Below are positions 1 to 64,000 of a stretch of DNA of 64,000 nt, piece after piece. A program made the translations under genes and the position numbers. Within the stretch, counting starts at the first letter, position 1; every line of letters begins with the position of its first letter. The stretch comes from Allobosea sp. BK604. Lineage in GTDB: Bacteria > Pseudomonadota > Alphaproteobacteria > Rhizobiales > Beijerinckiaceae. The notes under the pieces are model-generated. The model did no database searches, was not told the DNA's origin, and saw only the letters and a program-made list of their open reading frames with translations. Where the stretch lies: positions 62,001-126,000 of the forward strand of contig NZ_SLZF01000007.1 of the NCBI RefSeq assembly GCF_004341515.1. Direction: 5' to 3'.

Positions 1-316
1 GCACCGCATAGCCGGCGAGCGCGTCCGGCGGTATCGCGCCGATCGCGGCCATGACACCGAGCGCGATCGGCAGGTCGTAATGGCTGCCTTCCTTCGGCAG
101 GTCGGCCGGCGCGAGGTTGACGGTGATGCGCTTGGCCGGCAGCGCCAGGCCGGAGGCGATCAGTGCGGCGCGCACCCGCTCGCGGCTTTCCGCGACGGCC
201 TTGTCGGGCAGGCCGACGAGAATGAAATTGACGTTGCCCGAGGTGACCTGGACCTGCACGTCGACGCTGCGCGCCTCGATGCCCTCGAACGCAACCGTCG
301 CGACCCGCGTCACCAT
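1..316 (-). CDS. comM: ComM/YifB-type Mg-chelatase-like AAA+ ATPase, N-terminal part
   Basis: The first 105 residues of a minus-strand gene that runs off the window start. The translation opens MVTRVATVAFEGIEARSVDV and continues through GLPDKAVAESRERVRAAL and LPAKRITVNLAPADLPKEG. This is the typical N-terminal ChlI-like domain of the YifB/ComM family, whose members are helicases acting in branch migration during natural transformation. The Walker motifs lie outside the window. A GTG nine bases upstream (323-325) is an alternative start. The identification is firm; whether it serves DNA uptake here cannot be judged. Confidence 0.85.
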   Translation of the reverse strand, partial: MVTRVATVAFEGIEARSVDVQVQVTSGNVNFILVGLPDKAVAESRERVRAALIASGLALPAKRITVNLAPADLPKEGSHYDLPIALGVMAAIGAIPPDALAGYAV

Positions 317-810
317 CAGCGCCACCCCTGCCCATGCGGAAGCTAGCGAAAGCTCGGCTCCAAAGCAAGAACATATAGGGAACTTAATGCGCCCGCCTCG
401 CCGTTTACCATCCACCGTCTGTGACGCAGCTCATGGAGATGGACCTCGGAAGACAGCTAGGGCTGTATCGCCCGGGCCAGTTTCCATCGTTCGGCCGACG
501 AGGGGCGCGACAAGACTGTTTTTTCAGCAATCGCCCAATTCGGCGTTTGTTCAAAAGGGTTTATCGCAAGTTCTTAATAGTGTTGGCTCAAATTGAAGTT
601 GGTAGTGTCTTGCCGAACTTGCGTATTGATATTAGAGAAATTCGATGATGCCGCGTTGAAGAACGTATTAGTAAGATTTGTCGATATTTTTCGATAATCA
701 CCATGGTGCCGATCATGGTGAGGCGCGGCTCATGCGAAGGCAACGGGGATTTTGGGGGACAATCTTTCACGTCAAAGGCGTCGAGGCGCCCAAAGCGACA
801 GGAGATTTCC
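317..810. other. Intergenic region, AT-rich, no gene recognised
   Basis: About 490 bases between the divergent comM and haem peroxidase genes. The part from about 540 to 700 is much richer in A and T than the surroundings and probably holds the promoters of both genes. The palindrome CACCATGGTG lies at about 699-708, with a second ATGGTG a few bases on. No convincing gene or RNA was found. Confidence 0.4.
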
Positions 811-2406
811 ATGCCTGATACGATGACTTTGCCTCCAGTGACCAAGGCCGGCACCAGCCTGCCGGTCGAATTGCTCAAGGCCACCACCGCCAAGGCCAAT
901 GCGGTCAAGGTCACGCCCGGCCATGGTGTCGCCGGCCGGCATCCGACCCGCGAATTGCTCGATGCGCTTTCGGGCAACAAGGACCCCGGCATGTTCGGGC
1001 GCATGTTCCCGAAGCTGCCGCCGCTCCAGGTCGCCGATGCCAAGCTCAAGGCGCTGGCGGAGGCGATGCTCGATGCGACGCCGGCTGACGCCAGCAAGGA
1101 CAATCCCAACGTCCCGGCCGGCTTCACCTATCTCGGCCAGTTCGTCGACCATGACATCACGCTCGACCTGACCTCGCTCGGCGACAAGCAGAAGGACCCG
1201 CTCGGTGTGGAGAACTTCCGCACGCCGAGCCTCGATCTGGATTGCCTCTATGGGCTGGGGCCCGATGGCTCGCCGCATCTCTATTCGCGCAACGGGCCGG
1301 ATTTCAAAACCCGCGGCCCGAAATTCGTCATCGGCAAGAACATCAATGTCGGCTTCGGCGGCGTCACCGGCAATTTCAGCAATGATCTGCCGCGCTCGCC
1401 CGAGGGCATGGCGCTGATCGGCGACCATCGCAACGACGAGAACCTGCTGGTCGCGCAGACCCATCTCGCCTTCCTGAAGTTCCACAACAAGGTCTGCGAC
1501 ATCCTCGCGAACGGGGCGAAGCCTCCGGCCGATCTCTTCGCCGAGGCGCGCCGCGTCGTCACCTGGCACTATCAATGGATGGTGCTGCACGATTTCGTCG
1601 AGCGGCTGACCGAACCCGGCATCGTCGCCAAGATCCTGCATGACGGGCGCAAGTTCTATCGCTTCAAGCGCACGCCCTATATGCCGGTCGAGTTCTCGGT
1701 GGCGGCCTATCGGCTCGGCCACAGCATGGTCCGGCAGACCTACAGCCATAACCGCGTCTTCCCGGATATCGGCTTCGACCTGCTCTTCGGCTTCACCGGC
1801 CTCTCCGGACAGATCGCCGGCGATCTCGCCCCCAATCCGCCGACCGGGCCGCTGCCGGTCTCGGTGCTGCCGAGCAACTGGATCATCGACTGGCGCCGCT
1901 TCCATGATCTCGGCACGCCGGCGGGCACGCCGGGCTTCACCTTCAACCATGCCAGGCGGCTCGATCCGCTCCTGGTCAAGGAACTGCACGAGCTGCCGGG
2001 CGGCGGCGGCAATCTCGCCTTCCGCAATCTCAAGCGCGGCGTCATGCTCGGCCTGCCCTCGGGCCAGGACGTGGCGGCCCATATGAAGGTCAAGAAGCCG
2101 CTGACCCCGGCCGAGATCGCCAGCGGGCCGGACGGCGTCGTCGCCAAGCAGCAGGGCCTCGATAAGGCGACCCCGCTCTGGTACTACATCCTCAAGGAAG
2201 CGCAGGTTCGCCATAACGGCGAGCGCCTCGGCCCGGTCGGCTCGACCATCGTCTCCGAGGTCTTCGTCGGCCTCGTCCATGGCGATCCGCAATCCTACAT
2301 CTGGCAGGTGAAGGACTGGAAGCCGACCTTGCCCTCGGCCAAGCCGAACGACTTCACCATGGCCGATCTGCTCAGGCTGGTGAACGATATCAACCCGATC
2401 GGCTGA
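811..2406 (+). CDS. Animal-type haem peroxidase family protein
   Basis: A 531-residue protein of the peroxidase-cyclooxygenase superfamily, which oxidises small substrates with peroxide using bound haem. Visible signatures are GQFVDHDITLD with the distal His at about residue 114, THLAFLKFHNKV (the usual LxFLRxHN region), and AYRLGHSMVRQTY with the proximal haem-ligating His at about residue 304. Start chosen at ATG 811 because GGAGA precedes it at good spacing; the frame is open upstream but has no better site. No signal peptide is seen, so it is probably cytoplasmic. It stands alone and is followed by a strong terminator. Family certain, substrate unknown. Confidence 0.85.
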   Translation: MPDTMTLPPVTKAGTSLPVELLKATTAKANAVKVTPGHGVAGRHPTRELLDALSGNKDPGMFGRMFPKLPPLQVADAKLKALAEAMLDATPADASKDNPNVPAGFTYLGQFVDHDITLDLTSLGDKQKDPLGVENFRTPSLDLDCLYGLGPDGSPHLYSRNGPDFKTRGPKFVIGKNINVGFGGVTGNFSNDLPRSPEGMALIGDHRNDENLLVAQTHLAFLKFHNKVCDILANGAKPPADLFAEARRVVTWHYQWMVLHDFVERLTEPGIVAKILHDGRKFYRFKRTPYMPVEFSVAAYRLGHSMVRQTYSHNRVFPDIGFDLLFGFTGLSGQIAGDLAPNPPTGPLPVSVLPSNWIIDWRRFHDLGTPAGTPGFTFNHARRLDPLLVKELHELPGGGGNLAFRNLKRGVMLGLPSGQDVAAHMKVKKPLTPAEIASGPDGVVAKQQGLDKATPLWYYILKEAQVRHNGERLGPVGSTIVSEVFVGLVHGDPQSYIWQVKDWKPTLPSAKPNDFTMADLLRLVNDINPIG

Positions 2407-2417
2407 TCGCGCACAAA

Positions 2418-2445
2418 GGAAAGGGCGGCCGAAGCCGCCCTTTCC
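2418..2445. terminator. Strong terminator hairpin between convergent genes
   Basis: A perfect 12-bp stem (GGAAAGGGCGGC with GCCGCCCTTTCC) closed by the tetraloop CGAA. It lies 11 bases after the peroxidase stop and before the end of the convergent membrane-protein gene. The A and T runs at the stem base let it work on either strand. Confidence 0.8.
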
Positions 2446-2501
2446 GTCCTGGACCAGGTTCTTTGGACCAAGCTCGTGAGATTACGCGGCGACCCCGGCT
2501 T

Positions 2502-2825
2502 TCACCGTCTTGTGACGATGCCGATCTTCGGCTTCGGCCTGGCGCCGAGCCAGAGCAGCAGGAAGCCGAGCACGAAGCAGGCGAGCGCCGTCGGCGCCTT
2601 CAGCAGGTTGATCAGGACCGGGTCCCAGAGCAGCGGGTGGATATTGCGCGCGACCATGGGCTGGATCAGCGCATAGCGCTCGCGCAGCAGGGTCGTCAGC
2701 GTCTCGCTCAGCGGCGTGAACAGCAGCGTCGAATTGGCGATCGAGCGCGCGCCGTCGAGCACGAGCACGACGAAGCCGGCGGCGACGCTCAGATAACCCA
2801 GCAACCGCACCAGAAATCTCAGCAT
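2502..2825 (-). CDS. Small membrane protein, unknown function
   Basis: A 107-residue protein with a hydrophobic segment near residues 5-25 (VRLLGYLSVAAGFVVLVL) and another near residues 80-97 (ALACFVLGFLLLWLGA). The loop between them carries a conserved-looking ARSIANSTLLFTPLSETL and a basic tail follows. I cannot assign a function. It is monocistronic and convergent with the haem peroxidase. Codon use matches the genome, and the topology argues that it is a real gene. Confidence 0.65.
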   Translation of the reverse strand: MLRFLVRLLGYLSVAAGFVVLVLDGARSIANSTLLFTPLSETLTTLLRERYALIQPMVARNIHPLLWDPVLINLLKAPTALACFVLGFLLLWLGARPKPKIGIVTRR

Positions 2826-2973
2826 CGCATCCCGTCCCGCGCCGCCGGCGTCCGCACACCGACGGCCGCCGCAAGCCGGCTCGCACCGGCCTGTTCCACC
2901 AGCCCCCGCGCCGATGTGCCCATTCGGCCGCCGGATTGCAACATCGCTTCCGGCACGCCAGGCGCGCCTCCTT

Positions 2974-3013
2974 CATTCGCAGGAGAGGCCCGGCATTCGC
3001 AGGGGAGGCCCGG
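2974..3013. repeat. Two tandem copies of a 20-base unit
   Basis: CATTCGCAGGAGAGGCCCGG is followed directly by the same unit with one base changed. It lies in the roughly 320-base gap before tRNA-Ser, which otherwise shows no gene. Probably a local duplication with no defined function. Confidence 0.6.
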
Positions 3014-3145
3014 GCCGCGCTCCCGCTCTCGCCGCCATGCGCGAACATGTCGCGAGCATGCCGGGACGAGAGATGGTGAGGAATTGCACCTCGACGCGTT
3101 TCAGCCCTTGAAAGAAGCCGGCTCGGCGGTCATAAGCAGCGCGCC

Positions 3146-3235
3146 GGACAGGTGGCCGAGTGGTTGAAGGCGCACGCCTGGAAAGTGTGTATACGGGAAA
3201 CCGTATCGCGGGTTCGAATCCCGCCCTGTCCGCCA
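3146..3235 (+). tRNA. tRNA-Ser (anticodon GGA)
   Basis: A 90-base type II tRNA. The acceptor stem GGACAGG pairs with CCTGTCC, followed by discriminator G and an encoded CCA. The D arm GTGGCCGAGTGGTTGAAGGC, the anticodon loop CTGGAAA with anticodon GGA, a long variable arm (TATACGGGAAACCGTATC) and the T loop GGTTCGAATCC are all present. Long variable arm and sequence identify tRNA-Ser reading UCC/UCU. Confidence 0.97.
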
Positions 3236-3414
3236 GCTGATTTCAGTCGTCGCTCATGAGCGGGTTTCCGCGCTCAGTCCTCGGGCCGTCGTCGTCACGG
3301 CGCGGTACAGCCACGGCATCCTCACCGATTTCAAGACGGGTTCGGGCTTCTGGTCGGCCCGTCGCGACTTCCATTTGCTGCGAAGCCGCCTTCCGGCTTG
3401 CGCTTGCCTCTCGA

Positions 3415-3535
3415 TCAGAACCTCACGGCGAGGTTGGCGTTGAAGGCCTCGTCCTGCGCATTCCCGGCGCCATCTGTCCGACGTCGAAGCGATGGCCGAG
3501 TTCGCCGAAGACCTGGGTTGTGCCTGCACCCGATG
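3415..3535 (-). pseudogene. Remnant of an autotransporter beta-barrel C-terminus
   Basis: Read on the minus strand, one frame gives GTTQVFGELGHRFDVGQMAPG and the next frame continues GNAQDEAFNANLAVRF before a stop. Both pieces resemble the end of autotransporter beta-barrel domains: a TQVFGELGYR-type strand, then a GQ-x-QD-x-NLxVRF terminal strand ending in Phe. The two halves are out of frame and most of the barrel is missing, so this looks like an internally deleted, frameshifted relic. There is no passenger domain upstream. The rest of 3236-3727 shows no intact gene. Confidence 0.45.
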
Positions 3536-3727
3536 ATGCTCGCATAGCGCCGCCGCGGCATCGCGGACTTGACCGCTTGTTGGCTTGAGGCTTCGCTGCG
3601 CGTGGCTGCCGTTCGACTGTCGTTTCCCGATACCGCGAGGCTGATCCTGACCAACCCGGCAAGACCGGCCCGGACTCGTCCGGCCCGACTTCAACGCGCG
3701 ATCAGCCCTCGCAACCTGGAGAAAGCC

Positions 3728-4486
3728 ATGAAGATCTCCGACGTGCGTGCAAAAGCCTTCGCCATGCCGCTCAACGATCCGGCCTATCCGAGGCCGCCCT
3801 ATCGCTTCTACAACCGCGAATTCGTCGTCATCACCTATCGGACGGATCCCGAGGCGCTGCGCGCCGTCGTGCCCGAGCCACTCGAGGTGATCGGCGACAC
3901 CGTCGCCTATGAATTCATCCGCATGCCCGACTCGACGGGCTTCGGCGACTACACCGAGACCGGCCAGGTCATCCCCGTTCGCTTCACCGCGCCCACGGGC
4001 GAGGTGCAGGAGGGCGGCTATGTCCATGCCATGTATCTCGACGACAACTCCCCGATCGCGGGCGGGCGGGAAATCTGGGGCTTTCCGAAGAAGCTGGCGA
4101 CGCCGAAGCTGGCGCATGAGCAGGAGACGCTCGTCGGAACCCTGCATTACGGTTCGGTGCTCTGCGTCACCGCCACGATGGGCTACAAGCATCGCGAGAT
4201 CGATCTCGAACCGATCGCCAAGGCGATGGCCAAGCCCGCCTTCATGATCAAGATCATCCCGCATGTCGATTGCACGCCGCGGATCTGCGAGCTCGTCCGC
4301 TACTATCTCGAGGATGTGACGTTGAAAGGCGCCTGGAGCGGCCCGGCCGCGCTGCAGCTTTTCGCGCATGCGATGTGCGACGTCGCCCGCCTGCCGGTTC
4401 GCGAGGTTGTCTCGGCCAGCCATTATGTTGCCGACCTGACGCTGGGCCTCGGCGAGGTCGTCTTCGACTATCTCGACGAAAAGTAA
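3728..4486 (+). CDS. adc: Acetoacetate decarboxylase family protein
   Basis: A 252-residue protein of the acetoacetate decarboxylase family, which converts acetoacetate to acetone and CO2 through a Schiff base. The key motif [13 protein letters not shown] carries adjacent Lys121 and Lys122, matching the nucleophilic Lys and its pKa-lowering neighbour in the clostridial enzyme. [12 protein letters not shown] and the length are also typical. ATG 3728 is used because homologous sequence starts there ([21 protein letters not shown]); the open frame extends further upstream without similarity. The SABATH methyltransferase follows after 30 bases, so the two may be co-transcribed. Many members of this fold act on other substrates, so acetoacetate is not certain. 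Confidence 0.85.
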
Positions 4487-4516
4487 GTACAGGCAAGTTC
4501 GAACGGAGATGCAGGA

Positions 4517-5590
4517 ATGAGCCATTCGCCAATGCCTTCATCTCCGGCGGCCATGGAGCGCGGCGCCTATAACCGGAACTCCTCGGTCCAGGAGAGCGGC
4601 TCGGCGCCGGCGCTTCCCTTGTTCGAGAGTGCTGCGCGGGCGGTGGACCTGCCGGCACCGCCGGCGCCGATCGTCATTGCCGATTACGGCGCCTCGCAGG
4701 GCCACAATTCCTTCGGCCCGATGGCCGCGGCCATTCGCGCGCTCCGCGAACGGACCGCTCCCGAACAGGCGATCTCGATCGTCCACACCGATTTGCCGGG
4801 CAATGATTTCAGCGCCCTGTTCCAGGCCCTGGCGTCCGATCCGCAGAGCTATCTCCGCGCCGATCCCTACACCTTCGCCTCCGCCGTCGGGCGAAGCTTC
4901 TACGAGCAGTTGCTCCCGGCAGCGAGCGTGACGCTTGGCTGGAGTTCCTGGGCCGTCCAGTGGCTGAGCCGCGCGCCGGCCGCGATCCCGGACCATGTCC
5001 AGGTCGCCTGCAGCCGCGACGCCGCTGTCAAGGAGCAATACCTCCGGCAGGCAGCCGAGGACTGGCGGATGTTCCTGCGCCAGCGTGGGCGCGAGCTGCG
5101 CTCGGGCGGGCGTCTCGTCATTCTCACGATGGCGCTCACGGATCAGGGAGATTTCGGCTACCGACCCGTGCTTGCGGCATTGTACGGGGCTCTCCAAACC
5201 CTTGTCGATGCCGGCTTCCTGAAGGCGGAAGAGCTGCACCGGATGGCCGTTCCCACGGTCGGCCGCGGCAAATCGCAACTGCTGGCGCCGTTCCAGGACG
5301 GGCGCTTCGAAGGGCTGGAGATCGAGCAGGCGGAGGTCTTCCTCGAACCGGACGCGATCTGGGAGCGCTATGAGCGCGACGGCGACGCCAGCGCTTTCGC
5401 CGCTCGCTGGGCCGGCTTCTGCCGCGCCTCGGTGATGCCTACCCTGGCGCTCGCCCTCGACGGCGCGTCCGGCGCTGGCAGGGAAGCCGAGTTCCTCGAC
5501 AGGGTCGAACACGGGATGGCCCGCATTCTCGCCGAGAAGCCGGAGAAAAGCGTCATTCCGCTGGCTTCGATCTCGCTGCGCAAGCGATGA
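4517..5590 (+). CDS. SABATH-type SAM-dependent carboxyl methyltransferase
   Basis: A 357-residue protein resembling the plant salicylate/benzoate carboxyl methyltransferase (SABATH) family, which methylates carboxyl groups of small acids with S-adenosylmethionine. Visible hallmarks are YNRNSSVQES at the N-terminus (the plant YxxNSxxQ substrate/SAM segment), IADYGASQGHNSF (SAM-binding loop), HTDLPGNDFSALF, and SFYEQLLPAASVTLGWSSWA, which corresponds to the SFYGRLFP...SSSLHWLS region of plant enzymes. GGAGATGCAGGA supplies a ribosome binding site. It lies between acetoacetate decarboxylase and DedA. Substrate unknown; the fold assignment rests on several collinear motifs. Confidence 0.8.
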   Translation: MSHSPMPSSPAAMERGAYNRNSSVQESGSAPALPLFESAARAVDLPAPPAPIVIADYGASQGHNSFGPMAAAIRALRERTAPEQAISIVHTDLPGNDFSALFQALASDPQSYLRADPYTFASAVGRSFYEQLLPAASVTLGWSSWAVQWLSRAPAAIPDHVQVACSRDAAVKEQYLRQAAEDWRMFLRQRGRELRSGGRLVILTMALTDQGDFGYRPVLAALYGALQTLVDAGFLKAEELHRMAVPTVGRGKSQLLAPFQDGRFEGLEIEQAEVFLEPDAIWERYERDGDASAFAARWAGFCRASVMPTLALALDGASGAGREAEFLDRVEHGMARILAEKPEKSVIPLASISLRKR

Positions 5591-5645
5591 CAAGAAGGCT
5601 GGGGCGATGGTCCCTGACAGCAGGCATTGAGCCGGGGTGAGCCGC

Positions 5646-6170
5646 ATGGAAGAAGCTGTTGGCCTTATCCAACCCTATCTCGCGTCCTACGGCGTCGCGG
5701 CGCTGTTCGTCCTGGTCTTCCTGGAAGCGCTGGGAGCGCCGGTGCCCGGCGAGACCGCGATCATCGCGGCTTCGTCCCTCGCGGCCGAGGGGCAGCTGAG
5801 CCTGCCGCACGCTCTCATCGCGATCTTCTGTGGGGCCGTTCTTGGCGATTGCACGGGATATGTGATCGGCCGGACCGGCGGCCATGCCCTGCTGACGCGC
5901 TATGGTCCGCGCTTCAAGCTGACGCCCGAGCGCCTGAAGCAGCTCGAGGATCTCTTCCGCAGTCGCGGGATCTACATCGTCATGACCGCCCGCTTCGTCG
6001 TGATCCTGCGACAGCTCAACGGCATCATCGCCGGCTCGGTGCGGATGCCCTGGCAGCATTTTCTGCCCGCCAACATGGTCGGCGCGCTGCTGTGGACGCT
6101 GGTCTGGGGCGTCGGCCCCTATGTCACGCTCCACGTGATCCAGCCATTCGTGACGCGTTGGTGGGGTTGA
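5646..6170 (+). CDS. dedA: DedA family inner-membrane protein
   Basis: A 174-residue DedA/VTT-domain protein, a family linked to lipid scrambling and membrane homeostasis. It shows FLEALGAPVPGETAIIAASSLA near the N-terminus, GDCTGYVIGRTGG, and the family's RFVVILRQLNGIIAGSVRMPW block. Several hydrophobic segments follow. ATG 5646 has GGGGTGA upstream; a GTG at 5637 in the same frame is possible. It starts 55 bases after the methyltransferase stop and could share its transcript. Confidence 0.88.
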   Translation: MEEAVGLIQPYLASYGVAALFVLVFLEALGAPVPGETAIIAASSLAAEGQLSLPHALIAIFCGAVLGDCTGYVIGRTGGHALLTRYGPRFKLTPERLKQLEDLFRSRGIYIVMTARFVVILRQLNGIIAGSVRMPWQHFLPANMVGALLWTLVWGVGPYVTLHVIQPFVTRWWG

Positions 6171-6335
6171 GCCTTGGCTTTCTGGCCGTGATACGGTCGG
6201 CTACGCGACAGGTTTGCCGGCAGGGTCAGGGATAGCCGGCCCTGCCGGATTGTCTTCAATAAGATCTCGGCTTCCGCAAGGGCGGTGCCGGCTTTGTCGG
6301 ACGCAATGGGCGCAGGGCGGCACGCCGCCGCTCGT

Positions 6336-6575
6336 TCACCTCGTGTCGCCGGCTCTGAGCTGCCGGCGATATTCCGGTACGGTGACGCCGCCGACGCCCC
6401 AGCTTTCCAGCTCGACCTCGTCGATGACGACGAAGGTCGAGTTCAGCGGCTTGCTGAGCACGTCGAGCAGCAACTCGCTGACGCCTTTGATTAGCGCGGC
6501 CTTTTGCTCGGGCGTCGTGCTGGAGGCGCCGGGCGCCGTCCCTTCGCGCGTCACCTTGATGTTCACGTAGGGCAT
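6336..6575 (-). CDS. 4-oxalocrotonate tautomerase family enzyme
   Basis: A 79-residue tautomerase-superfamily protein. After loss of Met the N-terminus is PYVNIKVTREG, so the catalytic Pro1 is in place with an Arg at position 9. LIKGVSELLLDVLSKPLNSTFVVIDEVE is the usual helix-strand core. Members keto-enol isomerise or act as promiscuous hydratases. It is 59 bases downstream of the SDR gene on the same strand, so the two probably form an operon regulated by the divergent LysR gene. Substrate unknown. Confidence 0.85.
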   Translation of the reverse strand: MPYVNIKVTREGTAPGASSTTPEQKAALIKGVSELLLDVLSKPLNSTFVVIDEVELESWGVGGVTVPEYRRQLRAGDTR

Positions 6576-6634
6576 GATCGGTTCCTCCGGTTCTAAACGA
6601 TTGATAGTGACGTGCGATCAGATCGGCGCGTGCT

Positions 6635-7345
6635 CTAGCGACCGGCGTGCTGGCCGCCATCGACATGGATCGTTTCGCCGGTCACGAAGCCGGCGCGCTC
6701 GAGATACAGGACGGCGTCGACGATCTCCTCGATCTCGCCCAGCCGGCCCATCGGGTGCTGCCCGGCGAGAAATTCATGGGTCGCCGGCGCATGCATCGGC
6801 GTCCTGATGATGCCGGGAGCCACGGCGTTCACGCGGATGCCCGTCTTGGCGTATTCGATCGCCAGCCCGCGCGTGACCGCATCGAGCCCGCCCTTGGTCA
6901 GCGCCGCCAGGCCCGATGGAATGTCGGAAAGCGGCTGGTCCACCAGCGCGGTGGTGATCTGGACGATGTGGCCGCGTCCCTGCTTCAGCATCTGGCCGAG
7001 GGCGAGCTGCGTGACATGGAAGAAGCCGGCGACATTGACGTCGAGGACGCTGTTGAAATCCTCCTGCGTGTAGTCGGTGAAGGGCTTGCCGATGAAGATG
7101 CCGGCATTGTTGATCAGCGTGTCGATCCGGCCAAAACGCTCAATCGCCGTGTTCACGACCTGCTCGGCGATCCGGCGGTCGCCGATATTGCCGGGCACCG
7201 TTACGACGCCCTCGTCCGAAGACGGCTTGATGCCGCGCGAATTGGCGACGACCGCGTAGCCGTTCTCGCGATAGGCCTGGACGAGGCCGGCGCCGATGCC
7301 CTGCGAGGCGCCGGTGACGATGGCGACCTTCTGTTCCTTGCTCAT
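6635..7345 (-). CDS. SDR-family oxidoreductase lacking the catalytic tyrosine
   Basis: A 236-residue short-chain dehydrogenase/reductase. The cofactor motif TGASQGIG (residues 11-18) and NNAG (79-82) are intact, as are VNAVAPGIIRTPM and the C-terminal ETIHVDGG. The usual Tyr-x-x-x-Lys is missing its Tyr: the segment reads SGLAALTKGG, with Ala147 four residues before Lys151, and the preceding Ser site is occupied by Thr131/Thr132. Either the enzyme uses a different proton donor or it has lost classical redox chemistry. It is divergent from the LysR gene and upstream of the tautomerase. Confidence 0.88.
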   Translation of the reverse strand: MSKEQKVAIVTGASQGIGAGLVQAYRENGYAVVANSRGIKPSSDEGVVTVPGNIGDRRIAEQVVNTAIERFGRIDTLINNAGIFIGKPFTDYTQEDFNSVLDVNVAGFFHVTQLALGQMLKQGRGHIVQITTALVDQPLSDIPSGLAALTKGGLDAVTRGLAIEYAKTGIRVNAVAPGIIRTPMHAPATHEFLAGQHPMGRLGEIEEIVDAVLYLERAGFVTGETIHVDGGQHAGR

Positions 7346-7475
7346 GGTGGTGGTTCTCTCTTTGGTGGTCGCGATGGTCAGGCGCGCTTGCGCAGTTCGG
7401 CGGCCACCCCGTCCATTCGAAGTGCGTACTGGTTAGCTCCATTCCCAACTGTGGAAAATTCGCTAGTATCGCTCA

Positions 7476-8372
7476 ATGGCTGATAAAAAACGCACAGAGC
7501 CCGACTGGCAGGACCTTCGCGTCTTCCTCGCGCTGGGACGGCACGGCAGCCTCTCGGCTGCGGCCCGGGCGCTTTCAGTCAATCACGCGACGATCGCGCG
7601 CCGGATCCATTCGCTCGAGGCGACATTGGGCGAAAAGCTCGTCGAACGGCGCGCCGAAGGCTATGTCCTGACGCCGGCCGGAACCCGCGCGCTTGCGGCG
7701 GCGAGCGACATGGAAACCGCCATCCAGACGCTCGGCCGGGCCGGCGCAGACGATACGCCGCGAGGCCTCGTGCGCGTGAACGCGCCGCCTGCCCTCGTGC
7801 ATGGCTTCCTGGTCGCGCGCCTGGCGCAGGTGCCGGCGCAGCATCGCGGTCTCGATATCGATCTCGCCACCGATTTCCGCTCGGTCAGCCTCGAGCGCCA
7901 CAAGACCGACATCGCGATCCGGCTCAGCCGGCCGGAGGATGGCGACATCATCGCCAGGCCGTTGGTGACGGTGGGCTACGGCTTCTACGGCACGCCCGAT
8001 CTCTGCGCGCGCATCGAGGCCGGCGGCGAGCCTGTCTTCGTCAGCTTCGACGAGGTGAATGCCTATGTGCCGGAGGCGGCCTGGTTCGCGCGCCAGTTCC
8101 CCAAGGCGCGCCGCTCGTTCCGGACGAGCAATCAGTTCGCCCAGGCGATCGCTGCCAGGGCCGGGACAGGGTTGGCGCTGCTGCCGCACTATATCGGCCG
8201 CACGGATCCTGGCCTGCGCCACTGGCGGCCCGATCTCGCCCCGCCGCCCCGCGAGCTCTGGCTGCTCACACGCCGCCATGACCGCAAGGACCTGCCGATC
8301 CGCACGGTCGTCGAGCATCTGACTGAGGTCTTCGCTGGGGAGAGGGCCCTGTTCGAGTCAGCCGCCGCATGA
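7476..8372 (+). CDS. LysR-family transcriptional regulator
   Basis: A 298-residue LysR-type regulator. The N-terminal winged helix-turn-helix includes FLALGRHGSLSAAARALSV and NHATIARRIHSLEATLG (about residues 14-60). A periplasmic-binding-like effector domain follows from about residue 95 and ends with a GTGLALLPHYIG segment. It is transcribed away from the SDR/tautomerase pair with a 130-base shared promoter region, the usual arrangement for a LysR protein controlling its divergent neighbours. Effector unknown. Confidence 0.92.
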   Translation: MADKKRTEPDWQDLRVFLALGRHGSLSAAARALSVNHATIARRIHSLEATLGEKLVERRAEGYVLTPAGTRALAAASDMETAIQTLGRAGADDTPRGLVRVNAPPALVHGFLVARLAQVPAQHRGLDIDLATDFRSVSLERHKTDIAIRLSRPEDGDIIARPLVTVGYGFYGTPDLCARIEAGGEPVFVSFDEVNAYVPEAAWFARQFPKARRSFRTSNQFAQAIAARAGTGLALLPHYIGRTDPGLRHWRPDLAPPPRELWLLTRRHDRKDLPIRTVVEHLTEVFAGERALFESAAA

Positions 8373-8439
8373 GCGGGCCCACTTTCCTGCGTGAGAGCGA
8401 GCGGGCGGGCTCGGTGGAAGGTCCATGACGCTCTCTATT

Positions 8440-8447
8440 TGTCGACA
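8440..8447. promoter_or_regulatory. TGTCGACA operator-like palindrome, copy 1
   Basis: The palindrome TGTCGACA in the context TTTGTCGACACTTTTG, about 440 bases upstream of the ABC importer operon. It shares its core with copies at 8798, 15133 and 15161. Distance from the operon makes this the weakest of the four. Confidence 0.35.
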
Positions 8448-8797
8448 CTTTTGAATGCGGGTGAGTGCGGCAGTCTCGCTATCGGGCGCGTCGACTGCCT
8501 CGGTCGGATGCGTTCGCCGGGGCGGGAGTGCGTCCGGACATTGCCGTCGGCAAATCAATCGGTGCGGCTTGTTGGCGCACCGGCGCCCCGATGAGACGCC
8601 TTCATGAGGGCGGGCTTGCCCTTCTGGAATTCGGAGGTTTCGGGCCTCCCTGCATGATCGCGCGTAGTTTGTGCTGAAGCTACGGCAACTTCGAGGCCGC
8701 TCCGGCTGTCGCTCGCATCCCGCCGGAATGCCCGCGTCATCCGGCGCGAGCCGACTGGGACCAATTGCGCGTTGACTCGTCCCGTTGCGCTCAATAA

Positions 8798-8805
8798 TGT
8801 CGACA
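8798..8805. promoter_or_regulatory. TGTCGACA operator-like palindrome, copy 2
   Basis: TGTCGACA in the context AATAATGTCGACACATTGAG, about 85 bases before the first gene of the ABC importer operon, in a typical promoter position. It probably binds the GntR/FCD regulator at the end of this gene cluster. Inferred from recurrence and placement only. Confidence 0.5.
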
Positions 8806-8890
8806 CATTGAGTGAAACCAGAACAGACCGCATGGTCCGCAGCCTCCTGGCGAGCGCCGGACCGCAAGCGTGCATGGCGAGAGTGGAAAC

Positions 8891-9682
8891 GTGCTAAGCA
8901 AGCAGGCGATTGCGCCCGCCGAGACCATCCTGCAGGTCAGCGACGTTCATCGCCGTTTCGGCGGAGTCGCGGCCGTTGCCGGTGCCGATTTCGCCGTTCG
9001 GCGTGGTTCGATCACCGGCCTGCTCGGGCCGAACGGAGCCGGCAAGACGACGCTGTTCAACATCGTCGCCGGATCGATCCCGCCATCGAGCGGCAGCATC
9101 CTTCTCGAAGGTCGCGACGTCACCGGTCGGCGGCCCGACGAGCTCGCGCATCTCGGCCTGACCCGGACCTTCCAGCTGGCGCGCGGCCTGTCCGATCTCA
9201 CGGTGCTGGAGAATTTCGCGCTCTACGCCAAGGCGCATCCGGGCGAGACGCTCTGGCGCGTCTTCCTCGATGCCGGCTCCGTCAAGCAGCGCGAGGAGGC
9301 GGTGCTGGAGGGGGCCTGGGAGCTGGTGCGGCAGCTCAACCTCGCCCATGTCGCGAATAACCGCACCACCGACCTTTCCGGCGGCCAGAAGAAGCTGGTC
9401 GAGCTCGGCCGCGCCCTGCTCGGCCACCCGAAGCTGCTCCTGCTCGACGAGCCCATGGCCGGCGTCAACCCGGCGCTCGCGGTCGAGATCGGCAACTACC
9501 TCCTGTCCATTCGCGATCGTGGCGTCACGATCCTGGTCATCGAACACAACATGAGCTTCATCCGTCAGATCTGCGACCATGTCATCGTGCTCGCCGCCGG
9601 CAAGGTCATCGCCGAAGGCAGCTTCGAGGAGGTCCGCGCCAACGAGACCGTGCAGGCCGCCTATTTCGGGAGCTCGCTGTGA
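8891..9682 (+). CDS. livG: Branched-chain-type ABC importer, ATP-binding protein (LivG-like)
   Basis: A 263-residue ATPase of the HAAT (branched-chain amino acid type) importer class. Walker A is GPNGAGKTT, the signature is LSGGQKKLVELGRALL, Walker B is LLLLDEPMAGVNP, and the LivG-typical TRTFQLARGLSDLTVLENF is present. A GTG at 8891 is used; a GTG at 8870 in the same frame is the other option. It is the first gene of an operon and overlaps livF by four bases. The transported solute need not be an amino acid, since this class also imports aromatic acids and amides. Confidence 0.9.
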   Translation: MLSKQAIAPAETILQVSDVHRRFGGVAAVAGADFAVRRGSITGLLGPNGAGKTTLFNIVAGSIPPSSGSILLEGRDVTGRRPDELAHLGLTRTFQLARGLSDLTVLENFALYAKAHPGETLWRVFLDAGSVKQREEAVLEGAWELVRQLNLAHVANNRTTDLSGGQKKLVELGRALLGHPKLLLLDEPMAGVNPALAVEIGNYLLSIRDRGVTILVIEHNMSFIRQICDHVIVLAAGKVIAEGSFEEVRANETVQAAYFGSSL

Positions 9683-10389
9683 GCTTCCTCAAGGTCGACC
9701 AGGTCGTCGCCGGCTATGGCGCGCATGACGAGATCCTGAAAAAGGTCGACATGGTGGTCGAGCCGGGCGAGATCGTCTCGATCCTCGGCCCCAACGGCGC
9801 CGGCAAATCCACGCTACTCAAGACGGTGGCCGGGCTGGTCGCGCCGCGCTCCGGCACCGTCGAATTCGTCGGGGCGGATATCGCCGGGCTGCGGCCGCGC
9901 GATGTCAGCCGCCGCGGCATCGTCTTCGTGCCGCAGGAGCACAACATCTTCGCCTCGCTGTCGATCGAGGAGAATCTCGAGATCGCCAGCTACCTCGACA
10001 AGGCTGAATACCGGACCCGCCTCGCGCAGGTCTATGCGCGCATGCCGGAATTGGCCGATCGCCGCCGGCTCACCGCGGGCGCCCTCTCCGGCGGCCAGCG
10101 CCAGTCGCTGGCCATGGCGATGGCGCTGATGGTCGGGCCCCGGCTGATGCTGCTCGACGAGCCGACGGCAGGGCTCTCGCCCGCGGCCGCGGAAAAGCTC
10201 TTCGCGCTCGTCCGCGCCATTCGCGACGACGGCGTGACCATTGCCATGGTCGAGCAGAACGCCTTGCGCTCGCTGATGGTCTCGGACCGCGCCTACATCC
10301 TGGTCGATGGCCGCAATGCCCGCAGCGGTTCGGCTCAGGAACTGATCAACGACGCCGAGATCCGCCAGATCTTTCTCGGCGAAAAGTGA
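9679..10389 (+). CDS. livF: Branched-chain-type ABC importer, ATP-binding protein (LivF-like)
   Basis: A 236-residue ATPase pairing with the LivG-like protein. It shows LGPNGAGKSTLLKTVAGL (Walker A), the LivF-type VFVPQEHNIFASLSIEENLEI, LSGGQRQSLAMAMALM and LMLLDEPTAGLSP. Its GTG start overlaps the TGA of the preceding gene (GTGA), implying translational coupling. Confidence 0.92.
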   Translation: MSFLKVDQVVAGYGAHDEILKKVDMVVEPGEIVSILGPNGAGKSTLLKTVAGLVAPRSGTVEFVGADIAGLRPRDVSRRGIVFVPQEHNIFASLSIEENLEIASYLDKAEYRTRLAQVYARMPELADRRRLTAGALSGGQRQSLAMAMALMVGPRLMLLDEPTAGLSPAAAEKLFALVRAIRDDGVTIAMVEQNALRSLMVSDRAYILVDGRNARSGSAQELINDAEIRQIFLGEK

Positions 10390-10426
10390 CCGAACGGCCC
10401 GGAAGGCCATACGAGGGGAGGAGATC

Positions 10427-11638
10427 ATGACCATGACAGGTTCGAGCATTTCACGGCGCAGCTTGCTCAAGACCGCAGCCGGTGCGGGAGCGGTGGCGTT
10501 GTTTGCTCCCGGCATCGCGCGGGCGCAGCTCACCGAGCCGGTCCGGATCGGCGCGCTGATGTCGCTGACCGGCGCCGGCGGCACCTGGGGGCCGATCATG
10601 GCCAAGATTCAGCAGCAGATCGTCGCCCAGGTGAACGATGCCGGCGGCGTCCTTGGCCAGAAGGTCGAGTATTTCGTCGAGGACGACCAGACCAATCCCG
10701 ATGCCGGCGTCCTGGCCGCGCGCAAGCTGATCGATGTCAACAAGGTCTGTGCCATCACCGGCGTCTGGTCCTCGGCCGTGGCGATGCCGACCTTGCCGAT
10801 CTGCTGGCAGAACAAGGTCGCGATGCTCGGCATCGCTGCCTCGGATACGCTCGCGGAGCTGCCGCACCAGGGTTATTTCCTGCGCACCTATGTTCCCGTC
10901 TCGCTTCAGGGCAAGGCGATCGGCCAGTTCGGGCTGGCGCGCGGCGCCAAGAACTTCTTCGTCATGCTGGCGCAGAACCCGTTCAGCCAGGCCATGCTCA
11001 AGGGCCTGAAGGACGAGGTCGAGCCGAAGGGCGCCAAGGTCAACCACGTCATCTATGACGGCACCAAGACCTCGTTCCGCTCCGAGGTCGACCAGGCGCT
11101 GAAGGCCAAGCCCGATTTCATCATGCTCGGCGGCTATCCGCAGGATAGCGGCGCGATCATGAAGGACCTCTACCGCAACAGCTATAGCGGTACGATCTGC
11201 GGCTTCGGCACCGCGATCACCGGCGAGTTCATCGCCGCCGCGGGCAAGGATGTCGCCAACGGCGTCTACACGGTCTTCCCCTCGGTCGCCGAGAACTCGC
11301 CCGCCTATAAGAGCCTGCAGAAGCTCGTCGGCTCGACTGATGTGCTCGATACCAATCGCTGCCAGGCCTATGACCAGATCAACCTGGCGATCCTGGCCGT
11401 CGCCGCCGGCAAGCAGGCCAGCGGCGAGTCGATCCAGAAGACCATCCGCTCGACGATCGGCGGTCCGGATGGCGAGCCCGTCGGCGACGTCCTGACCGGC
11501 CTCAAGCTCCTCTCCGAGGGCAAGCGGATCAATTACGAGGGCGCCTCGAGCAATTGCGAGTTCCTGCCGAACGGCAACCTGCCCAACGCCTATTTCAAGA
11601 CGATGCAGGTCAAGGACGGCGTCCTCACGACCGTCTGA
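10427..11638 (+). CDS. ABC importer substrate-binding protein, Leu/Ile/Val-binding type
   Basis: A 403-residue type I periplasmic binding protein. A Tat-type signal is clear: SRRSLLKTAAGAGAVALF, then cleavage near GIARAQ. The mature part begins EPVRIGALMSLTGAGGTWGP, the standard start of the HAAT binding domain, and includes a VVNDAGG-like AQVNDAGGVLGQKVEYFVED. AGGGGAGGAGATC gives a strong ribosome binding site. It is the specificity component for the surrounding LivGFHM transporter. Ligand unknown; neighbouring hydrolases suggest an ester, lactone or amide. Confidence 0.9.
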   Translation: MTMTGSSISRRSLLKTAAGAGAVALFAPGIARAQLTEPVRIGALMSLTGAGGTWGPIMAKIQQQIVAQVNDAGGVLGQKVEYFVEDDQTNPDAGVLAARKLIDVNKVCAITGVWSSAVAMPTLPICWQNKVAMLGIAASDTLAELPHQGYFLRTYVPVSLQGKAIGQFGLARGAKNFFVMLAQNPFSQAMLKGLKDEVEPKGAKVNHVIYDGTKTSFRSEVDQALKAKPDFIMLGGYPQDSGAIMKDLYRNSYSGTICGFGTAITGEFIAAAGKDVANGVYTVFPSVAENSPAYKSLQKLVGSTDVLDTNRCQAYDQINLAILAVAAGKQASGESIQKTIRSTIGGPDGEPVGDVLTGLKLLSEGKRINYEGASSNCEFLPNGNLPNAYFKTMQVKDGVLTTV

Positions 11639-11646
11639 CGACAACC

Positions 11647-11669
11647 GGCCCGGCCGCCACGGCCGGGCC
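11647..11669 (+). terminator. Hairpin after the binding-protein gene
   Basis: Nine-base perfect arms (GGCCCGGCC and GGCCGGGCC) around GCCAC, followed by TTGCTTC. It lies eight bases after the stop of the binding-protein gene and before livH. Such hairpins often stabilise or attenuate the message so that the binding protein is made in excess over the permeases. Confidence 0.65.
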
Positions 11670-11773
11670 TTGCTTCAGCCAAGATAGATCTTGCCGGCAC
11701 CCGAGCTGAGCGTCCCGTGCGGATTTTTCGCCGGGATGCACCGCCTCCCGGCCGTGCGACATTGGGAACGAGT

Positions 11774-12640
11774 ATGGAATTGCTGACGGAGATCATGCAG
11801 CTGGTGGTGAACGGCCTGATGGCCGGCGCCATCCTGGCCGTGCCCGCAATCGCCTTCAGCCTGATCTTCGCTGTGCTCCAGATCAGCAATTTCTCGGTGG
11901 CGGCCCATATCGCGATCGGCGCCTACACGACCTATGTGGTGAACGCGCTGTTCGGCCTGCCCGAGGCCGCCGCCGTCGTCTGCGCCTTCCTCGTCAGCGG
12001 CTCGGTCGGTGTCGTCAGCGACCATCTCGCCCTCAAGCCGCTACGCACTTACGGACCGCTGACCGTCGCGATCGCCTCCATGGCGCTCAACCTCGTGCTC
12101 GAGAACCTGATCCGCTTCGGTTTCGGCAATGCCGTGCAGGCGCTCGACCTGCCGGTCTATCGCAACTGGGTCTTCGCCGGCGTTCACGTCGCACCGCAGC
12201 AGTTCTTCAACTTCCTGATCGCAGCCGGCGCCATGGTCGCGCTGTTCTGCCTGCTCACCTTCACCTCGATCGGCAAGCAGATGCGGGCGGTCGCCGACAA
12301 TCCGACGCTCGCCGACATCAAGGGCATCAGCCCCGAGCAGATCTCGCGTCTGGCGGTGTTCATCGGCATGGGCCTTGCCGGCGTCGGCGGCGTGCTGATC
12401 GCGCTCGAAGCCGCGATCGAGCCGAATATGGGCTTCCGCGTCATCCTGCCGGTCTTCGCCGCCGCGGTGCTCGGCGGACTCGGCAATATCCCCGGCGCCG
12501 TCGCCGGCGCCCTGATCATCGGCGTCGCCGAGGAATTGTCGCTGCTGGCGCTGCCGGTCGCCTATCGCTCGGCGGTCGGCTTCATCGCCATCATCGTCGC
12601 GCTGCTGTTCTTCCCGCGCGGCATCCTGGGCAAGCGGTAA
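11774..12640 (+). CDS. livH: Branched-chain-type ABC importer, permease (LivH-like)
   Basis: A 288-residue inner-membrane permease with about eight hydrophobic segments. It has the family hallmarks LMAGAILAVPAIAFSLIFAV at the start, GKQMRAVADNPTLADIKGI (the ATPase-coupling EAA-like loop) and FAAAVLGGLGNIPGAVAGAL. ATG 11774 follows GGGAACGAG and matches where homologous sequence begins. LivM follows after 10 bases. Confidence 0.9.
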   Translation: MELLTEIMQLVVNGLMAGAILAVPAIAFSLIFAVLQISNFSVAAHIAIGAYTTYVVNALFGLPEAAAVVCAFLVSGSVGVVSDHLALKPLRTYGPLTVAIASMALNLVLENLIRFGFGNAVQALDLPVYRNWVFAGVHVAPQQFFNFLIAAGAMVALFCLLTFTSIGKQMRAVADNPTLADIKGISPEQISRLAVFIGMGLAGVGGVLIALEAAIEPNMGFRVILPVFAAAVLGGLGNIPGAVAGALIIGVAEELSLLALPVAYRSAVGFIAIIVALLFFPRGILGKR

Positions 12641-12650
12641 GGAGCCGGCC

Positions 12651-13589
12651 ATGACGACCTATGTCCTCAGCGTCCTGACCTTCGGCAGCATCTACGCGCT
12701 GCTCGCGCTCGGCCTCAACCTGATGTGGGGCATGACCGGAATGGTCAATCTCGGCATCCTCGGCTACTACGCCATCGGCGGCTATGTCTCGGCCCTGCTG
12801 ACGGTGAAGCTCGGCCTGCCGGTCTTCGCCGGCATGCTGGTCGGCACGCTCGCCGCCGCCCTGCTGGGCGCCGCGACCTGCGTCGGCCTCGTCAAGCTGC
12901 GCGACGACTATCTCGCCATCGCCACGCTCGGCTTTGCCCAGGTCATGGCGCTCATCGCCCAGAACGAGATCTGGCTGACCAACGGCACCGACGGCATCGG
13001 CCAGGTGCCCCGGCTCGGAGATGAGCTCCAGGGCCAGAGCTTCGGCATCCTCTACCTGCTGATCTGCCTGCTCATCGTCGCGCTCGTCTTCGTCGGCACG
13101 GAAGTGCTGCGTCGCTCGCCCTTCGGGCGCGTCCTGCGCGCCGTCCGCGACGATTCCATGGTGGCAGCCACAGCCGGCAAATACGTCTTCGGCTACCAGA
13201 TGAAGGCGCTCGCGGTCGGCGGCGGCATCATGGGCCTCGCCGGTGCCTCCTATGTCCATTATATCGGCTTCATCTCGCCCGAGGTCTTCCAGCCGCAGCT
13301 GCTGATTTACATCTTCCTGGCGCTGATCCTCGGCGGTCGCGGCAATAATCTCGGAGCCGTGGCCGGCGCCTTCTTCGTCGTCATCATCGTCGAGGGCACG
13401 CGCTTCATCGCCGAGATCGTCCCGTCGCTCTCGGCCGTGCAGATCGGTGCGATCCGCCAGCTCATCATCGGCATCGGCTTCATCGTCGTCCTGCAGAACT
13501 GGCCGCGCGGCCTGATCCCCGAGCCGCTGCGGCGCTACCGGCCGCCCGCGGACCCGGCAGCGGGACAGGGCAGCGAGCGGGCCGGCTGA
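12651..13589 (+). CDS. livM: Branched-chain-type ABC importer, permease (LivM-like)
   Basis: A 312-residue permease, partner of LivH. It shows ALLALGLNLMWGMTGMVNLG, an extended hydrophobic core, the coupling loop GRVLRAVRDDSMVAATAGK and ILGGRGNNLGAVAGAF. AAGGAG lies just before the ATG. It is followed 55 bases later by an alpha/beta hydrolase on the same strand, so import and degradation genes are probably one transcript. Confidence 0.9.
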   Translation: MTTYVLSVLTFGSIYALLALGLNLMWGMTGMVNLGILGYYAIGGYVSALLTVKLGLPVFAGMLVGTLAAALLGAATCVGLVKLRDDYLAIATLGFAQVMALIAQNEIWLTNGTDGIGQVPRLGDELQGQSFGILYLLICLLIVALVFVGTEVLRRSPFGRVLRAVRDDSMVAATAGKYVFGYQMKALAVGGGIMGLAGASYVHYIGFISPEVFQPQLLIYIFLALILGGRGNNLGAVAGAFFVVIIVEGTRFIAEIVPSLSAVQIGAIRQLIIGIGFIVVLQNWPRGLIPEPLRRYRPPADPAAGQGSERAG

Positions 13590-13644
13590 GCATGCGCCGC
13601 TTTCCATCGAGACGCGTCGGCGCGCCGGCCTGACGGAGATTTTC

Positions 13645-14424
13645 ATGCGCAAGCAGCTCTTCCATCGCATCCAGGGGCAGGGATCGCCGCTCGTCCTGCT
13701 CCACCCTGTCGGGCTCGACCACAGCTTCTGGGGCCCGCTCGTCGAGCAGGCGGCGAGCCTGCATACGGTCGTCAGCGTCGACCTCATGGGTCATGGCGCC
13801 TCGCCCTCCGCCTCGCCCGATCGCGGCATTGCGGCCTTTGCCGCCGATGTCGCCGCGCTTCTCGACGATCTCGGATTCGCCCGCGCCGGCCTGCTCGGCC
13901 TTTCCTTCGGCGGGATGATCACGCAGGAATTCGCCCTCGGCTTTCGTGAGCGGCTCGCCTTCATGATCGTCGGGGCCTGCGGCCCGCGCATTCCGCCCGA
14001 GGCGCGCGAGGCCGTCCGCGCCCGCGGCGTCACCGATCCCGCGACCGGCATGGCCGGGATCGTCGATGCGACGCTGCAGCGCTGGTTCACCGCACCGTTC
14101 CTCGGCACCGAGCCGACACGGCGCGTGGCAGCTCGACTGCTCGCCAATGACCCCATCGGCTGGGCCGCCGGCTGGAACGCGATTTCCGGCTTCGACGCCC
14201 TCGACCGCCTCGGCACGATCAAGGCCCCGGCGCTGGTCATTGCCGCAGAGCACGATGCCGGCACGCCGGTCGCCGCGACCAGGATGATCGCGGACGCGAT
14301 CCCCGGCGCCGAATTCGCCCTGCTGCCCGGCGCGCCGCACATGATGCAGATCGAACATGCCAAGGCCTTCACGGCGCGCGTGATGACCTTCCTGCGCGCA
14401 CGCGCCGCTGCCGGACAGGCCTGA
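13645..14424 (+). CDS. Alpha/beta-fold hydrolase, enol-lactonase-like
   Basis: A 259-residue alpha/beta hydrolase. The oxyanion segment is LLHPVGLDHSFWG, the nucleophile elbow LLGLSFGGMI places Ser87, and Asp204 (AAEHDAG) and His232 (GAPHMMQIE) complete the triad. The overall layout resembles 3-oxoadipate enol-lactonase and N-formylmaleamate deformylase. It follows the ABC permease and precedes the dimeric-barrel protein by 16 bases. A role in opening a lactone, ester or amide of the imported compound is an inference from context. Confidence 0.85.
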   Translation: MRKQLFHRIQGQGSPLVLLHPVGLDHSFWGPLVEQAASLHTVVSVDLMGHGASPSASPDRGIAAFAADVAALLDDLGFARAGLLGLSFGGMITQEFALGFRERLAFMIVGACGPRIPPEAREAVRARGVTDPATGMAGIVDATLQRWFTAPFLGTEPTRRVAARLLANDPIGWAAGWNAISGFDALDRLGTIKAPALVIAAEHDAGTPVAATRMIADAIPGAEFALLPGAPHMMQIEHAKAFTARVMTFLRARAAAGQA

Positions 14425-14440
14425 GCAGAGGGAACCGAAC

Positions 14441-15019
14441 ATGCCGCAACTGGGACTTCTGTTCGTCATCAACGAGCCCCCCGCCGCGATGGAGGAGGAG
14501 CTCAACGCCTGGTACGACACCGAGCATATTCCCGAACGGCTCGCCATCGACGGCTTCCTGTCGGGCGAGCGCTATGTCTCGGCGGTGCGGCAACGCCGCT
14601 ACCTCGCGCTCTACGACCTGACCGATGTCGAGGTCCTGCGCAGCCCGGGCTACATGGCCTTCGTCGGCGACCGCTTCACGCCTTGGACCAAGCGCATCCT
14701 CTCGCGGACCAGGGTGACGCGCTACGAGGCGGTGCAGCTCTACCCCGGCGATGCCGTGGCCATCCCCGCGCCCGGCCACCTCATCCTGCGCTGCACCGGC
14801 ATCGCCGCGCCAGGCGAGATCGAGGAGCGGGCGAAGCGCTGCTTCCTCGGCAAGCCGGGCGTGGCCCAGTTGCGCATCTACGCCGGCAGCGGCGCTAATG
14901 CCGGCTCCGCCTTCATCCATGTCGCCGGAACGGGCGATCTCGCCGCGCTTGCCGATCCGCAGGTCCTTGCGGGCATGCAGGGCCGTCTGGAGTTGATCGA
15001 GACCTACCTTCCGTATTAA
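14441..15019 (+). CDS. Dimeric alpha/beta-barrel (EthD-like) protein, two-domain form
   Basis: A 192-residue protein with no precise assignment. The first 110 residues contain LNAWYDTEHIPERL, GFLSGERY and PWTKRI, which match the 112-residue protein at 23503 almost motif for motif and resemble EthD/ferredoxin-like dimeric barrels. The second half (LILRCTGIAAPG to LELIETYLPY) looks like a degenerate second copy of the fold, so one chain may form a pseudodimer. It ends the first block of the importer operon. A role as a small isomerase, decyclase or binding protein in the pathway is plausible but unproven. Confidence 0.65.
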   Translation: MPQLGLLFVINEPPAAMEEELNAWYDTEHIPERLAIDGFLSGERYVSAVRQRRYLALYDLTDVEVLRSPGYMAFVGDRFTPWTKRILSRTRVTRYEAVQLYPGDAVAIPAPGHLILRCTGIAAPGEIEERAKRCFLGKPGVAQLRIYAGSGANAGSAFIHVAGTGDLAALADPQVLAGMQGRLELIETYLPY

Positions 15020-15034
15020 GCGCGCTCATTAAAG

Positions 15035-15168
15035 TGGCGACATTTTAAATCGGAGAGAAAGACTCCGCTCTGTTGCCGTTCCATATATTATTGAATTCAC
15101 TAGGAAATGAAGAGATCAGCTTTCAGGCGGAATGTCGACATCGCTTGACGGCTTAAAAAATGTCGACA
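15035..15168. promoter_or_regulatory. Operator cluster: two TGTCGACA palindromes and one variant
   Basis: Exact palindromes TGTCGACA occur at 15133-15140 and 15161-15168, the latter inside a 12-base perfect palindrome AATGTCGACATT. Their centres are 28 bases apart, close to three helical turns. A one-mismatch form TGGCGACA lies at 15035-15042. They sit just before the metalloenzyme gene at 15232. The AT-rich surroundings (about 15040-15180) mark a promoter. Likely target of the GntR regulator encoded at 17162. Confidence 0.6.
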
Positions 15169-15231
15169 TTATTGCCGTTAACACGATGGGCGCCCTTCAT
15201 GCGAGCGGTGTCCCGAAAAAGGAGAAAAGAC

Positions 15232-16293
15232 ATGAACAGGGGCAGCTTCATCGCTGGGACGCTCGACTATCTGCGCCGCCCGCTGGTCGCCAACATCACC
15301 AAGGGCAAGCGCGTCCTCGTGCTGTCCGACTTCGATCACGACCCGCGCGTCTGGCAGGCCGTGATGACGATCCTGGCCGATATCGGCGCGGACGCGACGC
15401 TGTCGCTGTTCGAGCGTCGCCCGGCCGATTATTACGATCCGCCATCGGCCGTGGTCGAAGCGATGATGAACTCAGATTTCAACATCCTGCTCGCCTCGAC
15501 CGGCATGTTGCACTCCTCGGCGAGCTTCAACGCCATGGCGGCCGGCATCCCGTCGATCTGCATGGATGGTGGCATGACGCTGGAGATGTTCCAGTCGGGC
15601 GCCGTCACCGACGACATGAAGATGATCGCGCTGCGCAAGCATTACGTCTCGAAGAACGTGTTCGGGCCGGATCCGAAGATGTGCCGCGTCACCTCCGATT
15701 ACGGCACCGACTTCACCTATAGCGTCGATGGCCGCATCACCTGCCCGCCGCTGCCGGGCCCGGATTTCGATCCCTACAAGATCATCAACTTCGCCAAGGA
15801 CGAGAACCGTCCGGGCAACAACCTGCTCTACTACCTGTTCCCGACCGGCGAGTTCAACGTCGCCCCGGTCGAGGGCAGCGCCAATGGCAAGCTCGTCATC
15901 GACCTCACCATGCACCATATCGGCCGCGTGCTGACGCCGATCGAGCTGACGGTGAAGGACGGGCGCGTGATCGATATCGACGGCGGCCCGGAAGCGCGCA
16001 TCCTGCGCGACTATCTCGAAGTCTATGGCGACGAGAACGCCTATATGTGCCCGGCCGAGGCCTCGGTCGGCGTCAACGCCAAGGCGGTCGTGCGCGGCAT
16101 CCAGCGCGAGGACAAGAACATCTGGGGCACGCTGCATTTCGGCCTCGGCACCAATGTCGATGTCGGCGGCTCGGTGAAGTCGAAGATCCATATGGACGGC
16201 GTCATCCTGCATCCGACCCTCGAGGTCGACGGCGTCACCAAGATCAAGCGCGGCAAGTTCCTGGTGCCGATCGAGAAGGATATCGGCGCGTAA
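15232..16293 (+). CDS. M29 aminopeptidase / NicX-superfamily metalloenzyme
   Basis: A 353-residue protein like the leucyl aminopeptidase T (M29) group, which also includes the 2,5-dihydroxypyridine dioxygenase NicX. Candidate metal ligands are Glu214 (PVEGSANG), Glu276 (PAEASVGVN), His302 (TLHFGLG), and His320 and Asp322 (KIHMDGV). Two Glu plus HxD fits the binuclear M29 site better than the mononuclear NicX set, judged from memory of both families. AAAAAGGAGAAAAGAC is a strong ribosome binding site for ATG 15232. Own operators lie upstream and the Cys hydrolase follows by 13 bases. Peptidase, amidase or ring-cleaving oxygenase are all open. Confidence 0.75.
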   Translation: MNRGSFIAGTLDYLRRPLVANITKGKRVLVLSDFDHDPRVWQAVMTILADIGADATLSLFERRPADYYDPPSAVVEAMMNSDFNILLASTGMLHSSASFNAMAAGIPSICMDGGMTLEMFQSGAVTDDMKMIALRKHYVSKNVFGPDPKMCRVTSDYGTDFTYSVDGRITCPPLPGPDFDPYKIINFAKDENRPGNNLLYYLFPTGEFNVAPVEGSANGKLVIDLTMHHIGRVLTPIELTVKDGRVIDIDGGPEARILRDYLEVYGDENAYMCPAEASVGVNAKAVVRGIQREDKNIWGTLHFGLGTNVDVGGSVKSKIHMDGVILHPTLEVDGVTKIKRGKFLVPIEKDIGA

Positions 16294-16306
16294 GAAGGGA
16301 ACGACG

Positions 16307-17089
16307 ATGATCCTGGCGCATCGCGTCGAAGGTCCGGCCGGCGGCTTGCCCCTGTTCCTGATCCATCCGCTCGGGGCGGATCAGGGCTTCTGGGACGAGT
16401 GCCGCCGTCATGTCGGGCCGGATGTCCTGACCGTGAGTTGCGACCTGCGCGGCAGCGGTGCCTCGCCCGATCTCGGCGAGCCGCTGACGTTCGCGACCAC
16501 GGTCGCTGATATCGAGGCGCTGCGCCTTCATCTCGGGCTCGATCGCATCGTGCTCGCCGGCTGCGCCGTCGGCGCCATGGCTGCTACGGCTTACGCCGCG
16601 CGCCATGGCGCGCATGTCGCCGGCCTCGTGATGTCCAATCCCGGCATCCGCATCATGCCCGCCGGCGTGGAGAACCTGCGCCAGCGGGCCGAGGCGGTGC
16701 GCCGCTCGGGCATGGCGAGCCTGCTGCCTGGCGCGATCGAGAATGCCTTCATCGGCTATGGCGATACGCCGGCTCGCAAAAGCTACGAGGCGAAGTTCGT
16801 GGCGCAGAAAGCCGAGAACTACGCCTTCGCCTGCGAGGGCGCCGCGCTCTCCGATATCACCGGGGATTGCGCCTGGATTGCCTGCCCGGTCCTGCTCGTG
16901 CCCGGCCGCAACGACCGCCTGTTCCCACGCGAGCATACCGACGCGATCGCCGCGATCCTGCCGCGCGCGAAGGTCGACGAGTTCGAATCGGGCGCGCATT
17001 TCATCCCCTATCAACAGCCGCGTGAATTCGGCGCGGCGCTGCTGAATTTCGTCACCCAGGCCGGATTACTGCCGCGCCAATCGGCCTGA
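16307..17089 (+). CDS. Alpha/beta-fold hydrolase with a cysteine nucleophile
   Basis: A 260-residue alpha/beta hydrolase of the same size and layout as the one at 13645. The oxyanion region is LIHPLGADQGFWDE. The nucleophile elbow reads LAGCAVGAMA, so Cys86 replaces the usual Ser, while Asp203 (GRNDRLFP) and His231 (GAHFIPYQQP) are kept. A Cys-His-Asp triad is known from dienelactone hydrolase, so this may be an active thiol hydrolase with altered specificity. It is coupled to the M29/NicX-like gene. Family certain, reaction unknown. Confidence 0.85.
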   Translation: MILAHRVEGPAGGLPLFLIHPLGADQGFWDECRRHVGPDVLTVSCDLRGSGASPDLGEPLTFATTVADIEALRLHLGLDRIVLAGCAVGAMAATAYAARHGAHVAGLVMSNPGIRIMPAGVENLRQRAEAVRRSGMASLLPGAIENAFIGYGDTPARKSYEAKFVAQKAENYAFACEGAALSDITGDCAWIACPVLLVPGRNDRLFPREHTDAIAAILPRAKVDEFESGAHFIPYQQPREFGAALLNFVTQAGLLPRQSA

Positions 17090-17161
17090 ACATGGCCGAA
17101 TGGCGGATTTGAACACGCCCTGGAATCCACGTAGGCATGAACGCATAACCGAGGAACACGT

Positions 17162-17905
17162 TTGCCCGATCATGCGATGATGACCGCCGAGGAAAGCTTG
17201 TCGCGGGCGCAAGGTGTCATCCGTGGCATCATCGCCGCACGTGACGATCGCAACTCGCTGGTGACGCAGATCGCGATCGAGGTCGGCGCCGAGATCATCG
17301 AGGGTGTGATCCTGCCCGGGCACGATCTCAACTCGGTCGAGCTCGCCCGCCGCTACAAGACCAGCCGCACCCCGATCCGCGAGGCGCTGATGCTCCTCGA
17401 GAAGGAGGGGCTGGTCGATATCCCGCCGCGGCGGCGTCCGCGTGTCCTCGTCATGGATACCGGCACGATCCGCGAGATCTACCGGATCCGCGCGGCCATC
17501 CTCGAGCTCGTGGCCGGCGACGTGACCAAGAACGCCACGGACGATGAGCTGGCCGAGCTTGCCGGCACGGTCGCCGACATGGCGGCGGCCTGTGGCAATG
17601 ACGACCGCCGCGCCTATGTCTGGGCGAATATCGCCTTCCACGACATGAATCTCGCGGTCTCCAAGAACATGACGGCCAAGCGCCTGGTCGAGGCGCTGCT
17701 CCTGCGCACCTTCCCGCTGCGGCGTGTCTCGCTATCCCAGCCGGGGCGGCTGGCGGCTTCGCTCGACGACCATCAGCGCCTGATCAAGGCCTATCGCGAC
17801 CGCGACGCCAATCTCGCCGCCGCGCTGATCCGCTCCAACCATTTCAACGCGCTGCGCAATATCGAGCAGTCGGCAACATGGCGCGACCGCGCTGACCGCG
17901 ACTGA
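17162..17905 (+). CDS. GntR-family regulator with FCD ligand domain
   Basis: A 247-residue GntR regulator of the FadR (FCD) subfamily. The winged helix spans about residues 35-95 and includes LNSVELARRYKTSRTPIREALMLL with the GntR hallmark RTPIREAL. The C-terminal helical domain has the metal-binding-type pattern NIAFHDMN and DDHQRLIKAYRDRD followed by RSNHFNAL. A TTG start at 17162 is preferred because GAGGA lies six bases upstream; ATG 17177 is too far from it. It closes the catabolic cluster and probably binds the TGTCGACA sites. Confidence 0.88.
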   Translation: MPDHAMMTAEESLSRAQGVIRGIIAARDDRNSLVTQIAIEVGAEIIEGVILPGHDLNSVELARRYKTSRTPIREALMLLEKEGLVDIPPRRRPRVLVMDTGTIREIYRIRAAILELVAGDVTKNATDDELAELAGTVADMAAACGNDDRRAYVWANIAFHDMNLAVSKNMTAKRLVEALLLRTFPLRRVSLSQPGRLAASLDDHQRLIKAYRDRDANLAAALIRSNHFNALRNIEQSATWRDRADRD

Positions 17906-17916
17906 CAACTTGCCGG

Positions 17917-18342
17917 CTACATATGGACGTCGAAGGACTTGTCCATGATCACGACGCGGCTGTCGAACAGCCAGCGTCCGTCGACGCGGGTGAGGTCGCA
18001 GACATATTCGCCGGGCGAGAGCAGTTCCGTCACGCCTTCGCAGGTATAGAAGTCGAGCAGGTAGCAACGCGCCTTGGCCTTGTCGCCCTCGACCTCGGCC
18101 GTGACATTGCTGACCACATGACGGAACTGCGCCTTGCGCTCGCGCGTGACGCGCTCGGTCCGTTCGGCGAAATCGCGGATGCCGGCATGCCCCTCGAAGC
18201 GCCCGAGCACCGGGCTCTCGATGAAGGCGTTTTCGCTGAAGCAGCCGACGACGGCCTCGACATCGCAATGGTCGAGGCTCGTCGCATAGCGAATGAACAG
18301 GCTGTTGATCTCGAACCAGTCCTGAAGGGACGCTTGCTTCAT
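17917..18342 (-). CDS. SnoaL/NTF2-like protein
   Basis: A 141-residue protein of the NTF2/SnoaL fold (SnoaL_4 type). It shows FEINSLFIRYATSLDHCDVE, FIESPVLGRFEGHAGIRDFA, RHVVSNVTAEVEGDKAKARC and VDGRWLFDSRVV, all at expected spacing. Members include ring-hydroxylating dioxygenase small-subunit relatives, isomerases and cyclases. It is the last gene of the TRAP operon, 90 bases after dctP, and converges with the GntR gene. ATG 18342 follows a GGAAG site. Exact reaction unknown. Confidence 0.8.
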   Translation of the reverse strand: MKQASLQDWFEINSLFIRYATSLDHCDVEAVVGCFSENAFIESPVLGRFEGHAGIRDFAERTERVTRERKAQFRHVVSNVTAEVEGDKAKARCYLLDFYTCEGVTELLSPGEYVCDLTRVDGRWLFDSRVVIMDKSFDVHM

Positions 18343-18432
18343 CGAGGGTCTTCCGCGTTTGGCCGGGCGTAGTCGGGTCGGCATGGCGAGGGCGCCGGAA
18401 GCATGGCTTCCGACGCCCGCTCTTTCAGCTGA

Positions 18433-19479
18433 TCAGGCGCCCTGGAGCGCGGCGGCGCATTTGTCGAGCCAGGCCTTGCCGATCTTGCCCTCGAACTGGG
18501 CGCGGACCGGCTCGGTCGCCTGGACGAAAAGCTTCTTGTTCTCAGGCGTGATCTCGTTGACCTTGGCGACCTTCTCCAGCGTCGCACGCGCGCGCTCGAT
18601 ATCCTTGGGCTGCGCCTCCCATTGCCAGTCCATCGCCTTCTTCATGGCCTGGTTGATCATGGCCTGCTCTTCCGGCGCGAATTTCTTCCAGGTCGCCGGG
18701 CTGGTGGCGTTGAGGAAGAAGTCCATCGTATGCGCGTCGAGCGAGACATATTGCGCGACCTCGTACATCTTCTGGTCGACGACATCCGGCAGCGGATATT
18801 CGAAGCCGTCGACGACGCCCTGCTGCAGGGCGAGGTAGAGCTCGGACGGGTCCATCGCCACCGGGCTCGCGCCGAGCGCCTTGAAGGTCGCCATATAGAC
18901 CTCGCTGTTGATGACGCGCAGCTTCAGGCCCACCGTATCGGCCGGTTTCTGCACCGGGCGTGTGCGGTTGACGATGTGACGCGGCCCGAGCAGCCAGTAG
19001 CCGAAGACCTTGAGGCCGACGGCCTCGGTCATCTTCGAGATGTCGGAGCCGATCTCGCCCTCGAGCGCAGTGCGCAGCTTGGTCGGCGAGTCGATCATGT
19101 AGGGCAGCGTGAAGACGTCCATCGGCTTCACGAAGTTCGAATACCAGGCCGGCACGGCCATGCTGAAGTCGAGCGAGCCGGCCTGGACCGATTGCAGCAT
19201 CTCCGAGATCGGGCCGAGCTGCGAGCTCGGGAAGATCTGCAGCCTGTACTTGTTCGAGGAGAGTGCCGCGAGCTCATCGCCGAAGCGCTGGATCGCCTGA
19301 TGGTAGACGGTGTTGGCCGGGACCATATGGCCGAAGCGCAGGCGCACCGGCGACTGGCCGATGGCAGGTGAGGTGATGCCGAGCGCGCCGGCTGCTCCGG
19401 CCGCGCCTGCGGCCGCGGCGAGCTTCAGCGCGTCGCGCCGGCGGATACCCTTGGTCCGAGGCGTGGTCTTCTGAGTCAT
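18433..19479 (-). CDS. dctP: TRAP transporter substrate-binding protein (DctP family)
   Basis: A 348-residue periplasmic protein. Signal: RRRDALKLAAAAGAAGAAGALG with a twin-arginine motif, cleavage near SPAIGQ. The mature protein starts VRLRFGHMVPANTVYHQAI and includes SSQLGPISEMLQSVQAGSLDF, GLKLRVINSEVYMATFKALGA (the conserved Arg binding the ligand carboxylate) and ELYLALQQGVVDGFEYPLPD. The open frame extends over dctM, but ATG 19479 with GGGAGGAAACC upstream is the true start. Ligand is probably an organic or aromatic acid. Confidence 0.92.
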   Translation of the reverse strand: MTQKTTPRTKGIRRRDALKLAAAAGAAGAAGALGITSPAIGQSPVRLRFGHMVPANTVYHQAIQRFGDELAALSSNKYRLQIFPSSQLGPISEMLQSVQAGSLDFSMAVPAWYSNFVKPMDVFTLPYMIDSPTKLRTALEGEIGSDISKMTEAVGLKVFGYWLLGPRHIVNRTRPVQKPADTVGLKLRVINSEVYMATFKALGASPVAMDPSELYLALQQGVVDGFEYPLPDVVDQKMYEVAQYVSLDAHTMDFFLNATSPATWKKFAPEEQAMINQAMKKAMDWQWEAQPKDIERARATLEKVAKVNEITPENKKLFVQATEPVRAQFEGKIGKAWLDKCAAALQGA

Positions 19480-19574
19480 GGTTTCCTCCCAGGTTTTTGA
19501 GCCATTCATGACCGGAGGTCTGGAGCGGTCCGTTCCAGGCCTCCGGTGCGTCGTTCCCGGTTGCCCCGGGTTGT

Positions 19575-20861
19575 TCAGAATTTCAGCACGGCCGGCAGCC
19601 AGGTCGTCAGCGGCGGGAACAGGATCATCAGGACGACGACCAGGATCAGCCAGAAGACGAAGGGCAGGATCTCGAGCGAGAGCTTTTCGACCGAGATGTT
19701 CATCAGGCTCGAGGTCATGAACAGGATGACGCCGGCCGGTGGGTGGACGATGCCGACCATGCAGGCGATCACGAAGATGATGCCGAATTGCACGTCCGGC
19801 ACGCCGTACTGGGCGGCGATCGGCGCCAGCAGCGGCGCGACCGCGACCATGATCGGCACTGCGTCCATGACCATGCCGAGCACCAGCAGCGCGATCATGA
19901 CCAGGAACAGGAACACGGTCGGGCTGTCCGTGACCGAGGTCAGGAAATCGGCGAGCTGCTGGGTGACGCCGTCGAAGGCGAAGAGCCAGGAGATCAGCGC
20001 GCCGGTGGCGAGCAGCATGCCGACGACCGAGCTGATGATAGCGCTGTAGATGATCGCGTCGTAGATGTCCTTCAGCTTCAGCCGCGGCCGCGACAGGAAG
20101 CCGATGATCAGCGTGTAGACGACGCCGATGCCGGCCGACTCGGTCACGGTGAAGATGCCGCCGACGATGCCGCCGACGATCACGACCGGCAGGAACAGCA
20201 GCGGAATGACGGCGATCGTCTGCTTGACCAGTTCGCGGAAGGGCGGCCGCTCCAGCACCTTGCCGTAGTTGTGCTTCCGCGTCGTGTAGAAGGTCATGAC
20301 CAGGAAGCCGGCGGTGAAGAGCAGGCCGGGGATGATGGCTGCGATGAACAGCGCGCCCACCGAGACGTTGCCGACCGACATGGCGTAGATGATCATCGCC
20401 AGGCTGGGCGGGATGATCGGGCCGATGACGGCGGTCGCGGCGGTCAGCGCGGCGCTGTACATCACCGGATAGCCGGCGCGCACCATCAGCTGGATCTGGA
20501 CCCGGCCGGTCGAGGCGATGTCCGAGACCGCCGTGCCGCCGGCGCCGGCGAAGACCAGCGATTGCAGCACGTTGAGATAGGCCATGCCGCCGCGCCAGCG
20601 GCCGAGCAGCATCTGCAGCCAGACGACCATGCGTGGCAGCATATGCGCCCGGTCGGCCAGGATGCCGAGCATCGTGAAGAGCGGGATGGCGAGCAGCGGG
20701 AACGAGCCGAGCGACGAATAGAAGCGCCGCGTCAGGATGGTCGGCTCCATGTTCTCGAAGAAGAGCATGAAGGTCGAGGTCGCGAAGCCCATGCCGAACG
20801 CGACCGGCATGCCGATCAGGATGGTGAGCAGGAAGAGGATGCCGACGACGGGCAGCATCAT
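19575..20861 (-). CDS. dctM: TRAP transporter large permease (DctM family)
   Basis: A 428-residue membrane protein with about 12 hydrophobic segments. Family blocks are visible: FPLLAIPLFTMLGILADRA, GGTAVSDIASTG, GPIIPPSLAMIIYAMSVGNV and GIVHPPAGVILFMTSSL. It drives sodium-dependent uptake with DctQ and DctP. The ATGATG start overlaps the dctQ stop, giving translational coupling. Length is normal. Confidence 0.93.
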   Translation of the reverse strand: MMLPVVGILFLLTILIGMPVAFGMGFATSTFMLFFENMEPTILTRRFYSSLGSFPLLAIPLFTMLGILADRAHMLPRMVVWLQMLLGRWRGGMAYLNVLQSLVFAGAGGTAVSDIASTGRVQIQLMVRAGYPVMYSAALTAATAVIGPIIPPSLAMIIYAMSVGNVSVGALFIAAIIPGLLFTAGFLVMTFYTTRKHNYGKVLERPPFRELVKQTIAVIPLLFLPVVIVGGIVGGIFTVTESAGIGVVYTLIIGFLSRPRLKLKDIYDAIIYSAIISSVVGMLLATGALISWLFAFDGVTQQLADFLTSVTDSPTVFLFLVMIALLVLGMVMDAVPIMVAVAPLLAPIAAQYGVPDVQFGIIFVIACMVGIVHPPAGVILFMTSSLMNISVEKLSLEILPFVFWLILVVVLMILFPPLTTWLPAVLKF

Positions 20862-21448
20862 AGCGCGGCACTCCCGGTTGCGGGCATCGCGCGCCGGTCG
20901 AGCAGCATGAGCACGAGCTGGTGGTAGATCAGCAGCGCGAAGCCGACCGGGATCGCCAGGAAGCCCCAGACCAGGCTGAGATTGAGGGCAGGGTCCATCT
21001 GGCCGGCGGCCGGCCCGAGCGAGACGATGCCGCTCCACAACATCTCGGCGAAGAAGCCGAGCGCCAGGAACTGCCCGATGATGCGCACGGCCTTGCCGAT
21101 GCCCGTCGGCAGGCTCTTCACCAGCAGCTCGAAGCCGACATGGCCGCCCTGGCGTAGCGCGAGCCCCGCGCCGAGCAGGAAGAACCAGAGCAGCAGGAAT
21201 TTCGCCCCCGCGCTGACGAAGAACGAGGATGAGCCGAAGACGTAGCGCGAGACCACGTCATAGGCGATGAAGAAGGTGAACAGCACCCCGGCCGCGACCA
21301 GGATCCACTCGGTCGCCTTGATGATGATGAAGTCGATCCGGTAGAGCGCCGCGGGCAGGGCCGCGAATTGCTCGCCGATATGCATTTCCCAGGTCTTCTC
21401 GTCCGAGTCCCATGACTCGGCGTCGTCGTTTCTTGCGACGTCCGGCAT
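20858..21448 (-). CDS. dctQ: TRAP transporter small permease (DctQ family)
   Basis: A 196-residue protein with four hydrophobic segments: AATEWILVAAGVLFTF-like near residue 50, FLLLWFFLLGAGLALRQGGHVGFELL, IGQFLALGFFAEMLWSGIVSLG, and SLVWGFLAIPVGFALLIYHQL. ATG 21448 is chosen over the further upstream open frame because TTGGGAGGAAGC precedes it. The N-terminal 40 residues are polar and longer than usual. It is the first gene of the TRAP operon, downstream of AT-rich operators. Confidence 0.88.
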   Translation of the reverse strand: MPDVARNDDAESWDSDEKTWEMHIGEQFAALPAALYRIDFIIIKATEWILVAAGVLFTFFIAYDVVSRYVFGSSSFFVSAGAKFLLLWFFLLGAGLALRQGGHVGFELLVKSLPTGIGKAVRIIGQFLALGFFAEMLWSGIVSLGPAAGQMDPALNLSLVWGFLAIPVGFALLIYHQLVLMLLDRRAMPATGSAAL

Positions 21449-21632
21449 GCTTCCTCCCAAAGCTCTTCTGATTCTTGTCGTTGCCAGGCTGCGGCCTGCG
21501 GTTGGAGCATCCGCTCCTGCCATCTCCCTTCGTCGCGCTTCTTTTTGAGGCGTCGCCGCCATGTCGCGAGTGCACCAATTCAGGCGCCTTGGCCTCGACG
21601 ACTAACCCAAACAAGCAGGGCGCACAACGCTT

Positions 21633-21650
21633 TTTATTGATCTATAATTA
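21633..21650. promoter_or_regulatory. AT-rich operator, copy A (TRAP operon side)
   Basis: TTTATTGATCTATAATTA, 185 bases before dctQ. The same 18-mer occurs with two changes in reverse orientation at 23366-23383 and with three changes at 21767-21784. Recurrence in front of all three transcription units of this cluster suggests a shared regulator, most likely the TetR protein at 24876. Confidence 0.6.
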
Positions 21651-21740
21651 GGAAGTGAGGGGGCTGAGGGTTTTTCCTATCATCTTGATAGGCATAAGTT
21701 TTTATGGCGCCTTCATTTGCGTTTCCCCGACGCTCGGCGG

Positions 21741-21788
21741 TTGACACGGTCTTCTGACGGCTCTTATTTATATATCTAAAATTAAGAG
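21741..21788 (+). promoter_or_regulatory. Promoter with overlapping operator, copy B (aldolase side)
   Basis: A -35 box TTGACA at 21741-21746 and a -10-like TATTTA at 21765-21770 are 18 bases apart and point to the aldolase operon. The operator TTTATATATCTAAAATTA (21767-21784) overlaps the -10, and hexamers CTCTTA (21761-21766) and TAAGAG (21783-21788) flank it as an inverted repeat. Bound protein would block polymerase. Confidence 0.6.
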
Positions 21789-22094
21789 ACGAAACCCGTC
21801 GAAAGCCGACCGATGGACCGAGCCTGGGCCGAGCGCCGCGGCGGTCTCACAGCCGGCTGAGGCGAGGTTCGCTCGGGAGGAATGTCTTGGCCCTTGCCGC
21901 AACGATATGCGGAACGGTCGTTGCCGGTGACGGCCGCGATCGTCTGCCGCTCGACCATTTCAGAAACCTGCGCCGCCGAAGGGGCCGGGACCGCGCCTCG
22001 TCGCCTTCACGCCAGGCTGTCGGTGCCGCGCGCCGCGCTCCTGCCGTCCAGCTCGACCCGCAAACCTGATCCGCTCGCAACAGAGGCCAACAGA

Positions 22095-22886
22095 ATGCCC
22101 GGAATCTTCCCTCGCAATAACGTCAAGGACAAGCTCGCCAGGGACGAGGTCGTCACGTCGATGACTGTCCGGCTGGTCGACCGGCCGGCCATCGCGACGC
22201 TGGCGGCCGCCGCCGGCTATGACACGATCTATGTCGATCTCGAGCACAGCCCGCTGTCGCTGCAGGCGACGAGTGATATCTGCATCGCCGCGATGGCTGC
22301 GGGCATCACGCCATTCGTGCGGGTGCCGAACGTCTCCTCCGTGGTGTCGCGGATTCTCGACGGTGGCGCGCTCGGCATCATCGCCCCGCATGTCGAGAGC
22401 GCGGCCGCGGCGCAGGAGGTCGTCGATCTCGTGAAGTTCGCGCCCTGCGGTCATCGTTCCGAGGGCGGGCCGATGCCGCATTTCGGTTATCGCAACCCCT
22501 CCGTCGCCGAGACGCGCAGCATTTTCAACGAGACGACCAGTGTCGTGATCATGGTCGAATCCGGGGCGGCGCTGGAGCGGCTCGACGAGATCGCCGCGGT
22601 TCCCGGTGTCGACCTGCTCTTCATCGGCAGCAACGACCTGTGCAGCGATCTCGGTATTGCCGGTGATTTTGATCACCCGCGCCTGCGCGAGGCGTTCGAG
22701 CACACGATCTCCGTCAGTCGCAAGCATGGCAAACATGCCGGCATCGGCGGTCTCGCCGGCCGGCACGATCTTATCGCCGATTTCGTCGCCAAGGGCGCGC
22801 GCTACGTCTCGGTCGGTGCCGATCTCTCCTTCCTCGCGGCCGAGGCAAAGCGCTCGGCCGAATTCGTCCAGGGCCTTGCCCGCTGA
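22095..22886 (+). CDS. HpcH/HpaI-type class II aldolase
   Basis: A 263-residue metal-dependent aldolase of the HpcH/HpaI/GarL family, which cleaves 4-hydroxy-2-oxo acids to pyruvate and an aldehyde. Diagnostic residues are DLEHSPLS (general base His), PFVRVP (Arg binding pyruvate), IMVESGAALE (metal Glu) and FIGSNDLCSDLG (metal Asp). ATG 22095 is chosen because the family-like start FPRNNVKDKLARDEVV follows it; the open frame begins earlier. It is the first gene after an operator-overlapped promoter and precedes the SnoaL-like gene by 21 bases. Likely the carbon-carbon cleavage step of the pathway. Confidence 0.87.
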   Translation: MPGIFPRNNVKDKLARDEVVTSMTVRLVDRPAIATLAAAAGYDTIYVDLEHSPLSLQATSDICIAAMAAGITPFVRVPNVSSVVSRILDGGALGIIAPHVESAAAAQEVVDLVKFAPCGHRSEGGPMPHFGYRNPSVAETRSIFNETTSVVIMVESGAALERLDEIAAVPGVDLLFIGSNDLCSDLGIAGDFDHPRLREAFEHTISVSRKHGKHAGIGGLAGRHDLIADFVAKGARYVSVGADLSFLAAEAKRSAEFVQGLAR

Positions 22887-22907
22887 CCATCCCGGAGACC
22901 AGCAGAC

Positions 22908-23297
22908 ATGTCGCAGAACAGCAGCGAGGTAGGCGCCGTCAGGGCCGCGGAAAGAGCGCTTTACGACGCGATGATCGCGGTCGATCTCGGCGCGCTCGAA
23001 GAGATTCTCAGCGCCGATCTCAGCTATATCCACTCCACCGCCGTGGCTGAGGGCAAGGCCGAGTATCTCGAGCGCGTGAAGGCGCGGCATTACGATTACA
23101 GCTCCATCGAAAGCCGGGACGTCACCATCCGCATCCGTGACGATCTGGCCGTGATGGACGGTACGCTCGACATGGGCGTGGCCACCGCCGGTGGCCCGGA
23201 CCTGATGATGAAGCTGCTCTTCGTGCTGATCTGGACGAAGCAGGACGGACGCTGGCGCCTGTCGCTCAGGCAATCGACCAATGCCGGTGCGGTCTGA
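22908..23297 (+). CDS. NTF2-like (DUF4440/SnoaL) protein
   Basis: A 129-residue NTF2-fold protein: AVRAAERALYDAMIAVDLGALEEIL opens the cone, followed by LSYIHSTAVAEGKAEYLERV and the C-terminal WTKQDGRWRLSLRQST. This differs in detail from the SnoaL_4-like protein at 17917. GGAG precedes the start. It is co-transcribed with the aldolase. Possible isomerase or dehydratase of the same pathway; no catalytic assignment is possible by eye. Confidence 0.78.
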   Translation: MSQNSSEVGAVRAAERALYDAMIAVDLGALEEILSADLSYIHSTAVAEGKAEYLERVKARHYDYSSIESRDVTIRIRDDLAVMDGTLDMGVATAGGPDLMMKLLFVLIWTKQDGRWRLSLRQSTNAGAV

Positions 23298-23350
23298 GCG
23301 GGGAGGGCGCCGCGCTGTCCCGCACAGCGCGGCGGCCCGCGAGGGCCTGC

Positions 23351-23384
23351 TTGACATGGTCGATTTATTTGTAGATCAATAAAT
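23351..23384 (+). promoter_or_regulatory. Promoter with AT-rich operator, copy C
   Basis: A -35 box TTGACA (23351-23356) is followed by an inverted repeat ATTTATT (23363-23369) and AATAAAT (23378-23384) with an eight-base spacer. On the minus strand it contains TTTATTGATCTACAAATA, 16 of 18 bases identical to copy A. It would control the genes from 23503. It lies where a -10 box is expected, so repression is the simplest model. Confidence 0.6.
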
Positions 23385-23502
23385 AAGTGATTTCCCTATT
23401 TTGATCAGCTACTTGCGATCAATTTCGGCCGCGCGTGCCGCTGCCTGGCGGAAACGATCAGCAAGGACCTGGCCTGAAGGCCATGGCATGGGAGGATGAG
23501 CC

Positions 23503-23841
23503 GTGAGCACGCCGAATGGACGTGGCTTGATGATCGCGATGATCGATGTCGAGCCGGAATGGGAGGAGGAGTTCAACCGCTGGTATGACGAGGAGCATTT
23601 TCCCGATCGGGTGAATTGCCCCGGCTTCCTCAGCGGCCGGCGCTTCGTCGCTGTCGACGGCTCGCCGAAATATCTCGCGGTCTACGAACTCGAGAGCCCC
23701 GAGGTGATGCAGTCCGAAGCCTACAAGAAGATTTCGCAACAATCGCCCTGGACCAAGCGCATCCACGAGCACCTGACCAGCGTCAAGCGCAACGTCTATG
23801 TCGAGATCACGCCGAAACCGAAGACCGCCAAGGCTGAGTGA
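23503..23841 (+). CDS. Dimeric alpha/beta-barrel (EthD-like) protein, single-domain form
   Basis: A 112-residue protein starting at GTG behind GGGAGGATGAGCC. It has FNRWYDEEHFPDRV, CPGFLSGRRFV, YLAVYELESPEV and PWTKRIHEH, collinear with the first domain of the protein at 14441. The ferredoxin-like pattern matches EthD/ABM-type dimeric barrels. It is followed by the LigI-like amidohydrolase after about 50 bases. Function unknown; the WYDxEHxPxR motif is a candidate active or ligand site because it is kept in both paralogues. Confidence 0.7.
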   Translation: MSTPNGRGLMIAMIDVEPEWEEEFNRWYDEEHFPDRVNCPGFLSGRRFVAVDGSPKYLAVYELESPEVMQSEAYKKISQQSPWTKRIHEHLTSVKRNVYVEITPKPKTAKAE

Positions 23842-23892
23842 GCCGAAGAGCGCTCGCCACAGACCTTGCGGCACAAGATCGGAACTCCAGCC

Positions 23893-24759
23893 ATGAATCT
23901 CTGCCAGCCACCGCGTGCCGTCACGCGGCGTCCGACCCTCATTGCCCCGGCCGGGACCTGCGACAGCCACTGCCACATCATCGGGCCGGCGACGCGCTAT
24001 CCCGTTTCGCCCAACCGCAGCTTCACGGCGCCCGACGCCCTGGTCGACGACTATCTGCGCATGGCCGGAACGCTCGGCATCGAGCGCATGATCATCGTCC
24101 AGCCGAGCTTCTACGGCGCCGATAATTGCTGCACGGTCGACGCTATCGCCGCGCTCGGGCAGCACAGGGCGCGTGGCGTCGCCATGGTCGAGCCCACCAT
24201 CTCCGAGAACGCGCTCGCGGCGCTCGATGCGGGGGGCATCCGCGCCGCCCGCTTCATCACCACCGCCGGCGGCGGCGCCTCGATCGCCGATCTCGAGACC
24301 GTTGCCCGCAAGATCAAGCCCTTCGGTTGGCATGTCGAACTCTATGTGCCGCCGGCCTCCTGGCCCGAGATTCTGCCCGTGCTCGACCGGCTGCCGGTCC
24401 CGGCCGTGCTCGACCATATGGCCGCGCTCAGCGCCGATCCGGCCCGGAACGACCCGGCCGTGGTCAAGGCGATCCTGCGCCTGCTCGACGCCGAGAAGGC
24501 CTGGGTCAAGCTCTGCGGCTACCGCGCATCAGTCGCCGGTCACCCCTATGCCGACGTCGTCGGCCTGGCGAAATCGCTGATTGCTCATGCGCCGAGCCGC
24601 TGCGTCTGGGGCACCGACTGGCCGCATACCAACATCACCGGCCACATGCCGGATGATGGCGACCTGCTCGACCTGATGCTCGATTGGGAGCCGGGTGAGG
24701 CGGTCCGCAAGGCGATCCTGGCGGATAATCCTGCTCGGCTCTACGGCTTCGAGGACTGA
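23893..24759 (+). CDS. LigI-like amidohydrolase (TIM-barrel metal-dependent hydrolase)
   Basis: A 288-residue amidohydrolase of the group that includes 2-pyrone-4,6-dicarboxylate lactonase (LigI). The strand-1 HxH motif is GTCDSHCHIIGP, a strand-4 region reads GIRAARFITTAGGG, a later strand has AVLDHMAAL, VKLCGYRAS matches the LigI KLxG segment, and the strand-8 Asp is in CVWGTDWPHTN. ATG 23893 is used; an in-frame TTG at 23866 is possible. It probably hydrolyses a lactone or pyrone in the same pathway as the aldolase. Substrate not provable from sequence. Confidence 0.85.
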   Translation: MNLCQPPRAVTRRPTLIAPAGTCDSHCHIIGPATRYPVSPNRSFTAPDALVDDYLRMAGTLGIERMIIVQPSFYGADNCCTVDAIAALGQHRARGVAMVEPTISENALAALDAGGIRAARFITTAGGGASIADLETVARKIKPFGWHVELYVPPASWPEILPVLDRLPVPAVLDHMAALSADPARNDPAVVKAILRLLDAEKAWVKLCGYRASVAGHPYADVVGLAKSLIAHAPSRCVWGTDWPHTNITGHMPDDGDLLDLMLDWEPGEAVRKAILADNPARLYGFED

Positions 24760-24875
24760 ACCGAAGCGGCCGAGCGAAACCCCTTCCGGCAAGCATTCCG
24801 TGTCCGGATTTGCTTGACTCGCGGATGGGGATACTCAATTCCGGCGGATCGTCGCGGCAGGCTGAAAGAGGCTGG

Positions 24876-25595
24876 ATGGTCATCGTCAAGGACAAGCGCC
24901 GTCGCGGAAGGACCTCGCCGGAAGGCGAGGCGCCACCGCCGCGCCGTCGGCGCATGGTGCCGGCTGACCGCGAACAGATGATCGTCGCCGCGGCGCGGCG
25001 CTATTTCGCCGACCATGGCCTCACCGGCAGCACGACGGAGCTCGCCCGGCGCCTGGAGATCACCCAGCCGCTGCTCTATCGCTATTTCCCGACCAAGGAC
25101 GCGCTGATCGCGCGCGTCTTCGACAGCCTCTTCCCACAGGACAAGTCGCTGGAATGGGAGCAACTGCTCGACGATGCGGCGATTCCCCTGCGCGAGCGGC
25201 TGAAGCGCTTCTACCAGGAATTCTCCCACCACGTGTTCACCTACGAGCACGTCAGGCTGTTCCTGTTCAGCGGCCTCGCCAAATACGAGTACAACGCGCA
25301 GTACTATGAGCTCCTGACGAAGCGGCTGTTTCACCGCATCGCGCTCGGCCTGCGCCAGCACTTCGCCATAGATGGCGCCCGCGACGACCTGCTGCCGGTC
25401 AGCGCGGCCGAGCTGGAACTGGTCCAGAGCCTCCATGCCGCGATCTACCATGTCAGCTTCCGCCGCTGGGTCCACACGCCCGGCTTGACCGGCGATATCG
25501 ACCGGTTGATCGATTTCAAGGTCGACAGTTTTCTCGACGGCGCGGCGGCGACGCAGAGCCGGCTGTCCAATGATTGGCCGGCGGGCACCATTTAA
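24876..25595 (+). CDS. TetR-family transcriptional regulator
   Basis: A 239-residue TetR regulator. The helix-turn-helix is MIVAAARRYFADHGLTGSTTELARRLEITQPLLYRYFPTKDALIARVF in short pieces around residues 35-80, preceded by a basic N-terminal arm (DKRRRGRTSPEG, PRRRRMVP). The C-terminal ligand domain is all helical. ATG 24876 follows AAAGAGG. It is the last gene of the second catabolic island and the best candidate for binding the three AT-rich operators. The long basic arm could contact AT-rich minor grooves. Confidence 0.85.
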   Translation: MVIVKDKRRRGRTSPEGEAPPPRRRRMVPADREQMIVAAARRYFADHGLTGSTTELARRLEITQPLLYRYFPTKDALIARVFDSLFPQDKSLEWEQLLDDAAIPLRERLKRFYQEFSHHVFTYEHVRLFLFSGLAKYEYNAQYYELLTKRLFHRIALGLRQHFAIDGARDDLLPVSAAELELVQSLHAAIYHVSFRRWVHTPGLTGDIDRLIDFKVDSFLDGAAATQSRLSNDWPAGTI

Positions 25596-25642
25596 GCGCC
25601 TCGCTACGCGGGAGCAGAGCGGCTTGCGAGCGCCCTCCGGAA

Positions 25643-26314
25643 TCAGGCGCGGGCGACCCATCCACGGAAGGTGAAACCCACATAGAACAGCGTGACCTCG
25701 TCGAAGCCGGCGTCGCGCAGAAGCTTTTCGTCCTCTTCAGGCGAGAGGATCGACAATCTCGTCGCGATCATGCCTTGCGCGTCCTTGGCCTTCGCCGGTT
25801 CGACGCCTGAAGCGGCGGCATACGCGGCATAACGCGCGAGCCACCGCTCGCGCTCCCCTGCGTCCTGCGGAAAACTATGGTGGGCAACGACGAAGGGGGC
25901 GTCAGGCTTCAGGCGCCGCCGAATTTCCTTGAGCGTCCAAAGGCGCTCTTCGGGCTCGACGAAATGCAAGGTGAGGATGCATGTCGCCGCGTCGAAGGGT
26001 CCATCGGGCGCGACATCGATCAGCCCCTGGTGCAAGCTCGTGCGCGAGGCGAGCGGGCCGAGCGTGATCGCGGCGAGGCGCAGCATCTCGCCGGAGGGAT
26101 CGACCCCGTCGAAGCGCCAGCCGGGCTGGGCCTCGGCGAACGCCTTGATCTCCAGGCCGCCGCCGGCGCCGAGAACCAGCACCCGCGCATCGTCAGGGGC
26201 CTGCTCCGCGAGGAGCAGCATCGCCATCTTCTGCAGGCTGGCGAAGCCTGGGACGAGACGTGGCGGCGCTTCGGCATAGCGGGCTACGGCCTGCGGATCG
26301 GAGAATGCATCCAT
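25643..26314 (-). CDS. Class I SAM-dependent methyltransferase
   Basis: A 223-residue Rossmann-fold methyltransferase. Motif I is RVLVLGAGGGLEIKAFAEA, then WRFDGVDPSGEMLRLA (acidic loop at the end of strand 2), and FDAATCILTLHFVEPEERLWTLKEIRRRLKPDAPFV in the middle. It resembles the UbiE/Methyltransf_25 group. It converges with the TetR gene. Substrate unknown. Confidence 0.85.
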   Translation of the reverse strand: MDAFSDPQAVARYAEAPPRLVPGFASLQKMAMLLLAEQAPDDARVLVLGAGGGLEIKAFAEAQPGWRFDGVDPSGEMLRLAAITLGPLASRTSLHQGLIDVAPDGPFDAATCILTLHFVEPEERLWTLKEIRRRLKPDAPFVVAHHSFPQDAGERERWLARYAAYAAASGVEPAKAKDAQGMIATRLSILSPEEDEKLLRDAGFDEVTLFYVGFTFRGWVARA

Positions 26315-26357
26315 AGAGCTCCGCTAGCACGTCTGAAACAGTGTTGCAGTGGCCCAC

Positions 26358-26400
26358 GCGGTCGCGGCGCCGGACAAGGCCTGTCCGACGCCGCGACCGC
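26358..26400 (-). terminator. Long terminator hairpin after the sugar-binding protein
   Basis: A 12-bp stem GCGGTCGCGGCG with CGCCGCGACCGC continues, after one mismatch, as CGGACA with TGTCCG around an AGGCC loop. It lies 23 bases after the stop of the minus-strand binding-protein gene and shields the methyltransferase gene from read-through. Confidence 0.75.
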
Positions 26401-26422
26401 GGATCGCAAATGCGCCCTGCTA

Positions 26423-27727
26423 TCAGCCTCTGGCCAGGACGCGCTCGGCTTCCGTGACGAGTTCGTCGGCGGCCTGTTTCGGCGTCAGTTGCTTGAAGCC
26501 GGTCTTTTCCGCCGCCTGCCGGATCAGGTTCGTGACCTCGCCCGCGCCCTTCGGCGGCGCCGGCGGCAGGGGGGCGGGGCCGCGCTTGCTGAGCGCGGAA
26601 AGGTGATCGACCTGGATCCTGCCGGTCTCGTCGAGCTCGCCCGTCAGGAGGTCGCGGATCTTCGCCGAGGGCGAGACGCCACGCTCGACACCGAGCAGCT
26701 TGGCGCCTTCGGGCTTGAGGACCATGAAGTCGATAAGCGCGGCGGCCATTTTCGGATCGGCGGCCTTCGCCGAGACGCACAGCATCATCGAGGGCTTGAG
26801 GTATTCGCCGGGCTTCTCTCCCTTCGGATGGAAGGCCATGCCCAGCTTGCCCTTGTTCGCCGACTGGTAGCCGACGATCTGGTTACTGTTGGTGAAGGTG
26901 ATCGCGGCGTGCCCGGTCGTCAGCAGGTCGGTGTCAATGGTGATCTTGTCGGTGGCGGCAATGTCGGAGGGCGCGATCGCCCCCTTGGCCCGCATCTCCG
27001 AGCAAAGCGTCAACCAGGATTCCGCGTCGTCGCGGTTGAAGCCGAGGCGGCCTGATGCGTCGTAGAGCGTGCGCCCGCGCGTCAGCACCCAGTATTCGAG
27101 CTCGGGCTCCATCACGCTCGGATCGGCGGCTCCGTAATAGCCGCGCCGATTGGCCTTCTTGGTGATGCTTTCGCCGAGCGCGGTGAACTCGGCCCAGCTC
27201 ATCTCCGGCGTCGGCGCCGGCAGGCCGAGCTTGTCGAGCATCGTCTTGTCATAGAGCAGGACGTCGCTGTTCATGCCCATCGGGATGCCATACTGCTTCC
27301 CATCGATCTTGCCGGCCTCGATGACCGACGGAACATAGTCGCTGGGATCGATCACCGACGGGATGAGGTCGTCGAGCGGCCGCAAGGCGCCGCGGCGCGC
27401 ATATTCCGGCAGGTAGCGATAATCCATCTGGATGATGTCGGGGGCGCTGCCACCGGCGACCTGGGTCGCAAGCTTGGTCCAGTAGGCATCCCAGCCCACG
27501 GTCTCGTAGGCGACCTCGACACCGCTATTGGCGCGCTTGAAGGCGTCGATGGCAGCCTGGGTCCGCTTGGCACGGTCGGCCCCGCCCCACCAGGACATCC
27601 TGAGGCGGCCCTCCTGCGCTGCGGCGGGGGACGAAAGGATGTCGGCGCCCGCCAGCTTCAGCACGGCCGGTGCCGCGATCAATGAGCCGAAGCGCAACAG
27701 ATCGCGCCGTGAAACCTTGTTCGCCAT
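26423..27727 (-). CDS. ABC sugar transporter substrate-binding protein, orphan
   Basis: A 434-residue extracellular binding protein of family 1 (MalE-like). Twin-arginine signal SRRDLLRFGSLIAAPAVL, cleavage near SPAAAQ. The mature part has LRMSWWGGADRAKRTQAAID, APDIIQMDYRYLPEYARRGAL and MSWAEFTALGESITKK. AAGGAGATCAGCA precedes ATG 27727. No permease or ATPase gene adjoins it: a terminator and an unrelated methyltransferase follow. The divergent LacI gene is its likely regulator. It may serve a permease pair elsewhere, possibly the one at 34425-36151. Confidence 0.9.
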   Translation of the reverse strand: MANKVSRRDLLRFGSLIAAPAVLKLAGADILSSPAAAQEGRLRMSWWGGADRAKRTQAAIDAFKRANSGVEVAYETVGWDAYWTKLATQVAGGSAPDIIQMDYRYLPEYARRGALRPLDDLIPSVIDPSDYVPSVIEAGKIDGKQYGIPMGMNSDVLLYDKTMLDKLGLPAPTPEMSWAEFTALGESITKKANRRGYYGAADPSVMEPELEYWVLTRGRTLYDASGRLGFNRDDAESWLTLCSEMRAKGAIAPSDIAATDKITIDTDLLTTGHAAITFTNSNQIVGYQSANKGKLGMAFHPKGEKPGEYLKPSMMLCVSAKAADPKMAAALIDFMVLKPEGAKLLGVERGVSPSAKIRDLLTGELDETGRIQVDHLSALSKRGPAPLPPAPPKGAGEVTNLIRQAAEKTGFKQLTPKQAADELVTEAERVLARG

Positions 27728-27864
27728 TGCTGATCTCCTTGGAACCCTTGCTCGCCGTCCCTGCGACCGGGCATCTTGTTGATAAGAAGTGCCCATCTGG
27801 CGCGAACCTTTCACAATTCCCGCTTTAGTGCAACGATATACCGGAGGTTAACAGGGCATCTTCC

Positions 27865-28899
27865 ATGGCGACGATCCTCGATGTGGCCCGCGCCGCCGGC
27901 GTGTCGGCGTCCAGCGTTTCCAACTTCCTGAACGACCGGCGCGGCAAGATGGCTCCGGCCACGCGCGAGCGGATCGAGACGGCGATCACGGAGCTGCGCT
28001 ACCGGCCGAGCCGGGTGGCGCTGCAGCTGAAGACGGGCAAGACGGCGACGATCGGCCTGCTCGTCCCGGCCGTGGCGAACCCGTTCTTCGGAGCGGTCGC
28101 GATGGCGATCCAGCGGGCCGCGCAGGCGCGGGGCTACCAGGTGATCCTGTGCAACACCTTCCGCGATCCGAAGCGGGAGCGGGAATTCGCGGAGGATCTC
28201 GTGGCGCTCGGGGTGCGCGGCATCATCACCGGCGCGTCCCTGCTCAACCCGGGACATCTCTCCGAGCTCGCGTCGAAGGGGCTCTCCGTCGTCGCGTTCG
28301 AGGGGGATGCCGGCGCCGCGGTGCCGGGCATTCATGTCGTGTCGGTCGACAATGCCATGGCGACGACGCTCGCCGTCGACCACCTCGTGACGCTCGGCCA
28401 TCGCCGCATCGCCTATGTCACCGGCCCGGCCCAGACGGCCGCCCGCGTCGCCCGGCTGAAAGGCTTCAGGACGGCGGCCGAGAGGCACGGCCTCGGCGAG
28501 GACGCCTCTGTCCATGAGATCTCGCTGCCGCCGAATGACTATGGCGACGATATGATCGCGGAACTTGGCGTCGGCGCCGCTCTGGCGCTCGCGAAGGCGC
28601 CCCGGCGCCCCACGGCGCTGATCGCGATGAACGATCTGCTGGCCATCGGTCTTGCCGCCGGGCTGCGCGAGCACGGCATCACGATCCCGGACGATATCGC
28701 GATGGTCGGCATCGACGATCTGTTCCTGGCGCGCCTGATGAACCCGCCGATGACGAGCCTCAGACAGCCTCTCGCGGCGATGGCCGAGGCGGCCATCGCC
28801 TGCCTGGTCGGCGATGCCGGGGAGGCCGCGCCGACGACGGCATTGATCTTCCCGCCGGAACTGATCGTCAGGCAGTCGACGGTTCCGGCCGCAATCTGA
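27865..28899 (+). CDS. LacI-family transcriptional regulator
   Basis: A 344-residue LacI/GalR regulator. The N-terminal DNA-binding region is ATILDVARAAGVSASSVSNFLN followed by a hinge-type RPSRVALQLKTGKTATIGLLVP. A periplasmic-binding-like sugar domain follows (VANPFFGAVAMAIQRAAQARGY, GIDDLFLARLMNPPMTSLRQP). It is divergent from the orphan binding protein with a 137-base shared region, so probably controls that gene in response to a sugar. Confidence 0.92.
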   Translation: MATILDVARAAGVSASSVSNFLNDRRGKMAPATRERIETAITELRYRPSRVALQLKTGKTATIGLLVPAVANPFFGAVAMAIQRAAQARGYQVILCNTFRDPKREREFAEDLVALGVRGIITGASLLNPGHLSELASKGLSVVAFEGDAGAAVPGIHVVSVDNAMATTLAVDHLVTLGHRRIAYVTGPAQTAARVARLKGFRTAAERHGLGEDASVHEISLPPNDYGDDMIAELGVGAALALAKAPRRPTALIAMNDLLAIGLAAGLREHGITIPDDIAMVGIDDLFLARLMNPPMTSLRQPLAAMAEAAIACLVGDAGEAAPTTALIFPPELIVRQSTVPAAI

Positions 28900-28998
28900 G
28901 CGGAAGCCCGGTGGTTTTCGCGTTCAGCCCGCCGCCGGCACGCAGCTCGCAACGCCCAGGCAACAAGGTTGAGCCAAGGCGGCCTCGCCCCCGCAGCC

Positions 28999-30024
28999 CT
29001 AGGCCAGCATCGCCTTGAGCGCGGCCAGATCGGCCTCGGCGACGGCGACGCCTTCGTTCTTCTGACGGGCATAGATCGTCAGCTCGCGCTCTCCCGGCGC
29101 CAGCACGGGCGCGGCCGGGTCGGCCGGCGGGGTGCTGTTCAGGATTTCGCGGAAATCATCCATGCGTTCGTGCAGCCAGGCCTGCGAGCCGAGCTTCTGC
29201 GTGTCGATCAGGATGAAGACATGGCCAAGGTTCTGGGCGAGGCCCGGATTCTTGTCCCAGGCCTCGACCTGGGTCAGGTAGGCCGCGCCGGATAGCAGGC
29301 CGGCGAGCAGGTCGACCATCACCGCCAGCCCATAGCCCTTGTGGCCGCCGACCGGCAGCAGGAAGCCGTCCAGCGCCGCGCGGGCATCGGTCGTCGGCTT
29401 GCCGTCCTTGTCGGCCGCCCAGCCCTCCGGGATGCTCTCGCCCTTCTGCAGCAGGCTGCGGATCTTGGCGCGCGCTGCGACGCTCATCGCCATGTCCAGG
29501 ATGATCGGCTCGCCGCCCGGATTGGGCATGCCGATGCCGAGCGGATTGTTGCCGACCCGGGTTTCCTTGCCGCCCCAGGGCGCGATCGTCGTCGTCGCGT
29601 TGCTGGCGATGATCGAGGCGTAGCCCTCCTGCGCCGCCAGGAAGGCATAGGGCATGATCGGCCCGAAATGATTGCTGCCCCGTGCGAAGGCGGCGCCGAT
29701 GCCGACCGCGGCAGCGCCTTCCTTTGCCGCCTGGAGCGCGCGGGCGCCGACCAGCGGCCCCATGCCGTTCCGGCCGTCGACGCTGGCGAGGCCCGGCGCG
29801 ACGCGGGTGACCGCGACCTCCGCGGCGATGTCGATGCCGCCGACGCGCACCCGCTCGGCATATTGCATGACGCGGCTGATGCCATGCGTGCGCAGGCCGA
29901 ACATGTCGGCGAGCACCAGGATCTCGGCCGTCGCAGCCGCATCGTCTGGCCGCAGGCCGGCAGCGGCGAGGGCGCCGGTCGCGAGCGTGAGCAGTTGCTG
30001 GTGCGGGATGATTGCGTCGGACAT
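28999..30024 (-). CDS. Malate/L-lactate dehydrogenase family (LDH2) oxidoreductase
   Basis: A 341-residue NAD(P)-dependent 2-hydroxyacid dehydrogenase of the type 2 malate/lactate family, unrelated to Rossmann enzymes. Motifs: ADMFGLRTHGISRV (catalytic His region), GARGSNHFG-like AFARGSNHFGPIMPYAF, APWGGKETRVGNNPLGIGMP, and LLPVGGHKGYGLAVMVDLLAG. Its start overlaps the stop of the MBL-fold gene (ATGA). Substrate within the family ranges over malate, lactate, ureidoglycolate and sugar-derived acids. Confidence 0.9.
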   Translation of the reverse strand: MSDAIIPHQQLLTLATGALAAAGLRPDDAAATAEILVLADMFGLRTHGISRVMQYAERVRVGGIDIAAEVAVTRVAPGLASVDGRNGMGPLVGARALQAAKEGAAAVGIGAAFARGSNHFGPIMPYAFLAAQEGYASIIASNATTTIAPWGGKETRVGNNPLGIGMPNPGGEPIILDMAMSVAARAKIRSLLQKGESIPEGWAADKDGKPTTDARAALDGFLLPVGGHKGYGLAVMVDLLAGLLSGAAYLTQVEAWDKNPGLAQNLGHVFILIDTQKLGSQAWLHERMDDFREILNSTPPADPAAPVLAPGERELTIYARQKNEGVAVAEADLAALKAMLA

Positions 30025-30776
30025 CAGGCCTTGCCGTTCAGGTTGATCAGGGAGGTGTCCTCGAGCGTCTCCGAGAACCAGGCGCGGATGCCGGCTTCGC
30101 GCTCGCCGACATAGACGGGCCGGCCGGCCTCATCGAGCAACATGCTGAGATCATGGCCGGGGATGAGCAGCGTGCCGGGAACCGCTTTCCACAGTGCCCA
30201 GATCGCTTCGATCGAGGCCGTGCTGGCGGCGTCGTCCTCGCTCGCATCGACCGCGCGGGACAGGAGCTCGGCGCGGTTCTTGGCGGCGTCGCCGGTGAAG
30301 ATCACCGGCGTCTCATTGGCCGTCAGATGGAAGATCAGCGAGCCCGGCGTATGGCCGGGCGCCGCGATGGCGGTGATGCCCGGCAGGAATTCCTCGCCGG
30401 AGGCGACGCGCCTTACGCGGCTCTCCGACGCGAGCGCGTCGACATAGAGCTCGGGGAGCGGATTGAAGCCGGGCGGCTGCGCGCTCGCCCAGTCCAGCTC
30501 CTCGCGCCCGATCCAGACCGTCGCCTTGTCGAACAGCACGAAATTGACCGAGTGGTCGTAATGCGCGTGCGTCAGCACGACATCGGTCACGTCGCCCGGC
30601 GCGACACCATGTGCCTTGAGCTGCTTCTCCAGCGGCTTGCGCATGCCGAACGAGCCGACGTCGACCAGGATCGTCCGATCGGCCGAGCGCAGCAGCGCGA
30701 TCGTGCTCCAGCCGAGCCCGCCATGGCAGACGGCCTTGCCGGGAAAGCCCTGGATCAGGATGTCGATACGATACAT
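30024..30776 (-). CDS. Metallo-beta-lactamase-fold hydrolase
   Basis: A 250-residue MBL-fold protein. The metal motif is LTHAHYDHSVN (HxHxDH), with His in APGHTPGSL, Asp in FTGDAAKN and His in LIPGHDLSML, so both zinc sites are complete. It resembles the glyoxalase II/lactonase branch. ATG 30776 lies 13 bases after the Bug-protein stop, and it is coupled to the LDH2 gene. A lactone or thioester substrate derived from the transported acid is plausible. Confidence 0.87.
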   Translation of the reverse strand: MYRIDILIQGFPGKAVCHGGLGWSTIALLRSADRTILVDVGSFGMRKPLEKQLKAHGVAPGDVTDVVLTHAHYDHSVNFVLFDKATVWIGREELDWASAQPPGFNPLPELYVDALASESRVRRVASGEEFLPGITAIAAPGHTPGSLIFHLTANETPVIFTGDAAKNRAELLSRAVDASEDDAASTASIEAIWALWKAVPGTLLIPGHDLSMLLDEAGRPVYVGEREAGIRAWFSETLEDTSLINLNGKA

Positions 30777-30789
30777 GGCCGGATCGCCC

Positions 30790-31767
30790 TCAATTGCCGA
30801 GCGTGATGTTGGCGTCCTGGATGATCTTGGCGAACTTGTCCGATTCCGAGCGCACGAAGGCGCGCAGCTCGGCATCGCTCATGTTGCGCGAGACGATGCC
30901 CTGGATCGCCAGCTGCTCCTTGATGTCGGGCCGCTGCATGATCTTCGGCATCACATCGGTCAGGCGGGCGAGGATCGGCTGCGGCGTCGCGGCAGGCGCG
31001 AACATCGCGAACCAGTTGAGCAACTCGTAGCCGGGTAGCGCATCGCTCAGCGGCGCGACATCCGGCAGTTGCGGCATGCGCTCGCGCGAGGTGACCGCGA
31101 CCGGACGGATCTTGCCGGCCTGGATCAGCGGCAGCGCCGCGCCGAGGCTGCTGAAGCTCATCGTGACCGCGCCCGCGGCGATATCCGTCACCGCCGGGGT
31201 CGAGCCGCGATAGGGCACGTGCTGGACATCGGTGCCGGCCATCTTGTTCATCAGCTCGCCGGCGAGATGCTGCGGGTTGCCGACGCCGGAGGACGAATAG
31301 GTCAGCTTGCCCTTGTTGGCCCTGGCATAGGCGATCAGATCGGCCGGCGTGCGCACCGGCGAGGTGTCGGCCACGACGACGAGGCAGGGCACGATCCCGG
31401 CGAGCGCGATCGGCACCAGCTCGGTCTCGGGCTGATAGGTCATCTTCTCCTTGTAGAGATGCTTGTTGACCGCGATCTCTCCCGCTGCCGCCATCAGCAG
31501 CGTATGGCCGTCACTGCCGGCCTTGGCGACAGCCTGCGCCGCGATCATGGCAGCGGCCCCGGCGCGGTTCTCGACGATCACGGGCTGGCCGAGCGCGTCC
31601 CGCATCGGGTCGATGACGAGCCGCGCGACGATATCGACGCCGCCGCCCGCGGGATAGCCGACGACGAGGCGCATGTTGTGGTCGGGATAGCCCGATTGGG
31701 CCAGTGCCGCCTGGCCTGAGGTCAGCGTGGCTGCACCGGCCGCGAGGAACATGCGCCGTGAAATCAT
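30790..31767 (-). CDS. Bug-family tripartite tricarboxylate transporter binding protein
   Basis: A 325-residue TctC/Bug-type periplasmic binding protein. Signal MISRRMFLAAGAATLTSGQAA, cleavage near AALAQ. Family hallmarks: MRLVVGYPAGGGVDIVARLV, VENRAGAAAMIAAQAVAKA, LTYSSSGVGNPQHLAGELM and VPYRGSTPAVTDIAAGAV. GGGAGAGACGACG precedes ATG 31767. No TctA or TctB membrane gene is in the window, as is common for Bug proteins. First gene of the operon, behind a strong palindrome. Confidence 0.9.
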   Translation of the reverse strand: MISRRMFLAAGAATLTSGQAALAQSGYPDHNMRLVVGYPAGGGVDIVARLVIDPMRDALGQPVIVENRAGAAAMIAAQAVAKAGSDGHTLLMAAAGEIAVNKHLYKEKMTYQPETELVPIALAGIVPCLVVVADTSPVRTPADLIAYARANKGKLTYSSSGVGNPQHLAGELMNKMAGTDVQHVPYRGSTPAVTDIAAGAVTMSFSSLGAALPLIQAGKIRPVAVTSRERMPQLPDVAPLSDALPGYELLNWFAMFAPAATPQPILARLTDVMPKIMQRPDIKEQLAIQGIVSRNMSDAELRAFVRSESDKFAKIIQDANITLGN

Positions 31768-31846
31768 CGTCGTCTCTCCCAATCGCTCGCTCTTCCGGGC
31801 GAATTTCCGCAGCCCTTAGCCGCATCCGATGCAGCAAGTCTCTTCA

Positions 31847-31872
31847 TTGCATGTTTCATCCAAAACATGCAA
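31847..31872. promoter_or_regulatory. Operator palindrome upstream of the Bug-protein operon
   Basis: Perfect 10-base arms TTGCATGTTT (31847-31856) and AAACATGCAA (31863-31872) with a six-base spacer. It lies 80 bases before the Bug-protein start and just after the end of the GntR gene. It is an obvious target for that regulator. It could alternatively form a hairpin ending the upstream transcript, but it has no GC-rich stem. Confidence 0.65.
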
Positions 31873-31912
31873 TACAGATCGAGCCCGAGAAGCGTGACGC
31901 CGGGTCCGGGCG

Positions 31913-32845
31913 TCAGCGCTTGAACAGTTCCGGGCTCTCCCGATGCGTCAGCGTCACCGACAAGAGATGTGTGCGCAGGGCCTCGGCGGCCTCCTGCTGG
32001 CGGCCCTGGTCCAGCAGGTCGAGAATCTGCAGATGCTCCTGCGCCTGGCGATAATAGCGGGCCCTGTCGATCATCGAGCGATAGACCAGAAGGCGCCTGA
32101 TGCGGTTCACCCGCCTGAGAGCATCGAGCAGGAAGGGATTCTGCGACGCGCCCACGATCGCTTCATGGAAGCGCACGCCGCGGTCGTAGAGTTCGGCCGG
32201 CGGGATCGTCTCGATCGCCCCGGCGAGGAGGCGCGTCTCGGTCGCGCGCAATTGCCGGCTGGTCTCGGCATTCCAGCTGAAGCCGGGATCGAGAATGGCG
32301 GCGGGCTCGATCGCGATGCGCAGGTGATAGGTCTGTTCCAGCGCTTCGGGCGTGGCCAATACCGGCGAGAAGATCCAGCCATAGCCGGTGCGCCGCTCGA
32401 CCCAGCCCTCCTGGGCGATCCGGCTCATCAGCTCGGAGAGGGATGTCCGCGACAGCCCGTAGGTCTTCTGCAGATAGGTCTCCGAGACCTGGTCGGGCAA
32501 GGCGCCGTCGAGCCGGTCCTCGGCGATCTTGAAATAGGCCGCCGAGAGGTGGTCCAGCGTGGTCAGGCCGGCATCCTCGGCCCGCCGGATCGAGGAGGAG
32601 GCGACGAAATAGCCCTGGTTGGCACGATGCTCGACCAGCCCCTTGTCGAGCAGGAGTTTTAGCGCGCCATTGATCGGCCAGCGCGACACGGTGAAGCGCT
32701 CGGCGAGGTCCTGGGCGACAAGATGCGTCCCGGCGGCGAGATTCTCCGAGGCGATATGCTCGACGATGCGCGCGGCCAGGGTCGCTGACGCATCCCGGCG
32801 GCGATGGGTCCCCGCTCTCTCATCCAGCGTGGCGGTCATTGGCAT
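31913..32845 (-). CDS. GntR-family regulator with two winged-helix domains plus FCD
   Basis: A 310-residue protein, longer than ordinary FCD regulators (about 220-250). A first winged helix covers about residues 20-80 (LAARIVEHIASENLAAGTHL, VSRWPINGALKLLLDKGLVE). A second covers about 100-160 (ETYLQKTYGLSRTSLSELM, SRIAQEGWVERRTGYGWIF). The FCD-like helical domain follows (LRIAIEPAAI, VRFHEAIVGASQNPFLLDAL, EHLQILDLLDQGR). It precedes and shares orientation with the Bug operon. ATG 32845 or 32839 are both possible starts. Confidence 0.82.
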   Translation of the reverse strand: MPMTATLDERAGTHRRRDASATLAARIVEHIASENLAAGTHLVAQDLAERFTVSRWPINGALKLLLDKGLVEHRANQGYFVASSSIRRAEDAGLTTLDHLSAAYFKIAEDRLDGALPDQVSETYLQKTYGLSRTSLSELMSRIAQEGWVERRTGYGWIFSPVLATPEALEQTYHLRIAIEPAAILDPGFSWNAETSRQLRATETRLLAGAIETIPPAELYDRGVRFHEAIVGASQNPFLLDALRRVNRIRRLLVYRSMIDRARYYRQAQEHLQILDLLDQGRQQEAAEALRTHLLSVTLTHRESPELFKR

Positions 32846-33082
32846 TCGCCAGCATAGGGGCGAACGCGCATTTGTCCGACCTTCGCTCTGCAATGAAACA
32901 AGACGGTTTTCCTGGGCTCGCCGACGATCGATAAGCCCAACCTAGACCAGGATTCGGCACGTGAGGACCCCGTGCCGGACAGTTGCGCTGGCTTGACATC
33001 CACCAGGCATGCGGCCGCCGCTTGCGCGAGCGACCGCCTATCATCATCAGCTCGACTTTTCGCCCGAGAGCTCGAGCGCGAC

Positions 33083-34369
33083 CTATTTGATGTAGCCACG
33101 CCGGCGCATGAACTGCGTCGCCTTGGCCTGAAGGTCGGCGGCGGCCTTTTCCGGTGTCTTGGTCTTGGCGCAGGCGGCATTGGCCTCGTCGGCGACCATC
33201 AGCAGGATCTGCTCGGCCTCCTTGACCGGGATGTAGCCGAAGGTCTCGCCGGTGAAGGCCGCGCGCACGGCCGGGTAGTGCGGGTATTTCTTGACGAGGT
33301 CGGGATCGTCGAGGAGCGAGAGCCGGGCCGGCGACAGGCCGTTCTCGGCATTGCGCTTGGCGATCGCCTTCGAGGTCATCCAGGCGACATAGAGCCTGGC
33401 CGCTTCCGGATTCTTGGCCTTGCCGTTGACGCCGATCGAGGTGCCGCCGAGCAGCGCGCCCGACGGCGGGGAGGCGGCGGCGAATTTGCCGGCCACCTGC
33501 GATTTGGCGGGGTCGGCGAGCGCGGCGAGGCCGCCCGCCCACATGATCGCGTGTGCCGACTTGCCGGTCGAGAAGCTGTTGAGCACCTCGTTATAGTCCC
33601 AGGTCAGGTTGCCGGGCGGGCTGCTCGGCTGCAACTGCTCGGCCATGAACTTGAGCGCCTTGACGCTGGCCTCGCCGCCGAGATCCGGCACGCCGTTGGC
33701 GTCGACATAGGTGCCGCCGAAGGCGTGGTAGAGCAGCGACCACATCACGTAGCATTGTGGCGTCTTGCCCGCGGGCAGGGCGTAGCCGTAATTGCCGTCC
33801 CCGGTCAGCGCCTTGCTGCGCGTGGCGACCTCGTCCCAACTCGTCGGGGCCTTGGCCTCGATGCCCTTCGTCGCATAGGCGGCAGTGTTGTAGAGCAGGA
33901 AGGCGACGTCGCCGAGGATCGGCAGGCCGACCAGCTTGCCCTCGTGCCGGCCGTAGATGTCGAGCACCTTCGGCGCGTAATCGTCGAGATCGAGCGCGGG
34001 AGCGCCCGGCACGGCCGTGGCCAGCGAGGAGAGATCGGCGAGATAGGGCGCCAGGTCGTTCTTCCACTGGTAGACGAACAGGCTCAGATCATAGGAATTG
34101 GTGCCGCTCGACCAGTCGAGCATCAGCTTGGCGTAATGGTCGCTCGGCGCGATGCGGGTGACCTGGAGCTTGATCCCGGTCGCCTCGGTGAATTCCTCGC
34201 CGATCTTGATCGTGGGATCGAAGGGCGGGCTGGTGCGCGAGAGCACGTTCAGCGTGGTGCCCGCATAGGTCTTGGGCAGCGCGTCGGCGGCGAAGGCCGG
34301 GCCGGAGGCTGCGAGCGTGCCGGCGGCGAGGCTGCCGGCGACGAATTGACGTCGATCGATGCCGTTCAT
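33083..34369 (-). CDS. ABC sugar transporter substrate-binding protein
   Basis: A 428-residue family 1 extracellular binding protein. Twin-arginine-like signal DRRQFVAGSLAAGTLAASG, cleavage near GPAFAA. Body shows TLNVLSRTSPPFDPTIKIGEEFTEATGIKLQV in short blocks, YDLSLFVYQWKNDLAPYLAD and GGTSIGVNGKAKNPEAARLY. GGGAGGGACCAACC precedes ATG 34369. It is the last gene of an operon with two permeases and an aldo/keto reductase. Sugar unknown. Confidence 0.9.
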   Translation of the reverse strand: MNGIDRRQFVAGSLAAGTLAASGPAFAADALPKTYAGTTLNVLSRTSPPFDPTIKIGEEFTEATGIKLQVTRIAPSDHYAKLMLDWSSGTNSYDLSLFVYQWKNDLAPYLADLSSLATAVPGAPALDLDDYAPKVLDIYGRHEGKLVGLPILGDVAFLLYNTAAYATKGIEAKAPTSWDEVATRSKALTGDGNYGYALPAGKTPQCYVMWSLLYHAFGGTYVDANGVPDLGGEASVKALKFMAEQLQPSSPPGNLTWDYNEVLNSFSTGKSAHAIMWAGGLAALADPAKSQVAGKFAAASPPSGALLGGTSIGVNGKAKNPEAARLYVAWMTSKAIAKRNAENGLSPARLSLLDDPDLVKKYPHYPAVRAAFTGETFGYIPVKEAEQILLMVADEANAACAKTKTPEKAAADLQAKATQFMRRRGYIK

Positions 34370-34424
34370 GGTTGGTCCCTCCCTGGAACAGGTTCTTGTC
34401 GGAAGGCCATGCGGCGCTCCCGTC

Positions 34425-35258
34425 TCATCCCTTGACCGCGCCCATGGTGAGACCCCGGACAAGGTATTTCTGCATGACGACGGCGAAGGCGACGACCGGC
34501 GTCGAGATCATCACGGCGGCGGCGCCGATCGCGCCCCATTGCACGCCGTATTCGTTGCGGAAGCCGATGACGGCGAGCGGCGCCGTCGCGGCGTTGGACT
34601 GGGTCAGCGCCAGCGCGAACAGGAACTCGTTCCAGGCGCCGATGAAGACGAAGACGCTGGTCGCGACCAGCCCGCCGCCGACGAGCGGCACCATGATCTT
34701 CCAGAAGACCTGGAATTCGGAGCAGCCATCGACGATCGCGGCCTCGCGCAGCTCGTTCGGGATCTCGCGGAAGAAGCCGCGCAGCAGCCAGACGGCGAAG
34801 GGCAGGTTGAAGGCGCAATAGACCACGATCAGCGTCATGCGCCGGTCGAGCAGCCCGGCCCGAGAGGCAGCGAGGTAGAGCGGGATCAGGATGGCGATGC
34901 CGGGCACCATGCGCGCCACCAGGACCGAGCCGAGGAAGAGCTTGCTGCGCTTGTTCAGGTGGGCGAGCGAGTAGGCGGCCGGCGCCGCGAGCAGCAGCAC
35001 GAGGATCGTCGTCGGGATCGCCGTCAGCAGGCTGTTCTGCAGGTAGAGCTGGAAATTGCTGTCGATGAAGATGGTGCGGAAACCGTCGAGCGTCGGCGTG
35101 AAGACGAAGCGCATCGCCAGCGTGTCAACCGGCTGGCGGAAGGCGGTCAGCACCATCCAGGTGTAGGGGAAGAGATAGACGAGCGCGATGATGGTCCAGA
35201 GCGCCGTCATCGCCGCCATGCGGGCCTTGCCCGTCTGCTGGGGATCGCCGCTGCTCAT
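34425..35258 (-). CDS. ABC sugar transporter permease (MalG-like)
   Basis: A 277-residue permease with six hydrophobic segments. The coupling loop reads EIPNELREAAIVDGCSEFQV (EAA motif) and is followed by KIMVPLVGGGLVATSVFVFI and GAWNEFLFALALTQ. The ATG overlaps the stop of the MalF-like gene (ATGA). Partner of the binding protein downstream. Confidence 0.92.
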   Translation of the reverse strand: MSSGDPQQTGKARMAAMTALWTIIALVYLFPYTWMVLTAFRQPVDTLAMRFVFTPTLDGFRTIFIDSNFQLYLQNSLLTAIPTTILVLLLAAPAAYSLAHLNKRSKLFLGSVLVARMVPGIAILIPLYLAASRAGLLDRRMTLIVVYCAFNLPFAVWLLRGFFREIPNELREAAIVDGCSEFQVFWKIMVPLVGGGLVATSVFVFIGAWNEFLFALALTQSNAATAPLAVIGFRNEYGVQWGAIGAAAVMISTPVVAFAVVMQKYLVRGLTMGAVKG

Positions 35259-36151
35259 CCGCGATCCTCCAGAGCACTGCGGAACAGACGGATCAGCAGC
35301 GGCGAGCTTGCGACCAGCACGATCACGACGAAGATGCAGGCGATCGTGGTGGTGCGGCCGATATCGAAGGCCGAGAAGCCGGTCTTGTAGGCGAAGATCG
35401 TGATCGTCGTCGTCTTGTCGCCGGGGCCGCCGCCGGTCAGCAGCCAGATCTTGTCGAAATCGCCCATCGCCGCGATGGCGCGGAACGAGGTCGCGATCAG
35501 CATGTAAGGCACGAGATGCGGCAAGGTGATGTAGCGGAAGAGTTGCAGCGCGGTGGCGCCGTCGACCTTGGCCGCATCGACCGTGTTGCGGTCGAGCGCC
35601 TGCAGTCCGGCGAGGATCACCAGCATGAAGAAGGGCGTCGTCTGCCAGACATCCATCAGGATGATCGAGGGCAGGGCCATGGCGAGGTCTAGCCAGGAGA
35701 AGCCGGGCAGGCCGAGCCCGCGCAGCGCCGTGTTGAAGACGCCGGAATCCTCCTCGTAGAGCAGCTTCCAGAAGATGCCGATCACCGAGGGCGTGATCAC
35801 CATCGGAATGATCATGATCGAGCGGAAGAAGGAGCGGGCATAGAACTGCGTGTCGAGCAGCAGCGCGAAGATCGTGCCGAGCGTCAGCCCGCAGCAGATC
35901 GAGGCGAAGGCGTAGATCAGCGTGACCTGCACCGCCGACCACAGCTCCGGGCTGGTCAGCACGTCGCTGTAATTCTCCAGCCCGACATAGATGTTTTCGC
36001 TGCCGGGGCTGGTGAAGATCCAGGCCGTGAAGCTCGCCCGTAAGGCAAAGAGCATCGGCCCGAGATAGATCAGGATCAGCACGCAGGCCGCCGGCGCCAG
36101 GAAGAACAAGGCGTTGCGGCGCTGGCGGCGCGCCGAGGCGGAGACATTCAT
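35255..36151 (-). CDS. ABC sugar transporter permease (MalF-like)
   Basis: A 298-residue permease with six hydrophobic segments. N-terminal RRNALFFLAPAACVLILIYLG is typical of UgpA/MalF proteins, and the coupling loop is LDRNTVDAAKVDGATALQLF, followed by RYITLPHLVPYMLIA. It overlaps its neighbours on both sides by four bases (ATGA), so translation of the operon is coupled throughout. No ATPase gene accompanies it. Confidence 0.92.
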   Translation of the reverse strand: MNVSASARRQRRNALFFLAPAACVLILIYLGPMLFALRASFTAWIFTSPGSENIYVGLENYSDVLTSPELWSAVQVTLIYAFASICCGLTLGTIFALLLDTQFYARSFFRSIMIIPMVITPSVIGIFWKLLYEEDSGVFNTALRGLGLPGFSWLDLAMALPSIILMDVWQTTPFFMLVILAGLQALDRNTVDAAKVDGATALQLFRYITLPHLVPYMLIATSFRAIAAMGDFDKIWLLTGGGPGDKTTTITIFAYKTGFSAFDIGRTTTIACIFVVIVLVASSPLLIRLFRSALEDRG

Positions 36152-37173
36152 GCGGCGGCTCGGCCAGGGCCGGTCCCGCGTCCGGTTACCGGATAGAGCG
36201 GGTCGGTATAGCCAGGCGTCGAGGCATGGCCGGGCGGCACCAGAGTGTCGAGAAAGGCGTCGTCCTCGGCGCCGAAAGGCTCGTCGAGCGCGACGATATA
36301 ATCGGCCCATTGCGCATCGGTCTTCGGCCCGGCGATCACGGCGGGAACGGCCGGGTTGGCCAGGACCCAGTTGAGCGCGAAGCCGATCATGCTGCCGCCG
36401 CGTGCCTCGACATGGGCCCGGATACGCTCGGCGATGGCGAGCGATTCCGGCCGGAACTCGGTCTGGAGCAGGCGCGGATCGTTGCGGCCGGCGCGCGTGT
36501 CGGCGCCCGGCGCAACGCCCGGCCGGTACTTGCCGGTCAGGACGCCACGCGCCAGCGGGCTATAGGGCACGACGCCGATGCCGTAATTGACGCAGGCCGG
36601 GATGTACTCGACCTCGGCCATGCGGGTCATGGCGTTATAGGGCGGCTGGCCGGCGACAGGCTTCGGCGTGCCGACGAGGCCGCAAAGCCTGACCAGCTCG
36701 GCGATGCGCCAGCTCGCGAAATTGCTAACGCCCCAGTGCCGGATCTTGCCCTGGCGGATCAGGTCGCCGAGCGTCTCGACGATCTCCTCGCTGGCGACGG
36801 CGCGGTCGTCCATATGCAGGTAGTAGAGGTCGATATGGTCGGTGCCGAGCCGCTTCAGGCTCTCCTCGACGCCCTGCATCAGCCAGCGCCGGCCGAGACC
36901 GCCGCGGTTCGGCCGGGACAGATCGATGGTCGCGCCGATCTTGGTGGCGAGGATCCAGTCGTTGCGGTCGGCCTTGATGGCGCGGCCGACGAGCTCCTCG
37001 GAGCGCCCCCTGGTGTAGCTGTCGGCGGTGTCGATGAAATTGACCCCGGCCTCGCGGGCGCGGGCGACGATGCGCTGCGCCTCGTCCTCCGCGGTCTGGT
37101 CGCCGAACATCATCGCGCCGAGGCACAGGCGCGAGACCCGCATTCCGCTGGAACCGAGACGCCGATAGTTCAC
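36148..37173 (-). CDS. Aldo/keto reductase
   Basis: A 341-residue NADPH-dependent aldo/keto reductase (YajO/Tas-like, AKR11-14 type). Catalytic tetrad residues are visible: FIDTADSYTRGRSEELVG (Asp, Tyr), ILATKIGATID (Lys) and DLYYLHMDD (His). VGVSNF-like HWGVSNFASWRIAEL and PYSPLARGVLTGKYRPG follow. A GTG at 37173 with AGGAGA six bases upstream is the start; the frame is open further up. First gene of the sugar ABC operon, so it may reduce or oxidise the imported sugar. Confidence 0.9.
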   Translation of the reverse strand: MNYRRLGSSGMRVSRLCLGAMMFGDQTAEDEAQRIVARAREAGVNFIDTADSYTRGRSEELVGRAIKADRNDWILATKIGATIDLSRPNRGGLGRRWLMQGVEESLKRLGTDHIDLYYLHMDDRAVASEEIVETLGDLIRQGKIRHWGVSNFASWRIAELVRLCGLVGTPKPVAGQPPYNAMTRMAEVEYIPACVNYGIGVVPYSPLARGVLTGKYRPGVAPGADTRAGRNDPRLLQTEFRPESLAIAERIRAHVEARGGSMIGFALNWVLANPAVPAVIAGPKTDAQWADYIVALDEPFGAEDDAFLDTLVPPGHASTPGYTDPLYPVTGRGTGPGRAAA

Positions 37174-37674
37174 GAGAGCTCTCCTTGGTCGAGATAGGAT
37201 GTCGGGCTCAGTCCGGATCGGACTGGCGGCCGAGTGCCTGAAGGGCGGATCGAAGGTTGAGCGATGATTGCGGCAAGGCCGATCGACGGAGGTCGCACCT
37301 CGCAAGCGCTCTCGGCGGCGAAGGCGCACGGCGCGAGCTAGCCACCCGAGCATCCCGTCATCGTCAATCCTCCCCGATCGTTCTTGTTGGGAGGCAAGGA
37401 CAACAGACCGTGGCCTTGCTCAATCGGCTTGTGCGCGGCGTTGAGTAAGAATGGGTAAGCGGGCGCGCGGCGGAGCCGAAGCAGTCATTCATTGCCACGC
37501 GCGCGACGTTGGGCTGCCGCTCGCGCGTGGCGCCGGGACAAGGCCGTGAGGTTCGAAGGATCGGATTGACAGCGACCTGTGGATTGCTCATCAGGTCCGC
37601 GAGGCAACGTCCTCGATCCCCGCACGGGATTGCAATGTCCGGGAACGGCCCGGCCCATTCTTCAGGGCTGGTGC
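37174..37674. other. Intergenic region, nothing recognised
   Basis: About 500 bases between the divergent aldo/keto reductase and MFS genes. Open frames on both strands read as low-complexity, Arg/Pro/Ser-rich shadows without family motifs. Promoters for both genes must lie here, but no clear boxes were seen. Confidence 0.4.
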
Positions 37675-38817
37675 ATGGCGACGTCGGCAATCAGGACATC
37701 AAGCGCAGCCTTGCTGTATCGCTGGTTCATTTCGTCCGCGATGTTTACGGTTCCGCAGGCGGCCGGACCGGTTGCCTTTGCGTTGGTCGCCCTGGCGCTT
37801 ACCGGTGACACCAATGGCGGCGCGGCGATGATCCTGGCCATGACCCTCGCCCAGGTCATCGGAGCGGTTCCGATCACGCGGGCCGGGCGAGGCTTGCCGC
37901 CGACGGCGTTCCTGCGCGGCCTCGTGGCCTTCCGGTCTGTCGCCCTCGGCGCTGTCGGCTTATTCGCCTATCTCTCGCTGCCTTTTGCCTGGCTGGTCGC
38001 ATTTTCGGCCTTGGCGGGGGCGGTCAACGGCGCGGCATTCGGCTATCTGCGGACGGTGCTGAACCAACTGGCGCCGGCCGCCAAGTTGCCAAGGGCGCTG
38101 GGCATCGCGGCCACGCTCAACGAGTTGACCTTCGTTCTGGCTCCGGTCGCTGCGTCCGGGCTCGGCACCATCTCGCCTGTATTTGCCGTGCTTGCCCTTG
38201 CGGGCCTCGGTGCCCTTCCCGTCCTGTTGATCCCAACCGTGGCATCGGCGCCGATGGAAGACGTGCATCAGCCCGACGCATCGATCATCAGGCCAGCGAT
38301 CCTGCTCTGGTTGATGTGCGCGGCGGCGGGTAGCGCGACTGTTGCCGCCATCGAGATCGGTGCCGTGGCCTTGGCCTTGCACTTCGGATATGCCCCCGCC
38401 CTGGCTATCCTGTTCACGGTCCCGCTCTGCAGCGCGTCTGTGGCGGGCGGCATCTGGGTCAGCGTACGGAACCGGATGGCGAGCCGGCGCGCTGTTCTCA
38501 TCCAGTTGGCCATCATGGCGGTCGGAGCCGTTCTCGCCGCGCTCCAGATTTCATTGGCGGTCACGGTGGCTGGCGCCGTCCTGATCGGCGCAGTCCTTGC
38601 GCCTCTGGGCACCTATTATTCGCTCGTGCTCGATTCGCTTGCCCCTTCGCAGAAGCGTCCGGAGGTCTTCGCGCTTCTCCGAACCGCGAACGCGACCGGC
38701 ATCATCATCGCCAGCGCGGTGATGTCTGCCGTCTCGTTGTCCACCGCGCTCGTCGTCGTCAGCTGCCTGATGCTGACCGTCGTCATCGTGGTCAGCATCG
38801 CCTCGCACCGCACGTGA
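37675..38817 (+). CDS. MFS-type transporter
   Basis: A 380-residue membrane protein with about 11-12 hydrophobic segments and the layout of a major facilitator carrier. FGYLRTVLNQLAPAAKLPRALGIAATLNELTFVLAPVAASG is the drug-efflux-like mid-region (quoted in parts), with a short central loop near residue 200. Start at ATG 37675 behind AGGG. It stands alone. Direction and substrate unknown; export of a small molecule is most likely. Confidence 0.75.
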   Translation: MATSAIRTSSAALLYRWFISSAMFTVPQAAGPVAFALVALALTGDTNGGAAMILAMTLAQVIGAVPITRAGRGLPPTAFLRGLVAFRSVALGAVGLFAYLSLPFAWLVAFSALAGAVNGAAFGYLRTVLNQLAPAAKLPRALGIAATLNELTFVLAPVAASGLGTISPVFAVLALAGLGALPVLLIPTVASAPMEDVHQPDASIIRPAILLWLMCAAAGSATVAAIEIGAVALALHFGYAPALAILFTVPLCSASVAGGIWVSVRNRMASRRAVLIQLAIMAVGAVLAALQISLAVTVAGAVLIGAVLAPLGTYYSLVLDSLAPSQKRPEVFALLRTANATGIIIASAVMSAVSLSTALVVVSCLMLTVVIVVSIASHRT

Positions 38818-39037
38818 GCTGAGTCGGAACGGGCGGTACGGCATATCCATGAGGGCGTGTCGTATCGGGACGTTGTCTATCTTCACGGGATGCGTTTGCT
38901 TCACGCCTGTTTCGATAGCCGGCCACAGAGCGTGTCGACTGGATGAGTGCCAGCAGGATCGGCGGTGCCAGTGGAGAGGCTGCGTTACCCGAAATCGAGA
39001 TGTGCTCCCCTTTCAGGGTCTGACCCGGCACGCGGAC

Positions 39038-39082
39038 GAAAGCCCAGACAGGTTCCCAAGGTCCAGGGGCATCTGGGCTTTC
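39038..39082. terminator. Hairpin downstream of the MFS gene
   Basis: Eleven-base perfect arms GAAAGCCCAGA (39038-39048) and TCTGGGCTTTC (39072-39082) with a 23-base loop. The loop is long for a classical terminator, but position between convergent genes supports a 3' end structure. The preceding 38818-39037 holds no recognisable gene. Confidence 0.5.
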
Positions 39083-39095
39083 GCGTTACGCACCC

Positions 39096-39136
39096 ATCAC
39101 ATGAAACGTCTCGCGGTCGGAGACAGTCCATGTGAT
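39096..39136. terminator. Hairpin downstream of the AhpD-like gene
   Basis: ATCACATG (39096-39103) pairs with CATGTGAT (39129-39136), and inside it GTCTC pairs with GAGAC, giving a two-part stem. It lies 10 bases after the AhpD-like stop on the minus strand and probably ends that transcript. Confidence 0.5.
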
Positions 39137-39146
39137 CGAATATCGC

Positions 39147-39692
39147 TCAGATCGTGCCGGCCGGCGCGACGGCGGGGAAGTCCTTCTCGGGATCGAACAC
39201 GTTGTTGAAGAAGTTCGTCAGCGAGTACATCGCCACCAGCGCGACGATCTCCATCACGTTCGCATCGGTGTGCCCGGCAGCGCGGACCGCATTCAGGTCG
39301 GCCTCGCTGACCTGCCCTCGGGTCTCGATGACTTTGCGGGCAAACTGGACGGCGGCATGACGTTTCGGGTCGGTCGCACGACCCTTCCGGGCGAGGAGGA
39401 CCTCATCGGCGGGCAGCTTGGCCATGTGCTCGGCTGTAAAGCTGTGAACCGTCAGGCAGTAATCGCAGCCATTCACTTCGGAAACGGCGAGGCCGATGCT
39501 GTCCCGCGTCCGCACGTCGAGTGCCTTGCTCAGGGAGCCGAGAAGGTTGGCCCATGCGTTGAATGCGATGGGGCTCTTCGCGAAGGCCGCCATCATGTTG
39601 GGAGTGAAACCGATGGTCTTGGTGAACGCATCGAGCGTCGGCTTCGACTCGGCCGGTACCTGGTCCGGCGTCGGCAATACGGTTCTTGTCAT
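39147..39692 (-). CDS. AhpD-like carboxymuconolactone decarboxylase-family protein
   Basis: A 181-residue alkylhydroperoxidase D-like protein. The redox motif NGCDYCLTVHSFTAEHM carries CxxC and the following His, as in peroxidase-active AhpD proteins. The N-terminal half TLDAFTKTIGFTPNMMAAFAKSP is the usual helical lead. ATG 39692 has AGG at good spacing; an in-frame ATG at 39704 has none. It follows the nitroreductase by 40 bases, and both are likely repressed by the divergent TetR protein. Probable role in electrophile or peroxide defence. Confidence 0.85.
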   Translation of the reverse strand: MTRTVLPTPDQVPAESKPTLDAFTKTIGFTPNMMAAFAKSPIAFNAWANLLGSLSKALDVRTRDSIGLAVSEVNGCDYCLTVHSFTAEHMAKLPADEVLLARKGRATDPKRHAAVQFARKVIETRGQVSEADLNAVRAAGHTDANVMEIVALVAMYSLTNFFNNVFDPEKDFPAVAPAGTI

Positions 39693-39732
39693 CTCAACCT
39701 GCATAAATCGCTGATTTCACGGAAGGTCCGAA

Positions 39733-40350
39733 TTAGACGAGGTGCAGCACCTCGGAGACCGGACGGCGCGGCTTCTGCGCCCAGTTTCCCGGCCGCTCCG
39801 GCCCGACCGACAGGAGCAGGACCGGCACTTCGTCCTTGGCCAACCCGAACTCGCGATGCACCGCTACGTCATCGAAGCCGATCATCGGCGTCGAACCCAG
39901 GCCCCAGGAGCGGGCGACATAGATCATCGCCGCTGCGCCAAACGTCGCGGTGCGCACGGCCTCGTCGCGCTGGCGCTGCGGGTAATCCTGATAGAGACCA
40001 CGTGCCGGGATTTCCCATTCCGGCACCATCTTCGCCGGCATGATGCCCGCTTCCACCAGCGGAGCCAGGCGCGCCGGCACGACGCTGGAATCGGCCAGCT
40101 GGCCAACCACGATAAAGGTAACGGCAGCTTCTGTGATCGGCGGCTGGTTCCAGGCGATCGGGCTCAGCCGGGCCTTTGCCTCAGGCGTGCGCACCGCGAT
40201 GAAGCGCCAGTTCTGCAAATGGAACGAGGTCGGCGCTGTGGTGCCGATCCGCACCAGCTCGTGGATCTGCTCGTCGCTCAAGGCAGCGGCAGGGTCGTAG
40301 TACTTGGCGGCGGTCCGGCTCAGAATGCAATCGATGACGGCGTTGGTCAT
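39733..40350 (-). CDS. Nitroreductase-family flavoprotein
   Basis: A 205-residue FMN-dependent nitroreductase. N-terminal SRTAAKYYDP aligns with the family's RRSxRxF motif, followed by TTAPTSFHLQNWRFIAVRTPE and the C-terminal GFDDVAVHREFGLAKDEVPVLLLSVG. Such enzymes reduce quinones and nitro-compounds. It is the first gene of the pair facing the TetR regulator, with an operator copy 30 bases before its start. Confidence 0.9.
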   Translation of the reverse strand: MTNAVIDCILSRTAAKYYDPAAALSDEQIHELVRIGTTAPTSFHLQNWRFIAVRTPEAKARLSPIAWNQPPITEAAVTFIVVGQLADSSVVPARLAPLVEAGIMPAKMVPEWEIPARGLYQDYPQRQRDEAVRTATFGAAAMIYVARSWGLGSTPMIGFDDVAVHREFGLAKDEVPVLLLSVGPERPGNWAQKPRRPVSEVLHLV

Positions 40351-40380
40351 TGCGGCTCCTAGGTGTAAGGGCAGAATTAG

Positions 40381-40394
40381 GGACCGATTGGTAC
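40381..40394. promoter_or_regulatory. TetR operator copy 1 (nitroreductase side)
   Basis: GGACCGATTGGTAC, a near-palindrome matching GTACCAACTGGTCC (40489) in 12 of 14 bases when reversed. It lies 31 bases upstream of the nitroreductase start and would cover its promoter. Confidence 0.65.
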
Positions 40395-40488
40395 ATTATC
40401 ACGCGCGACAGCATTCGCGCCGACGCGTCACGCTCGGTTCCATCTCTGCTTTGTGCGAACGCCGGCTCTGGCACCGGCGCGGCGTTAT

Positions 40489-40543
40489 GTACCAACTGGT
40501 CCCAAACGAGTAAAGTTGGAATCGGGACCAACTGGTCTATAAT
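40489..40543 (+). promoter_or_regulatory. TetR promoter with operator copies 2 and 3
   Basis: Copy 2 is GTACCAACTGGTCC (40489-40502) and copy 3 is GGACCAACTGGTCT (40525-40538). Copy 3 sits exactly between a -35 box TTGGAA (40516-40521) and a perfect -10 box TATAAT (40538-40543), 16 bases apart. This is a textbook autorepression layout for the TetR gene that starts 28 bases later. Confidence 0.75.
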
Positions 40544-40570
40544 CGCGGGACGAGCGTATGAGGGAGCACG

Positions 40571-41155
40571 ATGGCCCGTCCCCGGGAGTTTGATGAAGAC
40601 GAGGTTTTGCAGGCAGCCCTTCGGCTGTTCTGGGAGAAGGGCTATGAGGGCACGTCGTTGAGCGACCTGATGGACGCGACGCGGCTGACGAAATCAAGCC
40701 TCTACAAGGCCTTCGGCAACAAGGAGACCCTGTTCTGGCGCGTCGTCGAACGCTATCAGCGCGACTTTCTGGATTTTCGACATGGTGCGCTCGCGGAGCC
40801 AACGCCACGCCGGATCGCGGAACGGCTGCTCGATGGAATCGTCGAGCTGCATGGCGGTCGGGTGAATCCCGTAGGCTGCCTCGAGCTCAACACCGCGCTG
40901 GCCGGTTCCACGGATTCCGAGCCGATCAGGCAGGAGCTCATCCGTGGCCGCGAGCTCTTCAGGCAGCGGCTGCGTGATCGATTTGAAGAGACGATGGCAG
41001 CTGCCCCGCTCCCGTCGGGCATGACCAGCGACGACGCGGCCTCTTTCGTCATCTCGCTCATCCAGGGCCTGGCGGTGCAGGCCAAAGGCGGCGTCCCGCC
41101 GGAAACGGCCCGCCGGGTCGTTCATGCTGCCTTACTGTCCTGGCCCGAAGCCTGA
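40571..41155 (+). CDS. TetR-family repressor
   Basis: A 194-residue TetR regulator of the AcrR/NemR-like type. N-terminal ARPREFDEDEVLQAALRLFWEKGYEGTSLSDL (quoted as the usual opening), TKSSLYKAFGNKETLFWRVVERY closes the DNA-binding domain. The ligand domain contains a PVGCLELNTA segment with one Cys that could sense electrophiles, as Cys does in NemR. It faces the nitroreductase/AhpD-like pair and has three operators between. Autoregulation is strongly suggested. Confidence 0.9.
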   Translation: MARPREFDEDEVLQAALRLFWEKGYEGTSLSDLMDATRLTKSSLYKAFGNKETLFWRVVERYQRDFLDFRHGALAEPTPRRIAERLLDGIVELHGGRVNPVGCLELNTALAGSTDSEPIRQELIRGRELFRQRLRDRFEETMAAAPLPSGMTSDDAASFVISLIQGLAVQAKGGVPPETARRVVHAALLSWPEA

Positions 41156-41233
41156 CAGTGCCTTTGCATGGCGCGCGTTTCCTTCCGGGCGGATCGATGG
41201 CGCCGGGGGCGCCGATATCGGCCATGCGCCCGA

Positions 41234-42841
41234 TCAAACTCCGATGGCCATGCCGTCCCGCTGCGGATCGGCCCCGCCGGTCCAGCCATCGCCCTCGATC
41301 TTGACGCCATGGGGCGCACCGAAGGCGAAAGACTGGTACGAGCGCGCGACGGCATAGCCCTGCGCCTGGAGCGTGTCCGTCACCCGACGCTCGACGCGGT
41401 TTGAGACGTCGATCGTGTCGCTCAGGCAGACGATGCGCGGCGCCGCCACCGCCTCGGCCATGCTCATCCCGAAATCGATGACGTTGCTCAGCGCCTGCGC
41501 CAGCGCCGGCACGATGAAGGTGCCGCCGGGCGCGCCGATTGCCAGCATCGGCTTGTCGTCCTTGAAGACGATGGTCGGCGCCATCGCGCTGCCGCGCGCC
41601 TTGCCCGGAGCAATCGAGCCCGCCCGGCCGGGGCGCGGGTCGAAGCCGCTCATCGAGCCGTTATACATGAAGCCGAGCCCGGAGGTGATGCCCCCCGAGG
41701 GCTGGCCGAGCGTATGCGTGATCGTCACCGCATTGCCCTGCTCGTCCATCACGCAGGTGACGGTCGTGTCCGGCGGGTCCTTGGCCAGCTCGGAGCGCGG
41801 GACCCGGGCTTTCACTCCCGCCTTGATCTTCGCTGCGTGCGCGGCGGCATGAGCCTGCGAGAGCAGCATCTCGACGGGCACATCGACGAAATCCGGATCG
41901 CCGATATGGGCGTCGCGATCGATCGTCATCCATTTCATCGCCTCGGCGAGGATGGTGAGATGCTCGGCCGAGTTATGGGCCAGACTGCCGAGCTCGAACT
42001 CCTGCAGGATATGCAGCAATTCGATCAGCGAGACGCCGCCCGCCGCTGGCGGATTGCCGGCTATGCCGAGGCCACGATAGGAGCCCCAGACCGGCGCCTT
42101 CTCGCGCACGCGATATTCGGCGAGGTCGCGCCTGGTGATCAGCCCACCATGGGCTGCCATGTCGGCGGCGATCTCATCGGCGATCTCGCCGGTATAGAAG
42201 ATCTCGGGGCCCGCCGCGGCGATGCGCTCGAGTGTGCGGGCGAGATCGGGATTGGCGACGATGTCGCCGGGCCGCTTGAGCGTGCCGTCGGGGCGGAAAT
42301 AGATCGCCCGGCCTGTCTCGCTATGGCGCAGCTTGTCCTCGGTATTGATCTGGCCTGCGCCGCGCTGGTCGATCGTCCAGTAATAATGGACATAGGGGCG
42401 CACCATGAAGCCAGCGCGCGCCTGCCGGATCGCCGGCGCCATCACGTCCTTGAGCTCCATCGTGCCGAAGCGCGCCAGCGCCTCGGTATAGCCCTTGACG
42501 TTGCCCGGCGTGCCGGCGGCCAGATGGCCGAGCTCATTGGCATGGTCGCTGAGCAGGAAGACGAAGCCGTCCCGCGTCTGGCCGACGAAACGGTCGGCCC
42601 ACATCTCCGCGTTCGCCGCGAAGGGCGCCAGCGCCAGGAATTCCAGCACGGTATGCACGCCGCGCTTCGGCATGCTGATCTGCATCGCTCCGAAGCCGCC
42701 AATGCCGCACATTTGCGGGTCGACCACACCCTGGCTGAAGGCGCAGGCGATCGCGGCATCGACCGCATTGCCGCCCCGGCGCAGGATATCGGCCCCCGCT
42801 TCGGCGGCTTCCGGCTGTGCCGCGACGATCATTCCGCGCAT
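41234..42841 (-). CDS. Gamma-glutamyltransferase-family protein
   Basis: A 535-residue Ntn-hydrolase of the gamma-glutamyltranspeptidase family. It opens MIVAAQPEAAEAGADILRRG with no signal peptide, so it is probably cytoplasmic. The autocleavage site is DTTVTCVMDEQGNAV with the nucleophile Thr at about residue 359; the usual TTH is TTV here. GLGFMYNGSMSGFDPRPG and TLGQPSGGITSGLGF match the acceptor region. Divergent from a GntR gene and next to a peptidase. May hydrolyse gamma-glutamyl amides or a related acyl donor. Confidence 0.87.
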   Translation of the reverse strand: MRGMIVAAQPEAAEAGADILRRGGNAVDAAIACAFSQGVVDPQMCGIGGFGAMQISMPKRGVHTVLEFLALAPFAANAEMWADRFVGQTRDGFVFLLSDHANELGHLAAGTPGNVKGYTEALARFGTMELKDVMAPAIRQARAGFMVRPYVHYYWTIDQRGAGQINTEDKLRHSETGRAIYFRPDGTLKRPGDIVANPDLARTLERIAAAGPEIFYTGEIADEIAADMAAHGGLITRRDLAEYRVREKAPVWGSYRGLGIAGNPPAAGGVSLIELLHILQEFELGSLAHNSAEHLTILAEAMKWMTIDRDAHIGDPDFVDVPVEMLLSQAHAAAHAAKIKAGVKARVPRSELAKDPPDTTVTCVMDEQGNAVTITHTLGQPSGGITSGLGFMYNGSMSGFDPRPGRAGSIAPGKARGSAMAPTIVFKDDKPMLAIGAPGGTFIVPALAQALSNVIDFGMSMAEAVAAPRIVCLSDTIDVSNRVERRVTDTLQAQGYAVARSYQSFAFGAPHGVKIEGDGWTGGADPQRDGMAIGV

Positions 42842-43206
42842 GACGTGGTCTCCGGGCGCCGGCAGCCGGCGCGAGCTGGTCGAGATGCGGGAGGTTAGGC
42901 GAGCGCAATGGCCGCTGGTCCCCTCGCCAGTGCAGGGCGCCCCTGTGCCAGGCTCAGTGCGGCTGGGGGGCGAAGAAGCTTCCGGTACGAAAAAGCGTCA
43001 TCCTGCAGTCACTTGCAGGTATTCAGCCGGCACCATGGCTCGTTTGTTTCACGGCTCGCGCCGATCCGTAATTGCATAATGGCGATTTTATCCAATTGAC
43101 AGACCGGCCTCGCTTCCGCTTTTCTTCGGCGGATTTTTGGGGGCTAGCTTGGCGGTCACGAGCGTCCGGCCTCCTGGTGCAGCGCCGCCAGGCGCAGTGA
43201 GGTTCC
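42842..43206. other. Divergent promoter region of the GGT and GntR genes
   Basis: About 365 bases without a gene. An AT-rich inverted repeat at 43071-43096 and a TTGACA at 43096-43101 are the only clear signals. Confidence 0.45.
43071..43096. promoter_or_regulatory. Operator-like inverted repeat before the GntR gene
   Basis: Arms ATTGCATAA (43071-43079) and TTATCCAAT (43088-43096) match in 8 of 9 positions around an eight-base spacer. It lies in the shared region between the GGT and GntR genes, and TTGACA starts at its right end. Probable binding site of the adjacent GntR protein. Confidence 0.5.
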
Positions 43207-43914
43207 GTGCCCATGACCGATGTTCAGCCATCGCGCTCGCGGCTTCCGCAGTTCCGCCACACCATCGCCGGTGCTGCGGTGGCCGAGCTGCGGCGGCGTA
43301 TCCTGAGCGGAACGGTCTCGGCTGGCGAGGCGCTGCGGCAGGATGCTCTCGCCAAGGAATTCGGCATCAGCCGGATTCCGATCCGCGAGGCCTTTCGTCA
43401 GCTTGCCGCCGAGGGGCTCGTCACCATCCATCCGCATCGCGGCGCCGTCGTCACCGCGCTCTCCGCCGCCGATATCGCGGAGCTCTTCGACCTGCGCGCC
43501 ATGCTGGAGCCGGATCTGATCCGGCGCGCGGTTCCCCATCTGAAGCTGGGCGATTTCGCCGCTGCCGAGAGCATCCTCGCCGACTATGCGACCGCGATCA
43601 GCAATGGCGATGTCGATGCCTGGGGCGAACTCAACACCGAATATCACCTCTCGCTCTACGGCCCGGCCGGGCGCTCGCAGACGCTCGAGCTCGTGCGCAT
43701 GCTGCTCGTCAACACCGACCGCTACACCCGCGTCCAGCTTGCCATGTCGGCGGGGGCGACGGCGCGCGCCAAGCAGGAGCATGCCGCCTTGCTCGACTTT
43801 TGCCGCAAGGGCGACGCCGAGGGTGCCGCCCGCCTGACGCTTGAGCATGTGCTCGCGGTCAAGCAGGACCTGCTTCTCCTTCTGCCGTCCGACGACGCGG
43901 ACGAAACCCTTTGA
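43207..43914 (+). CDS. GntR-family regulator with FCD domain
   Basis: A 235-residue GntR/FCD regulator. Winged helix: AELRRRILSGTVSAGEALRQ, DALAKEFGISRIPIREAFRQ (the RIPIREA hallmark) and GLVTIHPHRGAVV. The FCD part has LFDLRAMLEPDLIRRAV and ELNTEYHLSLYGPAG, ending in an EHAALLDFCRKGDAEGA motif with the metal-site His. GTG 43207 follows GAGG by four bases; ATG 43213 is the alternative. Likely regulator of the GGT gene and the peptidase/DapA-like genes. Confidence 0.9.
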   Translation: MPMTDVQPSRSRLPQFRHTIAGAAVAELRRRILSGTVSAGEALRQDALAKEFGISRIPIREAFRQLAAEGLVTIHPHRGAVVTALSAADIAELFDLRAMLEPDLIRRAVPHLKLGDFAAAESILADYATAISNGDVDAWGELNTEYHLSLYGPAGRSQTLELVRMLLVNTDRYTRVQLAMSAGATARAKQEHAALLDFCRKGDAEGAARLTLEHVLAVKQDLLLLLPSDDADETL

Positions 43915-43951
43915 CCACTTGGCCATCACTGCAGCTGCGAGGACTAGGAAC

Positions 43952-45163
43952 ATGACGATCGGCGTGGGCGGATCGAGCTTTGCGGAAGAGCTCGACAAGT
44001 TGAAACCGATGACCGACGGCATCGAGCCGATCGCGGTCAGCGAATTCAAGGCGCGCATCGCCAAGGCCCAGGCGCTGCTGCGCGAGCAGGGCCTTCAGGC
44101 GCTCTATCTCGATACCTCGACCAGCCTCGCCTATTACACCGGCATCGCACTGAACCTGACGGAGCGCCTGCATGGCGCGATCATCCCGGTCGAGGGCGAG
44201 ATCGTCTATCTCAGCCCGGCCTTCGAGGAGCCGAAGACGCGCGAGTATATGAAGTTCGGCGACGACGTGCGCTGCTGGGAGGAGCATGAGGATCCGACCG
44301 CGCTCGTCGTCGAGACCATCCGCAGCATGGGTTATGAGAGCGGCCAGGTCGCGCTCGATCCGCATACGCCCTTCTTCATCGTCGATGGCCTGCGCAAGGC
44401 CGGCAACCGCTACAGCTTCACCAGCGGCAGCCCGATCACCGCGACCTGCCGGCAGCTCAAGTCTTCGGCCGAGATCGCGCTGATCCAGCGCGCCATGGAC
44501 ATCACCATGGAAGTACACCGGGCCGCGGCCCGCGCGCTCCAGGTCGGCGTGACCACCACCGAGACGATCGACTTCCTCGGCCGCGCCCATCGCAAGCTCG
44601 GCATGAGCTGGACCAGCGGCACCGCCCAGTTCGGCGAGGCGACCGCCTATCCTCATGGCGTGCCCTACCCGCAGACGCTTGCCGATGGCGACATGGTGCT
44701 GATCGACATGGGCACCAAGGTTGGCGGCTACCGCTCCGACATCACCCGCACCTACATCTTCGGCGAGGCCAATGCGCGCCAGCGCGAGATCTGGGAGCTG
44801 GAGAAGAAGGCGCAGCTCGGCGGCTTCGCTGCCGCCAAGCTCGGCGCGCCCTGCGAGGCGGTCGATTACGGCGCGCGCGGCGTCATCGAGGCGGCGGGCT
44901 TCGGCCCCGGCTACAAGGTGCCCGGCCTGCCGCACCGCACCGGCCATGGGCTCGGCCTCGACGTCCACGAGGAATCCTTCATGGTCAAGGGCAACATGAC
45001 GCCGCTCCAGGTTGGCATGTGCTTCTCGATCGAGCCGATGATCTGCATCTACGGCGAGTTCGGCGTGCGCCTCGAGGATATCGCCTACATGGCTGAGGAC
45101 GGCGTGCACTGGTTCACCGAGCCCGCCCATTCTGTCGACGACCCATTCGCCTACGAGGCCTGA
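43952..45163 (+). CDS. M24-family Xaa-Pro peptidase/creatinase-like protein
   Basis: A 403-residue pita-bread metalloenzyme. The N-terminal creatinase domain spans about residues 25-165. The M24 domain keeps all five metal ligands: two Asp in LIDMGTKVGGYRSDITRTY, His in HRTGHGLGLDVHEE, Glu in CFSIEPMICIYG and Glu in GVRLEDIAYM. AGGACTAGGAAC precedes ATG 43952. It follows the GntR gene by 37 bases. Could be a proline dipeptidase or another C-N hydrolase; sequence alone does not separate these. Confidence 0.87.
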   Translation: MTIGVGGSSFAEELDKLKPMTDGIEPIAVSEFKARIAKAQALLREQGLQALYLDTSTSLAYYTGIALNLTERLHGAIIPVEGEIVYLSPAFEEPKTREYMKFGDDVRCWEEHEDPTALVVETIRSMGYESGQVALDPHTPFFIVDGLRKAGNRYSFTSGSPITATCRQLKSSAEIALIQRAMDITMEVHRAAARALQVGVTTTETIDFLGRAHRKLGMSWTSGTAQFGEATAYPHGVPYPQTLADGDMVLIDMGTKVGGYRSDITRTYIFGEANARQREIWELEKKAQLGGFAAAKLGAPCEAVDYGARGVIEAAGFGPGYKVPGLPHRTGHGLGLDVHEESFMVKGNMTPLQVGMCFSIEPMICIYGEFGVRLEDIAYMAEDGVHWFTEPAHSVDDPFAYEA

Positions 45164-45327
45164 TGACGAGCAGCGCCCTCTGCTTCCCGGGCTTGCGCGG
45201 GAGGCAGGGGTGCTGCAGTGACTGGCCTGACTTGCAGATACACGAAACGCTCCGGCGGATGTCCCGTCGGAGCGGGCCGAACCAACTTCCCGATCACTCG
45301 AGCTTCCTGGAAACGAAAGAAATTCTC

Positions 45328-46260
45328 ATGGCTTCGGATGTTTTTACCGGCACTATCCCGGCTCTCATGACGCCGTGCAGGGCGGACCGGAGCCCGGACT
45401 TCGATGCGCTCGTCCGCAAGGGCAAGGAGCTGATCGCGGCCGGCATGTCGGCCGTGGTCTATTGCGGCTCGATGGGCGACTGGCCGCTGCTGACCGATGA
45501 AGAGCGTCAGGAAGGCGTCGCGCGCCTCGCCGCCGCCGGCGTGCCGGTGATCGTCGGCACCGGCGCCCAGAACACGCAGCGCGCGGCGGCTTTCGCCCGC
45601 CATGCCAGCGAGGTCGGCGCGAAAGGCCTGATGGTCATTCCCCGCGTGCTCTCGCGTGGCCCCTCGGCCTCGGCCCAGCAGGCGCATTTCATGGCGATCC
45701 TGGAGGCTGCCAACGGCCTGCCGGCCGTGATCTACAACAGCCCCTATTACGGCTTCGAAACCCGCGCCGAGCTGTTCTTCCAGCTGCGCGACAAGTTCCC
45801 GAACCTGATCGGCTTCAAGGAGTTCGGCGGCGCCGCGAGCCTGACCTATGCCGCCGAGAACATCACCGGCCAGTCCGACGACATCACGCTGATGGTCGGC
45901 GTCGATACCCAGGTCTTCCATGGCTTCGTGAATTGCGGCGCCAGCGGCGCGATCACCGGCATCGGCAACGTGCTGCCCAAGCCCGTCCTCAAGCTCGTCT
46001 CCCTGTGCGAGCAGGCCGCGAAGGGTGATGTCACCGCGCGCCAGAAGGCGCTCGAGCTCGACAGCGCGCTCGCGGTCCTGTCGAGCTTCGACGAGGGGCC
46101 GGACCTCGTGCTGTTCTACAAGTACCTGATGGTCCTCGAAGGCAACCCCGAATACGAGCTGCATTTCAATGCCTCGGACGCGCTCAGCCGCGGCCAGATG
46201 CATTACGCCAAGACCCAGCTGGAGCTCTTCAAGACCTGGTACGCCGCCTGGTCGGCCTGA
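45328..46260 (+). CDS. Dihydrodipicolinate synthase/N-acetylneuraminate lyase-family protein
   Basis: A 310-residue class I aldolase-fold enzyme. The Schiff-base Lys164 is in LIGFKEFGG and the catalytic Tyr136 in VIYNSPYYG, near the positions known in E. coli DapA (161 and 133). The substrate loop reads CGSMGDWPLLTDEER in place of GTTGES, which is unusual for true DapA and resembles deaminase or dehydratase members. ATG 45328 starts the recognisable protein; the frame is open upstream. Third gene of a group with GntR and M24 peptidase, so probably catabolic. A pyrroline-4-hydroxy-2-carboxylate deaminase role is possible. Confidence 0.85.
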   Translation: MASDVFTGTIPALMTPCRADRSPDFDALVRKGKELIAAGMSAVVYCGSMGDWPLLTDEERQEGVARLAAAGVPVIVGTGAQNTQRAAAFARHASEVGAKGLMVIPRVLSRGPSASAQQAHFMAILEAANGLPAVIYNSPYYGFETRAELFFQLRDKFPNLIGFKEFGGAASLTYAAENITGQSDDITLMVGVDTQVFHGFVNCGASGAITGIGNVLPKPVLKLVSLCEQAAKGDVTARQKALELDSALAVLSSFDEGPDLVLFYKYLMVLEGNPEYELHFNASDALSRGQMHYAKTQLELFKTWYAAWSA

Positions 46261-46270
46261 AGTCACGCCA

Positions 46271-46303
46271 GATCATCGGACCATCATATCCGGTCCGATG
46301 ATC
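46271..46303 (+). terminator. Terminator hairpin after the DapA-like gene
   Basis: Twelve-base perfect arms GATCATCGGACC and GGTCCGATGATC around a nine-base loop, beginning 11 bases after the stop codon. It is followed by CAGCGTCCCGTTTTCG, with a short T run. Confidence 0.75.
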
Positions 46304-46318
46304 CAGCGTCCCGTTTTC

Positions 46319-46364
46319 GCATCGGTTTTTCCGAAGAACCGCAATCCACGTTTCGGGCCGATGC
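46319..46364. repeat. Imperfect palindromic intergenic repeat
   Basis: A 46-base element with arms GCATCGG and CCGATGC and an inside reading TTTTTCCGAAGAACCGCAAT then CCACGTTTCGGG. It resembles the short palindromic repeats scattered between genes in many Rhizobiales. Only one copy was noticed in this window. Confidence 0.4.
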
Positions 46365-46510
46365 GGTAAACTGGGACTCTTGCATTCAGCGGCGCCGATC
46401 GTCGAAGAGACGGTTGGCGCCGTTTGTCGTTGCTCCCTGCCAATGCAAAACTGTCGTTCTTTTCGAATACGGGTTCAACATCCGCGCCGGCCGCTCCGGC
46501 GCGATGGTCG

Positions 46511-48250
46511 ATGAAAGATCTTATGCGCCCAACCGTCGATGAATTTCGGCTCTGCGCCATCATACCGAGCCGCAATCATTATCGGGTCCTGGGCAGCATC
46601 GTCGATGTTCTGGTGGCGCGGCGCATTCCGGTCTTCATCGTCGACGACGGCAGCGAGCCGGATGCCGCGCAGGCCATCGCCTCGCTGCAGGATCCGGCGA
46701 AGAACGTTGAGGTCATCCGCTTGCCTGAGAACCGGGGCAAGGGCGGGGCGCTCAGCGTGGCCATGAAGGCCGCAGCCGCCGCGGGCTATAGCCATGCGGT
46801 GCAGGTCGACGCCGATGGCCAGCACGATCTGAACAGCCTGGATGCGTTGATCGCGACAGCGCGGGCGAGGCCGGAGGCGCTGATATCAGGCATTCCGGTC
46901 TACGATCACTCCATTCCGCGAGGCCGCGCCATAGGCCGCTGGCTGACCCATGTCTGGGTCTGGATCGAGACCCTGTCGCTGCAGATCAAGGACAGCATGT
47001 GCGGCTTCCGGGTCTATCCGCTCGCCCTCGCCTTGAGCGTGATCGAGGAGGAGCGGGTCGGCCATTACATGGATTTCGACACCGAGATCATGGTGCGGAT
47101 GTTCTGGCGCGGCGCGCCTGTCGTGCATCTCCCGGTTCGCGTCACCTACCCGGATGGCAACGTGTCGAATTTCCGGTTGTTCAAGGACAACTGGCTCATC
47201 ACCTGCATGCACACCCGCCTGTTCTTCGGCATGCTCTGGCGGCTGCCGGCGCTGCTACGGCGACGCCTTTCCGCAAAGGGGCAAGCCAGCCATTGGGCGG
47301 GAATGGCGGAGCGCGGCACCTATTGGGGCATGCGCAGCCTGCTCGCCATCTACAGCTTTTGCGGCCGGCGCGCCTGCCTTCTCGCGATGCGGCCCGTCGT
47401 CTTCTATTTCTTTCTCGTCGGGGCAGAGCGCCGCAAGGCGTCCCTGGACTACCTCGTGCGTGTCCGCGCGCTCAAGGGTGAGCCCCCACCGACCTGGCGC
47501 GACGGCTTCCGCCATTATTTCGATTTCGCCACCAAGGCGCTCGATACGATCATCGGTTGGGCGCGCCCGAGCGATATCGGCCCGGTCGAGATCGTCGGCG
47601 GCGAGGCTGCGCTCGCGCCCATCGCCGATCGGCGCGGCGCCCTGCTCATCGTCTCGCATCTCGGCAATGCCGAAATCGCCCGCGCCGCCCTCGCCAGCCA
47701 TGTCGGCCGGCCTGTGCATGTGCTGATGCACACGGTCCAGGCGCGGCGCTACAATACGATCCTGCGCTCGCTCATGCCGGGCGTCGGCTCCAATGTCATC
47801 GAAGTCACGGATATCGGCGTCGATACGGCGATCGCCTTGTCGGAGCGGATCGAGCGCGGGGAATGGCTGGTGATCGCCGGGGACCGCATTCCGATCATGA
47901 GCCAGAACAGGGTGAGCGAGTGCCCGTTCCTCGGGCAGGCCGCGCCCTTCTCGCAGGGGCCGTACATCCTCGCCGCACTGCTGGATTGCCCAGTTCTCAC
48001 CCTGTTCTGCCTGCGCGAGGGCAACGGGCATCGCGCCTATTTCGAGGCCTTTGCCGACAGGATCCTTCTTCCGCGAAAGGAACGGGCGGAGGCCCTGGCC
48101 GGCTACGCCGGTCGCTATGCCGAGCGGCTCGAGCATTATTGCCTGCGGCAGCCGCTGCAATGGTACAATTTCTTTGATTTCTGGGCGGTGCCAGCGTCTG
48201 CAGAGCCCGCCAAGGAAAAGCCAGCCACGCCGCGGGGCATGACTGGCTGA
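46511..48250 (+). CDS. apeJ: Glycosyltransferase family 2 - LpxL-like acyltransferase fusion (ApeJ-like)
   Basis: A 579-residue two-domain protein. Residues 1-240 are a GT-A glycosyltransferase: AIIPSRNHYRVLGSIVDVL, PVFIVDDGSEP, LPENRGKGGALSVAMK and the metal-binding QVDADGQHD. Residues about 290-560 are an LpxL/HtrB-type acyltransferase with HxxxxE in LIVSHLGNAEIARAAL and GDRIPIMSQNRV. This fusion is a standard aryl polyene component, thought to attach the polyene to a lipid or sugar anchor. It lies on the plus strand at the edge of the cluster, not inside the operon. Start uncertain (ATG 46511, or TTG 46424). Confidence 0.85.
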   Translation: MKDLMRPTVDEFRLCAIIPSRNHYRVLGSIVDVLVARRIPVFIVDDGSEPDAAQAIASLQDPAKNVEVIRLPENRGKGGALSVAMKAAAAAGYSHAVQVDADGQHDLNSLDALIATARARPEALISGIPVYDHSIPRGRAIGRWLTHVWVWIETLSLQIKDSMCGFRVYPLALALSVIEEERVGHYMDFDTEIMVRMFWRGAPVVHLPVRVTYPDGNVSNFRLFKDNWLITCMHTRLFFGMLWRLPALLRRRLSAKGQASHWAGMAERGTYWGMRSLLAIYSFCGRRACLLAMRPVVFYFFLVGAERRKASLDYLVRVRALKGEPPPTWRDGFRHYFDFATKALDTIIGWARPSDIGPVEIVGGEAALAPIADRRGALLIVSHLGNAEIARAALASHVGRPVHVLMHTVQARRYNTILRSLMPGVGSNVIEVTDIGVDTAIALSERIERGEWLVIAGDRIPIMSQNRVSECPFLGQAAPFSQGPYILAALLDCPVLTLFCLREGNGHRAYFEAFADRILLPRKERAEALAGYAGRYAERLEHYCLRQPLQWYNFFDFWAVPASAEPAKEKPATPRGMTG

Positions 48251-48270
48251 AAGGCCGGATTGGACCTTGC

Positions 48271-48717
48271 CTATCGTCCGATCGTGACCACCGTGCCGGT
48301 CAGGCGAACCGCGGTTTTGACGTTGCCGATGCCGCACAGATACTGGCTGGTGCTCTTCAACGGCACGTCGCCATGCACGCTGTAGATATTGATCACGGCA
48401 TTGCCGCCCTCTTTGAGCGCTCGCTTCTGCAACTGCTCCAGGGCCTCGGCAAAGGCGTAGTGGCAGCCGCTCCGCGTCTCCGCGGCGTCACGGCCGGCGC
48501 TGCCCCTGCGCTGGCTGCTCCATTCGCCGATTGTCTGGCTGACGCGCGGATGCCTCTGGTTGCCGAAATAGACCCGCACGTCGCTGTTCAGGGCCGCGAC
48601 CTGCGGCGAGCTCATCGCCTCGTCGAGCGGCTGCACAGAGCGGTCATTGCGCGCCATGGCGGAAGCGGAAGCGAAGCAGACCGCGCCTGCCAGGAGAATG
48701 CGGCATAAGACTTTCAT
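48271..48717 (-). CDS. Small secreted protein at the end of the aryl polyene operon
   Basis: A 148-residue protein with a Sec signal (MKVLCRILLAGAVCFASASA, cleavage near AMAR). The mature part has two Cys (SGCHYAFAEALEQLQKRA and SQYLCGIGNV) that may form a disulfide, and KEGGNAVINIYSVHGD, which recalls YbjQ-like proteins. Relatives of this type are often mislabelled excinuclease subunits and occur in similar clusters, to my recollection. ATG 48717 follows GGGGGG. It is the last gene of the minus-strand operon. Function unknown. Confidence 0.7.
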   Translation of the reverse strand: MKVLCRILLAGAVCFASASAMARNDRSVQPLDEAMSSPQVAALNSDVRVYFGNQRHPRVSQTIGEWSSQRRGSAGRDAAETRSGCHYAFAEALEQLQKRALKEGGNAVINIYSVHGDVPLKSTSQYLCGIGNVKTAVRLTGTVVTIGR

Positions 48718-48733
48718 GGTACCCCCCAAATGT

Positions 48734-49957
48734 TCAGGCCAGTTGAAATACTAAGGACGTGTTGATCCCGCCGAAGGCGAAATTATTGCTCATCAGGTAG
48801 TTCGTCTCGATCTTGCGCGCGTCCTTCATCAGATAATCCAGAGGCGCGCAGCGCGGATCGACAGATGTGAGATTGGCCGTCGGCACGAAGCTTTTCTCGC
48901 GCATCATCTCGATACCGAGCCAGGCCTCCAGCGCTCCGCAAGCGCCCAGCGTATGGCCGAAAAAGCTCTTGAGCGAATGGATCGGCATGTGCTCGCCGAA
49001 GACCGCGTGGGTCGCCTGGCTTTCGGCAATGTCGCCCGATTCCGTTGCCGTGCCATGACCGCTGACGAAGCCGATTTCCGCGGCGGGCAGGCCGGCATCC
49101 TCCAGCGCAAGGCGCAAGGCGACCTCCATGGTCGAGGCCTGCGGATGGGTGGCGTGATGGCCGTCGCAATTCGTGCCGAACCCGACGAGCTCGGCATGGA
49201 TCTGCGCGCCGCGTGCCAGGGCGTGCTCGCGCTCCTCGAGGATGAAGGTCGAGGCGCCTTCGCCGATCACCAGCCCGTCGCGCGCGCTATCATATGGGCG
49301 CGGCGTCAGCTCCGGTTTGTCATTGTTGGTCGAAGTCGCGAACAGGGTGTCGAAGACCGCGACATTGGAGATATCCAGTTCGTCGGCTCCGCCCGCGATC
49401 ATGATTTCGGCCTTGCCGCTCTGGATCGCCTCATGGGCATAGCCGATTGCCATGCTCCCCGACGTGCAGGCCGTCGAGGTCGGAATGATGCGGCCGGTCA
49501 TGCCGAAGAACAGCGCGATATTCACGGCGGCCGTGTGGCTCATCACCTGGACATAGCTGGTGGCATTGAGCGACTTGGAGAGCCCGTCCTTCATCAGCTC
49601 GGCAAAGCTGAGGATGGGCGGGACCGAGCCGAAGGAGGAGCCATAGGCGACGCCGCAGCGCCCGGTCGTGAGCTCGGCCGCACTGATCAGCCCGGCCTGA
49701 TCGAGCGCCTGTTCCGTCGCGCGGACCGCAAGGCGCGAGACCCGGCCCATCGTGCGCAACTGCTTGCGGCCATAGCGCTGGTCGACCGAGAAATCGTTGA
49801 TGGGCGCGGCGAGCTTGGAATTGATGCCGGTATAGAAATCCCAATCCATGCGCCGGATGGCTGTCTCGCCGGCATGGAGTTTTGCACGAATGCTCGGCCA
49901 ATCATGGCCGAGGGCGGTGACGCCGCCCATGCCGGTGATGACGGTACGGCGCCTCAA
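48734..49957 (-). CDS. apeR: Beta-ketoacyl-ACP synthase (ApeR-like)
   Basis: A 407-residue FabF-type ketosynthase with a complete triad: Cys164 ([10 protein letters not shown]), His301 ([11 protein letters not shown]) and His335 ([10 protein letters not shown]). [17 protein letters not shown]-type and [14 protein letters not shown] blocks are present. It condenses malonyl-ACP with the growing chain. Its start overlaps the ketoreductase stop (ATGA). Position at the end of the Ape-like order supports the apeR label. Confidence 0.88.
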
Positions 49958-50679
49958 AACATGCCTCCGTTCACCGAAATCACCTGCCGCGTGATATAGG
50001 CCGCCTCATCCGAGCAGAGGAACGCCACCACGGACGCCACCTCCTGCGGCTGGCCGACGCGCTGCATCGGCACGGTCTTCAGCGCTTCCTCAAGAAACGG
50101 GTGGTCGAGCATCTGCGTCTCGATCAGGCCGGGCGCGACGCAGTTCACCGTGATCTTGCGCTTGGCCAGCTCGACGGCGAGAGCCTTGGTCGCGCCGATG
50201 ATGCCCGCTTTCGCGGCGCTGTAATTGACCTGTCCGCGATTGCCCATGATGCCGGAGACCGACGAGATGGTGACGATGCGGCCGCCCTTGCGGTTGCTCA
50301 CCATCGGCATCGTGATCGGCTTGAGCACGTTGTAGAAGCCGCCGAGATTGGTGTCGAGCACGCTGTCCCAATCGACATCGCTCAGCGCCGGAAAAGCATT
50401 GTCGCGCGCGATGCCGGCATTGAGCACGGCGCCGTAATAGGGGCCGTGTTCGGCCATGTCGGCTTCCAGCGCCGCCTGCGTGACCTCGCGCTGCGAGGTG
50501 TCGAACGAGATCACGCGCCCCTGTCCGCCTGCCCCGACGATCTCGGCCAGAGTGCTTTCCGCGCCGGCACGGTCATTGGCGTAATGCGCAACGACCGTGA
50601 AGCCGTCTCGCCCGAGGCGAACCGCGATCGCCCGGCCTATGCCCTTGCTCGCGCCCGTAACAAGCAGCGTGCGCGTCAT
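49954..50679 (-). CDS. apeQ: 3-oxoacyl-ACP reductase (ApeQ-like)
   Basis: A 241-residue FabG-type SDR. Cofactor motif [11 protein letters not shown] at residues 87-89, catalytic Ser140, Tyr153 and Lys157 (VNYSAAKAG), and C-terminal [14 protein letters not shown]. It reduces the 3-oxo group in each polyene elongation round. It overlaps both neighbours by four bases. Confidence 0.9.
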
Positions 50680-51152
50680 CTCTCGCGTTCCGATGTTTGA
50701 CCGTCTACCAGGCTGGCAAGATCATCGGGCTGATAAACTGTCAATTGCGCTTTCGCCAGCTCGTCCTTGCCGCCATGGCGATACACTGTGCAATCGAATT
50801 GCCCCATGCCGGCCTCGCGATAGACCGACCTCGCAGTAATAGCGAGGCTCTCTCCTTCGCCGAACCAGTCGAGAGCCGCAGAAAAGTTGCGGGTACCCAG
50901 CAGGAAACCTACCCTGACCGGCCTCCGCGCCTGAATTGCCTCGATGCCGACAAAGGCGGCGCAGCTTTGCGCCATCCATTCCATGGCGACATGCGCGGCG
51001 ATGCCCTTGCCATCGATGAAGAACGGGCAGGACGGGCCGATCGTCAGATAAGTCCGGATCTCCTGGCCGTTCCAGCTCTCGATGCCGTCGATCAGGATCA
51101 TCGGCGCGCGATGCGGCAGGACAGAGTCGAGCGGGTAAAGCGTCTGTCTCAT
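50676..51152 (-). CDS. apeP: 3-hydroxyacyl-ACP dehydratase, hotdog fold (ApeP-like)
   Basis: A 158-residue hotdog-fold dehydratase with the conserved [18 protein letters not shown] opening and [17 protein letters not shown] (His on the strand before the hotdog helix, Glu within it). In the E. coli aryl polyene system two dehydratases, ApeP and ApeI, act together. Coupled to ketosynthase upstream and ketoreductase downstream by ATGA overlaps. Confidence 0.85.
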
Positions 51153-52348
51153 GACGCCGCTGTCCCTAGGACGAGCGCGACGTTGCTGCCGCCAAAGGCG
51201 AAAGAATTGCTCAGCATCGCGACGGTCTTCTGCGCAGGGAAGCTTTCACCCGGGCCAGTCAGGCGCAATGGGGCGATCCCGCCATCCTGGGCCTCATCCC
51301 AAAGATGAGGTGGCAAAAGACGCCCCGGATTATGATGCTGTGACAGCGTCAGCCACAGGAACGCAGCCTCGCAGGCGCCTGCCGCGCCCAAAGTGTGCCC
51401 GGTCATCGCCTTGGTCGAGCTGCATGGCGTGTCCGCCCCGAAGATCTGATGGACCGCCCGACCTTCCATGACGTCGTTCAGGGGCGTCGCTGTGCCGTGC
51501 AGATTGACATAGGCGATGTCGCCGGCCCCACACCCGGCATCGCGCAGTGCCGCGCGCATCGCGCTTTCCGCTCCTGTTCCTTCCGGCTCGGGGGCGCTGA
51601 TGTGATGGGCGTCCGATGTCTCGCCGATGCCCATGAACACGATCTCGCCCGGCTCCTTCTCCAGCAGGAACACGGCCGCAGCCTCGCCGATCGTGATGCC
51701 GTCGCGATTCCTGCTGAACGGATTGGCAGGTTTGGCGGAGACCGCGCCGAGCGCAGTGAAGCCGCTCGGCGTCATCCGGCACAGGGAATCGGCGCCGCCG
51801 ACAATGGCCGCATCGACCAGGCCGAGGCGGATCAGCCGCCGCGCCGCGCCAAAGACCTTGGCGCTCGACGAGCAGGCCGTCGCGATCGTATAGGCCGGGC
51901 CGGCGAGGCCGAGAAACGCCTTGACGAATTCGCTGAGGCCCCCGGCTTCCTGCTGCGCGTAGTCAAACGCTTGCGGCCATTCTCCCGTCTTCACGCGCTG
52001 CGCGAACGCGGCCTCGCCCTCGGCGATGCCCGAGGTGCTGGTGCCGAGGATGACGCCGATGCGGCTGTTCCCGTAGCGCGCGATCGCACGCTCGAGATGG
52101 GGGCGGATCTGCTCGAGCGCGACCGCCATCATCCGGTTGTTGCGGCAGTCCCATTTTGCGAATTCGGCGGGCAATCCGGGAATCTCTCCCATCGCCTCGC
52201 CGACCAGCACCTTGCGCTTGGGAATGAGGTCGTCGCGGCTCCGAAAGCCGCTCTGGCAGCCCTTGAACAGGTTGCCGGCGGTCTCGGCCTTGCCGTTGCC
52301 GATGGGCGTGATCAAGCCCATGGCGGAAACGCTGAGATAGTCGTTCAC
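51149..52348 (-). CDS. apeO: Beta-ketoacyl-ACP synthase (ApeO-like)
   Basis: A 399-residue ketosynthase with complete triad Cys159 (TACSSSAKV), His284 (NLHGTATPLND) and His318 (MTGHTLGAAG). It opens YLSVSAMGLITPIGNGKAE. In E. coli, ApeO works as a heterodimer with the chain-length factor ApeC; the corresponding short gene is at the other end of this operon. ATGA overlaps on both sides. Confidence 0.88.
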   Translation of the reverse strand: MNDYLSVSAMGLITPIGNGKAETAGNLFKGCQSGFRSRDDLIPKRKVLVGEAMGEIPGLPAEFAKWDCRNNRMMAVALEQIRPHLERAIARYGNSRIGVILGTSTSGIAEGEAAFAQRVKTGEWPQAFDYAQQEAGGLSEFVKAFLGLAGPAYTIATACSSSAKVFGAARRLIRLGLVDAAIVGGADSLCRMTPSGFTALGAVSAKPANPFSRNRDGITIGEAAAVFLLEKEPGEIVFMGIGETSDAHHISAPEPEGTGAESAMRAALRDAGCGAGDIAYVNLHGTATPLNDVMEGRAVHQIFGADTPCSSTKAMTGHTLGAAGACEAAFLWLTLSQHHNPGRLLPPHLWDEAQDGGIAPLRLTGPGESFPAQKTVAMLSNSFAFGGSNVALVLGTAAS

Positions 52349-52941
52349 CGCACCACTTCCGCGGATTGAACCTCGACCTCGTAGCCCCAGGCCAGATTGG
52401 CATAGTGCAGGGAGCCGTTGAGCCGCTTCGGCGATTTCAGCTCATACTCGGCCCGCAGCACGTCCTTGTCATGGCAACGCAGCAGGCGCGAAGCTTTGCC
52501 CAGCTCCAGCGTGCAGCCCGAGCCGCTGAGCGCAGCCTGCAAGGCGGCGGGCTGGCCGTAGAGTACCATCATATCGGCGAAGATCGCATCGGCGCGAACG
52601 CCATAGGGCAGCCAGGGGGCGAGCTCGGACTCGAGCCTGCCGTCGCGCCAGACCAGGGTCACGCCGCGCCGCCCCAGCGAATCGAGCAGGATCAGGCGGG
52701 TTTCATCCTTGCTCATGGCGAGCTGGGCTTCGAGGCTGATCGACTGCTCGCCGAAGCGCATGGTCAGGACCTGCGTGACCTGGCCCTTGAACGCGAACTC
52801 GGCGGGAGAAATCGCGCGGATCGGCAGGCGCGGGCCGATCAGCATGGTCGCTTCGTTCGTCTTCGCTGAATTCAGATCCGATGCGCAGCCGGCCAACGCA
52901 AAGAGCAAGCCGCCTATCAGCCAATCACGCCACAACCGCAT
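52345..52941 (-). CDS. apeN: DUF3261 lipoprotein (ApeN-like)
   Basis: A 198-residue lipoprotein. The signal IGGLLFALAGC ends in a lipobox with the lipidated Cys near residue 18. The mature part FKGQVTQVLTMRFGEQSISL and LLDSLGRRGVTLVWRDGRLE is typical of DUF3261 proteins found in aryl polyene clusters. ATG 52941 has AAGGG upstream; a TTG one codon earlier is possible. Likely an outer-membrane factor in pigment placement. Confidence 0.8.
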   Translation of the reverse strand: MRLWRDWLIGGLLFALAGCASDLNSAKTNEATMLIGPRLPIRAISPAEFAFKGQVTQVLTMRFGEQSISLEAQLAMSKDETRLILLDSLGRRGVTLVWRDGRLESELAPWLPYGVRADAIFADMMVLYGQPAALQAALSGSGCTLELGKASRLLRCHDKDVLRAEYELKSPKRLNGSLHYANLAWGYEVEVQSAEVVR

Positions 52942-53037
52942 CAAATGCCCTTTTCGCCCCGCGGGGCTTATAACACAGGGATTGCAGGCTTCTAGAACGC
53001 ACCCACAGCTTTGCGAGTTCCGCGCTGCGCCGGCTCG

Positions 53038-55338
53038 TCACCGCGCCCTGTGCCGGGCTGAGATGGGGGCGAGCAGGCAGGCGACGGCGACGCCGAGCAG
53101 CACCGTGAGGCCGAAGCTCGCCACGGCGGGCGTGCTGGAAAGCCCGAGAACGCCGAAGGACAGGATCGTCGCCAGCGCCGCGAGCCACACCGCCAGCAAG
53201 GTCACGAGCCGGTCATCCGCTTTGCCCTCGGCGCAGAACACCGAATAGTCCATTGTGAAGGAGAGCAGCAGCACCAGCGCCATGGCGTTGAAGAAGGTGA
53301 AGGAATAGCCGAGCAGAGCCAGCGCGCAGGGGGCGACCAGCAGGGCGGCGAAGGAGGGCACGAGCGCCCGCACGGCACCGCGCCAGCCGTAGCGCCAGGT
53401 GGCGAGCAGCGCGATGACCGCGAGAGAGCACCCTAGCAGAACCAGCGCGCGAAAGCGGTAAAGCCCGAGCAGCGCGCTCAGATCCGCCGTCGGATCGACG
53501 AATTTGACACCCGCGAGATCCGCGACCCCCTGCCTGACGCGCTCGGTGCTGGCGACACCCTGCAAGGTGACGACATGCAGGCCGGGCCCGAGCACGAGCT
53601 CGTTGAGGAAGGGAATGGCGCGGCTGCTTAGCGCCGCCGCGAGCTCGAGTTTTCCGTCCGGCGCCTCGTTGAGGTCGCCAGCCTGCAGGCCGACAGCCTC
53701 CAGCAGCTCAGCTCGAAAAGGTTCGACGAGCTTCTCGCGCTGGAGCAGCCGGTTCTCGTCCTGCCGTGCCGGAGACGGCACATAGGCAGCAGGAAATTGC
53801 GCGGTCGTAATCAGGCCGGATTTCCGCCAGGCATCGAGCATCGGCGCGATCTGCTCCTCGATCTCCAGGGCGCGCTCGTCGTCTGCCGCTTCGATCAGCA
53901 GATATTGATTGGTGAGGTTGAGCCCGGTGACGGCCGTGATGGCGGCTTGATCCGCCGTGAGCGAGTGATCGAGCGGTTGCAGCTTGCGGATGTCGTCATC
54001 GAAATCGATGCGCGCGAAGCCCGCGATGACGATCAGCGCAAGGCATGCGCCAAAGCCGAGGCGAAGCGCCCGCCATCTCCCCTCGGTCCAGAGCCGGGAG
54101 AGCCCCGCTATGAAGCGCAGGGTTTGCGGTGTATGCGCCGGCACCTTTCGCCTGTCGGCCAAAGGCAGCCAGAGCACCGTAGAGACGAAGGCGCCGGCCA
54201 GGCCGACGGCGGAGAAGACGGCGATCTGGCGCAGCCCCGGAAAGGGCGCGATCGCCAGCGCGCCATAACCCATAACGGCGATCAGCAAGGCCATCGAGAT
54301 GCCCGGCAGGATATCGCGCAGACGTCGCTCCGGCGTCTTGTCGCCGGCCATGAAGATCGTCGCCGTGTAATAGAACCCGTAATCGACGGCGACACCGATC
54401 AGGCCGATCCCGAACAGCAGGACGGCGACATGGACCTGGGCGAAGATCAGCAGACAGGCGGCGAGGCCGCAGACCACGCCGGTCGCGATCACCAGGAGAT
54501 TCTGGAACAGCGGCCGCAAGCCGCGAAAGGCGAGAAGAATGAGCAGGATGGTCCCGGCGAGCGAAAGCCCGGCCAGCCAGGCGGATTCGTCGATCGCCTT
54601 GCGCGCGCCGGTCTCCGCGAAAAACACCGCGCCGAGGCGGCGGATGACCGGCGCATCCTGCCCCGCCAGCGCGGCCTCAAAGCGGTTGAAGGTCGAGACG
54701 ATGGTCTTCTGGACTTTCAGGTCGAACGGATCGGCGAGAAGCCTGGCCGATAAGAGAATATGCACGCCGTGTTCGTCCGTGAGCGACAGCATGCCCTCGT
54801 CCAGCGTCAGTTTGGTGGACGGGAAGGGGAGGCTGAGCAGGAAGGAGGGCAGCAGCAGGAACGGGTCGGCCTTCAGCAACCGTGCATCGGCGACCGCGCC
54901 CGGCCCGACGATCTGGGCCATGGCCCGCTCCGCGATGTCCTGGCCCTGGCCCGCCAGCAGAGCCTCCCGGTCGGCCTGCGAGAGCAGGCCGGCGCGATAG
55001 GAAAAGTAGAGCGTGCCGAGCTTCCTGAATTGATCCGTCGTGAAATCCTCGCCGATCGGCCCGACGAGGCCGGTCTCTTCGAGCGCCTTCGCCAGTTCGG
55101 CGGCGCGGGCCCGTGCCTGCGCCCGGTCCTTGTGGCTGACCAGGATGACGAAGCGTTTCGCCAATGACCGGGAAATCAGGTCATTCGCCTTCTGCCGCGC
55201 CGGATCCTGCTGTTCCAGGGGCAGCAGCGCGGTGAGATCGGTGCGCAGCGGATTGCCGCTGCGGAAGCTGAGGACAAGAAAAATGCCCGCGGCGATCACC
55301 GCGAGCAACCAGAGCAGGCTGGCCCGGGAACGCGTCAG
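53038..55338 (-). CDS. apeM: RND/MMPL-family exporter (ApeM-like)
   Basis: A protein of about 766 residues with two repeats, each a long periplasmic loop after one hydrophobic segment, then five more. It shows LFGIGLIGVAVDYGFYYTATIFMAG and FNAMALVLLLSFTMDYSVF, the MMPL-type paired segments with Asp in TM4 and TM10. It probably exports the polyene lipid across the inner membrane. No ATG/GTG fits the start. CTG at 55338 overlaps the preceding TGA (CTGA), has GAGG eight bases upstream and gives the N-terminus TRSRASLLWLLAVI; TTG 55308 is the alternative. Confidence 0.85.
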   Translation of the reverse strand: MTRSRASLLWLLAVIAAGIFLVLSFRSGNPLRTDLTALLPLEQQDPARQKANDLISRSLAKRFVILVSHKDRAQARARAAELAKALEETGLVGPIGEDFTTDQFRKLGTLYFSYRAGLLSQADREALLAGQGQDIAERAMAQIVGPGAVADARLLKADPFLLLPSFLLSLPFPSTKLTLDEGMLSLTDEHGVHILLSARLLADPFDLKVQKTIVSTFNRFEAALAGQDAPVIRRLGAVFFAETGARKAIDESAWLAGLSLAGTILLILLAFRGLRPLFQNLLVIATGVVCGLAACLLIFAQVHVAVLLFGIGLIGVAVDYGFYYTATIFMAGDKTPERRLRDILPGISMALLIAVMGYGALAIAPFPGLRQIAVFSAVGLAGAFVSTVLWLPLADRRKVPAHTPQTLRFIAGLSRLWTEGRWRALRLGFGACLALIVIAGFARIDFDDDIRKLQPLDHSLTADQAAITAVTGLNLTNQYLLIEAADDERALEIEEQIAPMLDAWRKSGLITTAQFPAAYVPSPARQDENRLLQREKLVEPFRAELLEAVGLQAGDLNEAPDGKLELAAALSSRAIPFLNELVLGPGLHVVTLQGVASTERVRQGVADLAGVKFVDPTADLSALLGLYRFRALVLLGCSLAVIALLATWRYGWRGAVRALVPSFAALLVAPCALALLGYSFTFFNAMALVLLLSFTMDYSVFCAEGKADDRLVTLLAVWLAALATILSFGVLGLSSTPAVASFGLTVLLGVAVACLLAPISARHRAR

Positions 55339-56036
55339 CGCTGCGCCCTCGTCAGCAGTTCCTCTTCTTCCGGCGTCGGCGCGCCGCGTTCCAGCTTCTG
55401 GCTGGAGAAGGTCAGCACATCGCGGTCGTCATTGGTCTTCACCACCTCGACCTCGTCGAGAAGCTTCTGGCCGCGCGCATTGATCGCCTTGATCGGCAGA
55501 TTGGGATCATCTGCCCTCAGGCTCTCGAGATGGATGGTCCAGGCATTGCCGCTCTGCCGGCGCGTCAGGGCGAAGGCGCTCTGCATCGCATCCCAGTTCC
55601 CGGTCAGCGCCGCGCCGAACATCGAATAGAGTTTCGACATGATCGGCAGCTTGCTGGCGGCCAGGCGCAAGGTCTCCTTGCCCTTCACATCCTGGACGAG
55701 GCCCGCCTCGGTCATGATCGTCGTCGTTGCGAACGGCTTTTTCGTCGTCCAGATCAGGCCTCGGCCGGCAACCAGCGTGAAGACGCCGGAACTTCTCACC
55801 GGATTGTTCAGCCCATTGAGATAGCGCTTCTGCTCGAACTGGCCGCGCAGCAGCTGGCCGTCCTGCAAGGTCACGCTCTGCGCCTGCAGCGGCATGGCGA
55901 CGAACAGCATCGCGCAGCAGGAGAGCAGCAATGCGCAAGCCGACCGGGCCAGGCCGCGTGCGCTCAGCCGGCGGCAGACGGTGCTCGAAACATGCAAGCG
56001 GGAAGTCCACGAGCCGGTTGAGCTAGTCTTGTCCAT
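55335..56036 (-). CDS. apeL: LolA-like outer-membrane lipid carrier protein (ApeL-like)
   Basis: A 233-residue secreted protein. A signal segment ARSACALLLSCCAMLFVAMP ends near LQAQS. The mature part has LRGQFEQKRYLNGLNNPVRSSGVFTLVAGRGLIW (in pieces), the LolA-type opening in which GQFEQ and the strand pattern form a lipid-binding half-barrel. It would carry the polyene lipid across the periplasm to the outer membrane. It overlaps the thioesterase by 14 bases. Confidence 0.83.
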   Translation of the reverse strand: MDKTSSTGSWTSRLHVSSTVCRRLSARGLARSACALLLSCCAMLFVAMPLQAQSVTLQDGQLLRGQFEQKRYLNGLNNPVRSSGVFTLVAGRGLIWTTKKPFATTTIMTEAGLVQDVKGKETLRLAASKLPIMSKLYSMFGAALTGNWDAMQSAFALTRRQSGNAWTIHLESLRADDPNLPIKAINARGQKLLDEVEVVKTNDDRDVLTFSSQKLERGAPTPEEEELLTRAQR

Positions 56037-56442
56037 GAAGCGCTTCCACTTTTCGGATGAAGTCCGGCGGGCAGTCGAGCCGCAATTCGCCGGTTTTTGC
56101 ATCGACGCAAAGCTGGGTCGTTTGTGCTTTCGTCAGCAGTTCGCCGCTCGGATCAGCGCTGATCCGATAGCCGATCTTGATGCGGTTCTCGTATTCGAGC
56201 AGCGTCGCGCGGATGCAGAGTTTCTGAAACAGGCGCGCAGGCTTGACGTATTTGATCTGCATGTCGACGATCGGCCAGATATAGCCTGAGGCCGCCATCT
56301 GCGGGTAATTATAGTCGAGCCTGTCGAGGAGCGCGCAGCGCGCCAGCTCGAGAAAGCGCGGATAATTGCCGTGCCAGACGATCTGCATCGGGTCGAGATC
56401 GTAGAACTGGACCTCGGCTTTGGCTTCGGCGAACAGAGCCAT
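56023..56442 (-). CDS. apeK: Acyl-CoA/ACP thioesterase, 4HBT hotdog family (ApeK-like)
   Basis: A 139-residue hotdog thioesterase. The active-site segment YDLDPMQIVWHGNYPRFLELAR carries the catalytic Asp of the 4-hydroxybenzoyl-CoA thioesterase class (YbgC/FcbC motif DxDxxxxVxxxxY). It may release the finished chain or edit ACP. Its neighbours on both sides overlap or nearly touch. Confidence 0.88.
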   Translation of the reverse strand: MALFAEAKAEVQFYDLDPMQIVWHGNYPRFLELARCALLDRLDYNYPQMAASGYIWPIVDMQIKYVKPARLFQKLCIRATLLEYENRIKIGYRISADPSGELLTKAQTTQLCVDAKTGELRLDCPPDFIRKVEALHGQD

Positions 56443-56443
56443 G

Positions 56444-56824
56444 TTACCGCTCCTTCGCTGGCTTCAGCCGGATGGAGCCGGAGGACAGCATCTCGCCCTG
56501 GTCGGCATAGTCGAAGCGGAGGAATTCGCTCTTGATATGCAGCGTCAGGATGACGGGCCTGCCGGGCAGGAAAATCCGTCGATACTTCACCTGGAAATGC
56601 GTCCCGGCCTCGATATCGAGGTGCAAATAGCGTGCGGCCAATCGAATGGCCCAGTCGATCTGCACGACGCCGGGCACGATCGGCGTTTCCGGGAAATGGC
56701 CTTCGAGATAAGCGAGATCATGCGGGACGGTCAGGTCGATTTGCACGCCGTCCTGGATCGGACGCGTGGCCGAGATCTCGGGCTCGATTGCGCCAGACAG
56801 CTGCATCGGATCGGCTTTAGTCAT
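56444..56824 (-). CDS. apeI: 3-hydroxyacyl-ACP dehydratase, FabZ-like (ApeI-like)
   Basis: A 126-residue hotdog protein with the FabA/FabZ active-site loop EGHFPETPIVPGVVQIDWA (His followed by PxxPG). It lacks no core element, but the C-terminal residues end soon after the last strand (SSGSIRLKPAKER). Together with the ApeP-like enzyme it dehydrates 3-hydroxyacyl-ACP. It overlaps the end of the AMP-ligase gene. ATG 56824 chosen; longer starts reach only into the ligase. Confidence 0.85.
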   Translation of the reverse strand: MTKADPMQLSGAIEPEISATRPIQDGVQIDLTVPHDLAYLEGHFPETPIVPGVVQIDWAIRLAARYLHLDIEAGTHFQVKYRRIFLPGRPVILTLHIKSEFLRFDYADQGEMLSSGSIRLKPAKER

Positions 56825-58166
56825 CGAACAAGGTTTCAACGTCGCGCTGGCTGATTTTGCCCAGGGCGCCGCGTGGCAATTGCTCAACGAAACACCAATG
56901 CCGGGGCAGGCTGGCCGCTTCAAGATGAATTGCCAGAGCGGCGCGTATCCGGCGGTTAAACCGGAAAGCGCCATGATTGGCAAGGAACTCGGCCCCTACG
57001 GCGCTCGGCACGACACAGGCGGCAAGCCGGGCCGGGCGGCCGCGCAGGATGACGAAGGCTTCCTCGACATCGTCGAGGGCATGCAGCTGCGCCTCGACCT
57101 CATCGAGGCTCACGCGCGCACCCTCGATCTTGGCGATGCGGTCGCGCCGCCCCAGCAGGTCGAAACCGCCGCCCTCGCGCATGCGGATCTCGTCGGCAAG
57201 CTCTGCCGCCCCGCCGGGAAGATGTGGCGCCTTGGCCGTGGCTTGGCCGGATGAGCCCTGCACGAACTGCACCGAGGGCAGCGTAAGCCAGGGCTGCCCG
57301 GAGCGGTCGTGTCGTCGACAGGCGAGCGCCCCGGTTTCAGTCGAGCCGTAGATTTCCGTCACCGGGCAGCCGAAGAGATCTTGCGCCTGCTTCGCCGCGC
57401 CATCATCCAGAGGCGCGCCCGCGCTGAGGACGCAGGCGGGGCGCTTCGTCGGTGGCAAGGGAGCGAAGCCGTCCAGACGATGCAAATGAGCCGGACTGGT
57501 GACGAAAACAGCGCCCTCTTCGAGCTCTGCCAATGCATTCTCGAGAAAGTCCGGCGTTTCATCCGAGAAGGGAATGCCAGTAAGGAGCGGCCAGATCAGG
57601 CGAAAAGCCAGGCCATAGGCATGGTGATGCGGCACCGTTCCGCAAACCGATCGGAAATGCTGCTGCGTGCAGAATAGCTCGGAGATGGCGTCCGCCTCAG
57701 CGACGAGATGCCGGAGCTGCTTGTCGATTCTCTTGGGGGCGCCGGTCGAGCCCGAGGTGAAGAAGCTGAGCGGAGAGGCCATGTCCATCTCGGGCCATGC
57801 TACATCCGGGACATCACGGCCAGGCACGATAAGCTGCTGCAGGCCGGCGAAAAGCCTGTCCCGATCGCTGACGATGAGCCCGGCATGGTCACCGAGCCGC
57901 GCCAGGCCCGCCGGACGATCATTGGCAGCGATGATGACGCGCTTGCGACAGGCGATCAGCGCGAAAAGCCCGATGGCAAACCAGTAGAGGCTGGTCGTGT
58001 ACAGGATCGCCGCCTCACCCGGCAGCTGCCGCAGCAGCCCGATATTATGGTCGAGATCGCCGATGAATTGCCGCCGTGTGAGAAGCTCGCCGGCGCGCAG
58101 CGCGACGGGCCGGCCCATGTCGTCGCGCCAGCTGGCAGGAATGGAAAGGAGGCTGCCTGCACTCAT
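56817..58166 (-). CDS. apeH: AMP-dependent acyl/aryl-ACP ligase (ApeH-like)
   Basis: A 449-residue adenylating enzyme. The P-loop is FFTSGSTGAPKRIDK, then EIYGSTETGALACRR and the C-terminal catalytic Lys in LPRGALGKISQRD. It is shorter than typical acyl-CoA ligases, as expected for ApeH, which loads the aromatic starter acid onto ACP. The start ATG 58166 overlaps the TGA of the membrane protein (ATGA); an in-frame ATG at 58199 would overlap more and is less likely. Confidence 0.87.
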   Translation of the reverse strand: MSAGSLLSIPASWRDDMGRPVALRAGELLTRRQFIGDLDHNIGLLRQLPGEAAILYTTSLYWFAIGLFALIACRKRVIIAANDRPAGLARLGDHAGLIVSDRDRLFAGLQQLIVPGRDVPDVAWPEMDMASPLSFFTSGSTGAPKRIDKQLRHLVAEADAISELFCTQQHFRSVCGTVPHHHAYGLAFRLIWPLLTGIPFSDETPDFLENALAELEEGAVFVTSPAHLHRLDGFAPLPPTKRPACVLSAGAPLDDGAAKQAQDLFGCPVTEIYGSTETGALACRRHDRSGQPWLTLPSVQFVQGSSGQATAKAPHLPGGAAELADEIRMREGGGFDLLGRRDRIAKIEGARVSLDEVEAQLHALDDVEEAFVILRGRPARLAACVVPSAVGAEFLANHGAFRFNRRIRAALAIHLEAASLPRHWCFVEQLPRGALGKISQRDVETLFDD

Positions 58167-58720
58167 GTCGGCATATGTCTGATACGACGAAACAGCCATT
58201 CGCCGCCGAACAGGCCGCCGCTGACGAGATAATTGAGCAGGCTGGTCCAGAGCAGCCACAGCTCCATTTTGTGGCTGAAGGCCAGCGCGGCGGCGATCAC
58301 GCCATTCGCAATGAGCCAGACGGTCCAGAGCAGGGTCACATTGGCGCAATAGGCCTTGGCTGCGTCCGGCAAGTCCGGATTCCGCGCACGGGCGAAGCGC
58401 TCGATCAGGCTCGGCGGATACCGGAGCGACAGGCCGAAGACCGAGGCGAAGGCGAAGCTGATCAGGCTCGGATAGGCCAGCGAGGCCAGCGACTGATCGA
58501 CAAGGCTCAGGGCGAGCAGCGCCCCGCCGACGATCAGCACGGTCGGATGGCTCAGATGGAGCGGCCCGGCGGGCGCGAGCACGTAACGGAGCGCGATCAG
58601 CAGCAGGGCCGCCAGAATGAAGGTCGTGGGAGGAAGGCTGCCATGGCCCCAATAGACCAGGACGGGATAGGCCAGGCCCAGCACGATCAGAAACGCGCGC
58701 ATCGCGGGCCCAGCGAACAT
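58163..58720 (-). CDS. apeG: Membrane protein of the aryl polyene cluster (ApeG-like)
   Basis: A 185-residue integral membrane protein with about five hydrophobic segments (AFLIVLGLAYPVLVYWG, FILAALLLIALRYVLAP, VLIVGGALLALSLVDQ, and two near the C-terminus). SLRYPPSLIERFARARNPDLP and YCANVTLLWTVWLIANGVIAA are typical of the COG4648-type proteins in these clusters. Function unknown. Located between the ACPs and the ligase as in the known order. An alternative start is ATG 58702. Confidence 0.78.
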   Translation of the reverse strand: MFAGPAMRAFLIVLGLAYPVLVYWGHGSLPPTTFILAALLLIALRYVLAPAGPLHLSHPTVLIVGGALLALSLVDQSLASLAYPSLISFAFASVFGLSLRYPPSLIERFARARNPDLPDAAKAYCANVTLLWTVWLIANGVIAAALAFSHKMELWLLWTSLLNYLVSGGLFGGEWLFRRIRHMPT

Positions 58721-58733
58721 GTCCGCTGCTGCT

Positions 58734-58985
58734 TTACGCCTGCGCCTTCATCATCGCATCGACCCGGTCGACCACATCGGTGACGGTCAGGGCCGATTTG
58801 AAGTCTTCCGGCGAGAATTTCTGGCTGGTCAGGTCCTGCAGCTTCACGATCAGGTCGACCGCATCGATGGAATCGAGATCGAGGTCTTCATAGAGCCGCG
58901 CATCCGGCGTCACCTTCTCGGCCGGGACTTCGAAAATCTCGATCAGATAGGACTTGATCTGGTGGAGGAGCTCGTCACGCGACAT
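58734..58985 (-). CDS. apeF: Acyl carrier protein (ApeF-like)
   Basis: An 83-residue ACP with the phosphopantetheine attachment Ser39 in DLDLDSIDAVDLIVKL. It overlaps the other ACP gene by 11 bases. One of the two carriers on which the polyene is extended; modified by the phosphopantetheinyl transferase at 60800. Confidence 0.92.
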   Translation of the reverse strand: MSRDELLHQIKSYLIEIFEVPAEKVTPDARLYEDLDLDSIDAVDLIVKLQDLTSQKFSPEDFKSALTVTDVVDRVDAMMKAQA

Positions 58986-59253
58986 GGTGCTCGATATCCT
59001 TCTGCTGCGAGCGCACGAACTCGGCCAGCGTGCTGACGGTTCTGAAATGAAGCTTGAGATCGTCAGTCACGGTTTCGATGGTCAGCCCGAATGTCTTGCG
59101 CAACGCGACGCCGAGTTCGAGCGCATCGATAGAGTCCAGACCGAGCCCTTCGACGAAGAGCGGCTCGTCGCTGGCGATATCGTCCGGCGTGAGATCTTCG
59201 AGTTTGAGGCTGTCGATGATCAGCCTTTTGATCCGTAGTTCCAGCTCATCCAT
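58975..59253 (-). CDS. apeE: Acyl carrier protein (ApeE-like)
   Basis: A 92-residue ACP with attachment Ser41 in EGLGLDSIDALELGVAL. ASDEPLFVEG is the typical acidic lead-in. It differs clearly from the second ACP, so the two probably have separate partners. Overlaps the acyltransferase stop by eight bases. Confidence 0.92.
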   Translation of the reverse strand: MDELELRIKRLIIDSLKLEDLTPDDIASDEPLFVEGLGLDSIDALELGVALRKTFGLTIETVTDDLKLHFRTVSTLAEFVRSQQKDIEHHVA

Positions 59254-60019
59254 TCGCTAGTCTGTCCTCGTAATAGGCCGCCACCGTCCTCACCAGTTTG
59301 CGGGCGGCCAGAGGTCGCGCATGGTCGTTCAGCAGGTGCGCCACCGATATCACCTGGCCCACATCGACGCAAAACACCGGGCGGCGCGCCGGAATCTCAT
59401 ACCATTTCTGTCCCTTCAACAGCGTCGGCGGCGTGCAGGTGATGGTGACCAGCTGGATGTCGAGGCCGAGCAGGAGCGCGATATTGGCAAAGCCGCGCTG
59501 CAGCTGGATCGGCGCGCCGGGCGTGCTGCGCGTGCCTTCCGGGAAGACGATCAGGCAGGCATCCAGCTCGATCGCCTGGCGACAGGCGGCGAGCAATTGC
59601 TCGGAAGGCAGGGCATTGCTGATATAGCCGGCGCCCCGCACCAGCCGGCCGAGATAGGGGCTTTCCCAGAGCTCCTGCTTGACGATGCACTGGGCGCGCG
59701 GGATCAGCGACATCAGCAGCACCACGTCGAGCAGGGACGGGTGATTGGCGATCACCAGCTTGCCCGGCGCATCGCGCAGTTTCTCCAGGCCCCGGAACTC
59801 GAAGAAAGCCAGCCGCATGAAGCGCATCAGGCCGATATAGAACCTGAACAGCAGATGGATGATGTACTGCTTGCGCGCCCAGCGCCGCTCTGTGTTCCGG
59901 GTCGTCAGGCTGACGATCGGGAAGGCGATGGTCGCGATGACAGCGCCGCCGCCGAACAGGATGGCGAAGAAGAAGCCCGTGCCGAGGGTGCGGTAGATGC
60001 GGGCAAGCCAGTCAAGCAT
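59246..60019 (-). CDS. apeD: PlsC-type acyltransferase (ApeD-like)
   Basis: A 257-residue lysophospholipid acyltransferase-type protein. The catalytic NHPSLLD (HxxxxD) and acceptor-binding FPEGTRSTPG are present, after an N-terminal membrane segment (GTGFFFAILFGGGAVIATIAF). It probably transfers the polyene chain to a lipid. Start ATG 60019 overlaps the upstream stop by eight bases. Confidence 0.87.
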   Translation of the reverse strand: MLDWLARIYRTLGTGFFFAILFGGGAVIATIAFPIVSLTTRNTERRWARKQYIIHLLFRFYIGLMRFMRLAFFEFRGLEKLRDAPGKLVIANHPSLLDVVLLMSLIPRAQCIVKQELWESPYLGRLVRGAGYISNALPSEQLLAACRQAIELDACLIVFPEGTRSTPGAPIQLQRGFANIALLLGLDIQLVTITCTPPTLLKGQKWYEIPARRPVFCVDVGQVISVAHLLNDHARPLAARKLVRTVAAYYEDRLANG

Positions 60020-60746
60020 GCCGCCAGGTCCAGTCCCAGGATTCGCCGTGCGAAACCGCCTGCCTGCTGCCGGAGAGCAGGAACCGCAGAAAATCCAGCG
60101 CAGCCGAGGGCGTCGGCGCCTCGGGCCGGCTGGTTGGCTGCTGCGCCAGGAGAATGTCGCCCTCATCCATTTGCGGCGCCGTCAAGCCGAGCACCATGAC
60201 ACAGGGCAGGGCGCTTTCCGGGCCGGCGAGCCCGGTAAATTCATGCGGCAGCTTTTCATCGGCATAGAGCAGCAGGATGGGCGTTTGCGGATTCTCGGCG
60301 ATGCAGGCCGCCGCTTCGAGCAAACCGCAGGCGAAGGATTCAGTTCCCGCCGCCAGCGCGGTATGGCCTTCGCGATTGCGTGCGTGGATCGACAGGAGCC
60401 CCGCAAGCCCGTGATGGACCGACATGCTGAACTCGGCCGGCGAGAGCTCTTCCTCCTGCGCCAGGGTCATGAGAGTCTGGCGCGCGCGGCTGAATTCGCC
60501 ATGGCGGGAGGCCAGGACATAGCGCGCCCGCTGCACCATATCGCCGAAGCCCAGGGCGCCCGCGAGCAGGGTCTGCCCAATCGGCGTCGCCCGCCGGCGC
60601 AGGGACAGAGGCAAGGCGACCGGAGCGATGAAATCCTCATGGCGGCACGGACCGCCCCAATCCCGCCATTGCGCCGCCGAGACGCGCTCGGATGTCCATG
60701 CGAACCAGTTTCGAACCGCAAATCTCATAAAGGTTTCGCTTGGCAT
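60012..60746 (-). CDS. apeC: Short ketosynthase-like chain-length factor (ApeC-like)
   Basis: A 244-residue protein matching only the N-terminal half of ketosynthases (beta-ketoacyl synthase N-terminal-like). It shows RFAVRNWFAWTSERVSAAQW at the start and SVHHGLAGLLSIHARNREGH and ALAAGTESFACGLLEAA, where the usual TACSS Cys context is missing, as expected for a chain-length factor. In E. coli the equivalent pairs with ApeO. First gene of the operon. Start could be ATG 60746 or 60728. Confidence 0.82.
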   Translation of the reverse strand: MPSETFMRFAVRNWFAWTSERVSAAQWRDWGGPCRHEDFIAPVALPLSLRRRATPIGQTLLAGALGFGDMVQRARYVLASRHGEFSRARQTLMTLAQEEELSPAEFSMSVHHGLAGLLSIHARNREGHTALAAGTESFACGLLEAAACIAENPQTPILLLYADEKLPHEFTGLAGPESALPCVMVLGLTAPQMDEGDILLAQQPTSRPEAPTPSAALDFLRFLLSGSRQAVSHGESWDWTWRHA

Positions 60747-60799
60747 TTCGGACGGCTCTCATAGCTTGGCTGCCTTCCGCCGGCCATCCTGTTTCGTGC

Positions 60800-61459
60800 A
60801 TGTTCGAAATTCCGGGCTTCTCCCTGCCCATCTCCTTTCCTGATCGTCGCGAGTCGAAGCGTCGGATCACGCTGGCACTGCTCGATCAGGACGGCGATAT
60901 CGCGAAGGAACTCCTGGCGGGCTGGTCGCATGCGACGGATGCCGCCTATTCGCCCGCTTCCCGCTGCGCCAGGGCGCTGCTGCGCCACATGCTCGAGAGA
61001 GAGATCGAGACTTCGCGCCAGCGCGCCATTTCGCGCGACGCCAGCGGGCGACCGGTTCTGGAAGCCCGCGCAGGCGAGATACTGCCGATCATCTCGATCT
61101 CGCATGCGGGCAGGTTCATTGCCGCTGCCTACGGCTTTGTCGCCCGCCTGGGGCTCGATCTCGAAAGCAGTGCCAAGACCCGCGATCTCCAGGGCATCGC
61201 AGAACTGGCTTTCGGTCCGGCCGAGCGACGGCAGGTCGAGCAGCATGGGCCTGACGCATTCTATCGCATCTGGACGGGACGCGAGGCCTTGGCCAAAGCC
61301 ACGGGGCGGGCCTTCGCCCAGGTCATGGACCGCCGGGACTATATTTCTGAGGCCCTGTCGGAGGGCGTGGCGCAGCTGTATCTTGACGGGGAGGCTTGGT
61401 CCCTCGCGCATGCCAGGCCGCTGGAGCACCTGTTTCTTGCGGTCGCGTGGCAGGACTGA
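60800..61459 (+). CDS. 4'-phosphopantetheinyl transferase
   Basis: A 219-residue Sfp/AcpT-type phosphopantetheinyl transferase. The magnesium-binding LGLDLESS and the second motif FYRIWTGREALAKATGRA (the WxxKExxxK-type block with Glu and Lys kept, Arg in place of the first Lys) are clear, and SISHAGRFIAAAYG precedes them. It would activate the two cluster ACPs. Divergent from the operon, with the genes only about 50 bases apart. Start at ATG 60800; the in-frame TTG 60740 is less likely. Confidence 0.87.
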   Translation: MFEIPGFSLPISFPDRRESKRRITLALLDQDGDIAKELLAGWSHATDAAYSPASRCARALLRHMLEREIETSRQRAISRDASGRPVLEARAGEILPIISISHAGRFIAAAYGFVARLGLDLESSAKTRDLQGIAELAFGPAERRQVEQHGPDAFYRIWTGREALAKATGRAFAQVMDRRDYISEALSEGVAQLYLDGEAWSLAHARPLEHLFLAVAWQD

Positions 61460-61464
61460 GCGGC

Positions 61465-62949
61465 CTATCGGTCCATGATCGCATGCGCCGCATGGATCCC
61501 GGACAGCACCGCGGCTTCCACTCCGGGGCCCGTCGCCGTTCCTGCGCCGGCTAAAAATAGACCGGGCACGGGTGATTTGACGCCGGGGCACCATTGGCCG
61601 CGGGCGGCGCCGTAGATGCTGCCATTCTCCGCCTGGATATAGTGGCGAAAGGTTGGCGGCGCGGCGACCTCATGATGCACGATGTGCCGGTCGAGATCAG
61701 GGATCACCTTGCCCGCCGCCGCGATCAGCGTCTCGGCACAGGCTGCCTTCGCGCTTTCATACTCCCTGTCACCGAGCTCGAACCAGGAACTCGCCTCGTC
61801 TTCGGGCAGCAGATGCAGCAGGCTCAAGGCGGCATGGCCAGGGGGCGCCAAGCTGGGATCGATGGCGCTCGGATTGCCGAGGCCGAAGATCAATCCATCC
61901 TGCTCGACAAAGACCCGCGCCGGCATGTCCGGAATCCGGTCCAGGCCAAAATTGATCAGGATCGCAGTCGGGCCACGTTTCAATTGCTTCAATCTTTGGC
62001 GGTAGCGCGGCGGCAGTTGATAGGGACCGAGCATCGCGCCATGGCTGGCGGCGATATCGGCGTTGCTGATGACGACGGGCGCATGGACGGATTGGCCGGA
62101 TGCCAATTCGATGCCTGCTATGGCGCCGTCGCGAAGGATGAACCTCTCTGCCCGGCATTTGAGACGGATCTCTCCGTGATGTCGGCGAATGAAGCCGCAC
62201 AGCAGATCCGGCAGCTTCTGAGCCCCGCCCGCCGGATAAAACCCTCCGCCGATATAATACCCGAACAGCGGCACCATATCGGTGAGGCTCAGGCAGGCCG
62301 GATCATTGGTGACATATTCGGACAGGATGCTGAAAAGACTGATCAGCGTGGGATTGCGGATATGGCGCCGCAGGAGCTCGACATAGGGCTGCCCCGCAGC
62401 CTGCGCTGCGTATCTGAACTGGCGAGACCAATCCGCTTGCGCCAACGGCGTCAGCTGCGCGACGGGGCGATAATCCGCGGCCCGCATTCCGGCATAGAGT
62501 TCGTCGTAGATCAGCCTGATCTCGCGCAGGAACGCGCTGATGCCCTGCGCCTCATCGGCAAAGCGCGAGCAAAGAAGCTGCTCCAGGGCAGTCCAGTGTC
62601 TCGGAAGATCGATACTGGTGCCATTGATCACATAGCGATGCTGCACCGGCAGCCACTGTAAGCCATTCTCCTCGTCCAATTGGGCCAGCAGATGCTGCAC
62701 GGGAGCTTGCGCGCTCAATCCGCTGATGTCCTGCACGCCGGCATCGAAGACGAAGCGTCGGGCGATCCGGCCTCTGTCCCGCGGCTTGCGAACCCAGGAC
62801 GTCATGCAGCCGCCCGGCCGGTCGTGATGCTCGACGACCAGGATTCTGTAGCCCTGTTGCGCCAGCAAAGCCGCGGCAGAGAGCCCGGCCATCCCTGCGC
62901 CCACGACGATAACGTCGACATGCTGGTCGTCGGAGGGGCGGCGGCTCAT
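61465..62949 (-). CDS. CrtI/CrtISO-like FAD-dependent oxidoreductase
   Basis: A 494-residue flavoprotein of the phytoene desaturase/carotenoid isomerase/retinol saturase group. The dinucleotide fold is VIVVGAGMAGLSAAALLAQQ with the following EHHDRPGGCMTSW, and the C-terminal FAD segment reads GLFLAGAGTATGPGVEAAVLSG. In the middle is GFYPAGGAQKLPDLLCGFI, the usual PxGGxxxLxxAL block. It ends five bases from the phosphopantetheinyl transferase stop (convergent). An enzyme for polyenes beside an aryl polyene cluster suggests desaturation, isomerisation or saturation of the pigment chain. Confidence 0.85.
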   Translation of the reverse strand: MSRRPSDDQHVDVIVVGAGMAGLSAAALLAQQGYRILVVEHHDRPGGCMTSWVRKPRDRGRIARRFVFDAGVQDISGLSAQAPVQHLLAQLDEENGLQWLPVQHRYVINGTSIDLPRHWTALEQLLCSRFADEAQGISAFLREIRLIYDELYAGMRAADYRPVAQLTPLAQADWSRQFRYAAQAAGQPYVELLRRHIRNPTLISLFSILSEYVTNDPACLSLTDMVPLFGYYIGGGFYPAGGAQKLPDLLCGFIRRHHGEIRLKCRAERFILRDGAIAGIELASGQSVHAPVVISNADIAASHGAMLGPYQLPPRYRQRLKQLKRGPTAILINFGLDRIPDMPARVFVEQDGLIFGLGNPSAIDPSLAPPGHAALSLLHLLPEDEASSWFELGDREYESAKAACAETLIAAAGKVIPDLDRHIVHHEVAAPPTFRHYIQAENGSIYGAARGQWCPGVKSPVPGLFLAGAGTATGPGVEAAVLSGIHAAHAIMDR

Positions 62950-63011
62950 TCGCGCGGCTATATAAATGGCCACGGCAGGATTCAAGCCGACCCAGGGAGC
63001 GGCAAGGCGCG

Positions 63012-63782
63012 CTAGCCGGAAATGATCAGCTCGCAGCGCGCATCGCGGATCATCTGAGCCGTCGCCTGATTGGGCTGGCGGTCGGTGATCAGCGTGCTCA
63101 CCTCGCTTAGATGCGCCAGCCGTGCCATGGCGACCCGGCTGAACTTGCTATGGTCGGCAAGCAGCACCGAGCGGCGCGCGTTGCGCATCATCGTCCGGCC
63201 GACGATCGCCTCGTCGTCGCGATATTCGAGCAGGTTCCCCTCGGCATCGATGCCGCCGATGCTGGTCATGTGCAGGTCGCAGCGATAGTTCTCGATGAAG
63301 GCGGCGGCGTGCATGCCGCCGCAGGCACGGTTCTGCCCGAGCCAGTAGCCGCCGGTGATCAGGATCGAGATCTCCGGGCATTTGTCGAGGATCGACGCCG
63401 CCACCGTGCTGTTGGTCACCACGCGCAGCCCGCGCGGGCGCCGTTCCGCGATCGCCTTTGCGAGCGCGTCCGTCGTCGTGCCGGGCGTGATGAACAGCGA
63501 GCTTCCCGGCGTCACCAGATCCGCCGCCGCACGCGCGATCGACGCTTTCTCCGCTGCCGTCTCGACATGGCGCAGGCCGTAATCGGTGTTGGCGGTGCTG
63601 AGATTGGCGCTGGCGCCGCCATGATGGCGCCGCAGCAGCCCATGGTCCGCCAGTTCCTGGAGGTCGCGTCGCAGCGTTTGCGGCGTCACGTCGAAGGCGG
63701 CGACCATCTCCTCGATCGCCGCGTAGCCGCGCCGGGAGAGCATGTCGAGAATGTCGCTGTGGCGTTTGGTGAGGGAGGCCAT
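63012..63782 (-). CDS. DeoR/GlpR-family transcriptional regulator
   Basis: A 256-residue DeoR-type regulator. Helix-turn-helix: RHSDILDMLSRRGYAAIEEM, VTPQTLRRDLQELADHGLLRRHHGGA. The sugar-phosphate-sensing domain has LFITPGTTTDALAKAI and VLLADHSKFSRVAMARLAHL. Members respond to phosphorylated sugars or glycerol phosphate. It probably governs genes beyond the right edge. Unrelated to the polyene cluster as far as can be seen. Confidence 0.92.
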   Translation of the reverse strand: MASLTKRHSDILDMLSRRGYAAIEEMVAAFDVTPQTLRRDLQELADHGLLRRHHGGASANLSTANTDYGLRHVETAAEKASIARAAADLVTPGSSLFITPGTTTDALAKAIAERRPRGLRVVTNSTVAASILDKCPEISILITGGYWLGQNRACGGMHAAAFIENYRCDLHMTSIGGIDAEGNLLEYRDDEAIVGRTMMRNARRSVLLADHSKFSRVAMARLAHLSEVSTLITDRQPNQATAQMIRDARCELIISG

Positions 63783-64000
63783 GTCGGGGCTCTGACTACG
63801 ATCGGCAGGTTATACAAGACAATGCGCGATTACGAAAATGGTCATTGCGGAAAGGAACATTTGGTGCATCATCGGCCATCGCCGCGCCTGAAGCCGTGAC
63901 AAGCGGAGCGGGCGCCCTGCAAGGCGAAGAGAATGATGGCGGGAGGAATCATGAAGCAGCGGCGGGGCCGGCGCGGGGCGGCGTCTTCATGACCGGCAGG
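63783..64000. other. Intergenic region and possible gene start at window end
   Basis: GGCGGGAGGAATC precedes ATG 63951, which opens a 13-codon frame whose stop overlaps another ATG at 63989 (ATGA). The frame from 63989 runs off the window. Too little is visible to name a product. Confidence 0.3.

Follow-up and report, generated by a model that had tools for sequence, protein, structure and literature searches.

Three AT-rich sites in a catabolic gene cluster of Allobosea sp. BK604 are very probably copies of one operator, each placed before a different transcription unit and recognised, in dimeric form, by the TetR-family regulator encoded at 24876–25595 (+ strand). Coordinates refer to the 64,000-nucleotide stretch of DNA analysed as a whole, hereafter the window. 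A local three-site regulon of this regulator had been proposed in a first-pass annotation; its joint conservation with the sites in Bosea caraganae, the lack there of any match at E ≤ 1e-20 to a neighbouring GntR regulator and the palindromes found in relatives all argue for it. On this reading, an anonymous tetR gene and an uncharacterised transport and degradation cluster become a regulon that can be tested and whose three operators are named. A motif is gained as well for a TetR group whose genes neighbour transport and catabolic functions in Bosea, Rhizobium, Variovorax, Burkholderia, Paraburkholderia and others.

Three copies of one element

The first-pass annotation had described three copies of an AT-rich 18-mer, with two and three differences, one before each transcription unit, and had judged such matches unlikely by chance. 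All of this holds. The 18-mer TTTATTGATCTATAATTA lies at 21633–21650 on the + strand; TTTATATATCTAAAATTA, at 21767–21784 on the + strand, is a copy with three mismatches, and TTTATTGATCTACAAATA, at 23366–23383 on the − strand, a copy with two. They precede the TRAP, aldolase and dimeric-barrel units, respectively. The window contains these three matches, against none in 100 dinucleotide shuffles. The annotation had further named many unrelated genomic copies as evidence against a local regulon; at up to three mismatches, the whole genome (7,626,662 bases) holds the 18-mer at these three places only, named A, B and C, and the reversed pattern used as a control has no match.

We built an IUPAC pattern from six Bosea sites, the three here and three in B. 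caraganae. Its exact matches in the two genomes are those six places only. With up to two mismatches it also matches site C read in reverse and one other place per genome; the control pattern finds one and eight places at this tolerance. Two of 67 genomes of the genus have exact matches; the pattern was made from those two, so the informative result is that the other 65 have none. With a looser degenerate consensus, uniqueness in the Bosea genome is lost (25 + 25 rows, versus 8 + 10 for its control), and site B is missed at two mismatches.

A shared 22-bp dyad over the putative promoters

The full element is longer than the 18-mer and spans 22 bp. An axis placed after position 8 of the 18-mer gives 64 of 120 dyad pairs over six sites of two species; each of the eleven other axes tried gives at most 47. 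We adopted it because it is the best over the six sites and because the same axis is found in the relatives described below. An axis about position 10 pairs slightly better in sites A and C, each taken alone, and was not adopted. The predicted operators are all imperfect dyads: A, at 21630–21651 (8 of 11 pairs; contains 21633–21650), before the leftward TRAP operon; B, at 21764–21785 (8 of 11; contains 21767–21784), before the aldolase unit; and C, at 23365–23386 (9 of 11; contains 23366–23383), before the dimeric-barrel/amidohydrolase unit.

The TTGACA −35 boxes reported earlier beside two of the three copies are present at B and C, both on the + strand: the putative −35 of the aldolase unit at 21741–21746 and that of the dimeric-barrel unit at 23351–23356. 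From the start of the box to the dyad, the distance is 34 bp at site B and 25 bp at site C. In B. caraganae the first box is kept as TTGAC, again at 34 bp; the second is also TTGACA, 1 bp closer to the site, at 24 bp. TTGAC has a background frequency of 1.4% in comparable stretches of the window. No TTGAC box lies within 45 bp of site A. At such distances the dyads of B and C would fall over the −10/start region, a usual position for a repressor. The best reading of their sequences is that A, B and C are one 22-bp operator, which has the same dyad each time and lies over putative −10 regions.

A second palindrome, CCTATCA-n3-TGATAGG (CCTATCATCTTGATAGG), occupies 17 bp between the divergent promoters, at 21676–21692. 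In B. caraganae 16 of these 17 bp are kept, and at up to two mismatches it is the sole such place in both genomes. Its distance to the dyad of B is 90.5 bp in both species, and to the dyad of A 43.5 or 41.5 bp in the two. Its role may be that of an activator site or of an accessory one.

The gene cluster around the sites

The TRAP operon, on the − strand, starts with the small TRAP permease DctQ (20858–21448). It continues with the large permease (19575–20861), which we take to be DctM from its gene position and family likeness, and the solute-binding protein DctP (18433–19479), and it ends with a SnoaL-like protein (17917–18384). On the + strand, an HpcH/HpaI-type aldolase (22095–22886), whose nearest solved structures are HpcH/HpaI aldolases, is followed by a DUF4440/SnoaL-like protein (22908–23297). 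The third unit, also on the + strand, comprises a small protein (23503–23841) that the first-pass annotation called dimeric-barrel-like and that has a DUF4286 match below the cut-off, and an amidohydrolase (23893–24759), whose nearest solved structure is a 2-pyrone-4,6-dicarboxylate hydrolase (E 5e-52). The tetR gene lies about 115 bp beyond the amidohydrolase gene. Judging by these likenesses, the cluster would take up and break down an acid derived from an aromatic compound.

A transcription start near site B would give the aldolase mRNA a leader of about 300 nt (21786–22094), whose conservation between the two Bosea species looks poor. A neighbouring island (14441–17089) encodes a second protein like the 23503 product (42%) and an M29-like protein; together with the gene at 13645, it has two hydrolases resembling 3-oxoadipate enol-lactonase, with scores under the family cut-off. 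This set is reminiscent of the NicX and NicD steps in the degradation of nicotinate. The island did not turn up in the 19-kb B. caraganae stretch that holds the cluster.

Conservation in Bosea caraganae

The whole cluster was found in one other genome, that of B. caraganae. Gene order is the same there for all nine genes, SnoaL to TetR, with TetR at the same end, and the orthologue of the regulator is 80% identical. A close orthologue occurs in one of 60 other genomes searched, with the next at about 40% or below. For the dimeric-barrel protein, an orthologue above 90% exists in two of 67 genus genomes (next, 49%): the same two that have exact IUPAC sites. Between the two species, A keeps 17, B 20 and C 21 of 22 bp; the rest of the two gaps is identical at 260 of 585 (44%) and 67 of 183 (37%) positions.

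The motif beside related tetR genes

A similar palindrome lies beside the tetR genes of relatives whose recognition helix is identical or almost so. A weight matrix of the six Bosea sites detects such palindromes upstream of tetR genes that are 38–46% identical, in Rhizobium, Neorhizobium, Variovorax and Oceanibaculum. Among 37 tetR upstream stretches, six reach the shuffle limit of p 0.005 with 200 shuffles (L054, L057, L059, L061, L064 and L040), and two have p 0.015 (L062) and p 0.025 (L060b). The other 29 have p > 0.05, including L063, L058, L055, L056, L069 and both B. caraganae rows. The sites of L063 and L058 later entered the relatives' motif, a symmetric matrix of six sites (L054, L058, L061, L062, L063 and L064).

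Scanned in the reverse direction, the relatives' motif puts C (26.4), A (21.4) and B (20.9) on top in the window, the next place scoring 12.9; in the 19-kb B. caraganae stretch the three sites are likewise on top (25.7, 23.5 and 20.4; next, 4.2). For the window, none of 1000 shuffles meets the best or the second-best score in gap 1 or the best in gap 2; for B. caraganae, 1, 0 and 0 of 1000 do. In each species, the summed score is reached by none of 1000 column-permuted matrices. This reverse scan is not fully independent, since it was the Bosea matrix, or inspection by eye next to its hits, that had drawn attention to the sites in relatives.

The motif also scores outside the set from which it was made. 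Methylobacterium has site pairs at 31.0/28.6 (L055) and 30.3/29.9 (L056), about 5.4 and 3.9 kb from tetR, respectively; L040 has a site of 27.2 adjoining tetR, and L069 has sites of 18.8 and 15.2. Weaker matches had already been seen with the Bosea matrix in L055, L056 and L040. Four plasmid loci were added later, from Cupriavidus, Rhizobium, Burkholderia and Paraburkholderia (four of the 15 records listed out of 60). In all four the best site of the locus adjoins tetR (13.4, 25.7, 25.7 and 25.9), upstream in three and downstream in L149; both sides of tetR were scored and the better one is quoted, and on that side 0 of 500 permuted matrices reach the score. Upstream of tetR in L149 there is nothing, as many as 362 of 500 permuted motifs being as good. 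Loci with a weak TetR match served as controls: all 18 scored at most 8.7 (of 20, two were too short), the stretch scanned in L081 and L087 being away from the TetR match.

A sequence-only covariance model of the relatives' sites was rejected: with filters off, it misses A, B and C in the window. Its genome search, with 150 of 1429 and 150 of 1001 candidates scored, did not return the three sites and, because of that failure in the window, says nothing either way.

The TetR protein and two operator classes

The protein encoded at 24876 matches PF00440, the TetR_N helix-turn-helix, with 44 bits against a cut-off of 24. Its predicted structure (pLDDT 80.9) has 11 helices in an all-helical, two-domain arrangement, and the best structural match is FasR with DNA (VIA-align Z 16.2, rmsd 2.9, 183 aligned), the next rows being tied. 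The model is that of an ordinary TetR fold. The long basic N-terminal arm, suggested earlier as a DNA-binding feature, is not the conserved part: residues 1–22 have a predicted pLDDT below 50, and several relatives begin later, at start codons that we chose. Common to the relatives before helix 1 is a short basic segment, approximately R-R-R-[ML]-x-P-x-x-R-E. The recognition helix ITQPLLYRYF is shared by the protein, its B. caraganae orthologue and 10 of the 11 other relatives in alignment A2, the eleventh having ITQSLLYRYF.

Bosea sites depart from those of the relatives at one pair. C9 and G14 are invariant in the six motif-training sites, and all window sites deviate, by one base pair in each half-site, even though the recognition helix is identical. 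In the orientation of the 18-mer, position 9 is T or A in the Bosea sites and position 14 is T. They thus lack the symmetric C9/G14 core of the relatives' class (TKATC-n4-GATMA, T-type), and they keep its spacing and outer arms. Relatives with an ITH or ISH helix have TGACC-n4-GGTCA palindromes upstream, a second operator class (C-type); examples are L035–L039, L044, L045, L048, L049 and L051. The locus L060 carries two adjacent genes of the TetR group (9345–10645), whose helices read ITHSLLYRHF and ITHPLLYRYF; a palindrome of the TGACC type lies at 9160.

We counted the two classes, written down after some sites had been seen, in 70 rows less three duplicates (L135, L130 and L053). Exact T-type sites occur in 14 of 42 rows with glutamine (Q) in the helix and in 0 of 25 with histidine (H); exact C-type sites in one and 16, respectively. 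With one mismatch allowed, T-type sites are found in 28 Q and 0 H rows, and C-type sites in one Q and 20 H rows. The residue changes once on the tree, giving one independent pair, so that the association amounts to a single event and proves nothing about cause. That the helix residue dictates the half-site was set aside for this reason.

Which protein probably binds the sites

It is unlikely that the sites belong to a different, unlinked regulator and that the TetR protein controls something else. Such a regulator would fit the loss in Bosea of the otherwise invariant C9/G14 pair, and also the lack of a site at the tetR gene itself: the top three places of the window are A, B and C, and the region upstream of B. 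caraganae tetR scores −1.5. Against it stand the similar palindromes beside tetR relatives in both alpha- and betaproteobacteria. A TRAP/SnoaL/DUF4440 homologue locus from another family (L145, DctQ 58%) has no TetR match within 16 kb and, over the same 16 kb, no motif site either (best score, 6.2). Moreover, we compared 18 window proteins, three of them regulators (GntR, TetR and LacI), with the 19-kb B. caraganae stretch, and of these regulators only TetR was found there, in a stretch that may hold others outside the 18-protein comparison.

The blocks could also be parts of promoters, or places where a nucleoid protein docks, with no specific operator; UP elements and silencers of the MucR/Ros-like kind are of this type. 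We consider this quite improbable. In its favour, the sites overlap putative −10 regions, and the three top places of the window are the same when a flat AT-rich motif is used. Against it are the 17, 20 and 21 of 22 bp kept, the one best axis over six sites (64 of 120 pairs versus at most 47), the lack of any further genome copy and the failure of order-shuffled motifs of equal base make-up.

Regulators with GntR and FCD domains often control catabolic operons, and one is encoded at 17162, about 4 kb from the sites; that it binds them is barely conceivable and was rejected, because it has no match in B. caraganae at E ≤ 1e-20, though all three sites are kept there.

Proposed mode of control

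If A, B and C are operators of the TetR protein, its dimer would sit on the −10/start region of each promoter and, assuming negative control, keep the TRAP transporter, the aldolase and the amidohydrolase off. A substrate or intermediate would then bind the C-terminal domain. This could be an aromatic ring-cleavage lactone or dicarboxylate, a guess that follows from the 2-pyrone-4,6-dicarboxylate hydrolase-like and HpcH/HpaI-like enzymes of the cluster. Ligand binding would release the protein and turn the three units on together. Since tetR has no site of its own, feedback would be possible only through site C, provided that one transcript covers tetR together with the dimeric-barrel and amidohydrolase genes.

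Comparison with known regulators

A local TetR regulon with several operators is a known kind of arrangement. Among the matches listed from the open-licence literature, going by titles and the start of abstracts, we found no description of this TetR group or of the cluster; PMC13273656 concerns an IclR regulator and has no bearing here. As in the TetR/TetA, QacR and EthR type, the regulator gene adjoins its presumed targets, the dyads lie over putative promoters and the protein model has a TetR fold. Unlike that type, there are three operators for three units rather than one divergent promoter, and the tetR gene is without a site. The half-site of RutR, a TetR-family regulator of pyrimidine use, is TTGACCA. 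The TetR protein matches the RutR family TIGR03613 weakly, with 20.2 bits against a cut-off of 368. RutR, too, has a palindromic operator, of about 16 bp (PMC10891134).

The sites also resemble those of the TetR-family quorum-sensing master regulators of vibrios. A profile of the TetR group finds OpaR (1.4e-10) and HapR (1.1e-9) as its best solved structures. Vibrio LuxR/HapR/SmcR operators are likewise AT-rich dyads of 21–22 bp, with TTATT[G/T]AT as outer half-site. The sites here are dyads of this kind with TTATTGAT-like arms, an operator type that does not by itself confer membership of the LuxR/HapR family. According to PMC2628434, LuxR binds a dyad operator of 21 bp and acts as both activator and repressor, and regulators of the LuxR/HapR/SmcR type are global; the set described here, in contrast, is local, with three sites. 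The protein also differs from the HapR family NF040929 (cut-off 350 bits), which is not among the four families that it matches at E ≤ 0.001; a Rhizobium relative scores 21.1 bits against the same cut-off.

We derived a symmetric HapR matrix from 23 published sites (PMC10328515). Its consensus is TTATTGATAAA/TTTATCAATAA, compared with TTATTTATCAA/TCGATAAATAA for the relatives. The two matrices correlate at 0.67, a value reached by 0 of 5000 permutations. When the window is scanned with the HapR matrix, B, C and A again come out on top, and in the same register. This result is weak, since AT content alone explains part of the match: the flat AT-rich matrix selects these places too, and an equal score is obtained with 11 of 1000 permuted HapR matrices (in B. 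caraganae, with 6 of 1000).

It is possible, if rather doubtful, that the TetR protein belongs to a broad alpha- and betaproteobacterial group of catabolic regulators using essentially the LuxR/HapR operator. Such a group would have a DNA code, and perhaps a nutrient-sensing ancestor, in common with the vibrio regulators, and within it the change from Q to H, seen once on the tree, would switch the half-site from TKATC to TGACC. What goes slightly beyond the known kind of arrangement is a motif common to the group, together with its resemblance to the vibrio operators, and that likeness raises as a question the common origin of vibrio quorum regulators and nutrient-sensing repressors.
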